From: Pisolithus tinctorius
Lineage: Eukaryota; Basidiomycota; Agaricomycetes; Boletales; Pisolithaceae
Direction of reading: 5' to 3'
DNA length: 64,000 nucleotides
NCBI GenBank assembly: GCA_024663395.1
Contig: JANFAH010000023.1
Span: forward strand, 558,001-622,000
Under the pieces are notes generated by a model. It was not told where the DNA came from. It saw nothing but the letters and a program-made list of their open reading frames with translations, and made no database searches. Below are positions 1 to 64,000 of this stretch, one piece after another. The first letter of the stretch is position 1; every line of letters begins with the position of its first letter. A program made the position numbers and the translations under genes.

Positions 1-570
1 TGTGGGCCTCGGAACAGCCCCGGTGAGCAGTCCATGAGAAGGGGGCGGAGCCCGATTGGAAAACGGGGACAACAATTCATTCGAACCGAGGAAGGTTTGC
101 ACATCCTGATAACCACGAGGTCCTCCGAGGGTTCCGAGATTAAAAAACTTCCCTCGATCAACCGTATTCCACGTCGACTCACCCATTTGTACGGCATCGC
201 CAGCGCAAAGGGAACGGGCATCATATGGCAGTAGCTGGGGGTGCTGAACCTTAATAATTAACTAAGTAGTAACCCAAGACGGTACCCACTGAAGTCAAGC
301 CTACCATCAACGACCCTCCATATTGTTCGGTGCGACTGGTCGATGAAGTAGCGGGAAAGGGATTATGTACCTCTACATTCTGAGCACCCCAGTACCGGAC
401 TTCGTTCATCAAGTCGAGGGTATTAGCCCGGACGTCTGGGAGGGGACGTGCGTAGGGAGGCTGTTGTACGGAGGGGCACCGTAATATGTTAGCAGCCTTA
501 GGGGGCATTGGCCAAAGCTGAACCCACCATGGACACCTCAACGTCGGCAGCATCGTCAGCTTGGCAGTGT
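1..570 (-). pseudogene. Cys/His-finger family gene, copy 1 (cut by window edge)
   Basis: Minus-strand exons of the repeated gene family seen complete at 9,135-10,560. The exon 243-1 begins after a TTCAG acceptor and reads through the motif MGESTWNTVDRG (Met codon 184-186) towards the left edge, where it is cut. The preceding exon ends at about 306 in GGSLM, followed by a GTAGGC donor; the 60-odd bp intron keeps the frame (phase 0). The finger-coding last exon would lie outside the window. Function unknown; in this family the C-terminal finger suggests nucleic-acid or protein binding (inference). Whether this copy is functional cannot be judged from the part visible. Confidence 0.55.
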
Positions 571-1714
571 ATCTGGAGCATACTGGAAGTGCGATAAGAT
601 TCATGACAGGGAACTCAGCGGAATCACGATTTACATCTCGAGTTCCATGTATTCCTAAGGCGGGCACGATGGCTGAGGCTCGTGTCAAATGGCTCGGAAA
701 ATGTTGATCATGCCAGCAATCTCTTAGAATTCCCTTTAAGGTGGAGAAGATGGTAGGACGGCGAACCTCGGTTAAGATCATGGGATGACCGTATCTGAAT
801 ACAGGGTATGTCAAGAATTGGTACCCAATGTGAAATGCCGCTCACGTCAATGGTGGGATGGTCCGCTGCTGGTGTGGTGCATCATCGCCATCAGGGAGGT
901 ACCTGCGTCTTCCACCGTACAGCAAGTGGCTGAGATTGTACGCCTGCTGGGAGCGAGCCACATCCCGAGAGAATGATGGTGACGAACGATCCAACACGAC
1001 ATGTATGTTGGGAATTGGTGTCGCGTAGGATGAATGCTGTTGCATATCCATAGAACGGATTGCGAGGACGGAGAGAGCTCTGGGGGAAAAGGAGCACGCG
1101 GGTGAAGTTAGAAGGGAATGAGGGAGGCGAAGCCTTCAGCTGTACGAGGGCTATGGTGTGACCCGGACTATTTTACTGAGTGGGGCAATGCAGGCATGCT
1201 GCCCCTGAAGTACTCCGCGCGGAGTAATGGATGCGCCCTGGAAAAGATTAAACCTTTAAAACTCTAACCCAGCCACGAGGCTGTATGGTTGGACGATCAT
1301 GTAAATGCGCCCGTTTATTCGCAGATGTACCACCAGTATCCGCGGGAGTAAGTGTTTGCTGGAATCTCCTGAAGATAAGCGAATGTCTGCACCTCAATAA
1401 GTCCCTATGCAATGGCGGAAGCTTCCGTGCAACGCGAACTTTAAAATAGGAACAGTTTCATGGGCGAGATGTTTTGGTGGCTTGCGGCGCATGCCGACCA
1501 GTCACCTCAACCGAACGAATAGTCCCGAAACAATGGGACGGTATATGTTTGGAACACCCTGTACTAGATTGTTGTACGTAATAGGCATGTCACATATCTT
1601 TCCGTCGTTGTCCCGCCAGCCGCAGCGTTTGGGTGCTGTCGGAAGGCTCGTCGAGGGCCCAGTGGAACGGTCAGTTCTTGGTGACTCCTTAGGTATAGAA
1701 AGGTTCCCGATGCT
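571..1714 (-). other. 5' region of the finger gene family, duplicated
   Basis: This stretch lies upstream of copy 1 and recurs at 6,260-5,975 (inverted), 7,545-8,330, 10,750-11,560 and partly at 48,470-49,000. Short frames recur in each copy, for example one with MQQHSSY near 1,035 on the minus strand. Frames drift between copies, so I cannot tell exons from decayed sequence. No other gene recognised. Confidence 0.4.
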
Positions 1715-2210
1715 GTGTGTTGGTTGCAGCTTATGAGGCAGTGACCGAGAGACATCCGAAAGCGACCATGATGGCGCCACCGAATAGGCGGCGTTGTCGG
1801 AATTGTGATCAATTCCATCCATCCTTTCACGATTATCCCCTCCGCCAGGCCGGAGCATGGGACGATCAAGTGAGATGGGTATTGTCCCCGCGTTCACCAT
1901 GGTGCCATCAGCGACGTTTGATGCGATTGGGGGACATGTGGATGTTGGAATGCCCCCAGCAAGCACGTGTCCACACGGTTCCAGAGAAGGTGGCGGAACC
2001 ATGTTTGACGGCAGACATACGCTCGAGTCGAAAAGGGTTCGCGTGTTCCAGCAGCCACGAGGTCCTCCGACAATTCCGAGGTTAATAGAGTTCGCATGAC
2101 CATATTCCGCAGTCCACCTAGGCGTGCTAATGAACTGGACGGCATCAGCAGTAGCGAGGGAATGGGTGTCGTGTGGCGGCGGTTTAAAGGGCGGAATCTT
2201 AACTCAATTT
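1715..2210 (-). pseudogene. Cys/His-finger family gene, copy 2 (degenerate exon)
   Basis: The minus-strand frame covering about 2,002-1,730 aligns by eye with the middle exon of copy 4: it holds the block PGGGDNRERMDGI, matching PGGGDTHERMDRI there, and the preceding proline/threonine-rich stretch. The start motif and the finger exon are missing, and the frame runs on into unrelated sequence. This is a decayed tandem copy. Confidence 0.5.
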
Positions 2211-2229
2211 AATTAGTAGCCCAATACCA

Positions 2230-2870
2230 TAGTTGCCGAAGCCAAGCATACCATCAAAGACCCCTCGTTCTCATCACCGGGAGGGGTCGAGTATGAAGTA
2301 ACGGGATTGCCATGTTCTGCATATTGAACATTCCAAACCGGATTCATCTGATTGAGGGTGCGAGCTTGGTTGTGTGGGAGTGGACGCGCATCAGGAGCCT
2401 GTTGTACGGGAAGAAACCCTACGTAAGTACTTTTCGGGTGCCGTTGGCCAAAATTGAACGCACCATGGTCGCCTCAGCGTATTTAGTATCGTCAGAGACA
2501 TATGATGTGCCCGGAGTATACTGGGACTACGATAAGCATCACGGCTGGATACCTGCCAAAGTCGAGTATACCATCGAAGACCCCTCGTTTTCATCAACGG
2601 GATGATGGGTCGAGTATGAAGCTGCGGGATTGCCAAGTCCTACGCTTTGAGCATTCCAAACCGGATCCATCTGGTTGAGGGTATGAGCCTGGTTGGGTGG
2701 GACGGAACGCGCATAAGGAGGCTGTTGTACGGAGGGGAATCCTGCGTAAGTACTCTTCGGGTGCCGTTGGTCAAAGTTGAACGCACCATGGTTGCCTCAG
2801 CGTATTTAGCATTGTCAGCGACATATAATGTGCGCAGAACATACTGGGATTTGCGATAAGCATCATAGCT
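2230..2870 (+). repeat. Tandem duplication of about 330 bp
   Basis: Sequence starting near 2,240 (gcataccatcaaagacccct) recurs diverged near 2,570 (gtataccatcgaagacccct), and the similarity continues for about 300 bp, including attccaaaccggattcatct against attccaaaccggatccatct. It lies in the 5' region of finger-gene copy 2 and is absent from the other copies. Confidence 0.7.
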
Positions 2871-3559
2871 GAGAACCGAAATAACGATTTACATCACGAG
2901 TCCCATATGTTCCAAAGCCGGGCGCGAGGGCTGAAGTCCGTGGCAAACGGCTCGGAAAATGCTGGTGATACTACAATATCTTAGAATTCCCTTTAAGGCC
3001 AAGAAGGTCGGTCTGCAAACCTCGGATAAGATAGTAGGACGACTAAATCTGATTACAGGAAATGTCAAAAACTTGGTGTCTAGCGTGAAATGACACTTAC
3101 GTCGACGGGGGGATGGTTCGGTCCTGGCACACTGCATCTTCACCGTCTGAGCGATCCTTGGGTACTGCACCAGGCAGCATGTGGCTAGGATCGCAGCCGT
3201 GCTGCAAGGAAGTCACATCGCGGGGGAGTGGCGGCGGCGAACGGTCACACGCAAGATGCGTGTTGGGCAATTGTGCGGGGTAGGATGGACAACTACGCAT
3301 ACTTGGTAGAACGGCTGGCGAGGGTTGGAATCGGACGGAAAGCACGAGCACCGGATAAAAGGAGAGTGGGGGTGTCTAAGAAGGAATGAGATAGGTGAAG
3401 CCTTCAGCCTCAACAGGGTACGGTGTACGTCGTATTTAATGCGCTCGAAATGTGGCGATGAGGGCACATTTCCAAAACGCCAGCATTCTGGAAACAACGT
3501 TCTGAAAGCTAATCTTCCAGGATGGGTAAGGTTGGGCCCCAAGCACATCAAGCCAGCAA
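2871..3559. other. Decayed 5' region of finger-gene copy 2
   Basis: Similar to 590-1,260 and 10,620-11,290 but strongly diverged, with no frame I trust. It ends at the miniature Helitron. Confidence 0.35.
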
Positions 3560-3720
3560 TCACCTTGTTTACAAGGTCACTCCAGCCCGAAAATGAGACG
3601 CTTTTTTCGACATCCGCGCATCTGCCTGTAAATTGACTCCGCACGGCAAAACCCACTGGTCGTGTCTGCGCTCCGGCGTGGTAAACAAGGTGCCTGCCGG
3701 CGGCGCCGGCCATGTTCTAG
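3560..3720 (+). mobile_element. 161-bp miniature Helitron (both ends of the 31-41 kb Helitron)
   Basis: Starts TCACCTTGTTTACAAGG and ends in CTAG (3,717-3,720), flanked by A (3,559) and T (3,721), the canonical A^T Helitron target. A perfect 6-bp stem GCCGGC (3,696-3,701 with 3,705-3,710, 3-nt loop) lies 6 nt before CTAG, the classical Helitron 3' hairpin. CACCTTGTTTAC (3,561-3,572) and GTAAACAAGGTG near 3,681-3,692 form a 12-bp subterminal inverted repeat. The first ~110 bp resemble 31,142-31,255 and the last ~40 bp resemble 41,073-41,112, so it is a deletion derivative of that family. It keeps its CpGs, so it is younger or less methylated than the large copy. Confidence 0.8.
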
Positions 3721-3821
3721 TCTACATAGTACCAGGCTACCCTTGACCGGTCAACCCCTCACGTGACTTCGGCAAAGTTCGCTGACTGACAGAATTGGCG
3801 TCTGTACAAAAGTAGAGGTGT

Positions 3822-4340
3822 CTAGGTGACGTGCACCATAATTGTTTTGTATCCTCCTCCAAGGCGGGGGTTTGTTTCGATGTTTGTGAGTATCATTGAA
3901 GTACATCTGCTCCAGAAGCTTGGCCCACCCCCCCGCAAGTCTCTGTGAATTTGTTCCGATGAAGAAGTGGGAGAGAGCCTCCGAGCAATGAACTGAGCTC
4001 TGGGGAAGCTAATAGCTATGGGCTTAACTTTGTAGCTGCACTTGTGCGCGTCCAAATCTTCGTCTGTCTGACTAAGCACTACGTAACTGTTCGCTACCTC
4101 CTGTCCCTGGGGTTCCCTACTACCAAGTATGAAGTAAACACTTACCGCCAGTTGTACGGTACCATACCATACGCCAGCTCTCTCGCTGTGGTCAGTTCAC
4201 TCGATGGGCTTCCGTGAGGTTCTGATCTTCTCGCCTTTTGATGCCTGTGATCCATACGTTACGGCTCTGTACAAGAGCTATATCTATTTCAAAGAGACTC
4301 TAATTCGGTGGCGTTGTGTTGTGCACTTCTTCCTGGAAAC
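3822..4340 (-). pseudogene. Unrecognised minus-strand gene family, copy 1
   Basis: Two exons can be seen in all three copies (here, 44,496-45,012, 63,476-64,000). The upstream exon ends ...VPYNW at a GTAAGT donor (about 4,152). A 40-odd bp intron ends in CCCAG, and the next exon reads VVLSQTDEDLDAH then FPRAQFIARRL. In this copy the upstream exon has an in-frame stop (PPN*SLFEI) and a deletion-frameshift before the donor, so it is broken. I do not recognise the family. It is transcribed away from the BCP1 relic that starts at 4,478. Confidence 0.45.
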
Positions 4341-4477
4341 CTGAACTTATCTGAGTTTGTAGTAATATGGTCTGCTGCAGGGCACGAAGCTTCGGAGCTC
4401 AAATTCCCACGGCTCGGGACGGACGCGGCCGAAATGGGCTACGTACGACTTGCCAAATCTAACAGCACCCTTGTTCT

Positions 4478-5040
4478 ATGTCAAAGTGCGAACAATATGT
4501 AGATTACGGAAGGCGCATCCTTTTTCCCACTTCCCTTACAACTAAACGCCGATCATCGTCGTGATACCACCATGTCAATAGCGCTGACTGTAATTTCTTC
4601 AATTTGAGCATCAGGAATCGAGATCGATCACTATGCAATCAATATTCTGTTTTTGATTCGACACCAGCCCCGGAATGTATACACTCACAGCAGATGCTGA
4701 TCTCCTAACAACCGTGCAGAGCAATCCTTGCAACACTGGGTACGAATGTTTATTTTTCCGGTTTCCCTATTCGTGCTAATGGCATGCCGTCAAAAGTAAC
4801 AGGGCGTCTTGCTCTCTACAGCACCCTGTCTTCACTGCTTGTGCCCAAACCACCGGTTCAGAATCGTGCAGAGGCACACGTAGAACTTGTTTCGCGCGAA
4901 TCTTCGTCGACGTATTACATACCTGGAGACGAAATTCGATATTGATACGGTCACTGTTTCTTCACACTTTCATTTGCCCGATCGTACTAAGTCAGTTTGC
5001 TGCGCTAGGTAGTTCCATCAACTAAAGGGTAGCGCACGCC
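4478..5040 (+). pseudogene. BCP1: BCP1/BCCIP relic, copy 1
   Basis: Starts ATGTCAAAGTGCG, the position of the BCP1 start (MSKR-type). The region encoding FFNL-S-IEID-H is followed by a piece at about 4,800-4,930 reading GRLALYSTLSSL and VQNRAEAHVELV, which matches the BCP1 segment before the conserved ERLINMPVQV block of copy 2. Stops and frame changes separate the pieces. BCP1 (BCIP family) is a nuclear chaperone and export factor in yeast; this copy cannot make it. Confidence 0.65.
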
Positions 5041-5059
5041 TGACATCCGAGGGAGGAAG

Positions 5060-5960
5060 TGATGGTTGCTGCACAGCAGAATTCGAAGCGGTACACGCAT
5101 ACAAGTAACGTTTACAGTACGAAAACAAAGGCATGCGCGGGATTATAGTGCGAAAGCGGAGGAGAGTGCTATGTGGCAATGGGAGGCAGTGACGATAGTA
5201 ACGAACAATGACCTTCCGTCACATGGAGATCTCTGCTTACATCACCTTTAGCAAACGTGTGGTAAAAGAGGTTGTTCGCAGAGTCGATGTTGAGAGTGAC
5301 TTTGAAGGTCAGGGATTGAAGTGCGCGGGACATGGATTGCCACGAACTTGCGAGTGGCTTTGTAGGGTAGGCAGCGCGAATAGAACTGACACACTTGTCT
5401 TTGGTCACTACGGACCACTCGTTTGCCTCACTCTGACCTCGTGCAGAGTTGCTTTGCAACTTCTGAGGGCGCCTCTAATGCACATGCGGTCCGAAAGCTA
5501 CGTCATCTCTTGCAATTCTACATTCATTCGACCTTCCATCCAAGATAGGCAACGCTGCAGCCACGCGGACCCCACCTTGATGAAGGAAGACTCATTAGAA
5601 GCCCGTGGAGTCGTACATTAATCCGAGATGGATTTCTGTGCGCACGAAGGAGGAAAGGATTAAGGTTATGATCGACATGGAGCCACCTTTTCTATAGGTT
5701 CGGCGGCGGAATCAATGTATGCATATGCAGCTGGTATCAACTGGCGGTAGGGCTTAAGCCCTGTTAGGCTCCGAATCGGGGTGATCGAACGAGCTGCAGA
5801 CGAGGGGTTCATGTGGAGAGATGGTAGCTTTGTGGGCGAGTGGGCGCTGCTTCAGAAGCCACTTCCTTCCGCGAACGGTTGCGGCAGATTCGCTGGCTAA
5901 TTATATTGCTGCAGGGACATCACCTAATCATTGGAAGGCTTCTGTGGCGTTGCCCATAAA
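5060..5960. other. Segment after BCP1 relic, no gene recognised
   Basis: Conserved with 45,715-46,590 and, more distantly, with 41,890-42,480 and 62,460-63,060. A plus frame at 5,208-5,621 stays open for 137 codons but is frameshifted in the partner copy, so I do not call it. Confidence 0.35.
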
Positions 5961-5974
5961 CCTCGTACTGCTGA

Positions 5975-7935
5975 AGTCTTTGCCCCCCCATTCCTTTCTA
6001 ACTTCACCCGTGTGCTCCTTTTCCCCCAGAGCTTTCTCTGTCCTCGCAATCCGTTCTGTGGATATGCAACAGCACTCATCCTACGTGACACCAATTCCAA
6101 GCATGCATATCGTGTTGGATCGCTCGCCACCATCATTCTCCCGGGATGTGGCGTACAATCCCAGCCGCTTACTGTACGGTGGAGGAGACAGGTACCTCCC
6201 TGATGGTGATGATGCACCACACCAGCACGGGACCATCCCACCGTTGACGTGAGCGGCATTTCACATTGGGAACCAATTCTTGACATACCCTGTATTCAGA
6301 TACGGTCGTTCCATGATCTTAACCGAGGTTCGCCGTCCTACCATCTTCTCCACCTTAAAGGGAATTCTAAGAGATTGCTAGCATGATCAACATTTTCCGA
6401 GCCATTTGACACGGACTTCAGCCATTGTGCCCGCCTTAGGAATACATGGGACTCGAGATGTAAATCGTGATTCCGCTGAGTTCCCTGTCATGACTCTTGT
6501 CGCACTTCCAGTATGCTCCGGATACACTGTGCCAAGCGGACGATGCTGCCGACGTTGAGGCGTCCATGGTGGGTTCAGCTTTGGCCAATGCCCCCTAAGG
6601 CTGCTAACATATTACGGTGCCCCCACGCATAACAGCCTCCCTACGCACGTCCCCTCCCAGACGTCCGAGCGAATACCCTCGACTTGATGAACGGAGTCCG
6701 GCATTGGGGTGCTCAAAATGTAGAGGTACATAATCCTTTTCCCGTGACTTCATCGACCAGTCGCGCCGAGGAATGTGGAGGGTCGTTGATGGTAAGCTTG
6801 ACTTCAGCGGGTGCCGTCTTGGGTTACTACTTAGTTAATTATTGAGGTTCAGCACCCCCAGCTACCACTACATGATGTCCGCTCCCTTTGCACTGACAAT
6901 GCCGTACAAATGGGTGAATCGACGTGGAATACAGTTGATCGAGGGAAGTTTTTTAATCCCGGAACCCTCGGAGGACCCCATGGATTTCAGGATGTGCAAA
7001 CCTTCCTCGGTTCGAATGAATCGTTATCCCCATTTTCCAATTGGGCTCCGCCCTCCTCTCAGGGACTGCTCACCGGGACCGTTCCGAGGCCCACATGTAC
7101 CTCAATCGTACCAAACATTGCTAACGAAACCACGACGAACGTGGGGACGATACCCCTCCCACTCCATCGCACTGCGCTCCAGCCTGGAGGGGGGGACAAT
7201 TGTGAAAGGAAGGACGGAAATTGTCACGCTTCTGGCAAGATGGCACTATTGTCATATTCAAACGAGTCATGGAATCAGGAAGTAAGAACGCTGTCCACGT
7301 TTATCTTCCATGCAGCCAGCTTAACGCTTGTTGCCGTATTCCAGCAACTGTGCGGATCGGGCACACCAACTATGTCTGCGCCGTCAACATGCCACGTAGA
7401 CCCCTCAAATTCCGCCACCTTCTTCGGCCACCAGGACGGTGTGCAAAGAGCACCAAACTACTACGATATATCCCAGTCTTGTTATCCAAATGCAGAAGCT
7501 GTCATTGTAAGTTTGATATTACAAGGGCGGCCACCTCCTCATGACTGAAGATGGTAGGAGGGCAAACCTCAGTTAAGATCATGGAATGACCGTATCTGAA
7601 TACAGAGTATGTCGAGAATTGGTTCCCAATGTGAAATGCCGCTCACGTCAACGGTGGGATGGTCCCGTGCTGGTGTGGTGCATCATCACCATCAGGGAGG
7701 TACCTGTCTCCTCCACCGTACAGTAAGCGGCTAGGATTGTACACCTGCTGGGAGTGAGCCACATCCCAAGAGAATGATAGTGGCGAGCGATCCAACACAA
7801 CGTGCATGCTGGAAATTGGTGTCACATAGGATGAATGCTGTTGCATATTCACAGAACGGATTGTGAGAACAGAGAAAGCTCTGGGGGAAAAGGGGCATGC
7901 GGGTGAAGTTAGAAAGGAATGGAGGAGGCGAAGCC
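5975..7935. repeat. Inverted duplication of finger-gene 5' region
   Basis: 5,975-6,375 is the reverse complement of 7,545-7,935 (MQQHSSYVTPI reads on plus at about 6,063 and on minus at about 7,849). Between the arms lies finger-gene copy 3 in plus orientation. The inverted block is the main difference between the left duplication and its right partner. Confidence 0.75.
6540..7548 (+). pseudogene. Cys/His-finger family gene, copy 3 (inverted, 3' truncated)
   Basis: Plus-strand copy. An exon ends ...GGSLM at about 6,790 with donor GTAAGC. A ~64-bp intron ends TTCAG at about 6,851; the next exon carries MGESTWNTVDRG and PGGGDNCERKDG. Another intron precedes QLCGSGTPTMSA...ATFFGHQDGVQ, ending at a GTAAGT donor near 7,508. 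The finger exon is absent: unrelated inverted sequence begins at about 7,545. An in-frame stop also lies in the upstream exon (PHA*QPPYA). This is a truncated relic, valuable because its splice sites match those of the other copies. Confidence 0.6.
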
Positions 7936-8214
7936 TTCAGCTGTATGAGGGTTATGGTGTGACCCGGACTATTATACTGAGTGGGGCAATGCAGGCATGC
8001 TGCCCCCGAAGTACTAGGCGCAGAGTAAAGGATGCGCTCTAGAAACGAAAGCTCCGTAAAAGGTAGCCTTCCAGAGAGGTCAGATCGAACCTTCAAACAC
8101 ACTAACCCAGCCACGAGGCTGTATGGTTGGACGATCAAGTGAATGCGCCCATTTATTCGCAAATGTACCACCAGTACCCGTGGGAGTAAGCATTTTGCTG
8201 GAATCTCCTGTAGG

Positions 8215-8466
8215 TCTTCTGCATCAGTGGTAGTATTCTTTATAATTTTCCCGAGGTGAAGAGACCATCCACATTTATCTAACAGTGAGGGGCTGGCACA
8301 TTGCAAAGAGGTGGCGTAAGGCCTACTCTGTCAGCTTTCCCAGCAGGTCTTCATCTGGGGGGAAACAGTCGCTGTCTTCCAGATCGTAGTGAAGATAACA
8401 AGCAGACGCGTCGTATCCCTCCACGGGGGTGGGGACTAAGGACGAAAACCGAGGCTGAGGGAGCAT
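8215..8466 (-). pseudogene. 5' exon of the short-form finger gene, orphaned
   Basis: Starts at the ATG ending at 8,466 (MLPQPRFSSLVPTPVEGYD) and runs to LLGKLTE near a GTAGGC donor, as in the short-form gene at 12,219-13,233. At about 8,215 it is joined to unrelated 5'-region sequence, so no downstream exons follow. The first exon alone is preserved with its promoter. Confidence 0.55.
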
Positions 8467-8530
8467 AATTTTGAAGGGGTTGGTGAACAGAAAACGAGCT
8501 TGATGAAGGGACTCCGCTCAGAGGTCTGCA

Positions 8531-8539
8531 TTTATATAT
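8531..8539 (-). promoter_or_regulatory. TATA box of short-form finger gene (orphan exon)
   Basis: CATATATAAA on the minus strand, about 65 nt before the ATG at 8,466. The same spacing and flanks occur at 13,298-13,306 and 50,451-50,461. Confidence 0.5.
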
Positions 8540-8619
8540 GAAGACTATGGATACTTTAGAACATGGACCAAGGAAGGCAGCCAAGGATCTGAGGTGGGAA
8601 TTCACTGCTTTCCGCGAAC

Positions 8620-9110
8620 TGTGGCGTCACAATTTTCTCACCCGAAGCTCCACAATATTGGCATTTACTGTGAACTTCCTGCGCGAGGCTTGGCATTTCC
8701 AGGCGGTATTTCCATTGCGACCTTCCCTACCTTACATAAGTAAAATCGTGCACTGCAATGGGTGCGACAGCAGAACGAGAGCTACGGGATGAGAACAAGC
8801 AGCCTGATTGCGCCCTACATACTGAAGTGTCTGACTGGAACCAAACGACGTGACTGCAATTTACTTATTTGTGAATGTATGATAACCAGTACATACATAG
8901 TGGCAGATTAAGTGCTCAGCATCGTTCATGACCACATCCATAGAATGGAATAGAAATGGGTGTGAAAGAGCGAACGATCACAAAAAAAGTCATAACAACA
9001 ACACAGTTTACGGGACCCCTTCTCGCAGTGTACGAAAATCCTGTACGCAGGTCGAAATAAAGGTCTCACAATATTCTCAAGCACACAGTTAGGTATCCGT
9101 ACCTTGTTAG
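8620..9110. other. 3' flank of finger gene, no gene seen
   Basis: Matches 46,600-47,050. No frame conserved between the two copies was found. Confidence 0.4.
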
Positions 9111-9134
9111 ATGTCAGCGATCGCTGGCGGTATT

Positions 9135-10560
9135 TCACCTTGGGCGACGGAATCTGAGATCCACCTCTCGAAAATGTCTCAAAAGAGATTCGCGCTTCAG
9201 TTGGAGATCACAAGCACCGCATGTGACAAGCGTGCTACCCGAGATGTTGACGATGCCGTGGGAAGAGGCCAGATGGTCCTGACAATCCCAGCTCACGAGT
9301 TCGTTGCATATAACCTCCTGTTCGTCTCTCCAAGGACAGGGCCTCGGATCACTGAAAGACTGTTGTGGAGGCCCCGAGGTTGCGAAGGTTGTAGGCTGAG
9401 TTGGGGAGGGGTGTATCTGAGAAGCTTCCGATGGAGAGTTTGTCAAGTTGGCTGTGGCAAGGGCGCCCACTGAACTGCCAAAGGTGGCGACGGAGCTGGC
9501 ACCGCCGTTGAGCGGTTCCAAGTATCCTGTGAAAAGACCAGGACACGCAGGGGGCACGTGTTGTGCGGGCTATACGGAAAGCATGAGTAAGTGGCGGCTC
9601 TCGTGGTATCAAGTCAAACTTACAATGACAGGTCCCGCATTTGGAGAGTAGGGCTGGGAAATGACATGGTAGTTTGGTCCATTTTGCACCCCGCCATGGT
9701 GGCCAAAAAATGCGACGGTTTTCGGGGAGTCCATGTGGTATGTCGACAACACAGACATGGTTGACGTGCCCGGTGTACACAGCTGCTGGAATGCGGTAAG
9801 AAGTGTTCAGCTGGTTACTCGGGGATATGGAAATGTGGAAGTCACATTACCTCCTGATTCCATGGCTCATTTGAGTATGACAATAGTACCATCTTCCCAA
9901 AGGCGTGACAAATTCTGTCCATCCTTTCATGAGTGTCCCCCCCTCCAGGCTGAGGCACAGTACGATCGGGTGGGAGGGGTATCATCCTCACGTTCGCCGT
10001 GGTTCCATCAACGATATCTGGTACGATTGGGGGATATGCGGGCGTTGGAACGGCCCCGGCGGGCAGTCCCTGAGAAGACGGCGGAGTCCAGTTGGAAAAT
10101 GGAGATAATGATTCACTCGAATTGTGCAAGGTTTGTCCATCCTGGTAACCACGAGATTCTCCGGGAGTTCCGAGATTAAAAAGGATCTCTCGATCGATGT
10201 TCATATTCCACATCGGCTCACCGATTTGTACACTAGCGTCAGTGCAAGGTGAATGGGCGTCATGTGGCGGCAACGTAAACTTAACACAACTAATCAGTAA
10301 CCCAAGGCGGCACTCGCCAAAGTCGAGCTTACCATCGACGGCCCTCCATGTCCTTGGCCATGGCTGGCCGATGAAGCGACGGGAAGGGGATCATGTACTC
10401 CTACATTTTGAACATTCCAGTGCTGGACTCCATTCATCAGGTCGAGGGCATTAGCCCGGGCGGCTGGTAGCGGACTTGCAAGGGGATGCTGTTGCACGAA
10501 GGGGAACTGTAATGTGTTAGCGACCTCAGGGGATGCCGCCAAACATGAACCCACCACGAA
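9135..10560 (-). CDS. Cys/His-finger family protein, copy 4 (long form)
   Basis: Minus strand; best long-form copy. An exon ends GGPSM near 10,331 at GTAAGC. The next runs from about 10,290 to 9,850 (PPHDAHSPCTD... PGGGDTHERMD... NEPWNQE). The next runs from about 9,785 to 9,626 (QLCTPGTSTMSV...VAFFGHHGGVQ, ending GPVI at GTAAGT). The last runs from about 9,568 to 9,135. That last exon holds two metal-site halves: CPWRDEQEVIC with H-x4-H (DHLASSH), then CGAC followed by RHFRE. The final His of the second pair seems replaced (EVDL) compared with copy 5. Upstream exons may exist to about 11,560. Function is unknown; expanded Agaricomycete families with this finger layout exist, but I cannot name one. 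Confidence 0.55.
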
Positions 10561-12218
10561 CGGCTCAACCTTGCCAACATCGTCAGCTAGGTATAGTGTG
10601 TCTAGAGCACGCTGGGAGTGCGATAAGTGTCACGGCAGGTAACTCTGCGGAGAAGCTGTACATCTCTCGTTCCATGTATTCCTGGGGCAGGCGCAATAGC
10701 CGAGGTTTGTGCCAAATGGCTCGGAAAAAGTTGATCATACTAGAAATCCCTTAGATATCCCTTTAAGGTGGAAGAGATGGTAGGACGGCCAACCTCGGTT
10801 AAGATCACAGGGTGACCTCTGAATACAGGATACGTCAAAAATTGGTACCCAATGTGAAATGCCGCTCACGTCAACGGTGGAACGGTCCGGTCTTGGTGCA
10901 GTGCATCTTCGCCATTCGAGAAGTCCCTGGGTACTGCGCCATACAGCATGTAGTTGAGCTCATACTCCTGCTGTGAGGGAGCTAAATCCCGAGAGAATGA
11001 TGACGGCGAATGGTCCAACATGGCATACATGTTAAGCATCAGTGTCGTGTGGGATGAGTGTCTGATCTGCAGAACGGATCACGCGGGCGCGGAAAGCTCT
11101 AGGAAAAGGAATGTTTGAGTGTTAGCAAGGGAGAGACGAAGCCTTCGGCTGCATGAGGGCTACGGCGTAGCCCACAGGTACTTAAGTATGTTTCCAGCGT
11201 GGAAATGTTGGCACGCTGCCACCGAAGGCCGCCAACAATGAAAAAACGCGTCACGAAGACAGCTCCGTAAAAGGCTAGTCTTCCAGATGGGTCAAATAGA
11301 ACCTTGAAATACACCAATCCAGCTATGGAGCTGTATGGAGATGATCGTGTGGATGCGCCCTTGACATCCGTATATGTACCAACACAGTGTCGCCGCGGAA
11401 GTAAACGTTCGCTGGAATCTACCGAAGATAAGCGAACATCTGCACTTCAATAAGTCCCTTACGCCATAGCGGAAGGTTCCACGCAACGGGGACCTTAAGA
11501 TAGCAGCAGTTCCACGAGTGAATTATTCCGGTGGATCGCGGCGCACGCCACCAGTGACCTCAACGCAATAAGTAATTCCGGAGTAATGGAACGGTATGTC
11601 TCCGAGACCCCCGAAACCAGTGGAGGTGAAAGCTTATTGCCCCCTAGTATCAGCGTCACAGGACCTGGTCTTGAGGGAACTCAATGCTGTGGTAATGAAT
11701 GCAGGTCATCATCCTCGGCGGGACCTGGATCATTAACATTCGTAGCAACCTTGTGGCCCTGTGAATCTTCGATAAGAACATTCCGAGATCATACCGGAGG
11801 CCAAAATACGAACCATCTTATGTAAACCTGTTCACCGGAACGGGGTGCAATAGTGGAGAGAGAGAGCCGTGGAACAGGTACAGTTGGACGAATCAAAGTT
11901 TATCAGATTGTTACCCAATAATTTAGCAGAAACCGAACGACATGACTTCTATTTGTTTGTGGGTGTTTGATGCTCAGTGATGGGATATCAGCGTTCATTC
12001 ACGACCACAGTCATAGGATGGAACAGAAGCAGCTCGTATAAAAAGATGAGCAACGACCACGACCCCACGAGGAAGTAATCAAACACCACGGCTGAATAGG
12101 ATTCCTTTTGCAGTGTACGTAAGACCTGTGTACAGACGGAAAAAAAGTCTATCAAATTCGTCGAACAGAAGAGGTATCCATAGGCCTCACCAGAAGATAG
12201 CAATCTTTGCCTACTAGC
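10561..12218. other. 5' region of copy 4 and spacer
   Basis: 10,561-11,560 is the duplicated 5' region of the long-form finger gene. 11,560-12,218 corresponds to 48,940-49,440. No further gene recognised. Confidence 0.35.
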
Positions 12219-13233
12219 CTACGCGGCATTTCGTTTTGAGCGACGGAACCCAATGTGCCTCTCTCTAAAATGCCTTAAAATAAATTTACGTATCTTCTTC
12301 TCGCTACAAGCACCGCATGTGACGCGGGTGCTACCTGATATGTTGACGATGCCGTGGACTACGGCCAGATGGTCCTGGCAATACCAACCGACGAGTTCGC
12401 CGCATATACGCCCCTTATTGTCTTTCCACTCACAAGGCCTTCGATAGGGCTGTGGCGTTACTTGTGGAGTGCCGGCTGCTGTGTTTGTAAACTGAATTGG
12501 GATGGGGTGCACCCGGGAAATCTCCGAAGGAAAGGCTGTCGTGTCGGCTGTGGCGAGGGAGCCAACTGAACTGGCAGAGCGGTCGACGGCGCCGGCATCG
12601 TTGCTGAACGGTCCCAGGTACCCTTGGGGAAGAGCAAGATGTCTGGCGGGAACGTTGACTTCAGTGGCTTGAACCGAGACCATTAAGGAATCGAACTGTG
12701 AAAAGATGGAAGTCATTAATCAGTCCCTGCCGATGCAGACATCGAAGTCGAGCTTACGGCGACAGATCCCACGGCGGGAAAATAGGAAGGTCCCAAGTGG
12801 GACATACTGTAGTGATTCGCTGTTCCCTGTACACTGTCCTGGTGGCTGAAAACAGTAGCGGTTTGCAGGTAATCCACACGGAATGTGGACTGTCCGGATA
12901 TAGCTGGTGCATCCGATGTGCGCGGCTGCTGGAATATGGTAAAAAGCGTAAGCAGGCTACACCGAAGATAAATGTGGATGGTCTTTTCACCTCGGGAAAA
13001 TCATAATGAATACTACCACTGATGCAGAAGATGACAGTGAGGTGCTGGCACATTGCAAAGAGGTGGCGTAAGGCCTACTCTGGTGGCAAAGAATTTGTCC
13101 GCTTTCCTAGCAAATCTTCATCTGGGGGGAAGCAGTCGCTGTCTTCCAGATCGTAGTGAAGATAACAAGCAGACGCGTCGTATTCCTCCACGGGGGTGGG
13201 GACTAAGGTCGAAAAGCGAGGCTGAGAGAACAT
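12219..13233 (-). CDS. Cys/His-finger family protein, copy 5 (short form, complete finger)
   Basis: Minus strand with its own promoter. The ATG ends at 13,233 (MFSQPRFSTLVPTPVEEYD...LLGKRTNSLPP). A small second exon lies around 13,036-12,990; its phase is uncertain. Exon 3 runs 12,928-12,758 (QPRTSDAPAISG...TVFSHQDSVQG). A 61-bp intron (GTAAGC...CACAG) joins it in phase 0 to exon 4, 12,695-12,219. Exon 4 carries CEWKDNKGRIC with DHLAVVH, then CGAC-x11-H-x4-H (RHFRERHIGF), a full pair of Cys/His sites, and ends in basic FRRSKRNAA. The gene seems intact apart from the unsure exon 1-2 junction. Binding to nucleic acid is inference from the finger. Confidence 0.55.
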
Positions 13234-13239
13234 AATTTT

Positions 13240-14760
13240 GAAGGGGTTGGTGGACAGAAAACGAGCTTGAAGAGGGGATTCCGCTCAGAGGCCTGCATTT
13301 ATATACGAAGACTATGGATTCTTTAGAACATGGACCAAGGAAGGCAGCCAAGTATCTGAGGTGGGAATGTGATGGCCTCGTTCGCAATTGAATTGACTGG
13401 AAAAAGGCAGACATGAGAGACATTTGGGGACCCGCAATACATATGGAGGCGGTGGATTCCGATGTTGGAGGGCAGCCCCGGTTGGACTAAAAACAGCAAA
13501 GGACGCCAAATAAGCGGATCTCAAGCTGGAAGTTGACAGCAAACTGCAAGAAAGAATTAACAGAAAGTCCTGTAAAACTCCGACGGCGTTAACTTACTTC
13601 CAGAAATCTGTGACCACCACTTGCACCCCGGTATTATGGGCGGGTTGGGGGGTTAAATTTCACTCGATTGAAGAACTTCCTCTAACTCCAGAAGCAGGCC
13701 GCTATCTCGACTGCAACCTCGCCTTGGAGAGAAGCCTACCAAGGCAACCATTGGGATGCCGAACAGTCAAGGAGCGACTGACTGCGGAGACAATGAATAT
13801 AATTCAAAACTACGCATATAGCGAGTACACAGGAACCAACCCAGGAGACCCCCCTGGGTAATGCAACTGGCTGCTGTGGATGTTCGCACCCAGCCGATTC
13901 GTCTGGTTGGCGGTGCTGGCCGAGGAAAATGAAAGTCCAAGTAGAACCATGGCGTGTCCGTTCGCGGTGTTGGGGTGCTCTGCACTCCAACACTGCATCA
14001 CCAGACTACATCTTGTCACGGTGATGAGCCCAGGGATGCGTGGCGGCGGTTCTTGGTATCTTTTCCTTTTCTTTCGGCTGTTTGTCGCAATTGGTCAATC
14101 AGGACTGAGATTTACCGCTGGAGGTTATACTTACATGTTCACATGGTCCCGTACAGCCCTCTAACCTTGCAACCTACATATGATAGCGCGGAATCCTAGG
14201 TATCAGCCTAGAATCGCACAGAGAGCTAGGAGGGGGAAGTAGGGGGAAGGTTTTTAACATGGGGGAGTCGCTGCTTATCAACTCTCAATCGCCAGATATA
14301 TGTCAGGTACAGCGTCTATCGGCTAAAGTCCCGCCAACAGACGCCTGGGGGAAGCGAGTAACCTCGCTTCGATGTTGCTCGATTTTGTGCAGTGGGCAAT
14401 ACAGGCCGTGCCAGCGAAAGTAGCAAGGAAGGACATTGCTTGGTGGGAATCGTGCGCCGTCATACCAAAGAATGACCTGGATGTGGCTGTTTTCTGACAC
14501 AAAATCCGAGAGCCAGAATGAATCCATGGTAACTGTTGAACCATGAAATGCTAACGAAGCTACGCTGAGTGCCATGTCAGTGCAAGATCGGGGAATATTG
14601 AGCTGTGGAATACTAACCAAGAAGTGACAACTGGATACCATGTCAGTATAAGTAACCCGGAAAGGCTGTAAAACAGTGTACTTACACAACGGTGCCTCGT
14701 TGGCACATTGCAAGGGCGATGTGAGACGTTCATGACAACACCACCATCACGTGAGGTCAT
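13240..14760. other. Conserved spacer with a possible minus-strand exon
   Basis: Paired with 50,400-51,920. One minus-strand frame (about 14,019-13,850, reading SAEHPN, GLSFSSASTANQTN, LGANIHSSQL) is open in both copies, while a competing frame gains a stop in the partner, so it may be a real exon of an unrecognised gene. Another conserved minus-strand stretch lies at 14,500-14,300. No product can be named. Confidence 0.35.
13298..13306 (-). promoter_or_regulatory. TATA box of finger gene copy 5
   Basis: GTATATAAATG on the minus strand, about 65-70 nt upstream of the ATG ending at 13,233. It is retained in all three short-form promoters. Confidence 0.55.
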
Positions 14761-14870
14761 ATCATTGATCAGGTTGGCCAAATGATGGGCCACAAATCCG
14801 AAAAAAGCTGCTCCTGTGAGTCTGCTGTGTCAACGTGCAACACAGTGCTGTATTTTTCCATTGGTGTATC

Positions 14871-15996
14871 ATGTCAAAGCGCGAATAAAATCCCGATACA
14901 GATGCAGATTACGATAGTTTTGATGAAGAAGTATGTGTTTATTCGCTTGCAATACTTATCATCTTCGCTGATACCACTACCTCAGTAGACACCCGCTTTT
15001 GTTGACGTTGACTTTGATTTCTTCAATTTGAACGCTGAGGTCGATTACCATGCTATCAATCGGTTATTGATTCAACTGTTCGACGCGGGCGCTGAAGGCT
15101 TGCAGACAGGAAGGTTAACAGATTTGATCTTGTTGGCAGCGAACTCTGGCGTCGAGAACACCATCAAAACAGATGGCAAAGAGAGCAACCCGTGTGCTCT
15201 TCCTACTGTCTTGAGCTGCGATGCATACCGAGTACGATTACTTCCTTATTTTAATTTCTTAGCGTTCACTGATGGACAAAACGAGCACAGGATAGTCCTG
15301 CTGTGAAGGCTCTCATAGGGTAGTGCATGCTGCCAAAGATATCAGCGGATCTTACCCTCTACAGCACGCTGTCTTTGCTGCTTGCACCAAAGATACAGGT
15401 TCAAAATCAGGCCCAAGCGCACCTAGGACTTGTCTTGAGTGAACGCTTGATCAACATGCCGGTACAGGTCGTCCCACCCATGTATCGTATGCTCGTCGAC
15501 AAATCACAGGACGCAGTCGCAGACGTATGCCTTTTCACACTGTCATTTGATTAGGTCATATTGATTCCAAATGCCGTGTAGGGTGATCCTTATAATTTCA
15601 CCCACTCCAGTGCGTACCGCCTGACACCCGAAGAGGAGGAGACAGCTACTGTGCAGAAAGATTCGACACGATACAAGTTAGTAGAAAGTTCTGAGTTAGG
15701 CAGGTGCAGAAATAGTGTATGTGGATTCCATCCACAGGATGGGAAAATAACCTGTATTGCGCAACGCGTGGAATTCCGCTACCGTTGTCACTGGAAATTC
15801 GAGTGGCCAAAGGAAATACCGGCTATGAAAGGGATGAGTTTGACACCAAACTTCATGCAATTTTGCATAAACCAAATACCAAATACAAGGGGACCTGTTC
15901 AGGTTACCGTGCTAGGTACTCCTATCTTGCAGCAAATTTTCGCAGACTTTCGCACGTTGGTGGACTGTTGCCTGTTGACTAGGGAACCCCTAGATG
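14871..15996 (+). pseudogene. BCP1: BCP1/BCCIP relic, copy 2 (best preserved)
   Basis: ATG at 14,871 (MSKRE, then an early stop), an acidic stretch DADYDSFDEE, and an intron GTATGTG...CCTCAG. The next exon reads VDVDFDFFNLNAEVDYHAI, RLLIQLFDAGAEGLQTGRLT, IKTDGKESNPCAL and VLSC, the diagnostic BCIP-family order. Further pieces read ALYSTLSLLLAPK, ERLINMPVQVVPPMYRMLVD (15,450-15,500) and AYRLTPEEEE. Stops (for example the stop where VEYM is expected near 15,322) and frame changes break it. BCP1 in yeast chaperones ribosomal protein Rpl23 and exports Mss4; this copy should be inactive. Confidence 0.75.
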
Positions 15997-16057
15997 TAGA
16001 TGAAAGTTCCAATGAAACTATCGTGTATGATGTTAGATTTGCACAAAAATTAACATT

Positions 16058-16216
16058 AGTCTGAACACAAATTGAATTAACCTGAACACAAACTGAGTTA
16101 ACCCAAACATAAGTTGAATTAACCTGCACACAAGCTGAATTAACCCAAACACAAGCTGAATTAACCCAAACACAAGCTGAATTAACCCAAACACAAACTG
16201 AATTAACCTGAACACA
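16058..16216 (+). repeat. 21-bp minisatellite, about 7-8 units
   Basis: Unit CTGAATTAACCCAAACACAAG repeated with variants, followed by a poly-T run. It sits just inside the border between CpG-rich duplicated DNA and CpG-poor transposon DNA, so it may be a subterminal repeat of the Plavaka-type element. Confidence 0.8.
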
Positions 16217-17428
16217 TCAAAATTTTCTCTCACATGTGGTTGTACAGTTCTTTTTTTTTTTTACAGGAAACAATTTATTAGAAAGATCATAAATCCATGT
16301 TTTCTACTTTGTGGCTATAGAGGCAGCTATAAGGTAGTATGTGCTAAGAAGAAAGTTGAGTCATTGGGTATCATATATGCCAAGAGATGAACATGAGATT
16401 ATGCGGTAAGCACAAATACTAACTAGATGCAAGGAGAGGGAGGGATGCTGGTAGGCTCAAAATTGGAAGTTACAATTACCTTTCCATGGGTTTGTCAAAG
16501 AGGTATCAATCGTAAATGAACTTGATGGGGCCAGTTGAGTATGGGTTTGGATAGGAGTTGAGGGAAGAGTCAATGGTGGTGCAGGAGGCAGGGGAAGTTT
16601 GTCACTGGGGGCTGTGACATCCATGGGGCCATCAGTGAGGTCAATGGTGTCGGGTGTTGTACTGGTTGAGGGACCAGCATGTGAAGGACCAGCTTCTTCA
16701 GAGTCCAAATCATGAACTGTCCATCAGGTTAGTGATATAAAACTTAGATGGTGACTGGACCTACCATCAATGCAATGTCTTTTGATACCATCATCAGTGA
16801 AACAGTCAGCCAAGGTAACTGCTCATAGCAACTCACTGCTGAACTAGCAGTTTGTAGTGAGTTGTAGTAGCTTGTAGCGCGTGGTAGCAAATTACCATTC
16901 TAAAGATGCAGGTGTAATCATGTACATGGACTATCAGTTATCTGACTGGGAAGCAGTGGCAATCATGATGATCAAGTCCTGATTATCTGTTCGCAAGGAT
17001 ATGACTCAAGTGCATTGTAAGATTAAACAGAATGCCATTGGTAATCATGTGCAGCAACTACTGGTAACTAAGAATGGCATGGAAAACCTCTTTATCTGCA
17101 AAGCTATTGACATAGAACTCTTGTCCAACCTCCAGGCAGTTGTCACAGGTTAACCCAGGCGGCGCCTGTGCACTGAACTTGGGGATGAGTTGGACAGCCT
17201 GATGAACATCATCCAAGCAAATGATATCTCCTAACTGCTGGCCATTGCTTCAGAAGTGCTGCTGAGTGACAAACATTTCAATCTTGGGAGCAGGCACAGC
17301 AACACGTATACCATCTACCACTGCAGAATGGGCACTGGAGAAGTTGAAGAACTTGACATAAAGGAGGGGTGGGGATGAGGGAGCGGTGATAGGTTGTAAA
17401 ATTGCTCGAACTTGGGCAACAAGATAAC
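16217..17428. other. CpG-poor transposon sequence, no sure gene
   Basis: A minus-strand frame at 16,708-16,457 (DSEEAGPSHAGPSTSTTPDT, then proline-rich) could be the C-terminal tail of the Plavaka-type protein or an unrelated low-complexity frame. The rest shows no frame of note. Confidence 0.3.
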
Positions 17429-20318
17429 CTAGAATGGCACTGTCAGTGAGAGTAAAAAGCGATAAGGAATATAAAGCATACGTTCATCCACATGACTGGC
17501 TGAAATAACATCACCACTCTTGTGGCATATCAGGACAGTGTTTGCCCAACCCCATGGCATATTGGTGCTCAGGGGGACAGCCTGAATTGTTTGAGGTGGT
17601 GACAGGGAGAGGGGGTCCTGTGCCAAACACTGCTGAATGTGAAACTTGTCCCAGGCATGAAAGTGCGAGAAAGGGAGGGGAGAATTGGGTGAAGAGAGAT
17701 GGCAGCCATGGTGGCTTGTGTATGACTGACCCAAAAAGAAGTCTCCCAATGCAGGTCACAGGTCATGTATCAAAAGGGGAGCTGCATCATCAATGGGGAT
17801 GCTAGGAAAGTGGGGCTTGGCAGTAAGGAGAAATGCAGTGGAGTTGTCAGAAGAAATATGAGACTGGCTGCTGTTGAAGATAGACTTCCTGGGTGCTACA
17901 GAGCCCATGTACCATTCATTTGGCAATACATTGGAAATCCAAGTTGATTCCAGGTAGTGAATCTGCATCTGCATAGCCTTGTACAGCATCTCATTGATAA
18001 GAGGTGCACCTGCCATCTTGAGCATGGTGAAGAGCTGGAAAAACTGTTGTTTTTCTTGTCAATCAAGAAAACAACAACATTGTTTATGGAAATCATGGCG
18101 ATTGGAGAGGCAATAGGGAGCCTTGACATGGGTAATATGACACCTTTCCATGATGTTGCTGCTCCATTGGTAAGGAGCACCCATAGCATGCGTGCTCTGT
18201 ATGACGTGTTGAGCCAACTCCAGCTTTGGGATCTGGAAGTGTTGAAGTGGTCTGTTTTTTCCTTGGTGACCTCCAGCAGAAATGACACTTTGTTTATAGT
18301 GATGGAACTCCCACAGTGCTTCTGTGAGCAAATGTAGGGTCTCATTGAAGTGATAGACATTCTGTGTGAGAAAAATAAACTCAGTAATTGCCCGAATGGT
18401 GCAAAGAACATTGTCCGGCAATGCCCCTGTGGCAACAATGGGCAGTACCTTTTCGAGATCACTATGTTCCCTGCCTGTGCACTGCTTGAGGGTGGAAATT
18501 CCATTCAGCCAATTACGTGTCCCAATTCTTGGCTGAAGGAGAGCAAGGTGACAATCGAGTTCTGTACCTCCAATAATATTGATAACCCAGCACAAGCAAT
18601 GGTCAAAGTAAAACTTGTGCCATTGATGGAGTGCATCCCCCCAATCCACCCAGAATGGTTCCACAATGCTGTTGAGATGCTTTTCCAAACATACCTTGTG
18701 GAATGCAGCAATATTGCATGGATCACAAGTGACGCATGCTTCATGGATAGCTGCAAGGGTATTCTGGTGGACATGGGGGGGATGAGGAGTGGGGTGACCA
18801 AAGTGGTCTGCTGTAGCAATGGAGATTGGAGAGTTCTTTGAGGAAACACAGGCCACAAGGAGCTGCTCGGGGTAATCTGTGATCCAAGTGGCAAGTGGTG
18901 TATGGATTATGTGAAGATTGCCATTGGGATCAGATAAGACCACACCATCACGATGGGCTAACTTTAAGTTCTTCATCATGATTGAAATGGCAAAGTGATA
19001 CATGCAGGAGGATAGAACAGCCTGTACAGCAGGCGAAACATTATGGAACTTCAGAATTGGGAGGTATGCAGCTAGTGCAAATGAATGTGATGTGGCCTTC
19101 ATCCACATGCCAGCATGAATATTAGCTAGGGAGAGCAAAAGTGGGTGCATTTCTTTATTGCCAGTACTGATTGTCAAAGGAGTCTTGTCTGAAGCACCAA
19201 TTACACCAAGGAAGGAATGACCAGTGGGTAATGAGTCCTATCACAGAAGTCTCGGCATCAGAGATGTACTTGATCAACATGTTACTGACCTGTATCTCCC
19301 AAGCCCAATCAGCACTCATGAATTCTCCATACACACGCTCCGTGCCATTCGGCATTTCCTCAAATTCTCGATATGGACTCATGTCCATACAATTGGCAAA
19401 TACCGGATTGCGAAAGAGGTGTTTGACCACCTCGAGGCCATCATGCCAATAAAGGACAAGCAGATCTTTCGTTTGATAAGACTCTACTTTAATTTCTTGA
19501 AAATGCCAACATGGGACTTCAGGCAAAGATTCAATATGTGCACGGAGATCCTTGGCAGTGTTGAATGAAACAGGGAAGTCTTTCGTCTATTTAACAGTGA
19601 GTATTCACACATGTGCTGGATGAGCACACTCACATGTTGTAGATGTAAGTAAGCATCGATCTCCTTCTGTGATAAGGCACCACTTGCCAGCCAGTTGGCG
19701 AGTTCCCACTCACCCTTTGATGAAAATGGATAATAAATGTTTTCAGAGTCATGTATATGTGTGAATTCATCTTGGTCCATGCACTGAAGATGATTCAAGC
19801 CTCCTTTGAGGCTCTCACCCTGATTTGGATGATACATTCATACATGCAGAGCCAATGCTGAAGGGGGGAGAGTTTCGGGAGATTTGTAGTGGGTGTCATC
19901 TTCAAGGGAATGGTGAACATTTGTGTGGTTGCTGTTCTCGCTATCATTGTCACTATCATCAAATGGGTTGTCAAAGTTCCTATTTGTGTCAACTAGAGAA
20001 TTTAAATGTTAACTGCATAAAGATTGTTGAATGCTACACACCATCATTAGCAGCATTGACATCGTCGAGGTATTCATCTCCAAAGGGCGACCCTACAGGC
20101 TCCATGCTGGGTAGGATTTGAACAAGCCACTGTCCACATGGCCCTGGCCCACACAGATGCTGCATCACAGCATCCCCTGTGGTAAATGGTGTAGTGCAGT
20201 TAGGGCAAGTGAAGCCAGTATTAGCTAGGGCAGGAAGAGTGATTGAGAAGGGATCTGAGGCAGCCATTCCAATACTGAAGTCCCAGGTTACTGTTCTTCC
20301 ACTTTTTACATGGGTCAT
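17429..20318 (-). pseudogene. Plavaka-type (CACTA-like) transposase relic
   Basis: Minus strand. The likely N-terminus at about 20,267 (MAASDPF) is followed by a Cys/His finger (CPNCTTPFTTGDAVMQHLCG). Then HIHDSENIYYPFSSKGEWEL (about 19,740-19,680), NPVFANCMDMSPYREFEE, and ERVYGEFMSADWAWEIQ (about 19,320) follow. The core at 19,177-18,059 includes STLKQCTGREH, VLPIVATGALPD and MGAPYQWSSNIMERCHITHV. This order is that of Agaricomycete Plavaka transposases, in which a DUF6830-type tail follows. The frame breaks at least near 19,480, 19,180 and 18,060, and the DNA is CpG-depleted, so the gene is dead. Some breaks may be introns. Confidence 0.65.
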
Positions 20319-20513
20319 GAAATTTTAAAAATGGATAATGGGCAAACTTACCAGGGGAATAAGTGACAAGGATCATCATAGAGATGGGGATCTGCAGTCA
20401 GTGGTTTACACGTGTCCCTGACCATTGAGTAGTGATATAGGATTAGGGTTAGGAGTTGTGCTCCCTCAAACCACCTTCTACTGCTAAGTGCACTAGTACT
20501 TACTGGTCCCAAT

Positions 20514-23500
20514 ATGTCCACACAGTCATCAGGAAATCGCTCAATCAGCACACCACAATCCAGTCAATTTGCCCTTCTGTTGATCCCTCCTTCATTGAAA
20601 ACAAATATGATGAGCCCTCCACTAACTAAGTCAAGGGAGGAAGAGGTTTTGGATCGTGTTGCATTATCACCCAAAAGTCTCAAGTGCACCCACTTTCAGC
20701 TGGCCTTGCCATCTGATAAAAGTAGTGGTTCTCCATGCAAAAAGACCAAGAAACTGGTCACAATGGTCAGGAAATCTTGTAAACAGCTAGACTTGATATT
20801 GACAATGAGATACAGACTACAGCCAACATATCTCCAGAGGTTGAGGACCTTTGCTCTCATTGGATGCTGCAGCTTGCTCGGGCCAGCTGAGATGCATTTG
20901 CTGCAGGTGTCAAGTATCAGCGCCTCCGCCTTCGAGAGATTGAATTGATGCGAATGATCACTATGGATGACTTTGAGGAGGCAAAGACCTTTCTGAAAGT
21001 TGCTGACTGTCAGGTTGGGGAGGTCAAGCATATCCTTAGCTGTGAAGGAAGCTTAGGATTATTTAACCCTGGCATCAAACTTTTACTGGTAGATGACAGT
21101 AACACTGGGGACAGTGACTTTTCTGGGTCAGAATGTGAAGGTTCTGCCTCCCCCATCCCTTCCGATTTTGATAATGCTTGAATTCTTTATGCCCATCGTA
21201 CATTGTAGTATACTTGTTGTTTGTTCTATATGTCTATGTGCTGTGTTGTGCTGTAGCTGTGCAATGTCCACTTATGTCTGTACTAAGCATTGGCATGTTG
21301 GCATGAATGCAGCGATTTCGAGGCACACCACATGTTGCAACTTCTGCACCTCACCCCAAAGTCAGCATCCTATATGGTCTTCTGTCCATGGAGCTTCAGT
21401 AAGTTTAACCTGCTATGGCACCATTTTCATTTTTTGCCCAGCCGATTAGGTGTAGGGTCTATCATGAAGCACACCTGCAAACATGCATCCCCAGGGCTTA
21501 CTATATATACTACCCTACTGGTTCTTTCTAGCTATGGTCCCCCAGAGATTCCCCCTCATGAGTGTGCACTGTTTCATGCAAGTTCGATCCTGATGGCCTG
21601 CCCCACCTTCATTCTACAGGCTCAAATCCTCCTTCCGAGTCAAGAGGGTGTGGTAGTAGTGCAGGTGGTCGTGGTCATGGCTGTAGTCGCAATCAAGCAT
21701 CATCAGTGACCAGTCCTGTGGAATGTCTGCCACCATTCCATCCAATCAAATACCATGGCCCTGCTCCCTCTCAATCAGACACCAACACAACCAATATCGA
21801 ACCCGATGGGTACGGATCCTTCACTTATTATAATCACCTTGGTAAGACTCAATCAAGCTCAATTCGACACTAACTGACAACCCCCACAGGCGATGAGCCT
21901 TATCAGTCCATCCCACTGACCTTCCATGATACCATTCCCCCCCCCCCACCATGTTCATACATATCAGGCTGATATGAGTATGATTGATCCACCCCCAGCA
22001 TCTGAAAATCTGGTAGCATTCATGCCACAAATCACCTTACCCCAGCTGCCAGAAATGACTGCCACAAACAGACTTCAAGCAGCTGCTGTGATGATCCAGG
22101 TAACAATCCAATCAACTCTAAATCGATACACCCTTATGACGACTCGTTACCAGGTCACAGGGCAAGAAACGGATGTCCTGGCGACCCACCAAAGGTGTCG
22201 TGGGGCTTCTAGAGCCCCATCACAAGACCGACTTCGCACCTTCGCAGATTCGTCCATCTACTCTGTATTGTCATGACGAATGTCATTGCTCGGAACATTT
22301 TCAAGAACCCTGTCATCAAGAGTGACTTCTATCCACACTTCAAGCCAGGTATCTACATACGATGAAGATGGTGGGAGTGCACCCAGATGTCGGGCACCAC
22401 ACAGTACCCACAAGAAAAATGTCAATGCAGTAGGCCTTGCATGGTATAGAGAAGACATTCAGGAAGTGTTGAAGTACACATGCCAGGCATTAGCTAACAA
22501 AATGATTTTGAACGTTGGTTGGCCCCATGGCCAAAACACCTGCACAATTTGGAAGAGTACCATGCGTGAGTGTTTGTCACATGCAAATGTGGCATTGCAG
22601 GGTGGTAAGTCTTCCTGAAGCTTTGTGAGCCCTCGAGCCCTTAAACTACCACATAGATGTAGCGATGACGAAGGATATTGAAACACTGGTGAGTTTTGTG
22701 CATTTTTTGATAACATTCACTAATCTGCCTGACAGATTCTGAAGGCGCTTGGTCTCATACAGTCCAAAGCCATAGAATTTGGCAAAACCTACATGATGGA
22801 GTTCTTCAGAACCGACGATATTTGGCTTCTTGCAGACCCTCTGGTGTATACCCTATGGAAAACTTCACTATTGGAAAAACTCAAGGACCAAACTGGTATC
22901 ACCAACTTCTTTATGCACAAGCATGACAATAATGTGTGATTTTACAACCAATTGCATCTAACTGACATGTCTCTAGGGCCTCATCATAAGATGGTTCAGG
23001 AACTCCATTTTTGAGAGATTCCATACAAACTTCTGGTATACGCAATCAGTCTCCCCAGTTAAAACATTTGCCAGCAGTGACAAGACCATGCCAACACACC
23101 ACTCTCTGCTGTGGCAGTAAGCCAATAATTATTTCTGTGGATACCTCCAGACTAATTCATAAGCAGTTTACCTGTTCTCTCGACCATGTCACAATGGGAC
23201 GAACACACAATTCTGGTAGTGCAATCCAGTTCACTGGATTGGACTACTGCCCTGTATTTGATGTGTACTATGAGGGTTTTATTGAAGCATTGCAGAACAC
23301 TGCCATTGGGCCTGCTTTCACTGCCTGCCTCATGTGGTTGAATACACAGGGAATGTAAGTTCCCTTGCTTGGTGTTTTGACTATGGAAAATGATGACCAC
23401 TGCCAGGAAATTAATCTCTTCAAACCAAACTATCACATCTCCAAAGAAGATTCTGTGTGTATTCATACCCCGTGCAGATGAGGTAGTGGTCTATGAGGCT

Positions 23501-23663
23501 GCATCATCTCCGACGCTGACATATGGGGCTCTGTCCCACTCGGGGGCAGCTCCCTTCCACCCAACATCTACTGCATTCACATATGGTCACATTGATCCAG
23601 AAGGTGATCCTCAGGCTGGGGAATATCTGTGGGCTGGATCATCCTCACAGGCCTTTGAGGGAG
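20514..23663 (+). pseudogene. Divergent decayed gene, unrecognised
   Basis: Plus-strand frames divergent from the Plavaka-type transposase, with intron-like gaps: STQSSGNRSISTPQ at 20,514, a segment at 22,440-22,610 (LAWYREDIQEVLKYT, KMILNVGWPHGQNT), and one at 22,740-22,940 (LKALGLIQSKAIEFGKTYMM, LEKLKDQTG). Several stops follow. CpG is scarce. It is probably the second gene of the same element, but I could not assign a family. Confidence 0.35.
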
Positions 23664-23673
23664 GGCTGTCTGA
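23664..23673 (+). repeat. 10-bp target site duplication, left
   Basis: GGCTGTCTGA, identical to 30,882-30,891, directly outside the arms of the foldback element. Confidence 0.65.
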
Positions 23674-24619
23674 CCCCATGTAGTCCATTTAGTCACAACA
23701 CATGGGCAGCCTGTGCACCAAAACACCAACACTTATATAGACCCTGAGATGGGCCTGCCTAAATAGATTAGCCAGTACACATGGACAGGCCCAAGGGACT
23801 AAAGTGTGAGCAACATATGTACAGGCCCGTAAGTGCATTACCACAGCATATGGGAGGGCCTGTGGTGTGTAAGGATGTTGAAACATTTAGACAGGCCCAT
23901 GACCAATTAAGAATACTGAGCTGCTGTAAGACATGGGCAGGCCCATCCTGGTAGGTTACACCCCTGTCGCAACATCAAGGCAGGCCTGTCAATAGCAAGA
24001 TGTACTGCTATTGAAACATAAAGACAGGCCCATCATTAATATCATTTAATAGAGTCACAACATAAGGGTGGGCCCTTCAGTAGTATTATTTATATTGTTG
24101 CAACATATGGATGGGCCTGTCCACAGTAAGATGTACCTCTGATGAAACATAAAGACAGGCCCTTCAGTAGTATTATTTATATTGTCACAACATATGGGGG
24201 GGCCTGGCCCCAGTAAGATGTACCCTATCAAAACATAAAGATGGGCCCATCACTAGTATCATTGAATAGAGTCACAACATATGGATGGGCCCTTCAGTAA
24301 TATTATTTATATTGTCACAACATATGGATGGGCCTGTCAGTAATCTCATGTATAGCATCACAAGATATGGACAGGCCCTTCAGTAGTATAATTTATATTG
24401 TCACAACATATGGGCGGGCCCATCCACAGTAAGATGTACCTTGGATGAAACATAAAGATGGGCCCATCAGTAATCTCATGTATAGCATCACAACATATGG
24501 ATGGGCCCTTCAGTAGTATTATTTATATGTAGTATTATTTATATTATCACAGCATATGGGCAGGCCCAGCCCCAGTAAGATGTACCCTGTTGAAACATAA
24601 AGACAGGCCCATCACTAAT

Positions 24620-25545
24620 GGATGTGGTATCCCTGGCACCCACTGAACAGTGGCTTTCAATGGACACCATGCTGGCATGAATTGGAGGTGATTTGAGTGA
24701 CCCAGATCTCACAAGCTGCAGTCTGGATGTATTTGGCATTAATCAGACTATTGCCAGCCATCTGCCCATCCACATTGAGCAGATGCGGCATCCCCAGCAC
24801 CCCCTCAATATTGGCTTGGCATGGACACCATTCTGGCATGAATCAGAGCTGATTTGAGTGTCCCAGACCTCACAAGCTGCACCCTTGGTGTATTTAGCAT
24901 TAATCAGACTATTGCCAGCCATCTGCCCATCTGTATTGAGCGGATGCAGCATCCCTGGCACCTGCTCAACAGTGGCTTTCCATGGAAACCATTCTGGCAT
25001 GAATTGGAGCTGATTTGAGTGTCCCAGACCTCACAAGCTGCACCCTTGGTGTATTTAGCATTAATCAGACTATTGCCAGCCATCTGCCCATCCACATTGA
25101 GTGGATGTGGCATCCCTGGCACCCCCTCAACAGTGGCTTTGCATGGACACCATGCTGGCATGAATTGGAGCTGATTTGAGTGACCCAGACCTCACAAGCT
25201 GCACCTGGGGTGTATGTCCCATTAATCACACTATTGCCAGCCTTCCACACATCTGTATTGAGCAGATGAGGTATCCTCAGCACCCACTCAACAGTGGCTT
25301 TCCATGGAAACCATTCTGGCATGAATTGGAGCTGATTTGAGTGACCCAGACCTCACAAGCTGCACCCTGGATGTATGTCCCATTAATTAGACTATTGCCA
25401 GCCTTCCACTCATCTGTATTGAGCAGATGAGGTATCCTCAGCACCCGCTCAACAGCAGCTTTCCATGGAAACCATTCTGGCATGAATTGGAGCTGATTTG
25501 AGTGTCCCAGACCTCACAAGCTGCACCTGGGATGTATGTCCCATT
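24620..25545 (-). repeat. 161-bp satellite, left arm (about 6 units)
   Basis: The phrase around each accatNctggcatgaat recurs at spacing 161 (about 24,678, 24,839, 25,000, 25,161, 25,322, 25,483). An open frame MPEWFPWKATVE occurs in most units and is not a gene. The right arm has one unit fewer. Confidence 0.85.
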
Positions 25546-25546
25546 A

Positions 25547-27118
25547 CAGTGAGGGACAAAAGTGTTGCAATGTTTGTGAGGTGTGAGTTGTTGCTGATGT
25601 AGCTTGGGCTATTCTGCACAGATAATGATGATACCTATACCATTGGAAAGGGGTGACTCTAAGCTTTCCAGAGCACTAAGGTCCAGTCCAAAAAAAGCAA
25701 TACATGTTGAGATACACCCTATTCTTTCCAAAAAGTGCATTGCAACACTTTTGTCCCTGACTGGTGAAATCATGAAATGTGACCTTTTGATGGGATTGAG
25801 GGCATGGAGGATGGGAAAAAATGCTTACATAACAAACCACATGATCATCCAGATGATTTGTCAGCATGTAAACAATGACAAACATTGGACTTGTACCATT
25901 AATCCTCCCTCTTTTACCACAACTCATGAAATCATCTCTCTAGCTCACATGGTCATTTTCTCAAGGAATTCTTATCAAATACTGGTGGCCACCACAGTGC
26001 CATCATTATAACATGCTCTCAGAACCATCAGTCCCTTAAAAAACCTGCTGTCAGTCATTTCCTGGACTGTTTCCCCCCCCATGCCTGATGTGTTCTGGGA
26101 CTAATCAGTACTTGGAAGGCTGAAAATGTTATGGAGGTCAATCTGGCACTTCAGAACATGATGTACAAACCAGTCCCCTCTCAACCAATGCATTTCTGGC
26201 ACAGGAACACTGATATGGAAGTTGGGGTGAGACAAGACCTCCTTGTGCTCTGAGCACCATAAGAGGGTTCACTAGATCTTGCTCTGATCTGAACTGTAGA
26301 TGACTGGGGAAGAATTATTTGGTCATATGTGACCAAAGGCAATATTCAGGGCCAGATGGAAGCACAGGATTCTGCTCCATGGCAGTTCAGTAGCATATCC
26401 TTCTGATGACACCCAGGGGTAAAGAGGATTTTGTCTTGCCCTAACTTCCATACCACTGTCCCTGTGCCAGAAATGCATTGGTTGAGAGGGGACTGGTTTG
26501 TACATCATGTTCTGAAGTGCCAGATTGACCTCCATAACATTTTCAGCCTTCCAAGTACTGATTAGTCCCAGAACACATCAGGCATGGGGGGGAAACAGTC
26601 CAGGAAATGACTGACAGCAGGTTTTTTAAGGGACTGATGGTTCTGAGAGCATGTTATAATGATGGCACTGTGGTGGCCACCAGTATTTGATAAGAATTCC
26701 TTGAGAAAATGACCATGTGAGCTAGAGAGATGATTTCATGAGTTGTGGTAAAAGAGGGAGGATTAATGGTACAAGTCCAATGTTTGTCATTGTTTACATG
26801 CTGACAAATCATCTGGATGATCATGTGGTTTGTTATGTAAGCATTTTTTCCCATCCTCCATGCCCTCAATCCCATCAAAAGGTCACATTTCATGATTTCA
26901 CCAGTCAGGGACAAAAGTGTTGCAATGCACTTTTTGGAAAGAATAGGGTGTATCTCAACATGTATTGCTTTTTTTGGACTGGACCTTAGTGCTCTGGAAA
27001 GCTTAGAGTCACCCCTTTCCAATGGTATAGGTATCATCATTATCTGTGCAGAATAGCCCAAGCTACATCAGCAACAACTCACACCTCACAAACATTGCAA
27101 CACTTTTGTCCCTCACTG
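25547..27118. mobile_element. Tc1-like foldback element 1
   Basis: Starts CAGTGAGGGACAAAAGTGTT and ends with its reverse complement, flanked by TA on both sides. Arms are inverted copies to about 26,240 and from about 26,425 (the 25,604-26,011 frame is mirrored identically at 26,654-27,061), with a spacer near 190 bp. TIR start CAGTG and TA target are Tc1/mariner hallmarks; no transposase. The TIR resembles that of the element at 42,507 (shared AAAAGTGT..CAATG). Confidence 0.75.
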
Positions 27119-27119
27119 T

Positions 27120-27890
27120 AATGGGACATACATCCCAGGTGCAGCTTGTGAGGTCTGGGACACTCAAATCAGCTCCAATTCATGCCAGAATGGTTTCCAT
27201 GGAAAGCTGCTGTTGAGCGGGTGCTGAGGATACCTCATCTGCTCAATACAGATGAGTGGAAGGCTGGCAATAGTCTAATTAATGGGACATACATCCAGGG
27301 TGCAGCTTGTGAGGTCTGGGTCACTCAAATCAGCTCCAATTCATGCCAGAATGGTTTCCATGGAAAGCCACTGTTGAGTGGGTGCTGAGGATACCTCATC
27401 TGCTCAATACAGATGTGTGGAAGGCTGGCAATAGTGTGATTAATGGGACATACACCCCAGGTGCAGCTTGTGAGGTCTGGGTCACTCAAATCAGCTCCAA
27501 TTCATGCCAGCATGGTGTCCATGCAAAGCCACTGTTGAGGGGGTGCCAGGGATGCCACATCCACTCAATGTGGATGGGCAGATGGCTGGCAATAGTCTGA
27601 TTAATGCTAAATACACCAAGGGTGCAGCTTGTGAGGTCTGGGACACTCAAATCAGCTCTGATTCATGCCAGAATGGTGTCCATGCCAAGCCAATATTGAG
27701 GGGGTGCTGGGGATGCCGCATCTGCTCAATGTGGATGGGCAGATGGCTGGCAATAGTCTGATTAATGCCAAATACATCCAGACTGCAGCTTGTGAGATCT
27801 GGGTCACTCAAATCACCTCCAATTCATGCCAGCATGGTGTCCATTGAAAGCCACTGTTCAGTGGGTGCCAGGGATACCACATCCATTAGT
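27120..27890 (+). repeat. 161-bp satellite, right arm (about 5 units)
   Basis: Inverted counterpart of 24,620-25,545. Unit starts fall at 27,182, 27,343, 27,504, 27,665 and about 27,826. The sum of mirrored coordinates shifts from 52,665 to 52,504 across the array, showing exactly one unit gained or lost. Confidence 0.85.
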
Positions 27891-28390
27891 GATGGGCCTG
27901 TCTTTATGTTTCAACAGGGTACATCTTACTGGGGCTGGGCCTGCCCATATGCTGTGATAATATAAATAATACTACATATAAATAATACTACTGAAGGGCC
28001 CATCCATATGTTGTGATGCTATACATGAGATTACTGATGGGCCCATCTTTATGTTTCATCCAAGGTACATCTTACTGTGGATGGGCCCGCCCATATGTTG
28101 TGACAATATAAATTATACTACTGAAGGGCCTGTCCATATCTTGTGATGCTATACATGAGATTACTGACAGGCCCGTCTTCATGTTTCATCAGAGGTACAT
28201 CTTACTGTGGACAGGCCCGTCCATATGTTGTGACAATATAAATAATATTACTGAAGGGCCCATCCATATGTTGTGACTCTATTCAATGATACTAGTGATG
28301 GGCCCATCTTTATGTTTTGACAGGGTACATCTTACTGGGGCCAGGCCCCCCCATATGTTGTGACAATATAAATAATACTACTGAAGGGTC

Positions 28391-30264
28391 TGTTGTCACA
28401 CACCAAAGGTGTTGTGGACATGGTTACTGCTGACTCTGCCTAACTCGTCAATGAGTTGCGCACAATGCCCAGGCATGCAGATGAAGACTAAAGGCCTCAT
28501 GTGTAGAAAGACTGTTGGATGTTAACAGTCATCCTTCGCACAAGAACGAGTCATCAGTGCTAAAGAGAAAAGAGGAAGCAAGTTAAGTGCACGTTAAAGG
28601 TTTTTAGCGCCCGTGTATGGCATTCCAGTTTTCGTCGTATCTCCACCGTTTCCAAAGATATCGACTCCATTCCCACACTCACTTAAAGTGCTCAGCCCCA
28701 CAGTTCTTCCTTCCAAATTTGGAGAGGATCCTCACACCCTGCATGTTTCTACAGCACTCCATCCATCAGACGCTCATTTCGCTAAGTCCATCAATCATGG
28801 CTGCCTCTTCATCAATTGTCTCACTTGTCTCATTTGCCAGAGACAGTGGCTACATATATCTGCCAGGCATTCCCACCAGCTTCCGTCCTGAAGCCCCCTG
28901 GTTCATCCTGTCATTGTCAGCCCCGTCTCATCCCATGCAGCTTGGTCAGCATGTTCTCCTTGTCAGTATGACTTCCAGAAGGACGTTCTTTGGTCACCTC
29001 AGGTCTGTCACTCGGTTAGAAAGGTCTTATGTGGTCATTTCAGTCTCCCCAGTTGATGAAGCATATGGATCATTCCTCCCTGCTCCCTGCACCATCTTTA
29101 TTCCAGTCTCATCCATCATTCTTCCCGCATTGCGACAGCTGCAGTATATTCTACTGTCCTCCAGCCTCCCTGATCACATTCATGATGAGTATGACATGCA
29201 TCTTGCCTTCTTACTGCAAGATCCAGCAGAAGACGTTCCCCCTTCTCCTCCTCCTCTGTCAGAGCCCCATTCATGAAGTTTTTGTTAACTTCGCTGAGAG
29301 GATGGAAGGGTGGGAGACACGATTGCGTATGCTCTCATTGCCCCACAGACCCCCAACGCCCTAGCCCCCTTTGACGCCTGACTCATGCCCTTCAATTCTG
29401 GAATTAATACTTCCCTATCTGGAAACACCGTCCATCTGTCATGCCATCTTTGGATCTAGAGATGTCTCTGCCGAGATCTAACTTGCATCGCCACCCCCTA
29501 ATGTGATATCAGTGCACTTACTCAGTTTCTGATTCTATTTGACTCATTTTGTGATATTTTGACTATCCTTGACTCATTCATTGCCAATACTTACCAATCC
29601 TCTGTGCTTGCTTACTTATCATTTCTCACTTACTCATCATGATTACTCAGCCCTTACTCATTACTTACCAAGTGTTTGTGCCTTGTTTGTCACAAGCAGT
29701 GCTCCCCCCACAGTATATAAACCCCCATGTACTTAGCTACCAAGAAACAATCAGAAGCAATCAGAAGCAATCAGAAGTCACTCAGCAGCCAGTTCAGTGC
29801 GTATCTCATCATCGACAGTTGAGGCTCATTCGGAAGAGTCTATCTGTCACCATCCATCATCCTTGGTAGTTGAGGCTCCATCAAGGGTCTATCTACCTTC
29901 ATTCATCATCAGCAGTATCATCAGTGCTTAGTCAGCAACCTCTTGTTTAGTCATTCTTCCACTCCTGCGTAACTCGTCATCAACTTGTGCCAGGAGCATA
30001 TTCTATCGAAATCCATTACTCCCAAGTGCTTTCGGCTGAACACCCCTGCTCTGTTCAGCATCCCCTTCTCAATCAGCATTCATTCATCCTCTCCTGCATA
30101 ACTCATTGACGACTTGCACCAGGAGCCCTCTACTTGAAGTCCCCCCCACACATTTAGGTTTCTCTGCACTCCAGGTTCCACAGAGGCAAACCACCACTTG
30201 CTCTTATTTGTCTTTTGTGTTGGATTTGTTTGGTTTTCACCAGCATTCCACACTTTGACTCACA
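28391..30264 (+). mobile_element. 1.87-kb insertion, possible solo LTR
   Basis: Interrupts the right foldback arm; the left arm shows uninterrupted sequence at the mirrored place. It begins TGTTGTCACA and ends GACTCACA (TG...CA). A TATA box (agtatataaac, about 29,715) is followed by imperfect agcaatcaga repeats, like the promoter/R region of basidiomycete Gypsy LTRs. A 219-codon plus frame (28,617-29,276) has no family I recognise. I found no convincing 4-6 bp target duplication, so LTR identity is tentative. Confidence 0.45.
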
Positions 30265-30881
30265 CCGTCTTTATGTTTCATCAGAGGTACATCTTACTGT
30301 GGACAGGCCCATCCATATGTTGCAACAATATAAATAATACTACTGAAGGGCCCACCCTTATGTTGTGACTCTATTAAATGATATTAATGATGGGCCCGTC
30401 TTTATGTTTCAACAGTGGTACATCTTGCTATTGACAGGCCTGTCCATATGTTGTGACAGGGGCATGGCTTATGATGAACAGGCCCATTTATATGTTGCAA
30501 CACCATAAATGATATTCCCCCCAGGCCCATCCTTATGTTGTGACCCTCTCCATGTTATGATAGGCAGGCCTGCCTTGATGTTGCAACAGGGGTGTAACCT
30601 ACCAGGACAGGCCCACCCATGTCTTACAGCAGCTCAGTATTCTTAATTGGTCATGGGCCCATCTAAATGTTTCAACATCCTTACACACCACAGGCCCTTC
30701 CATATGTTGTGGTAATGCACTTATGGGCCCATACATATGTTGCTCACACTTTAGTCCCTCAGGCCTGTCCATGTGTACTGGCTAATCTATTTAGGCAGGC
30801 CTGTCTCAGGGTCTATATAAGTGTTGGTGTTTTGGCGCACAGGCTGCCCATGTGTTGTGACTAAGTGTGACTACACTATGT

Positions 30882-30891
30882 GGCTGTCTGA
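30882..30891 (+). repeat. 10-bp target site duplication, right
   Basis: GGCTGTCTGA, identical to 23,664-23,673. Confidence 0.65.
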
Positions 30892-30910
30892 ACTTCACCA
30901 ATATCATCAA

Positions 30911-30994
30911 ACACTTTGATTTATGCATCCATACACTTTGATTTGCACGTCCATACATTTTGATTTGCACGTCCATACATTTTGATTTATGCAT
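30911..30994 (+). repeat. 22-bp minisatellite, about 4 units
   Basis: Unit GCACGTCCATACATTTTGATTT with small variants, between the foldback element and the Helitron. Confidence 0.75.
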
Positions 30995-31351
30995 CTTTTT
31001 GTTCAATACTCTCAAAAATATTGATATGGTACTAAGTCGGGATTCCCTGAGTGTTATCAAGTACATCTAACCGCAATATCTGTGATTGAGAAGGCCAGCC
31101 ATCTCGCCAGCATTGCAGTGGCTGACAAATTTGCTATGTCGTCACCTTCTTTACAAGGTCACTGCACCCCAAAAATTGAGACACTTTTTTCGACATCTGC
31201 ACATATGCCCCAACAACAACTCTGTGTGGAAAATCCCACCAGCCACATAACCTCGCCTCGATGACTGCAAGGTATGCCGAGGGCCGATGATGGACATTAT
31301 GTATCATAGTAGTGTAGTGTAGGGTGCACAATGTCATGTCAGTGCATGTAA

Positions 31352-34300
31352 TCATTTGTATACACCTCCTGACCCTTTCATCATTTGCCACCACTGCTTC
31401 ATGCTTTCATCCATTTTATCCAAACACTCATCTTCATTCCATAGATATTCACTGGGATGTTGTGTGAAGAGCCACACATCAAAGTCTCTTAAAAGCCGAA
31501 TTGTGTCACACCCCCAGCTCCTTGACAAAGCAACATATGTGTTGAATGGAGTCAATTGACCACTAGGTGGTGTGCTGATGTCTACGATGCAGTGCTCCAG
31601 TGTTTGTGCCTGTGCGTGGTAGTCTGTGAATGCATATGCAGCTGTTATAGGCAATTGCACACGGCTTATTGTGGTCCGCTTGCCACCTGCAGATGAAACT
31701 GAGAACATTCTACAGATAGGTGTCACCAGCAACACACCAGTGGGGAGACCTGGCAGAGCATTCACTTTCGTGCAGTTCATCTCCACGAGCACATAAACTG
31801 GTGGGTATTCCAGCTGAATGACATTATTCACTGATCTCTTCAGACTTTCCCTCGAGTCCAGCACAATATCAACGATGCGGCCTTGTGCACCATTGGTGAT
31901 GTCAAGATCAGTGGCAACATTGAATGTTACCATCACACGCATGCTAATTGCGAGCACCACCTCGTCCGACAGCCCTCCCCGTTCCTGGTGATTGCATCCA
32001 CAACCACTTTTTGGATTAGCAGCCACCACAAATTTCTCAGGCAAGGTGAGTGCACAACCACCAACAGAGTCCTGAGCCAGACAGCTGATAAGCAATATAT
32101 TCTCCATATTCGCCTGTTCGTAAGCAGTCATTGAATTCCACTGCATATGCATGGCATGATGCAGAGTCACAAACACCACATCTTTCCAAGGCGATGAACA
32201 GAAGTTGGTAGGTGGACATGTAGTGTTGTCCAACACCAGACCCTGAAGCATGTTGACATGATGTTCACTGCAGCTGTCATTGCGAATGTGCTGCAACAGA
32301 TCAAGCCACCCAGGATCAGTCACTCTCACCTGAGTCTTGAGCTGTACCACGACATCGAACTGTTCGTAAATGTGGCGACCCAGAAGTTCATCCTCAGTAT
32401 CTCTTTCCATGTTGCATGGCCAGAATAAAGGCACTGATGCTTTTGTAGCCACTGGAGGGAATTGATGAAAATCACCAACAAGGATAACATTGAGGCCACC
32501 AAACGGAAGGACTGATGAGTTGTCATCAGCTCCAGTGTGTGCCTGGGAAATGATGTTGGAGAGTTTGGCCAAGAACGGTCGAGAGACCATGGACATCTCG
32601 TTGATAATAAGATAGTGTTTGTCATGCCAGTATTCCTCCAGCATTTTCACCATCTGTGCTGATTGTCTTCCTCCATTCAGAGGTATCATGCCTGAGACAC
32701 TGATGTTAGTCATCAGTGACAATGTATATGAGATCACCATCTCTGGTGAGCATTGGTACCTATGTTATGTAAAGTCTTGCCATCGATGACTGATGCTGCA
32801 ATGCCAGTGTACACAGCCTTGATGAGCATACCTCCAATACCAAGGTGAAGGAAATTATCTGTGATCATCTGAATTGTCTTTGACTTTCCAACACCTCCTT
32901 CGCCTGGTATGATCATGCACAGTTGATCAGGACACCTGCTGGACACAAACTGCTGTAAGTGCCATTCAATGATATCATAGGCATGCCACTGATCCTCCAA
33001 TAAGTCATCCACATTACTAGGTTTGAGAGTGTGATCGTCAGTTGCCAATTGTGCAAGCATGTATGCGCCACCCACATTGTCGATTGTGAGGGCTTCATTA
33101 CCCATCACACCGCCATGGTCCATTTCGTCATCTGTCATCTGTGAATTGACCCTCTGGCTGTTCTCCACACTCTCAACCATGGCTTGCATGGCCATCTTCC
33201 ACTGTTCAAGTTGAAGGTGCTTGTCTCCTATTGCAAGGTGGTAACAATAAGACTCTGCTGACTGTGTTGCACCTTTAGTACTGAAGATTCCACACTGCTG
33301 TGCTATGGCAATAGCTTCTTTAGCGTGCGCTTGTTCTCGAGGAGATAGTTGGTCGCATTTGAACGTTGTCAGATCCGCCTCTGACAGAGTCGCTGTCCAG
33401 TCATCAGATCCCATTGCGTGCTTGGATGCATCCTCGAGAGGCTCTGCCATTTGACAATCTCGTACAGGGGGCATGTGTTGTGGTGTCTTGCCCTCAACTG
33501 TTGCCTTCTCACATGTGGTTTTTGAATCATAGTAGTATTGCAAACCAGCCAAGACACACCTCACCCATGGAGTAGTTGACACCTCCATGTGATCAAAGGC
33601 AGCTGACCATTCCTCACCATCGCTCTTCAAATCCTGTGCTGATCACCATGGCTTCAACAAGGCCAAGGTACAAGCACAGTAAAAATCATATGTCCTGCTG
33701 TCATCCTGATGTGGCAGCCACAGCCCAAGAATTTGTGGCAGCATATTATGTCCTTTGGCCCAGCAAACTCATCAGTGTGTTTTGGCTTTTGGGTGGTCAT
33801 CTTGGTATGTAGAGCATGTGTGTGGCAGTCGTCCCCTCGTGGCTGATGTCTGAGCTGTCACCTTGGCTTCAGGTGTGTATTGTTCCTCCCACATATCACA
33901 GACAAATGACAAAAGTGACAGATCCTCCAATTCCGGGCTGTGCTGTAGATAGTCCTGCATTTGTGTGCAGGTGTACAACTCCCCTCTTCGACTGCAAAGT
34001 AATGTAACGATGTTGTTATTGTCTTCACCATTGGTGCATTCGATCTCTTGACTTGCGGAATGGTAGGCATACCTGACCATTAACATAGTGGGTCAATGCT
34101 GCTGCTCATGCTGACCCCACAAACAAAATCCTCACCTCTCTGTCACATGGCCACACAATTCAGGAAACATCTGTTTCACTGTACTAAATAACGGGCCTGT
34201 GTACAATGGTGTGTAATTGTGGGATGTGAATGTATCACCATATCCCATCAGGTAAGACATTACTTGTGGACCTGATAGTTCTGCTTCCCAGTTGATGATG

Positions 34301-37271
34301 TTGATACACCAATATAGCAACAGGCAGTTCCATTTGCACATGTCATCATATTTTGGATTGTCTATATGGTATGGCAGGGCAGTGGCCATCAATGCTGAAA
34401 GGTTGTGACTTTTTTTCTGTTTTTTTGTGGCATAGGCTGTGATATAGAATGCCACGTCTTTGGTATCCATGCTGTTGGTGTTGATTTTTAGATTGTTGTT
34501 GCACTGCAAGGTCATAAGTAATGTTGGGCAGTATGCATTGATGTACCCATGTGTTTGCCGAGGCCCCCAATTCCCACACTCGTCCACGAAGTCAACATCA
34601 CTCAGTGGCCACAGTGCTCTTCTTTTGCATACTAGACCATCCTGCTGCACACACAGGCATGTCGCCCTTGTGCATGTATGGAGTTGCTGTGACCTTACCA
34701 GTTGTCATTCGAGAGCATGAGTTCTTTCTTCCCATCCTGAGATGCATGGGTCATGGGGTCATGAATATGCTAGTTGATTCTCTCTCGCCATTGTTATCAG
34801 ATGTTCTTCAGTGAGGTCATCCAAGTGAGCCTGGATATTGGCTCAAATGTAGTTTTGAATTACCTCATGAAATGATTCTTGTTGCAATAATGCCTGCATG
34901 TCATTTGGGTTAGGGGTGTTCGTGAGCCAGAGCAGCATATGCATGTGCAGGGTCCCTCACCCTTGTGCTTTGACTACTCCAAAGTACACTGTGACATGCC
35001 CAAGGATGCCGACATCTGACAACATCTGGTTGCTGCGATTATGGATGCCAAATAGTGTCTCCAAGACGGTGTGAATGGTGAGATCAAAGTACTGCACAGC
35101 GGCATATGGGTTCATCGCAATGTTCTCAGCATGTCTATTACTATCAGGCCCTAACTGTGAGTTGAAGTGATTGAGATCAATGTTCTCGCCTGCAAAGACC
35201 TGTGCGATTGGATTGTGGAGGTCAACAGGATTAATAGTCAACCAAAGTGACGGCCCCCCCAGTAATAGACATGTCCCCCATATCATACTGCAATAACCTG
35301 CATGTCCATTATCTGAACCAAGCATGCGTCCATTGGCTGCCATCACATGATGGCGTAGTGCCCACACCCATGTGTTACTGATCAGTTGCTGCTGCGCCTC
35401 TTCAGCTGCAGCATTCTGGAGGTCTGCCACAGTGATCGATGATAAAGCAAGAGTGTCACGTTTGAAGTCCTTCCTCCTCATCTGAAGATGTGTGGAGCAC
35501 ATCGTCTCTCGCTTTTGGATAAGTGCAAAGACCATGAACAGAAATGTGTGGTGCATGGCAAATCATCGATCGTGATACTGCAGGGCCCATTTACAATGTT
35601 CCCATAGACTGACTTTCACGGGGTGGTCTGCCTCGATAGTGCCCGTCCCATATGGGAAGAGCATGGGGAATGCAGCTCCAAGAGGGTTCTGTGTAGTGGC
35701 AGAGTTCAGTGGGGTTGTAAAATCTCTGATTGGTGTGATGCCATGGTGCACGACATAACCTCCCTCCTGCATCTCATCATTGAGATTGGCTAATGCTTGG
35801 GCCATCAACTCCGTGGTGGAGACCTTGGTCTGATCGACATCCGCCACTCCAAGCACATGCAATGGCAATACATCCCCATCGTCTGTGATGCATTTGTTCG
35901 TTGATGTTATTCTAATCACAGGATAGAAGACATACCATCTTGTCATGGATGTTTGCTCTCATCTGGTGTTGTTGCTACATCTTCAGGTATGTCCATTTCT
36001 GTGCAAAGTCTCAACTCAGTTTCAATTCTGATGACATTAATGACATCCAGCAGTTCACCTTCATCCTCCACCTGCTTGTTCATGGTATAACCTTCTCTTT
36101 CCCGAACAGCTGCATCATCGCTCTCCTGATAGTGAATCATCACCTCTATTTCCCCAGGTATGCCATCTTTTGGAAGTGTGTCCATACGTTCATGACATAT
36201 CTTAATGTCCTTGTAGTTCACGTTGTTTTCTTGCAACCATTTCAGCGCTTCATACACAATATCCTGCCACACTCGAAAGGTACATGATAGCCAATCTGTC
36301 AGGACATGTTTCATTCTGATAAATGTGATCACCAGAACACTGCTCAAGGTTTGCACTGTCTGTGGCATCAATGTGCCTTTGAGCATGTCCACTACAGCTG
36401 GGGTGTTGATCTCATATAATGTCACATTCCCTGCCATGGCCCATTGAAGATGCCATGGATTTTGTGACTGACCTCCATCCCTTGGATATAACTTGAAGAC
36501 ATAACACCAAGGGTAGTGCTGTGCTACTAACAATGTCTCCACAAAGTTGAGTTTCTGCAATGTGAGGGGTATGTCGCCTATCCACATGTTGTTATTCAGT
36601 GCATATTTTGGCATGCAGTCTGCATGCATTGCTCGATGACAATCCTCACACACCCAGCCCCTGCCATCTGGTTGTAAATGTGTGCTTTCAACCACAAGTC
36701 CCTTCCAGAGTTTCTGTGCTGCATGAGCTTTCAGCAGACTCAGATGGCATTGAATGTTAGGTATGTCTTTAATGAGGTGAACATTGCCTGCCTGCCTGTA
36801 AGCAGCTTTTGTGCATGTCTCAGCATATGGCTTACCTTCTTTCCAGAGTAACTCCCACACACATACCACACAAACTGCCAATGCAATGGCATCATTATTG
36901 GTGGCATCTATGAATGCTGCGATGCAGGCCTGCCGCTGCTCGTCCATAGGCAATCACATGTACTTGGCAGAGGTGTCACCATCATCATCATCCCCTTCAC
37001 CATCACTTCCATCCACAGTGCATGTTTCTCTCTTTGCATGCTGTTTGCTACACCATTGCTCTTGACACCTTTCTTTGGCTTGACATTTATGCTCCTGCAT
37101 GGCTTGCTGCTTGGCCGCAGCTGCCTCTGCTATCACTTCCATAACTTCATGTAGCAACTGATGGATTGTGGGTCCCAATTGCGCCCAAGTTCGTAGACTT
37201 TTGGGTAGTGTGCCTGCTGGTAGACATTCATATACTTCTTGACATGTTAATGCTCCCCACAGCTCAGCCAT
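31352..37271 (-). pseudogene. Helitron RepHel replicase-helicase (DUF6570-HUH Rep-PIF1)
   Basis: The product would nick, replicate and unwind Helitron DNA. Minus-strand order: N-terminal coiled segment (37,271-36,957); DUF6570-like region (CHRAMHADCMPKYALNNN, WIGDIPLTLQKL, about 36,650-36,540); Helitron N domain (LWLTINPVDLHNP, about 35,240); HUH motif (TLHMHMLLWL, about 34,945); CKRRALWPL; tyrosine motif (YITAYATKKQKK, about 34,440); PIF1 helicase with Walker A GEGGVGKSKT (about 32,905) and LIINEMSMV, where Walker B Asp is Asn. An intron of about 75 bp between 32,764 and 32,690 restores TLHNIG-MIPLNGG. TGA stops at 36,954-36,956, 35,563-35,565, 34,957-34,959 and 33,643-33,645 sit where arginine is expected, and the frame changes near 35,944. 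Inactive. Confidence 0.85.
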
Positions 37272-37434
37272 GTTCAGTCATGGTTGAATCTCAATCTCAT
37301 TTTGAGTAATGTAACATCCCTCCCTCCTTATTTTGCCACCTGATTGATGCCCACCCCTAAATGCTGGGTATTAAAGGGTTGTCTCTGATTCTGGGGAGCC
37401 AGACACTCCTTGCCCACCACCTCCATCTCTGTCA

Positions 37435-38480
37435 ATGTCTGCATCCGATGACTCCAACCTCACATCATTCGCTTCCATCAATGCCTCTGTCTCTGGACTG
37501 GCAGATGAGTCTGGCTCAGATTTCATTTCCAATGCAGCACCAAAATGCTCCAGCATGGTAGAGAAGTTGAAGGAGAGTGCAGTGGCTGTCTATGCAGCAA
37601 CTCCCAATTTGGCTGCACAGGCTGAATTTTTCTTTGGAGGGGAAACTGGCAATGTCACTATTCTGAAAGGCAAGGTTGACAATGTCTCAGAGTTGGTTCT
37701 CAGTGGTGTCTTTGAAATTGATTGTCAAGGTTTCTTTATGGGAGCTGAGGGCAGATACTTGCCCAAGAACACTTTCAGCCACGACTTTGTCGACATGAAG
37801 TTGACATGCAACCTGGTTGCCATTCAACATGATGCAGTATATGGCTCAACCAAGGACAACTTCCCATTGATCATATCTAACATCAGGGCTTTGGAGAAAA
37901 TCATTGCACTGAAAAAGGGAGAGACTTTAGTCTCATGTGTCCATGAAAGCTGTGGTCTGCCATGTGTTCACTTGTCCCATGCCTTGTTCACAGTATGTCT
38001 GCTAGCTGTCTCTCCTGGGAGCCTGCTTTTCTAATCTTCGTGTTTATAGAAAAAAGATGACGGCGATGATGCTGACACCATCACGCACAATGGTTTGTCT
38101 CTCCTTCTGCTCCTGTGTTTGCCGCCTCTCATGAGCGTCTCACAGAAAATGCAACTGCAGCATGGCCAGTGCAGAATCACCTCAAAGAAGCTCTCGAATG
38201 CGCTGCTTCATCACACTATGTGTCACCTCTACTGGCATTTGACGCCAATGGCATCACCATCAACCCTGTCGACTATCATTGCATGTTGTGCAGTGCGATC
38301 GTTCAAGTCCATTTTGCTCTTTTTCACTACTCCATCAAAGGGGATAAGAAGTCCATATTCGTCACTGCTGCCTGTGAGATCTGCGTCCTGTGTGCACCAC
38401 TCCTGGCACCATGCAATCCACTCAAACACGGTGGTCTTGGATATGACATGTCAACTACTGCAAACAAGAAATCACATTTG
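37435..38480 (+). pseudogene. Helitron passenger gene 1, uncharacterised Agaricomycete family
   Basis: Plus strand, divergent from RepHel. ATG at 37,435 (MSASDDSNLTS); the first exon runs to HALFT at a GTATGT donor (about 37,991). A ~58-bp intron ending TTATAG leads to KKDDGDDADTITHNG. The continuing frame is shifted and resumes at about 38,118 (FAASHERLTENATAAWPVQN, LLAFDANGITINPVDYH, LFHYSIKGDKKSIFV). I recall similar unnamed repetitive proteins in mushroom genomes but no function. Many positions where those seem to have Arg show Cys, Trp, His or Gln here, consistent with CpG decay. Confidence 0.45.
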
Positions 38481-38799
38481 GTATGCCTCTCACTGTTATG
38501 CATGGTGCACATCTGACCACTATGTGGTATGCCATCCAGTTATAAAAAGCAAGGTGGCAAGGGGGGCTTGTTTATCTACAGTGTTATCTACCATAGAAGT
38601 AGCTTCCATATGTAAGCTTTGGTGTTCCACAGAAAAGGTGCTTTTCTCTTAGAGTTGTCCACTGGCGTGAGGGGCTATGTATTCTTGGTGGCCATTAGCT
38701 TTGCGCCTGTAGACTGGCTGGGCTGCTGTGGCTGCTCTTCACATGGATTACATAATGTGGGCAGGTTTTCTGAGGTCGCTCTAGCATGGCAAGAGTGGT

Positions 38800-39530
38800 G
38801 ACATGCATGCAACGATGCCTTGTGTCTGTGAGAGTGAGAGTACTCACCATCTGTGGTATGCTACTAAATCTGATTATCTGAAGTATGTGGCGGCCGGCTT
38901 ACCATTGCGATGGGCAATCGATGACATCCACGACAAGTGCCCTGGGGCATCTCTTGAGGGGGGCCCCCACCATGATCTCAAGGAGAGCTCCTATTGCAGG
39001 GTTCACCTCTACCAGCTGCATCTATGCACCCATCGCCTGCTGCCTGTTTTTTCTGTCATCTACAGGTGGGTCTCTCGGCATCGCAGGCTTGCATTACATT
39101 CATTGTTGACATTGGCATCACAGTGTCATGTCCTCTCTGTTGCCTGCCCCTGACAATGGTATACATTATCAGGTATGGGGCTTCTTGTTTGGCCCCAGGT
39201 CTGGCCCACGCCATTTGGATCTTCATGTTTTCGGCAATGATGACATCAGAATCTCTGGCACTCAGTACCTCTTTGCTGCTGATGTTGAGATCACCACAAG
39301 TTGTGTGGAGGTTGAGCACCATGTTTATATCGTGTTCTTCAATTTAGCCCATCATCAGGCTCAGTGCACGGATGCCTCATACATCTTCATCCATGTGTGC
39401 ATGAGTCACATGACCCCTTTACACATTCATGCAGAGGATGACCTCCAAGATATCTTGCGTGTCTTATTGGTGTATGTATTTTCTTGTGTGCTGCATCTTG
39501 TCCTGACAGATGGCCCTGTTTAGGCTGGCT
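38800..39530 (+). other. Helitron interior, unrecognised frames
   Basis: Overlapping plus frames (for example 39,128-39,523 with GIHYQVWGFLFGPRSG, HLDLHVFGNDDIRISGTQYL) look like fragments of one decayed coding region. No family recognised. Confidence 0.3.
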
Positions 39531-39830
39531 AACCGGTTTCCTGCCATCAGGGAGAGAGATTCTGCCAGCACTTAACATAGTGTTTGCCTTACTGTGGTTT
39601 TGTGTCTGCTACAGAGCAATTGCAATTTTACTTCTTTCATAGGTGTCTACAGCCTACAGCGACGTTGGGCTTACTCAGTCGCATCAGTAGTGGATGCATA
39701 ATACATCATCAGACCCTGTGGCCGGCCACCAGCTGGCACTTGGGAACCCCTTAAGTGCATCTCGCCATCTGCTCCTGCGCACAGTCATGTTCTGTAAAGG
39801 GGGCCCCCTCACACCCCTTACAACAACATC

Positions 39831-39837
39831 TATATAA
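39831..39837 (+). promoter_or_regulatory. TATA box before passenger gene 2
   Basis: tatataatg, about 115 nt upstream of the ATG at 39,948. Confidence 0.4.
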
Positions 39838-39947
39838 TGTGTGATTGTGTGCACTGTGCAGTAGGAATTCCTGTCTCAACCATGTATCATATGCCTCTGG
39901 AAATCAAGTGACATATTCTTGGGTATTGCAACATCTCCAATATTGCT

Positions 39948-40823
39948 ATGCTTGCTCAGACCTGCATGCTACTCAATCTCATTGCCCATGATTACATGCA
40001 CCACCACCTCCATTTCATGACATTTGGTTTTTTCGACAATCCTGACATGCTCTCAATCATCTTGCAATCATGTGATGTGGTTGTCTCCGGTTCATGTGTG
40101 CTACACCTTCTCTTACCTGTGAACAACACTGCTTGGTACCCCAGTGACCTCAACATATATGTGTCATGTCATTTCATGACTTGCATCACAGTCTTATTGG
40201 AACATGAGGGTAAGTGCTCCATCTCCTTGGGGGTGGCTTCACTCACCTTGCTGGGCACAACAGGCTACCGGATTGTGTGTCAACACTTCACAAATGCTAA
40301 CCCATACATCTCTTCCTTGATTCACTCTGTAATTTCATTCTCAAATATGCATCGCTCAATCGATGTGGTTGTCTCCAATACTGCTGCTGCTATATCTCCA
40401 ATTTTCGAGTTTCACAGCACCACTGTTATGAATTTCTTCACATCCAACACCATCTTTTGTGCTTATCTGACGCTCACTCTACATTTCATGAGCATGGTCA
40501 ATGCAGAACCTATATACTTTGGTCCTTCGGAGTGCAAGGCAATGGCCACCCTCCAGAAATATTCTGGTTGTGGGTGGCAGTTAGTAGCGTGCCAGGAGGT
40601 CCATGAATCCACTGGTTTGTGTAGATCAATGCCCCAGTCGATTGCAGACCGCAGTTGCTTATGGATCAACATTGCCAATGTACAATGTGTCGTGGTGACC
40701 CCTACAGACATTTTTGAAAGGTTGGGTATCATTAACCTCATCTGGCTTTTGGGGGGGTATGTATGTGGTGTGTGGGACCTGTTTATGCATGGGCAATCTT
40801 TCCTCATTGAGGATAATTTGTGA
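39948..40823 (+). CDS. Helitron passenger gene 2, nucleotidyltransferase-like family, 291 aa
   Basis: Uninterrupted 291-codon frame. It shows VVSGSCVLHLLLP then WYPSDLNIYV (about residues 46-72), IFEFHSTTVMNFF (about 153-165), and a C-terminal KYSGCGWQLV ... DRSCLWIN. The SGS-x-n-DLDIYV pattern plus FHST.VMN is a common unnamed Agaricomycete protein family with a nucleotidyltransferase-like start (my recollection; the catalytic role is unproven). The second acidic residue (DLD) reads DLN here. It lies inside the Helitron between RepHel and the 3' end, so it was captured or inserted. CpG is depleted, so an intact frame is a little surprising; it may lack earlier exons. Confidence 0.5.
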   Translation: MLAQTCMLLNLIAHDYMHHHLHFMTFGFFDNPDMLSIILQSCDVVVSGSCVLHLLLPVNNTAWYPSDLNIYVSCHFMTCITVLLEHEGKCSISLGVASLTLLGTTGYRIVCQHFTNANPYISSLIHSVISFSNMHRSIDVVVSNTAAAISPIFEFHSTTVMNFFTSNTIFCAYLTLTLHFMSMVNAEPIYFGPSECKAMATLQKYSGCGWQLVACQEVHESTGLCRSMPQSIADRSCLWINIANVQCVVVTPTDIFERLGIINLIWLLGGYVCGVWDLFMHGQSFLIEDNL

Positions 40824-41227
40824 GTGGTACATTACTTCTTGGCATTTCTTATGATCTCACAACAGTTAGGCTGGACTTGCTTGGGGGGGGGGTTTCATCG
40901 GCAGTGAGGAGCCATGAGAGGCTTGCACGGGGGGCATTTCAGTGGCATTTGCAGTATGGAATGTATTACATGATCTCGTGTCCTCTTGGGTGTCTGTCTC
41001 TTTCTGTGGGTGGTAAAATGTATGCAGGGCATGTTTCTCATGGCGCGTGTGGTATGTGCATGCTTGGGCTTGGTAAACAAGGTGCCTGCTGGCGGCGACA
41101 GCCCTGTTCTAGTGGTACAGACTGCTATGCATTGGTACTATAACAACTGCGCAGTATTGTAGTATTTTTTTGGTAACCCAGTCCACTGCAGGTACAGACC
41201 ACTTCTAATGACTATCCAACCCACTGA

Positions 41228-41600
41228 TGCAGCTGCTCTTTCATTTAACTGATCGAAGAAAACATAGCACTGTGGAAAGTGATCCTTACAATCCCGTTAC
41301 ATAGTTATACATACCTGGTTATATTCAGGGTATAACACTCGATTCCTGAGAGAGGGGAGGCGATAGTCGCTGTGCGGCAAACTTCGAAGCGATACCAGTT
41401 GGCAGGAAGTTATGGATCAGCATGGAGCAGAGATCTTGTACCCCAGAATGAGGAAGTAGTCAGTTTGATGTTTGCTAGTAGACGAGTTGTGCCAGTTCTT
41501 GTAATGGATTATCTTGCAGCACTCCCTGCACTCGACCAAGCTGATGGCATCCTGCTCGATAGCGTCGTTGGTCATTTATTTTTCTTGTGGTTAGGGTCAA
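41228..41600 (+). pseudogene. BCP1: BCP1/BCCIP relic, C-terminal fragment
   Basis: Matches 61,766-62,110. The frame reads GEAIVAVRQTSKRYQLAGSY, corresponding to the segment after AYRLTPEEEE in copy 2. It is the first duplicated sequence to the right of the Helitron, so only the 3' part of this copy remains. Confidence 0.5.
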
Positions 41601-41629
41601 TGTAAAGCGGTGAAAGCTGTTGTACATGG

Positions 41630-42504
41630 TGATACTGCTTCTGACCGGTGTGTTACCCGACTTGTGGTCAATGTGTGGGAGGAACCACAGTCGTGTTCTG
41701 ACTCTTTCCTTGCTTCATTGTGAGAAGAGAAGTAGCTCAGTAAGCCGATAGAGTAGGCTCAGTCAATGGACCATCTTCATCTGCTATGACAATTTTTAAT
41801 ACACCTTGTGAACTACTCCCCCAGCTCCGAAATTTCTTCATCACTTGTTTCCTTAGTAGGGAGACAGATGGTATGCTCCTGATTCAACGTTTACAATATG
41901 AAAACGAAGGTATGTAGTGCGGAGATCAGGAAGCACAGTGTGGCAATGGGAGGTGGTGATGACAGCGCTGGAGACGACTCATGGTTGTATGGAGTTGTGT
42001 CAAATTCAAAATCGGTTTACAAAAGTATGACAGAAAAATTTATTCACAACATTGATGTTACGAGTGACGTTGGTGTTCATAGTGCCAGCAGATCAGGAAA
42101 TATAGTGCGAAGGTCCGCAGGGATGGACTGCCTTCAACCTTGTAGGTAACTTTCTAGTGGTGGAGCAACCTGAAACACAATTGACTCACTTCTCTTTGGT
42201 CATCATACACCATTCATTTCCTAGTTCTTTCCCCTTGCAGAGCTGCTTCGGAACTTCTCTGTGAGCCTCTGATGCACATACACAGCAAGAAAGTTATGCT
42301 ATCTTCTGGAACTCTAAATTTACTCGACCCTTCGTCCAAGGTGGGCAACGTAGTCTCCCTTGATGGAAGAAAACACTAGAAGCCTGATAGAGTCACAGGT
42401 TAATCTTGGGATGGATTTCTGTGCATGGGAAGGAGCAAAGGGATAAGGTTGAGGTCGACACGAAGACAACCCTTCTAGAGTTTCGGGGATGGGATCCATG
42501 TATG
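41630..42504. other. Duplicated segment, no gene recognised
   Basis: Direct match to 62,190-63,070, and weaker to 5,060-5,700. Frames differ between copies. Confidence 0.35.
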
Positions 42505-42506
42505 TA

Positions 42507-44093
42507 CAGTGGCTCAAAAAAGTGTCCCAATGTTGGGTGATTTTGGAAAGAGTTGAGATTTATGAAAGGGCCAATAGGAATTAGTTCAACCTCCTGCAGA
42601 ACCAAACATAGTACTAACTGTTGCCTTGACAACAAGGGATTGCTTATGTAATTTGGTTGACATGGCACCAAGATATGACCATTTTAAAATGACATGTCAT
42701 TGGGACACTTTTTTGAGCATGATGTTGTCAGTCATTATTTAGTAAATAACAAAAAGATTTGACAACTTCTGAGGGATTTTTTGCTTCAATCCTGACTGAT
42801 TATGTAATGTACATAATCCTGAGCCATAAAAATGGCTTGGGTTCCACTCAGCTAACCCTACTTCACCATGAAATGCATTTTTGCCTCTGCTAGAGAAAAT
42901 ATCCATCTTCTTTCTGAATCTGGCCTTTCTGCTCATTAAATCTCCTCTACAACTGGTCAGGGGAGCTCTACTGTGGCCAAGGTCATCAAAGAGTTCCAGT
43001 GAGATTAAGGAAAATCTCAAACTAGGACATCCTTACCAGCCTTCTTCTCCTGGCAGAGGGGAATAGTTTCTAGTATGACCTCTGGAAGAGCTGAAAATGC
43101 TGTCCAGGCTACCCATATAATGTGTGTGGCCCTTTCCTCTCCAGTCACTTCCCAAATTGTTTGCAGTGTGCTCAATTCTGCATCCCTGAAGGCTGTAGTC
43201 AAGCAGGAGAATTATCCTGCAAACACTTCCCTACCACTTTGCATGCAAATTTCCTTCCATCTGGTCCAATACTATTGATCTTGGGCTCAACTGAACAGAT
43301 GACTGCAGTTCAGTCATCCACAGTCCAGTTTTAGTGCTTAAGAGCAAAGGCAAGTCACTGTTGTGTATGCTTGCCAGACAAGAGTGGTGTCTCCTGCTTG
43401 ACAATCACCTTCAGGGATGCAGAATTGAGCACACTGCAAACAGTTTGGGAAGTGACAGGAGAGGATAGGGTCACACACATTATATGGGTAGCCTGGACAG
43501 CATTTTCAGCTCTTCCAGAGGTCATACTAGAAACTATTCTCCTCTGCCAGGAGAAGAAGGCTGGTAAGGATGTCCTAGTTTGAAGTTTTCCTTAATCTAG
43601 CTAGAACTCTTTGATGACCTTGGCCACAGTAGAGATCCCCTGATCAGTTGTGGAGGAGATTTGAAGAGCAGAAAGGCCAGATTCAGAAAGAAGATGGATA
43701 TTTTCTCTAGCAGAGGCAAAAATGCATTTCATGGTGAAGTAGGGTTAGCTGAGTGGGACCCAAGCCATTTTTATGGCTCAGGATTACGTACATTACATAC
43801 TCAGTCAGGGTTGAAGCACAAAATCTCTCATGAGTTGTCAAATCTTTATGTTATTTACTAAATAATGACTGGCAACATCATGCTCAAAAAAGTGTCCCAA
43901 TGACATGTCATTTTAAAATGGTTATATCTTGGTGCCATGTCAACCGAATTATGTAAGCAAGCCCTTGTTGTCAAGGCAACAGTTAGTACTACTTTTCCTC
44001 CTGCAGGAGTTTGAACTAATTCCTATTGGCTCCCTCATAAATCTCAACTCTTTCCAAAATCACCCAACATTGGGACACTTTTTTGAGCCACTG
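42507..44093. mobile_element. Tc1-like foldback element 2 (1,587 bp)
   Basis: Starts CAGTGGCTCAAAAAAGTGTC and ends with its reverse complement; TA at 42,505-42,506 and 44,094-44,095. Arms of about 690-720 bp are inverted copies (frame KARFRKKMDIFSSRGKNAF on minus near 42,900 and on plus near 43,680), with a spacer of about 170 bp near 43,205-43,370. No transposase frame. The paralogous sequence at 63,062-63,090 has atgtatgtatatccaga without insertion, so the exact empty site and the TA duplication are visible. Confidence 0.88.
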
Positions 44094-44264
44094 TATATCC
44101 AGACAGTGTCAATCGGTGAGAGGTGTATTTGGTCGTGTAGGAACAGTTCAATAAGATCCCAAGGGAGGAAGGAGGCTGGTGGTTCTTTAACTCTAGTCCT
44201 GCTAGGCCCACGACCCAGTATAGTGAGACTGCAACATGCCAGGCTTATCTACAGAAATTAGTAA

Positions 44265-44450
44265 CTAGGTATGCAGCAGTAAGTTTAAATTCTTGCCACC
44301 AACAAAACATTGAGCAACCATAATCACACCCCCGCGAAAAACAGGACACATACTGGTGCCAGCAGGACAAGTACTCACCTGATACACTGTATTTGCTTCG
44401 GCGACATAGGTAAGACTTGACGATATCGCCAGGCTGGCGGCCCTACTCAC
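44265..44450 (-). other. Conserved 61-codon minus frame
   Basis: Reads MSRAASLAISSSLTYVAEAN and ends KNLNLLLHT; the copy at 63,245-63,430 keeps the frame with few replacements. It could be an exon of the neighbouring unrecognised minus-strand gene. The middle contains a GTGAGT donor-like site. Confidence 0.3.
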
Positions 44451-44495
44451 ATGAGATAGTGTTATGTGTTGGCTTGTTATACACGATGGCGGCCT

Positions 44496-45012
44496 TTACG
44501 ACTCTGACCCCTTTGTCCTAATTGTTTTTTGTCCTCCTCCGAGGTGGGGGTTTGTTTCCATGTTTGTGTGTATCATTGATGTACATCTGCTCCAGAAGCT
44601 TGGCCCCCCGCGAGTCTCTGTGAATTTTGTTCCGATGAAGAAGTGAGAGAGAGCCTCCGAGCAATGAACTGAGCTCTGGGGAAGCCATAGGCTAAACTTT
44701 GTAGCTTGTAGCTGCACATGTGCGCGTCCAAGTCTTCGTCTGTCTGACTAAGCACTACGTGACTGTTCGCTACCTCCTGTTCCTAGGCCTCCTACTTCAC
44801 CAAGAAGTAAACACTTACCGCCAGTTGTACGGTACCACATCATACGCCAGCTCTCTCGCTGTGGTCAGTTCACTCGATGCCCCATGGAAGGCTTCCGTGG
44901 CATTCTGATCTTCTCGCCTTTTGATGCCTATGACCCATACGTTACGTCTCTGCACAAGAGCTATACCTATGTCAAAGAGACTCCAATTCGGTGGCGTTTT
45001 GTTGTGCACTTC
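44496..45012 (-). CDS. Unrecognised minus-strand gene family, copy 2 (best preserved)
   Basis: The exon at about 45,012-44,815 reads HNKTPPNWSLFDIGIALVQR, RNVWVIGIKRREDQNATEAF, ARELAYDVVPYNW and ends at a GTAAGTG donor. A ~40-bp intron leads to GQEVANSHVVLSQTDEDLDAH and, after a short indel, FPRAQFIARRLSLTSSSEQ. Possible upstream exon 45,160-45,060 (KSYVAHFGRVHPELREFEQQ) contains one stop. The indel in the second exon suggests it may also be non-functional. Divergent from BCP1 copy 3 at 45,141. Family unknown to me. Confidence 0.4.
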
Positions 45013-45140
45013 TTCCTGGAAACCTGAACTTACCTGCGTATGTCGTTATATGGTCTGCTGCTCAAATTCTCGCAGCTCGGGATGGACGCGGCCGAAATGG
45101 GCTACGTACGACTTGCCAAATCTAACAGCACCCTTGTTTT

Positions 45141-45664
45141 ATGTCAAAGTGCGAACAAGATGTAGATTACAGAAGAGTCATCCTTTTTCCCACTTCCCTC
45201 GCCGATCATCGTCGCTGACACCATGTCAATGGCGCTGACATTGTTGTTTCTTCAATTTGAGCATCGGGAATCGAGATCGATCACTATTCGATCAATATTC
45301 TGTTTTTGATTCGACAGCAGCCGTGGGGTGTATACACTCACAGCAGATGTTGATCAGCTAACAACTGTGGAGAGCAATCCTTGCAACACTGGGTACGATT
45401 GTTTATTTTTCCGGCTGCCATATTCGTGCTGATGGCATGCTGTCAAATGTGACAGGGCGTCTTGCTCTCTACAGCACCCTGTCTTCACTGCTTGCGCCCA
45501 ATTTACCGGTTCAAAATCGCGCACAAGCACACGTAGAACTTGTTCGGTGCGAATCTTGGTCGACGTATTGCATGCCCGAGACGAAATTCGATATTGATAC
45601 GGTCACTGTTTCTTCACACTTTCATTTGTCCGATCGTACCAAGTCAGTTTGCTGTGCAAGGTAG
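45141..45664 (+). pseudogene. BCP1: BCP1/BCCIP relic, copy 3
   Basis: ATGTCAAAGTGCG at 45,141, partner of copy 1. FFNL-S-I-NRDRS is followed at 45,437-45,560 by GRLALYSTLSSLLAP and VQNRAQAHVELV. The NMPVQV block of copy 2 is replaced by diverged sequence. Broken by stops and frameshifts. Confidence 0.6.
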
Positions 45665-45699
45665 TTCCATCAACTAAAGGGTAGTGCACGCCTGATATC

Positions 45700-46596
45700 C
45701 GAGGGAGGAAGTGATGGTTGCTGCACAGCAGAATTCGAGGTGGTATACGCATACAAGAAACGTTTACGCTACGAAGGCAGAGGCATACGCGAGATTATAG
45801 TGCGAAAGCGGAGCAGAGTGCTATGTGGCAATGGGAGGCAGTGACGATAGTAACGGGCAATGACCTTCCGTCACATGGAGATCTCTGCTTACATCACCTT
45901 TAGCAAACGTGTGGTAAATGAGGCTGTTCAGAGTCGATGTTGAGAGTGACTTTGAAGGTCAGATATTAAAGTGCGCGGGACATGGATTGCCACGAACCTT
46001 GCGAGTGGCTTTCTAGGGTAGGCAGCGCGAATAGAACTGACACACTTGTCTTTGGTCACTACGGACCACTTGTTTGCCTCGCTCTGACCTCGTGCAGAGT
46101 TGCTTCGCAACTTCTGAGGGCGCCTCTAATGCACATGCGGTCCGAAAGCTACGCCATCTCTTGCAATTCTACATTCATTCGACCTTCCATCCAAGATAGG
46201 CAACGCTGCAGCCACGCGGACCCCCCCTTGATGACGAAAGTCTCATTAGAAGCCTGTGGAGTTGTACGTTAATCAGAGATGGATTTCTGTGCGCACGAAG
46301 GAGGAAAGGATTAAGGTTATGATCGACATGGAGTCACCTTTTCTACAGGTTCGGCGGCGGAATCAATGTATGCATATGCAGCTAGTATCAACTAGCGGTA
46401 GGGCTTAAGTCCTGTTTAGGCTCCGAATCGGGGTGATCGAACGAGCTGCAGACGAGGGGTTCATGTGGAGAGATAGTAGCTTTGCGGGCGAGCGGGCGCT
46501 GCTTTAGAAGCCACTGCCTTCCGCGAACGGTTGCGGCAGATTTGCTGGCCAATTATATGCTGCAGGGACATCACCCATGATCATTAGAAGGCTTCT
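45700..46596. other. Segment after BCP1 copy 3, no gene recognised
   Basis: Counterpart of 5,060-5,960; frames of 61-96 codons are open in both copies but shifted relative to each other. Confidence 0.3.
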
Positions 46597-47074
46597 GTGG
46601 CGTTGCAATTTTCTCACCCGGGACCCCACAACATTAGCATTTACTGTAAACTTCCTGCGCGAGACTTGGCACTTCCAGGCGGTATTTCCATTGCGACCTT
46701 CACTACCCTACATAAGTAAAACCGTGCACTGCAATGGGTGCGACAGGAGAACGAGAGCTATCATGACGGGATGAGAACAAGCGGCCTGAGGTTTGCAATT
46801 TACTTATTTGTGAATGTATGATAACCAGTACATACAAGGTGTCAGGTCAAGCGCTCAGCGTCGTTCATGACCACATTCATACAATGGAATAGAAATGGGT
46901 ATATAGAAAGAGCGAACGATCACAAAAGATCATAAAAACAACATAATTTAGGGGACCCCTTCTCGCAGTGTACGTCAATCCTGTGTGCAGGCCGAAACAA
47001 TGGTCTCTTAATATTCTCGAACACGCAATTAGGTATCCATACCTTGTTAGATGTCAGCGGTCACTGGTGGTATC

Positions 47075-48470
47075 TCACCTTGGGCGACGGAATCCGAGAT
47101 CCACCTCTCGAAAATGTCTCAAAAGAGATTCGCGCTTCACTTGGAGACCGCAAGCACCGCATGTGACAAGCGTGGTGCGCGAGATGTTGACGATGCCGTG
47201 GGCATTGGCCAGATGGTCCTGACAAACCCGACCCACGAATTCACCGCATATACCTCCCTGATCGTCTTTCCAAGGACAGGGCCTCAGATCACTGAAGGTC
47301 TGTTGTAAAGACGACGAGGTTGCGGAGTTTATAAACTGAGTTGAGAGGGGGTGTGTCGGAGAAGCCTCCGATGGAGAGCTTGCTATGTTGGCTGTGACGA
47401 GGGAGCCAACCAAGCTGGCAGACGTGAAGACGGCGCTAGCGCCGCCGCCAAAGGGTCCCGAATCTCCTTGTGCAAGATGTCCGGCGGGAACGCTGGCCAC
47501 AGTAGCTTGAACCGGAATCGCGGGGGGAATGAATTGTGCAGGCTGTCAGGTAACATGGAAGTCATGAGGAAGTGGCCGCCCTTGTAATATCAAACTTACA
47601 ATGACAGCTTCCGCATTTGGATAACAGGACTGGGATATATCATAGTAGTTTGTTGCTCTTTGTACACCGTCCTGGTGGCCGAAGAAGGTGGCGGAATTTG
47701 AGGGGTCTGCGTGGTACGTTGACAGCGCAGACATAGTTGGTGTGCCCCATCCGCACAGTTGCTGGAATACGGCAACAAGCGTTAAGCTGGCTGCATGGAA
47801 GATAAACGTGGATAGCGTTCTTACTTCCTGATGCCACGACTCGTCTGAATATGACGATAGTGCCATCTTGCTAAAAGCGTGACAATCTCCGTCCTTCCTT
47901 TCACAGCTGTCCCCTCCTCCAGGCTGGAGCGTAGTGCGATGGAGTGGGAGGGGTATCGCCCCCACGTTCGTCGTGGTTTCACTAGCAATGTTTGGTATGA
48001 TTGAGGTACATGTGGGCCCCGGAACGGCCCCTGTGAGCAGTCCCTGAGAGGAGGGCGGAGCCCAATTGGAGAGTGGGAATAACGATTCATTCGAATCGAG
48101 GAAGGCGTGCACATCCTGAAATCCGTGGGGTCCTCCGAGGGCTCCGAGATTAAAAAACTCCCCTCGATCAACCGTATTCCACGCCGATTCACCCATTTGT
48201 ACGGCATCGTCGGCGCAAAGGGAGAGGGCATCCTGTCGCGGTAGCTGGGTGTACTGAACCTTAATAATTAACTAAGTAGTAACCCAAGACGGCACCCGCT
48301 GAAGTCAAGCCTACCATCAACGAGCCTCCACATTCTTCGGCGCGACTGGTCGACGAAGTAACGGGAGAGGGATTATGTACCCCTACATTGTGAGTACCCC
48401 AGTGCCAGACTCCGTTCATCAAGTCGGGGGTATTCGCTCGGACGTCTGGGAGGGGACGTGCGTAGGGAGA
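47075..48470 (-). CDS. Cys/His-finger family protein, copy 6 (long form)
   Basis: Minus strand, partner of copy 4. The exon from about 48,240 reads MGESAWNTVDRGEFF (Met at 48,196) through PGGGDSCERKDGD to SYSDESWHQEV. The next reads QLCGWGTPTMSALSTYHADP, NSATFFGHQDGVQR and ends AEAVI at GTAAGTTTG (about 47,600). The last exon holds VPAGHLAQGDSGPFGG, CPWKDDQGGIC, DHLANAH and CGAC with RHFREVDLGF, ending at 47,075. As in copy 4 the last His is missing. An upstream exon with RANTPDLMN-type sequence lies at about 48,450-48,310. It appears intact over this span. Confidence 0.55.
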
Positions 48471-49444
48471 GCACGGGGGGGAAGTTAGAAAGGAATGGGG
48501 GAGGCGAAGCCTTCAGCTGTATGAGGGTTATTGTGTGACCCGGACTATTATACTGAGTGGGGCAATGCAGGCATGCTGCCCCCAAAGTACTCGGCGCAGA
48601 GTAAAGGATGCGCCCTAGAAACGAAAGCTCCGTGAAAGGTAGTCTTCCGGATGGGTCAGATCGAACCTTCAAACTCACTAATCCAGCCACGAGGCTGTAT
48701 GGTTGGACGATCAAGTGAATGCGCCCATTTATCCTCAAATGTACCACCAGTGCCCGCGAGAGTAAGCGTTTGCTGGAATCTCCTGAAGATAAGCGAATAT
48801 CTGCACCTCAATAGGTTCCTATGCAATGGCGGAAGCTTCCATGCAACGCAAACTTTAAAATAGGAACAGCTTCGTGAGCGAGATGTTTTAGTGGCTCGCG
48901 CCGCATGTCGACCAGTCACCTCAACCCAACAAATAGTCCCGAAAGAACGGGATGGTATATCTTTGGGACCCCAGAGACCATTAAGGCGGAGAAGCTTATT
49001 GCTCCCCGGTATCCGCGTCACTGGAACTTCGTGGCGAGGTAACTCAATTCCGTAGTGTTTCGGCGGGGTCTGGATCATTGAAGTTTGCGGCAGGCTACCT
49101 CGTGGCCTTACGAATCTTCGATCAGAACATTCCGAGAAGGTACTGGAAGCCAAAACTATGTGAAACACTTACCATCTTATATAAACCTGTCCACTGGAAC
49201 GAGTGCAATAGTAAAGTGAAAGCAGAAGAACGAACGCAGTGTACCACTTGAAGTTTGTCTAACCAATACCCAATATTTTAGCCGAAACCGACCGACATGA
49301 CTTCTATTTGTTCGTGGGTGTGTGATGGTCAACGTTAGTGGATCAGTGGAGTTCATGAGCAAACATATACAGTGAAGCAAAAACAGCTCGTTTGAAAGGA
49401 TGAGCAACAGGAAGTAATCAAATGGCACAGTTAATGAGATACCT
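48470..49444. other. Shortened 5' region of copy 6 and spacer
   Basis: Matches 1,100-1,500, 7,890-8,220 and 11,560-12,200. The segment equivalent to 450-1,095 is deleted at the 48,470 junction. No gene seen. Confidence 0.35.
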
Positions 49445-50388
49445 TCATGCAGTGTAAGTAAGACCTGTATGCAGATGGGAAAAAAAAAGGTCGATCAAAT
49501 TCGGCGAACACGAGGTATCCATAGGCCTCACCACAAGACAGCAATCCTTACCGCATATACGCCTCGTGTTGTCTTTCCACTCACAAGGCCTTCGATAGGG
49601 CTGTGACGTTACTTGTGGAGCCCCTAAGGCTGTGGTGTTTGTAAACTGAATTGGGTTAGGGAGCACCTGGGAAATCCCCGAAGGAAAGGCTAGCGTATCG
49701 GCTGTGGCGAGGGAGCCAAGTGAACTGGCAGAGGTGACGACGGCGCCGGCATCATTGCTAAAGGGTCCCAGATACCCTCGGGGAAGAGCAAGATGTCCGG
49801 TGGGAACGTTGACTTCGGTGGCTTGAACCGAGCCCACTAAGGAATCGAACTGTGAAAAGATAGAAATCATCAATCAGTCCTTGCCAGTGCAGACATCGAA
49901 GTCGAGCTCACGGTAACAGATCCCACGGCGGGAAAATAGGTAGGTACCAAGTGGGACATACCGTAGCAGTTCAATGTTCCCTGCACTGTCCTGGTGGCCG
50001 AAAACAGTAGCGGTTTGCAGGTAATCCACACGGAACGTGGACTACCCAGATATAGCTGGTGCATCCGATGCGGGCGACTGCTGGAATATGGTAAAAAGCG
50101 TACACAGGCTGTACCGAAGATAAACGTAGATGGTCTCTTTACCTCAGGAAAATTATAATGAATACTGTCAGTGATGCAGAAGATGACAATGAGGGGCTGG
50201 CACAACGCAAAGAGACAGCGTACGGCCTACCCTGGTGGCGAAGAATTTGTTCGCTTTCCCAGCAAGCCTGCATCTGGGGAGAAACAGTCGCTGTCTTTCA
50301 GATCGTAGTGAAGATAACAAGCAGACGCGTCGTATTTCTCCACAGGGGTAGGGGGGACTGAGGACGAAAACCGAGGCTGAGGGGACAT
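49445..50388 (-). pseudogene. Cys/His-finger family gene, copy 7 (finger deleted)
   Basis: Partner of copy 5. ATG ends at 50,388 (MSPQPRFSSSVPPTPVEKYD...GKRTNSSPPG); the small exon 2 and exon 3 (ATVFGHQDS-like) follow. The last exon begins FDSLVGSVQATEVNVPTGHL and reaches CEWKDNTRRICG. About 210 bp present in copy 5 are then missing, so the second half-finger (CGAC...H-x4-H) is lost and an unrelated tail follows. Probably non-functional or altered. Confidence 0.55.
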
Positions 50389-50399
50389 AATGTTGAAGG

Positions 50400-51960
50400 G
50401 GTTGGTGGACAGAAAACGAGCTTGATGAAGGGATTCTGCTCAGAGGGCTGTATTTATATATGAAGACCATGGATCCTTTAAAACATGAACCAAGGAAGGC
50501 AGCCAAGTATCTGGGGTGGGAATGTGATGGCCTCGTTCGCAATTGAATCGATTGGAAGAAGCCAGACATGAGAGACATTTGGGGGCCTGCAAAACATATG
50601 GAGGCGGTGAATTCTGATGTTGGAGGGCAGCCCTAGCTGGGCTGAAAACAGTAAAGGACGCCAAGGCCGCAGATCTCAAGCTGGCAATTGACAGGAGACT
50701 GCAAGAAAGAATTAACTGAAAGTCCTATGAAAGTCCGACGGCGTTAACTTACTTCCAGAAAACTGCAAGCGCCACTTACACACCGCGGTATTATGAGCGG
50801 GTGGGGGTTTAAATTTCACTCGATCGATGAACTTCGTCTGACTCCAGAGGCAGGCCGCTATCTCGACCGCAACCTCGCCTTGGAGATAAGCCTAGCAAAG
50901 AAACCGTTGGGAAGCCGAGCAGCCGAGGTGTGACCGACCGCGGAGACAATGAATGTAGTTCAAAACTACACGTATAGCGAGTACACAGGAACCAACCAGG
51001 AGACCCCCCAGGTAACGCAGCTGGCTGCTGTGGATGTTCGCTCCCAGCTGATTCGTCTGGTTGGCGGTGCTGGCCGGGGAGAATGAAAGTCCAGCTAGAA
51101 CCTCGGCGTGTCCGTTCGCGGCATTGGGGTGCTCTGCACTCCAAAACTGCATCACCAGACTACCTCCTGTCACGGTGATGAGCCCAGAAATGTGTGGCGA
51201 CGGTTCTGGGTACGTTTGCTTTTCTGTCGGCCGTTTGTCTCAATTGGTCAATCAGGACCGAGATTCATTGCTGGAGGTTATGCTTACATGTTCATATGGT
51301 CCCGTACAGCTCTCCAACCTTGAAACCTACATATCACAACGCGGAAGGCCCGATATCAGCCTAGAATCGCAGAGAACCGGGGGGAAGTAGGGGAGGAAGG
51401 TTTTTAACACGGGGAATTCGGTGCTTATCAACTCCCAATCGCCAGATATATGTCAGGCACAGCGTCTATCGGCTAAGGTCCCGCCAACAGACGCTTGGGG
51501 CAAGCGAGTAACCTGGCTTCGATTTTGCTCAATTTTGTGCGGTGGGCAATACAGGCCGTGTCAACGAGAGCAGCAAGGAAGGACACTGCTTGGTGGCAGC
51601 CGTGCCCCATCATACCAAAGAATGACCTGGAAGTGGCTGTTTTCTGACACAGAACCCGAGAGGCCAGAATGAATCCATGGTAATTGTTGAACCATGGAAT
51701 GCTAACGAAAAAGTTACGCTGAGTGCCATGTCAGTACAAATACTGAACCATGGAATGCTAACCAGGAAGTGACGACTGGGTGCCATGGAAGTATAAGTAA
51801 CCCGGAAAGGATCTCGCAGGACAAGGATGTAACACAGGGTACTTATACAACGGCGCCTCGTCGACACATCATAAGGGCGACGTGAGACAGGTTGACGGCA
51901 GTATCACCATCACGTGAGGCCATATCATTGATCTGGTTGGCCAAATGATGGGCCACAAAT
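50400..51960. other. Conserved spacer, partner of 13,240-14,760
   Basis: Holds the second copy of the possible minus-strand exon (51,173-50,990, STANQTNQLGANIHSSQL). No product can be named. Confidence 0.3.
50451..50461 (-). promoter_or_regulatory. TATA box of finger gene copy 7
   Basis: CATATATAAATA on the minus strand, about 65 nt before the ATG at 50,388, as in the two other short-form promoters. Confidence 0.5.
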
Positions 51961-52030
51961 CCGAAAAGAGCTGCTGCTGTGAGCTTGCTGTGTCAACGTG
52001 TAACATGCTGTATTTTCCCATTGGTGTACC

Positions 52031-53084
52031 ATGTCAAAGCTCAAACAAAGTTCCGATGATACCACTACTTCAGTAGACACCCGCTTTGGCCGATGTTTTC
52101 TTCAATTTGAACGCTGAGGTCGATTACCATGCTATCAATCGGTCATTGGTCCAACTGTTTGGCGCGGACGCCGAAGGTTTGCAGACGGGAAGGCTAGCAA
52201 ATTTGATCTTATCGGCAGCGGACTCGGTCGTCGGGAGCCTCATCACCAAAACATATGGCGAAGACAGTGATCCGTGTGCTCTTCTTACCGTCTTGAGCTG
52301 CGATGCATACCGAGTACGATTACTTCCTGATTTTAATTTCTCAGCGTTCACTGATGGACAAAACGAGTACAGGATAATCCTGCTGTGAAGGCTCTCATAG
52401 GGTAGTACATGCTGTCAAAGATATCAGCGGATCCTACCTTCTTCAGCACGCCGTCTTTGCTGTTTGCACCGAAAACACAGGTTCAAAATCGGGCCCAAGC
52501 GCACCTAGGACTTGTTTTGTGGGAACACATGATCAGTATGCCAGTCCAGGTCGTTTCAGCCATGTATCATATGCTCGTCGACGAATTACAGGACGCAGTC
52601 GCAGACGTATAGCTTTTCACACTTTCATTTGATCAGGTCATATCAGTTCCAAATGCTGTGTAGGGTGATCCTTATAATTTCACCCACTCCCGAGCGTATC
52701 GCCTGACACCCGAAGAGGAGGCGATGGCTGCTGTGCAGAAAGATTCGACACTATATAAGTTAGTAGAAGGTTCTGAGTTAAGTAGGGGCAGAAATAGTCT
52801 ATGTGCATTCCATCCACAAGATGGGAGAATAACCTGTATTGCGCAACACGTGCCATTCCGCTACCGTTGTCACTGGAAATCCGAGTGGTCAAAGGAAATA
52901 CCGGCCATGAAAGGGATAACTATGACACCAAACTTCATGCAATTTTGCATAAACCGAATACCAAATACAACGGGACCCGTTCAGGGTACCGTGCTAGGTA
53001 CTCCTGTCTTGCAGCAAATTTTTGCAGACTTTCGCACGCTGGTGGGCCATTGCCCGTTGACTAGGGAACCCCTAGATGTAAGTT
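52031..53084 (+). pseudogene. BCP1: BCP1/BCCIP relic, copy 4
   Basis: ATG at 52,031, partner of copy 2 but with a deletion in the acidic N-terminus. FFNLNAEVDYHAINRSLVQL, DAEGLQTGRLANLILSAADS, SDPCALLTVLSC, ALYS-like FSTPSLLFAPKTQVQNRAQA, MPVQVVSAMYHMLVDELQDA and AYRLTPEEEAMAAVQKDST can be followed. A stop remains at the VEYM position (near 52,402). Several residues are closer to the family pattern than in copy 2, so the copies decayed independently. Confidence 0.7.
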
Positions 53085-53105
53085 GAAGTTACAGTGAAAC
53101 TATCG

Positions 53106-53995
53106 CGAGCAAGTCCGTTCGAGGGTTGGCCTCCATCGTGGTATCGCCAATTGGCGTCTTGTGTTGGACACTGTTCGGTCGGCAGGGATCCCGCGATTTG
53201 GCATCCTCCGGTCCCTCTCAGTCGATCTCATGTCTAGAGTTGGGCACTCAGAGAAGAAAATATGCAGGTGAAGACCAATACTACCTGTTCGCGTCGTCGC
53301 CGTAATCGCCAGGATCCTTCCAGCTCAAGACCGACAGACAATCATCCACCAGGTAATGCTAAATATTAGACATTAACTACGGCATCACGCAGATAGGGAA
53401 GTAACGCAGTCCAGCTTTTCACATAGGAATCGAACCGCTTACCACCTTCCACTCATTGGACCTATGACATGCGGCATGGTCGACAAACGCTCAGGAAGCG
53501 ATCGACTGCGCTTCGACGGTACATACGTAGGCAAAGTTATACTAACCATCTCGACAGAAAATCTAACACCTTTTCTAAGCTTTGTAAAAACATCGCGTCA
53601 TTGTGACGAAGACGCACTTGAAACTCCATGCTTCAATGCTGCCAATGAAAAGCCCAAGAACGACAGAACGGCCACATCACGGTATGTAACTTGGTATTAC
53701 TCGATTTTCCACTCTACTTGAATTTGATTCCGCGGTGGCTTTACGATATCTCGTATCATCCTGTCTGATCGATGTCGAGTTGAGTCAGTGGTTGCGGTTT
53801 CATTGCAGAGTACTCTACCAGATGCTACACCCGGACGCCAAGTTAATATGAGACTAAATTGAGGAATTTGAACCTTGTCCACTTATAGAGCAGCGCTTGA
53901 TGTCAAGGATAATGTGAGAGCATCAAGTCGTCCATGTGCTTCAAGGGACCACGACTTCGGCTATATGATCGTTTCACTTACTTGCCGCCATTACA
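53106..53995. other. Unique stretch, no gene recognised
   Basis: Not found elsewhere in the window. A plus frame at 53,464-53,721 (85 codons) and a minus frame at 53,882-53,697 (61 codons) have no features of note. CpG content is normal. Confidence 0.3.
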
Positions 53996-54001
53996 TAATT
54001 G
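53996..54001 (+). repeat. 6-bp target site duplication, left
   Basis: TAATTG, repeated at 61,267-61,272. Confidence 0.85.
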
Positions 54002-54314
54002 TATGGAAAGCCGGACAATCACGCTCGAATAAGGAAAGTCCAACGGCAAAATGCCCAACTCAAAATGGAAATGGCCGACGGCGGACCTCGATCACTCCAA
54101 GTACTTTTTTTTTTTTGCCATCGTCGTAATGAAAAATGAAAAAAACGCGTTTGTCGAAGTACTTTTTTTTTTTGGCCATCGTCATAATGAAAAATGAAAA
54201 AATGCGTTTGTCAAAGTACTTTTTTTTTTTGCCATCGTCATAATGAAAAAAGAAAAAACGCGTTTGTCAAAGTACTTTTTTTTTTGCCATCGTCGTATTG
54301 AAAAAAGAAAAAAA
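54002..54314 (+). repeat. Left terminal inverted repeat, 313 bp
   Basis: About 100 bp of unique sequence, then about four units near 57 bp starting at 54,101, 54,159, 54,216 and 54,272. Each has GTAC, a poly-T run, GCCATCGTCRTAATG, an A-rich run and GCGTTTGTC. One more unit than the right repeat; 313 minus 57 equals 256. Confidence 0.85.
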
Positions 54315-54357
54315 CATGAAATGTATGTAGTAGATTTCGTAGACGTAGGTAAAGAAT

Positions 54358-56680
54358 TCACAGACTCGCCTCGACGTCACTTGCTTCATCGTCTGAACCA
54401 ACATCGGAGAAGCGATCCACCCAGAGGAACGCACCCAGCACCTCCATGTCGTCTGCGCCATCAACCTCTTCCTCGTCACGCTCAAGTTTTTGCAGGGCAC
54501 GGACATGTTCTTCTTCTAAGGAGATGATACAGGTCAGCCTCGTTTCTTCACTCTAACCATTAGTATATTTTGACTTACGCAATCCCATCCCATTTCCAAG
54601 GCCGCCCATATATTGATCATTCTCGATAAGGTCTTGAAGTCCATCTATCAGAGGTACGTCATCATTCTGCTCTTCATTGTCAGACGTGGCCCCCTCGACG
54701 ATGGGAACGATATCTGGCTGCTGCCGTAGGAGGGAGAGGAGGTCAAGGTAGATCGCCCATATTGTGTTGCGCTGAACGGACGGGGAGCCCAGTCGTATAT
54801 AACACTCGTCGATGAAGGCGTTGAGTGCGTGCGGGACAAGATCGAATACTGGATGGTCAGCCTTAATGTAGAGTTGTCGGACGTCCTCGATTGTTTTCGG
54901 ATCGACCATCACCTGTCAGAAACCATAGCGTGTTAAATGTATACAATAAACAAATATATAGTACCTTGAAATCTAGCGCGCCATAGTCCTCCGCACAGGT
55001 GTGGATTAACTCGGGAATTCCATGAGGTAGGACCTGAAAAACACTCGTTACGTCGATCACGGAGGTCCAATCACTGCATACCTTGTTTTTGTCCTGGCGC
55101 TTGCGACTATTATTGACTCGGTCTTGATACTGGTCCAGCTCCCTCTGGAGCCAGGGAATAAACAACCAACGAAAGACCATCCTGTTCAGATATATGGCTC
55201 AGTGGTGAACCGTAAACTGAAAGGGATATCTTACAGCTGCAGCGTATTGTCGGGATCATACCAGCCTTCATCAAGGCCTTCATCGAGCAGAGTCTCAAAG
55301 CCAGGGGTAAATCGTCGTCGAAGCTGGGACCATGTGATTTCCGGCATGATGTTCTTCTTTGTGCGCATCCAGCGGTGTTGCACAAAGCCCCTCAATGCGG
55401 GATCATGCAGCTGTCGTAGCATGGTTTGAGCGTTAGCGATCCCAAAGTTTTCCGTTCCGGGATCACTTTGAGTCACCATCGGTATAACTAGAATCAAATT
55501 CTTGTCAGTATAATAGCACTACCGACTTGTGTTTCACTTACATCCAAACTCCGTAACAGTTTCCAAATAATAAGAAAGAATGAGCTGTGGGTTGCGGTTA
55601 GAGTGCCAAACCTTCATCCAAAGGATCCGCCCCGAGAACGGCTCAATCCCTGTGTGTAAACCGAGGCCAAATCGAAGCCATTTGTCGTGTTGATCCACTG
55701 CCCAGATGTCGTTGACACCTGCGGCCCAGAACCGGCGACGTTGGAGGCGCCTCGCCTTGTGGTGCCTAACTAAATGAGGCTCATACATAGCGAAGTACGA
55801 CTGCATGGTGCTCCTATTAAAGATGTTAATCAGCATGCCTTGCGCATGCTATATTTTGAGTACTCACCGAGAGACGGACATGTCATGCTCGAAGAAAATA
55901 AGGCTGATCATTTCCCGAGTCCCAGCATTGGGGTACATTTCTCGCAGTTTGATCATGGCATCCCGAATGGTTTCTGGTGTATGCGCCTGCTGCCGAGTGC
56001 GCACGAGACCGAGGCTCTTACGGATCGCAACAAATCTTGTCAGACTAGCCAACACGTGTATCAGCATTCGGCACAAGGAAATAAATGATCGCGCACCCAA
56101 TGCCATATTGGCTCAAATCTATGTGCTTCCTTAACTCTGCCAGAATTTGACGGTCGTTGAAGCGTGCCTTCCAGAGTCTTCGAACGTGCAGTTCAATGAG
56201 TTCCACCGGTGCTGTGTTAGCGACATTGATCAGATGCAATGATTTCAAAGAATGAGGCTGAGCTTACGGTTCGGTTTCCACTGATTGGGCATTGAGACAA
56301 TATTGAGGGAGCGAGCAGTCGGCCCGTCCCAACCTGCTTTATACAAATGAGTGGCGATTTGTGAAGCAGAGAGGTTGAGGCGGAGTGACAAGTCACCTAT
56401 CATAGCCGAGTGTACTATGTATATGTAAAATGCGCAACCGCTACCTGAGGCCCGAATCTCCGTGCAAGGCCTCATGGCTGCGTTCTTGATTATCTCTAAC
56501 CACTCAGATCCCTCCACGCTACAACACAGCTGCGTCAAGGCTGAAGCGAAGTGTCTTTCATTTCAATGCGGATGCACTTAAGAACTGACCATTCCCTTCC
56601 TGTCCCTCCCGAGTGTTTCCAACTCGGGTGCGTTCCTCGAGTGCGCTTCGCACCTGCCTGTCCTTCCAGCATGAAGGCAT
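54358..56680 (-). CDS. DDE integrase/transposase, 11 exons, 597 aa
   Basis: Likely catalyses insertion and excision of the element. Hand-spliced exons: 56,680-56,590, 56,540-56,445, 56,396-56,268, 56,211-56,097, 56,044-55,868, 55,813-55,542, 55,487-55,235, 55,181-55,082, 55,033-54,965, 54,912-54,579, 54,515-54,358. All have GT-AG borders and sum to 1,794 nt in one frame. Residues ~60-105 (DLSLRLNLSASQIATHLYKA) look helix-turn-helix; a second DNA-binding-like part follows (LWKARFNDRQILAELRKHI). The rve-like core has WAVDQHDKW (D243), VTQSDPGTEN (D302) and KKNIMPEITW (E343), spaced as a DDE triad. The tail is acidic. Similar integrase-core proteins occur in many Agaricomycetes (recollection). 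Transcribed away from the kinase. Confidence 0.82.
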
Positions 56681-56828
56681 CAATCGTCGGTGAGTCTCAA
56701 GTCTCGATTCCCCTGTCCTCACATGTCCGGCGGACATTTGTTGCATTGCAAATCTTGTTGCGTTGCATATACATGTGCAGTATAAATCATTGTGTGTTGC
56801 ATATACAGGTGCGGTAAAAATCACTGAC
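56681..56828. promoter_or_regulatory. Divergent promoter region between integrase and kinase
   Basis: 148 bp separate the two start codons. On the plus strand a TATA-like cagtataaatc lies at about 56,779, roughly 50 nt before the kinase ATG. It sits between two similar segments, ttgcatatacatgtgcagta and ttgcatatacaggtgcggta, that could bind a shared regulator (inference). Confidence 0.5.
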
Positions 56829-59662
56829 ATGTCCACTACCGATCCAAGCTCACACCTTGTCACACAGTTCAGTGAAGACGCATATGCACAAGTAGCAAGG
56901 CTTTGCCAGCGACCTTCCTGCGCAGTCGTCATCAACCCGGGTGAACCTTGCCACTACGTCGCACCCATTGACCAGACCAAGCCTGGCAGGTATGTATGTG
57001 GTAGTTGCTATGCACATTATCAGAGGAAGCCTTCGACAACTGTTAGCCGAGCCCAAGGTTAGTAAACTTTCCAGTTCTACGTCTGGCAAATATCCACTTA
57101 CCCTTTGACAGCGTCACTACCAAGTCCACAAGCCATTCGCCAATCTGTGGGTGCTGCTCAGTCACGCGGTGAGTTATGAATGACCATTCCCTGTCCGTTT
57201 TTTTACTTAGTTTTTATACAGCGTCAATTAATCCCCCTCCAGTCATGGCTATGGCGAACCTTCGCATGCCACCTCCGCCCGTTCCGATCCAACCGCCGAG
57301 CATCAGCCGCACGCCGCATCCACAACTTCCAATCCGAGGACCCAACATTCACGTGCCTTCAGCCATGGCACCAGCGGGTGCAGGCGCTTCATTGCCCGCC
57401 GGCTCTGTTGGCTATACTCCGCGGCACCTGCAGTATGCTGTTCAGCGTGAACACTGGCAACGTGTGGCCCACCGCCCCCCACCTGCGGAAACAATATCAT
57501 TGGAGGTTTCGGCGTTATATGAATCTGGGGTTAGGAAGAAAGGTCTTCGGGGCAATCCCATCGGAGTATGTGTATTATGTGGGCATTTCCCTGTCAACAT
57601 AGCTAACGTGTTATAACAGAACATATGCGAGGGCCTGAAGGACATTAATGCCTTGGCCTCAGCAGCCGAGCTCGTGGACATCGCCCTCCGCACAATCACC
57701 CCACGTATCCAAGCTTTCCGTCCTGAATTCCTGTGGCGGGACTCTGAGTTTGTAGTGCGCGACGCGATGTGGGTGGATCTCTTCCGACACTCACTGACGT
57801 CGAACGAGCCATACTTCTATGCCCAGTGCCTCCATCCGGCCACCCACAAAAATTCCCGAGCCATGGTCTTCAAGGCCAAGCAGTTCAGTCTCTACGTTGT
57901 CGTCCCTGCAAGCCAGTGGCAGGAGCTTGAGGCTTTCCAGGAGAAACTCGATGACACCGCAGCGGCAGGCACATCCATGTTTCCTGTGACGTCCGTCACT
58001 AATGCCGCCACCACTCCCAAGGGTTCCGAGGCTCCAGCTGTATCTGCCTCACGGACATCGACTACGACCCTCTTCGATCGCCCTATTTCTCATGATATCC
58101 GGCGTCTCTTCGACCAGACAGAGCCGTCCGCCTCTTTGATGATGGAGGCAGGTACAAGTATGCTCGCCAAACGCCGCCATCGCCAATCAAGCAGTATCTC
58201 AAGTACAACGGGTCTTTCTCCACCTCATAAGAAGTCTGTCACCTCGATTCTAGACCTTGACAACCTCGAATCAAGCAGCGATATCTCGAGCACAGCAGGT
58301 CTCACCGTACCTTGGCATAAGAAGCCTCTTGCCATGTCGCTTCCAGACCCTGAATCGAACAGTATCTCAAGCGCAACAGGTTTCACTCTGCCTCGTAATA
58401 AGCCCGCCACTGCGTCGCTTCCAGACCCTGACCGTCTCAAAACCGCACTCCAGTCCGGAGGCAGAGGGAAGTTCGAGCTACAGACCAGTACGTCACACTA
58501 CAATCTTCATTGACCTACGCTAATGCATCGTGACATCAGTACTTAAGCAGAAATTCGAACCGATCAACTTCTATCCGATACCCACTCGTGACATAACAGA
58601 GCTCGTCGGGGGAAACGACACCTTCGACATCAACAAGATCAATTCTCTCTCTGGTACGATCCTGGTAACTCACTCCAGTCACGACATCATCGGTGTAGGT
58701 GCATTTAAGACAGCACAACGCGCCCGAATCAACATTTTCGGGAGCGCGGCCAACTCCCTTGGGTCTACCCCAAACGAAGAAATCGTCCTCAAGCGTCCGT
58801 ATGATGTCGCGCAGGGCGGTCCACCCTATACGCGACTGACGCTGCATGAAGAGTCGATAAAGCTAGTTCGGGAGGCCAACATTTTGTACTGGTCGAAGGC
58901 GCTCCTCAACATGACCTACAACTACATCCATCATTGCGTCTCCGAATCTACAGATCCCCCTCCTTTCGAAATCCCCATCTTGCGTTTTGTAGTTGCTGGC
59001 CTAGTGGTCGCGTATTCACACCGTCCGGGTGGTCCCACAGGGCCTCATGCCCCAAAACCTGGCTCCGCCAGTGCTATGTACCTTGCCGAGGAGTTGATTA
59101 GATTTGACGATGGCCCAGACGGAATCAGTGGCGGCGGTTCGAAGAAGTTCACGAAGTTTATTCACAACAGCAACCCCAATCCCTTCCCCGAACCCGGCGA
59201 GTACGGGTATGAAACGGCAGAATTTCTCGCATTCACACAACACGTCCAATACAGCAACACGAATGGTCAAGTATACATTTCTGATTACCAAGGTAAGTCG
59301 CCTCGGATCCGATCATAGTACGTTGATATACTGACTTCTGTGACTTCTTATGCAGGCAGTACGACGCTGTTATCAGATCCCCAAATTCTCACCCACCCGT
59401 GCGCAATAACCACCTGACGCTCTGATTGTGTGTAATAGACTGATGAATCACCTTGCTTTCCAGCGACGTTAACCAAGGCCGGATCTTGTTTGGGGAAGGT
59501 AATCTGGAGGATGAAGTTGCGGCGTTTGAGCACCAGCACGTCTGTAACAAGTATTGCAAATGGCCGGGATTCCAGCTAGAGGTGTTTGGCAAGGGGAAGG
59601 CCCGAAGCTCAGGGACGGCGTCGTGCAAAGGAAAGACTCACAACACAGGAGGGGTGTTCTGA
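56829..59662 (+). CDS. Alpha-type protein kinase, 7 exons, 830 aa
   Basis: Atypical kinase of the MHCK/eEF2K class. Exons 56,829-57,057, 57,112-57,168, 57,222-57,565, 57,620-58,487, 58,540-59,292, 59,356-59,398 and 59,464-59,662 sum to 2,493 nt in one frame. The N-terminal Cys cluster (C-x4-C, GEPCHYV, TKPGRYVCGSCYAHY) and the middle block (NICEGLKD...FKAKQFSLYVVVP) are typical of fungal alpha-kinases. A Ser/Pro-rich linker precedes the kinase domain at about 535-800. It shows GVGAFK (556), EEIVLKRP (Lys584), PILRFVVAG, AMYLAEEL, YISDYQG (Asp748), LLSDPQILTHP (Asp758), LFGEGN, and the zinc site HQHVCNKYC. All key motifs are present, so it should be active. Its place inside the transposon makes it cargo or a regulator of the element; substrate unknown. 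Confidence 0.9.
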
Positions 59663-59785
59663 TTACCGTTGAAAGTAAAGGTTCTTTGGCTGTATGGCTT
59701 CCGTGAATCTTGTGTAGTACACTCATTGATGCTTGCTATAAATTGGTGCTTGCTCTTGCTGAAGCGATCCTCGCTCCAATTCGAC

Positions 59786-60959
59786 ATGGCCGTCCCCTCA
59801 ACTAACGTAGAGTACATGTGGGCAGTCATTGGTGGCCCAGTGACAGGCATCTATCGAGACTCGGACTGGTACTTTACATGTCACTCGATTATTGTGTGCG
59901 GTACTGACATGAAGCAATGTAGTCCTCGCATGGAGTGTGGGAGAGCATCGCCGCCATTACCAATCGCCATTCAATGTATTTCCGAACGGGAGGCCCAACT
60001 TGTATGCAGAACACTGCAGCCCATCGTGAACGCACTGCCAGCCAACCCGAGCCCTACACAATTACTTGCTGCATTGGGCGACTCTCGAAACGTGCGAAAC
60101 CTGCTCCACGACGACGAAGGCTTTCACGCTGTGGTAATAGGTGCACCACCTGGGGTTCACCGTACTAGGTGAAGCACTTTCACGCCTTTTCAACTTGCAA
60201 CACTTAATCCATCAACAAATTAGGGAAAGTGTAACACGCGCCGAGGGTACATTCAAGTATCTCAAAAAGCGTCACACTGCCTCATTCTGGGAGGCTTTAG
60301 CATTCGTTGTGGTGAAAGGCATTGAAGGACTCATGCCTCCCTTGCTAACATCTACTGAAGTGCTTAACGATGGTGATTTTTGACTTCACATTTTGCAAAC
60401 TGACGGGTTTAACTGTGGTATAGTAGATGCAATCACCAACAGTCTCCGCACTCTCCAAGTTGACGCAGACCTAGTAAGCTCCTCAAACACCCCAAGATCC
60501 CCTCCCTCAAGACGTAGGATTCCTTCCGTGTCCACTCCCACGTCCCCCACCTACTCGATGATATCGTCGCCATCCACATCTCATACCCGCACACGTGTGC
60601 ACTCTACCCATCATCTGTTCTCCCCCCCTCCCTCTTCAGGTCCCCCTGCCGGCCCGATCATCTACACACACATCCGTAGCCTTCGTGGTCTTCTTTCCAG
60701 CCAATATGTTCCTCATGCGAACTCGGATTTAAGCTCCCAGGTCGAGGCCCGAGCTCGACCATTGGGCGGAATAGTAGCTCAATATCTTGCTTCCCACGGC
60801 TATGGCTTATCTGACGTTGACATTATCCTCGATTGCTACAGGCAATCTCAATCCGTGGAACCACCTGTGGGCGACCAGTTTGTGATGCATCTTGCACGGG
60901 AGGGCTTGCCTGTGGCTGAGGGGAACTTCTTGTTGGCTATGATAAGGAGACGGCGTTGA
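59786..60959 (+). CDS. Third gene of the element, unknown, about 337 aa
   Basis: ATG at 59,786. Exons 59,786-59,868, 59,923-60,168, 60,224-60,372 and 60,424-60,959 have GT-AG borders and sum to 1,014 nt in one frame; the first intron (54 bp) is optional, since reading through stays open. Two similar modules are seen, MWAVIGGPVTGIYRDS and FHAVVIGAPPGVHRTR followed by a variable stretch, loosely like the N-terminal hybrid-binding domain of RNase H1 (weak resemblance). A Ser/Thr/Pro-rich linker follows, then a C-terminal helical-looking part (YTHIRSLRGLLSSQY, GIVAQYLASHGYGLSDVDII) ending in MIRRRR. Tandem with the kinase, 123 bp downstream. Role unknown. Confidence 0.6.
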
Positions 60960-61010
60960 CACTGCAATTATAGATACGTAGGAAATGCGGTCACAAGTTT
61001 GACAAAGGTG

Positions 61011-61266
61011 TTTTTCTTTTTTCAATACGACGATGGCAAAAAAAAAAAAGTACTTTGACAAACGCGTTTTTTCATTTTTCATTATGACGATGGCCAAAAA
61101 AAAAAAGTACTTCGACAAACGCGTTTTTTCATTTTTCATTACGACGATGGCAAAAAAAAAAAAGTACTTGGAGTGATCGAGGTCCGCCGTCGGCCATTTC
61201 CATTTTGAGTTGGGCATTTTGCCGTTGGACTTTCCTTATTCGAGCGTGATTGTCCGGCTTTCCATA
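61011..61266 (-). repeat. Right terminal inverted repeat, 256 bp
   Basis: Reverse complement of the left repeat with three of the ~57-bp units (GTAC boundaries at about 61,050, 61,109 and 61,167). Outside the unit-number difference only a few bases differ. Confidence 0.85.
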
Positions 61267-61272
61267 TAATTG
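61267..61272 (+). repeat. 6-bp target site duplication, right
   Basis: TAATTG, as at 53,996-54,001. Confidence 0.85.
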
Positions 61273-61371
61273 CGTCAACCACAGCTCATGCGTCACGTGA
61301 GATCATTAACCTGGAACCGGGCCCCATGTACTGATCAGCGCGGTACATAATTCCCCTCGTTCATCTCAAAG

Positions 61372-62090
61372 TGCAAACGGGATCCGGTGAAAATGTAGAT
61401 TATGGGCTGCTCAGATGAAGGGATTTGATTTTAGCCCCTTCCCTTGCACTGGGCCCGGGTCACCGTTGCTTGTACCGCTGACTTTGATTTCTTCAAATTG
61501 AATATCGAGATCGATCGCCGCGATTAATTTATTGTTGGTTAAACACGGGCGCGGAGAGTGTGTACTCACAGGAAGATTAGAAGACTTGATCTTTTAACAA
61601 CGGTGGAGAGAGCAGTTCGCTTCCTTTTCGGCTCCTGTGTTGCCGTTGACGATCCACAGCACGCCAGATGATCTGGCTGTGAAGTTTGTGAGGGTTCTTG
61701 TAGAGTACATGCTGTTAAGCACCTCAATGGATCTTGCCCTTCATAGAGCCCCGTTTGATCAACATACCAGTGCCAGTCGCTCTTTCATTTAACTGATCGA
61801 AGAAAACATAGCACTGTGCAAAGTGATCCTTACAGTTCCCGCTACATAGGTATACATGCCTGGTTATACTCATGGTATAGTACCCGATGCCCGAGGGAGG
61901 GGAGGCGATAGTTGCTGCACAACGACCTTCGAAGCGATACGAGTTGCCAGGAAGTTCTGGAGCAGCACGGAGCAGGAATTTGATACCCCAGAACGAGAAG
62001 GTAGTCAGCTTTATTTACGTTCCCACCCGTTTCGACTCATCTCATACAGATGTTAGGTTTGTAGATGAGTTGTGCCAGTTCCTGTAATAG
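61372..62090 (+). pseudogene. BCP1: BCP1/BCCIP relic, copy 5
   Basis: The start codon reads ATC (ISKCKRDP where MSKRKQDP is expected). FDFFKLNIEIDR at about 61,480 is the BCP1 core start, with the rest of that domain mostly lost. VLVEYMLLSTSMDLA (about 61,700) keeps the VEYM motif that is broken in copies 2 and 4. GEAIVAAQRPSKRYELPGSS (61,905) and HTDVRFVDELCQFL (to 62,087) form the C-terminus. Stops and deletions break it. Confidence 0.55.
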
Positions 62091-62099
62091 ATTATCTTG

Positions 62100-63240
62100 T
62101 GGCACTACCTATGCCCGGCCAAGCTGTCAGCACCCCACTCGATAGCGTTGTTGATCATTCCTTTTTCTTGTAGATTAGGGTAAATGCGAAGGTGGCGAAA
62201 GCTGTTTGTACACAGTAAGACTGCTTCTGACCGGCGTGATACCCGACTTGTAGTCAACGTGTGGACGGAACCACAGCCGTGTTCTGACTCTCTCCTTGCT
62301 TCATCGTGAGAAGAGAAGCAGCTCGGTTGGCCGATGGGAGAATCTCAGTCCACGGATCTTCTTTTATCTTCTATGACGATTTTCAATACACACCTTGCGA
62401 GCTATTCCCCCGACTCCGAAATATCTTCATCACTTGTTTCCATAGTAGGGGATAGACGGAATGCTCCTGATTCAACGTTTACGATACGAAAACGAAGGTA
62501 TGTAGTGCGGAGATCGAGAAGCACAATGTGGCAATGGTGACGACAGTGCTGGAAATGACGCGTGGTCGTACGGAGTTGTGTCAAAATCACAATCAGTTTA
62601 CGAAAGCATGACGAAAAAAATTATTCACAGCATCGATGTTACGAGTGACTTTGGTGTTCATACTGCCCGCAGATCAGGGAATACGGTGCGAGGGTCCGCA
62701 GAGATGGATTGCCTCGAACTTTGTAGGTAACTTTGTAGGGGTAAAGCAACGCGAAACATAACTGACTCACTTCTCTTTGGTCATCATACACCATTCATTT
62801 CCTCGTTCCTCGTTCTTGCCCCTTGCAGAGTTGCTTCGGAACTTCTCTGTGAGCCTCTGACGCACACATGCAGCAAGAAAGTCACTGGAACGCCAAATCT
62901 ATTCAACCGTTCGTCCAAGATGGGCAACGGAGTCTCCCTTGATGGAAGAAGACACTAGAAACCTGATAGAGTCACAGGTTAATCTTGGGATGGATTTCCG
63001 TGGGGTAAAGGATCAAGGTTAGGATCGACAGGAAGACAACTTTCCTAGAGGTTCGGAGATGGGATCAATGTATGTATATCCAGACGGTATCAACCGGTGA
63101 GAGATGAATCTGGTCGCGTAGGAACAGTTCAATAAGATCCCAGGGGAGGAAGGAAGTTGGTAGTTCTTTAACTCGAGTCCTGCTAGGCCCGCGACTCAGT
63201 ATAGTGTGTCTGCAACGTGCCAGGCATATCTACAGAATTA
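62100..63240. other. Duplicated segment, no gene recognised
   Basis: Direct match to 41,630-42,506 plus 44,096-44,250. It contains the empty site of the Tc1-like foldback at 63,062-63,090. Confidence 0.4.
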
Positions 63241-63244
63241 GTAG

Positions 63245-63430
63245 CTAGGTATGCAGCAGTAAGTTTAAATTCTTGCCGTCAAAAAAACATCGAGTAGCCA
63301 TAATCACACCCGCGCGAAAAACGGGATACGTACCGGTGCCAGCAGGACAAGTACTCACCTGATACACTGCATTCGCTTCGGCGACAAAGATAAGACTTGA
63401 CGATACCGCCAGCCTGGCGGTCCTACTCAC
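63245..63430 (-). other. Conserved 61-codon minus frame, second copy
   Basis: Reads MSRTARLAVSSSLIFVAEAN; same frame as 44,265-44,450. Possible exon of the adjoining minus-strand gene. Confidence 0.3.
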
Positions 63431-63475
63431 ATGAGATAGTGTTACGTGTTGGCTCGTTACATATGATGGCGGCCT

Positions 63476-64000
63476 TTACGACTCTGACCCCTTTGTCCTA
63501 ATTGTTTTGTATCCTCCTCCAAGGCGGGGGTTTGTTTCCATGTTTGTGTGTATCATTGAAGTACACTCTGCTCCAGAAGCTTGGCCCAGCCCCTGCGAGT
63601 CCCTGTGAATTTGTTCCCGTGAAGCAGTGGGAGAGAGCCTCCGAGCAATGAACTGAGCTCTGGGGAAGCTATAGGCTGAAGTATGTAGTTGTTGATGTGC
63701 ACGACGCACGACCATGTCTTCGCCTTTCTGACTAAGCACTACGTAGCGTGGCTGTTCGCTACCTCCTGTCCCTAGGTCTCCCTACTACACCAAGTATAAA
63801 GTAAATACTTACCGCCAGTTGTACGGTACTGTACCATACCCCAGCTCTCTCGCTGGAGGAAGTTCACTCAATGCCCCATAGAAGGCTTCCGTGGCGTTCT
63901 GATCTTCTCGCCCTATGGTGCCCACGATCCGTACGTTATTACGTCTCCACCTATCTCGAAGAGACTCCAATTCGGTGGCGTTGTGCTGTGCACTTCTTCC
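63476..64000 (-). pseudogene. Unrecognised minus-strand gene family, copy 3 (cut by window edge)
   Basis: Exon with FPRAQFIARRLSPTASREQ (about 63,690-63,610), a GTAAAT-type donor region near 63,800, and an upstream exon with LELAGVW-like drift towards 64,000. Compared with copy 2 there are frame-changing indels (VVLSQKGEDMVVRRAH). Continues beyond the window. Confidence 0.4.

What the first reader, a model, noticed from the sequence alone, without database searches (positions are those of the whole stretch)
54002..61266. Complete integrase transposon that carries an alpha-kinase gene
A 7,265-bp unit has matching terminal repeats (TATGGAAAGCCGGACAATC), a perfect 6-bp duplication TAATTG and three genes that all splice in frame by hand (597, 830 and about 337 aa). 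DDE-integrase elements known to me with 6-bp duplications are far larger (Mavericks), and Ginger elements usually have 4-bp duplications and no kinase. A mobile element with its own alpha-kinase could modify host or transposase proteins, and could help explain why alpha-kinases are so numerous in mushroom genomes.
Basis: partly seen in the sequence, partly recalled or inferred. Interest (0 to 1): 0.92.

Follow-up and report, generated by a model that had tools for sequence, protein, structure and literature searches.

The report
Mushroom transposon carrying an alpha-kinase gene
The stretch is a complete, recently inserted DNA transposon of a mushroom that carries an atypical protein kinase gene among its own genes, and its relatives keep that kinase too, so the kinase looks like a working part of the mobile element rather than a host gene caught by accident.

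Summary
Window 54,002-61,266 is a complete 7,265-bp DNA transposon: outer TIRs identical over 140 bases, TAATTG/TAATTG duplication, and three spliced genes (DD40E integrase, 830-aa alpha-kinase, third protein of about 355 aa). A homologous contig of the same genome (probably Pisolithus tinctorius) holds the empty site with one TAATTG. Of 13 insertions with both ends found, 12 have perfect 6-bp duplications. All 7 other long copies, and 7 of 7 diverged relatives examined, keep integrase, kinase and third gene together.

The interpretation needs correcting: the element fits a known superfamily, IS3EU, and IS3EU elements with an alpha-kinase opposite the transposase are in print for rust fungi (PMC12730594). 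What I did not find in print is this mushroom branch without a TET gene, its third protein with a possible RNase H1 hybrid-binding-like domain, evidence that the kinase is kept by selection between families, and element copies changed C>T at CpG 22-185 times more often than at their other sites. What the kinase phosphorylates is unknown; I favour regulation of the element's own transposition, with modest odds.

The parts
53996..54001 (.). target site duplication TAATTG (left)
   Evidence: single copy in the empty site on C10
54002..54271 (+). left terminal inverted repeat, about 270 bp, TATGG end
   Evidence: outer 140 bases identical to the right arm
54096..54330 (+). left subterminal tandem repeats (4 copies of about 57 bp, the last diverged)
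54358..56737 (-). integrase/transposase gene, 9 exons in the model used, 648 aa from ATG 56737 (577-619 aa from later ATGs); presumed catalytic D at 55695, D at 55464, E at 55341
   Evidence: (PF24764 E=1.2e-16)
56738..56828 (.). 91-bp divergent region between integrase and kinase; no room for a TET/JBP gene
56829..59662 (+). alpha-kinase gene, 7 exons, 830 aa; Pfam kinase-domain match 58764-59557
   Evidence: (PF02816 E=1.9e-11)
59786..60959 (+). third gene, about 355 aa (splicing of the middle uncertain); RNase H1 hybrid-binding-like region at 60122-60308
61011..61181 (-). right subterminal tandem repeats (3 copies of about 57 bp)
60998..61266 (-). right terminal inverted repeat, about 270 bp, CCATA end
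61267..61272 (.). target site duplication TAATTG (right)

Best explanation
This is a complete, probably autonomous cut-and-paste DNA transposon of the IS3EU superfamily, very probably in Pisolithus tinctorius. Shown: exact TIRs, 6-bp TSD, empty site, many copies, and open frames of all three genes in this copy alone among the 8 long copies examined. Inferred: the DD40E integrase binds the TIRs and their subterminal repeats, excises the element and inserts it with 6-bp staggered cuts. The alpha-kinase and third protein are element proteins kept by selection. I think it most likely that the kinase phosphorylates proteins of the element's own transposition complex (integrase and/or third protein) to time or limit transposition, and that the third protein binds nucleic acid of the element through a hybrid-binding-like domain. 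The confidence below is for the identity and cargo; for the kinase's target it is about 0.45.
Against: No Repbase IS3EU proteins could be compared, so placement rests on ends, TSD, lack of HHCC and gene layout. Within the young family the kinase signal of selection is weak once CpG sites are dropped (ratios 0.35-1.64, few counts). Among closer relatives kinase ratios are 0.52-0.55 with all sites and 0.60-0.67 without CpG (L039-L040, L042-L043). L044 has N for the D of DxQG, and L039, L040 and L043 have 1, 2 and 1 stops in aligned kinase codons. The integrase is broken in the relatives too: 2-6 stops in 6 of 6, with the D or E changed or misaligned in L041, L042, L043. Integrase and kinase distances agree only loosely (Mantel r 0.27, 36 of 5000 permutations), so swapping between families is possible. 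The active IS3EU element Styx is described without an alpha-kinase in the passages I read, so not every IS3EU needs one.
Confidence: 0.9

Rival explanations
1. The kinase (with the third protein) is an anti-silencing factor: it phosphorylates host chromatin, methylation or RNA-silencing proteins so that the element stays expressed, much as TET/JBP genes are thought to do in rust IS3EU elements. This rivals only the target step, not the identity of the element.
For: Long copies are changed C>T at 10.5-40.5% of CpG sites, so they look like silenced targets. In rusts the TET gene sits between transposase and kinase. A hybrid-binding-like domain in the third protein could fit interference with RNA-based silencing.
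Against: 7 of 7 other long copies are decayed, so any protection is poor. No substrate or expression data. The kinase accompanies the integrase in rusts (in print) and in Boletales (here), with and without TET, which fits a core transposition role at least as well.
Confidence: 0.3
2. The kinase is a passenger: a host gene caught once and carried along, of no use to the element.
For: Short derivatives without it have moved: 7 insertions with TIRs and perfect TSDs, two of them probably one event. Selection within the young family is not clear.
Against: Present in 7 of 7 long copies and 7 of 7 relatives with active-site motifs mostly kept; no stop in 598, 674 and 614 aligned kinase codons of L041, L042 and L044; nonsynonymous change far below saturated synonymous change between L041 and L044.
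Confidence: 0.08
3. The element is a Ginger, Maverick/Polinton or KDZ transposon, or an unclassified new superfamily.
For: Integrase core domain and 6-bp TSD as in Mavericks; no tree could be made.
Against: 7.3 kb, three genes, none with a polymerase, ATPase or capsid match; 6-bp not 4- or 8-bp TSDs; TATGG..CCATA ends fit TAYGG..CCRTA of fungal IS3EU; HHCC pattern absent before the integrase core and in 120 of 120 listed homologues.
Confidence: 0.06

Closest known systems
TET+ IS3EU transposons of rust fungi (Kojima 2025, PMC12730594; abstract, passages and section 4.2 seen)
   Same: 6-bp TSD, TIRs over 30 bp, ends TAYGG..CCRTA, transposase and alpha-kinase in opposite orientation
   Different: Here no TET/JBP gene lies between transposase and kinase (91 bp only); a third gene with a possible hybrid-binding-like domain is present; the host is a mushroom of the Boletales
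IS3EU/GingerRoot superfamily in general (PMC10045372; abstract and passages seen)
   Same: TA..TA ends, usually 6-bp TSD, DDE transposase without HHCC
Styx of Zymoseptoria, an active IS3EU-related element (PMC10853768; passages seen)
   Same: About 7.9 kb, TIRs, 6-bp TSD, four coding sequences including a DDD/E transposase
   Different: No alpha-kinase mentioned in the passages seen; ascomycete host; new insertions observed in a pedigree
IS3EU repeats annotated in other mushrooms (PMC12411881 Phlebopus, Boletales; PMC8955403 Ganoderma; passages seen)
   Same: IS3EU listed among the transposons of Agaricomycetes
   Different: Only counted there; no gene content or kinase described in the passages seen
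Helitron capE of Pleurotus ostreatus (PMC4289320; passages seen)
   Same: A mobile element of a mushroom carrying a PF01693 domain gene
   Different: Different element class; alpha-kinase not mentioned in the text
Other rva_4 integrase loci of the same genome (L045-L047)
   Same: Pfam rva_4 match
   Different: No kinase match in 3 of 3 loci, one weak third-gene match at E=0.004; but the same query panel did not find the integrase there either, so this absence is weak

Membership tests
IS3EU/GingerRoot | TSD usually 6 bp | tested here: met
   12 of 13 insertions with both ends perfect, one 5 of 6; 4 of 4 relatives in which TIRs were found; empty site
IS3EU/GingerRoot | TA..TA termini; in fungal TET+ members TAYGG..CCRTA, TIR over 30 bp | tested here: met
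   TATGG..CCATA, arms about 270 bp
IS3EU/GingerRoot | DDE transposase core without an upstream HHCC motif | tested here: met
   rva_4 E=1.2e-16, D278 D337 E378, HHCC pattern absent from residues 1-277 and found in 0 of 120 listed homologues
IS3EU/GingerRoot | groups with Repbase IS3EU transposases in a tree | not testable with these tools
   Repbase proteins not held
alpha-kinase-bearing IS3EU of rusts | alpha-kinase gene opposite to the transposase inside the TIRs | tested here: met
   window; 5 of 7 long copies with both ends (2 lack one end); 4 of 7 relatives with TIRs found, the other 3 with adjacent genes only
TET+ IS3EU | TET/JBP gene between transposase and alpha-kinase | tested here: not met
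   91-bp gap only; the three proteins match no TET/JBP family in Pfam at E<=1
alpha-kinase (PF02816) | alpha-kinase fold and active-site motifs | tested here: met
RNase H1 N-terminal (hybrid-binding) domain, PF01693 | sequence match above the curated cut-off | tested here: inconclusive
   5 of 15 homologues match at E<=10, best 20.5 bits against cut-off 21, E=5.9e-4; window protein no match; profile vs 1qhk E=0.84
RNase H1 N-terminal (hybrid-binding) domain, PF01693 | fold of the hybrid-binding domain | tested here: inconclusive
Ginger1/Ginger2 | 4-bp TSD (recalled) | tested here: not met
   6-bp TSDs
Maverick/Polinton | 15-20 kb with PolB, ATPase, capsid and protease genes (recalled) | tested here: not met
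   7,265 bp, three genes without such matches
KDZ (Zisupton) | 8-bp TSD (PMC12730594, passage) | tested here: not met
   6-bp TSDs

The most novel reading that the evidence does not exclude
Alpha-kinase is an ancient core component of basidiomycete IS3EU transposons, shared by rusts and mushrooms, and much of the alpha-kinase expansion reported in such genomes is transposon cargo. In Boletales the module has a third standing member, a hybrid-binding-like nucleic-acid-binding protein. A mobile element would thus carry its own phosphorylation switch.
Probability: 0.5. Interest if true: 0.78.

Novelty: new variant of a known kind. Interest (0 to 1): 0.6.

Why it matters
Protein kinases are rare as standing cargo of eukaryotic DNA transposons (recalled). 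If the kinase serves the element, this is a testable case of a transposon regulating itself or its host by phosphorylation. It also offers a countable explanation for alpha-kinase family expansion, which is stated for rusts (PMC4469406, passage; a table row in PMC5295586). An open copy with an empty homologous site in the same assembly points to recent movement.

Full report
CHECK. The pattern TATGGAAAGCCGGACAATC occurs twice in 64 kb, exactly at 54002 (+) and 61266 (-), none expected by chance. Both outer flanks read TAATTG. The arms are identical over the outer 140 bases and about 270 bp long at 97%, with subterminal repeats of about 57 bp, four left and three right. A splice-site programme gives an integrase of 577-648 aa on the minus strand, an 830-aa kinase and a third protein of 355-357 aa on the plus strand. 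The kinase model is the best-scoring one. The integrase model used is the second-best and the third-gene model the third-best, chosen because they keep stretches conserved in relatives. Pfam names the first two: rva_4 integrase core and Alpha_kinase.

HOST. The genome is 92.5 Mb in 221 contigs.

COPIES. The element gives 104 DNA matches in its genome, a lower bound since 40 of 64 candidates were scored. I fetched 30 stretches and looked for ends in 27 loci, the window's included. Thirteen insertions have both ends; four of these are split by other DNA and their ends were paired by me over 10-35 kb. Twelve have a perfect 6-bp duplication (TAATTG, CTAATG, ATCATC, TTTTTC, GTCTTC, CTATGG, GAGAAG, TATTCG on two contigs, TCTCCG, ACGGAC, AAGCAC) and one matches 5 of 6 (C17). 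Nine further ends had no partner in the stretches searched. Seven of the 13 are short, 1,845-2,560 bp; their middle does not match the window element, and they keep only end fragments of the integrase and third genes. Seven further long copies all cover parts of integrase, kinase and third gene; two of them (C1 783 kb and 826 kb) are near-identical and probably one duplicated copy, C35 covers 130 of 649 integrase codons and C4 146 of 356 third-gene codons. Seven of 7 have stops in both integrase and kinase; only the window copy has all three frames open.

EMPTY SITE. The 1,400-bp left and right flanks match contig C10 side by side at 98% and 99%. In 2.4 kb fetched there the two flanks meet at a single TAATTG, 98.8% and 99.3% identical over about 1 kb each. 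This is the pre-insertion site on a homologous contig, probably the other haplotype. The insertion is therefore real and young enough to be absent from one of the two.

RELATIVES IN THE SAME GENOME. Seven loci with integrase relatives (36-78% amino-acid identity by stretch; L036, L039-L044) were examined; 7 of 7 carry the kinase and a third-gene relative next to the integrase. Four show TIRs of the TATGGAAAGCC type with perfect 6-bp duplications (7,376-8,096 bp); in the other three no such pair was found in the stretch held. Two layouts occur: the window's order (window, L041-L044) and one with the third gene beyond the integrase instead of beyond the kinase (L036, L039, L040). From the hit lists, which I copied by hand, third-gene relatives lie within 10 kb of 12 of 20 diverged integrase clusters and within 15 kb of 15 of 20. 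Three loci of other rva_4 families (L045-L047) had no kinase match and one weak third-gene match, but the same panel missed the integrase there, so this is no firm negative.

OTHER FUNGI. The kinase domain finds 65 homologues: 61 carry names of Boletales genera (assignment recalled), 1 is unnamed, 2 are Calocera and 1 Trametes. The integrase finds 365, of which the 120 listed carry PF24764. Five kinase-integrase pairs have consecutive locus tags and one pair is two apart, on contigs of equal length, in Chiua virens (two), Melanogaster broomeanus, Suillus fuscotomentosus, S. lakei and Boletus reticuloceps; I read these off the two lists by eye. The third gene finds 20 homologues, 17 named, from Pisolithus, Hydnomerulius, Scleroderma and Paxillus.

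CPG CHANGE. Relative to the window copy, other long copies differ mostly by transitions. C>T at CpG affects 10.5-40.5% of CpG sites against 0.09-1.79% of other sites, a 22- to 185-fold excess in 7 of 7 copies, without a TCG preference. Direction is taken from the window copy, not from an outgroup. In the host flanks against C10, 5 of 19 differences fall in CpG context (5 of 226 such sites against 14 of 1,771 others, under 3-fold). This looks like methylation-linked mutation aimed at the element. [quoted passage not shown]

COMPARISON. PMC12730594 describes TET+ IS3EU elements of rusts with 6-bp TSDs, TAYGG..CCRTA ends and an alpha-kinase opposite the transposase, with a TET gene between them (passages). 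PMC10045372 gives TA..TA ends, usually 6-bp TSDs and no HHCC for IS3EU (passages). The window element meets each of these that I could test except TET, for which the 91-bp gap leaves no room. It works like, and very probably is, an IS3EU transposon. The puzzle about 6-bp duplications is thereby solved, and the kinase cargo is a known association extended to mushrooms.

MECHANISM. Shown: structure, past mobility, cargo constancy in the copies examined, conserved kinase motifs. Inferred: cut-and-paste by the integrase; kinase and third protein acting for the element. Which protein the kinase modifies is not shown. I favour the element's own complex over anti-silencing because kinase and integrase are paired in rusts (in print) and in Boletales (here), with and without TET; the margin is small.

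Noticed in passing
long copies of the element in G000 (C1, C4, C6, C17, C35) against window 54002-61266: C>T at CpG is 22-185 times more frequent than change at other sites in 7 of 7 copies, under 3-fold in the host flanks: CpG-directed decay of transposon copies in an Agaricomycete.
   Followed up: partly
L022-L028 (C2, C25, C77, C32): Seven short derivatives, 1,845-2,560 bp, share the ends and an internal segment of about 1.4 kb that is not in the window element and holds diverged internal repeats of about 290 bp; origin unexplained.
   Followed up: partly
C25:205148-207707 and C77:218201-220757; C23 and C10 around the window: Near-identical contig stretches suggest that the assembly holds both haplotypes in places.
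   Followed up: no
window 52602-54001: The left flank has copies at 83-90% nearby on C23 and on C10 besides the homologous site, a local family of duplicated host DNA.
   Followed up: no
rva_4 hits; L045-L047: 134 rva_4 integrase matches in this genome (150 of 464 candidates scored); at the three loci read, neighbouring frames are unlike the window's genes.
   Followed up: partly
P0010 (Pisolithus tinctorius Marx 270): A 262-aa annotated protein has an alpha-kinase domain and third-gene sequence, probably a gene-model fusion that shows the two genes side by side in another assembly.
   Followed up: no
L036, L039, L040 against L041-L044: The third gene sits on either side of the integrase-kinase pair in different families.
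   Followed up: partly
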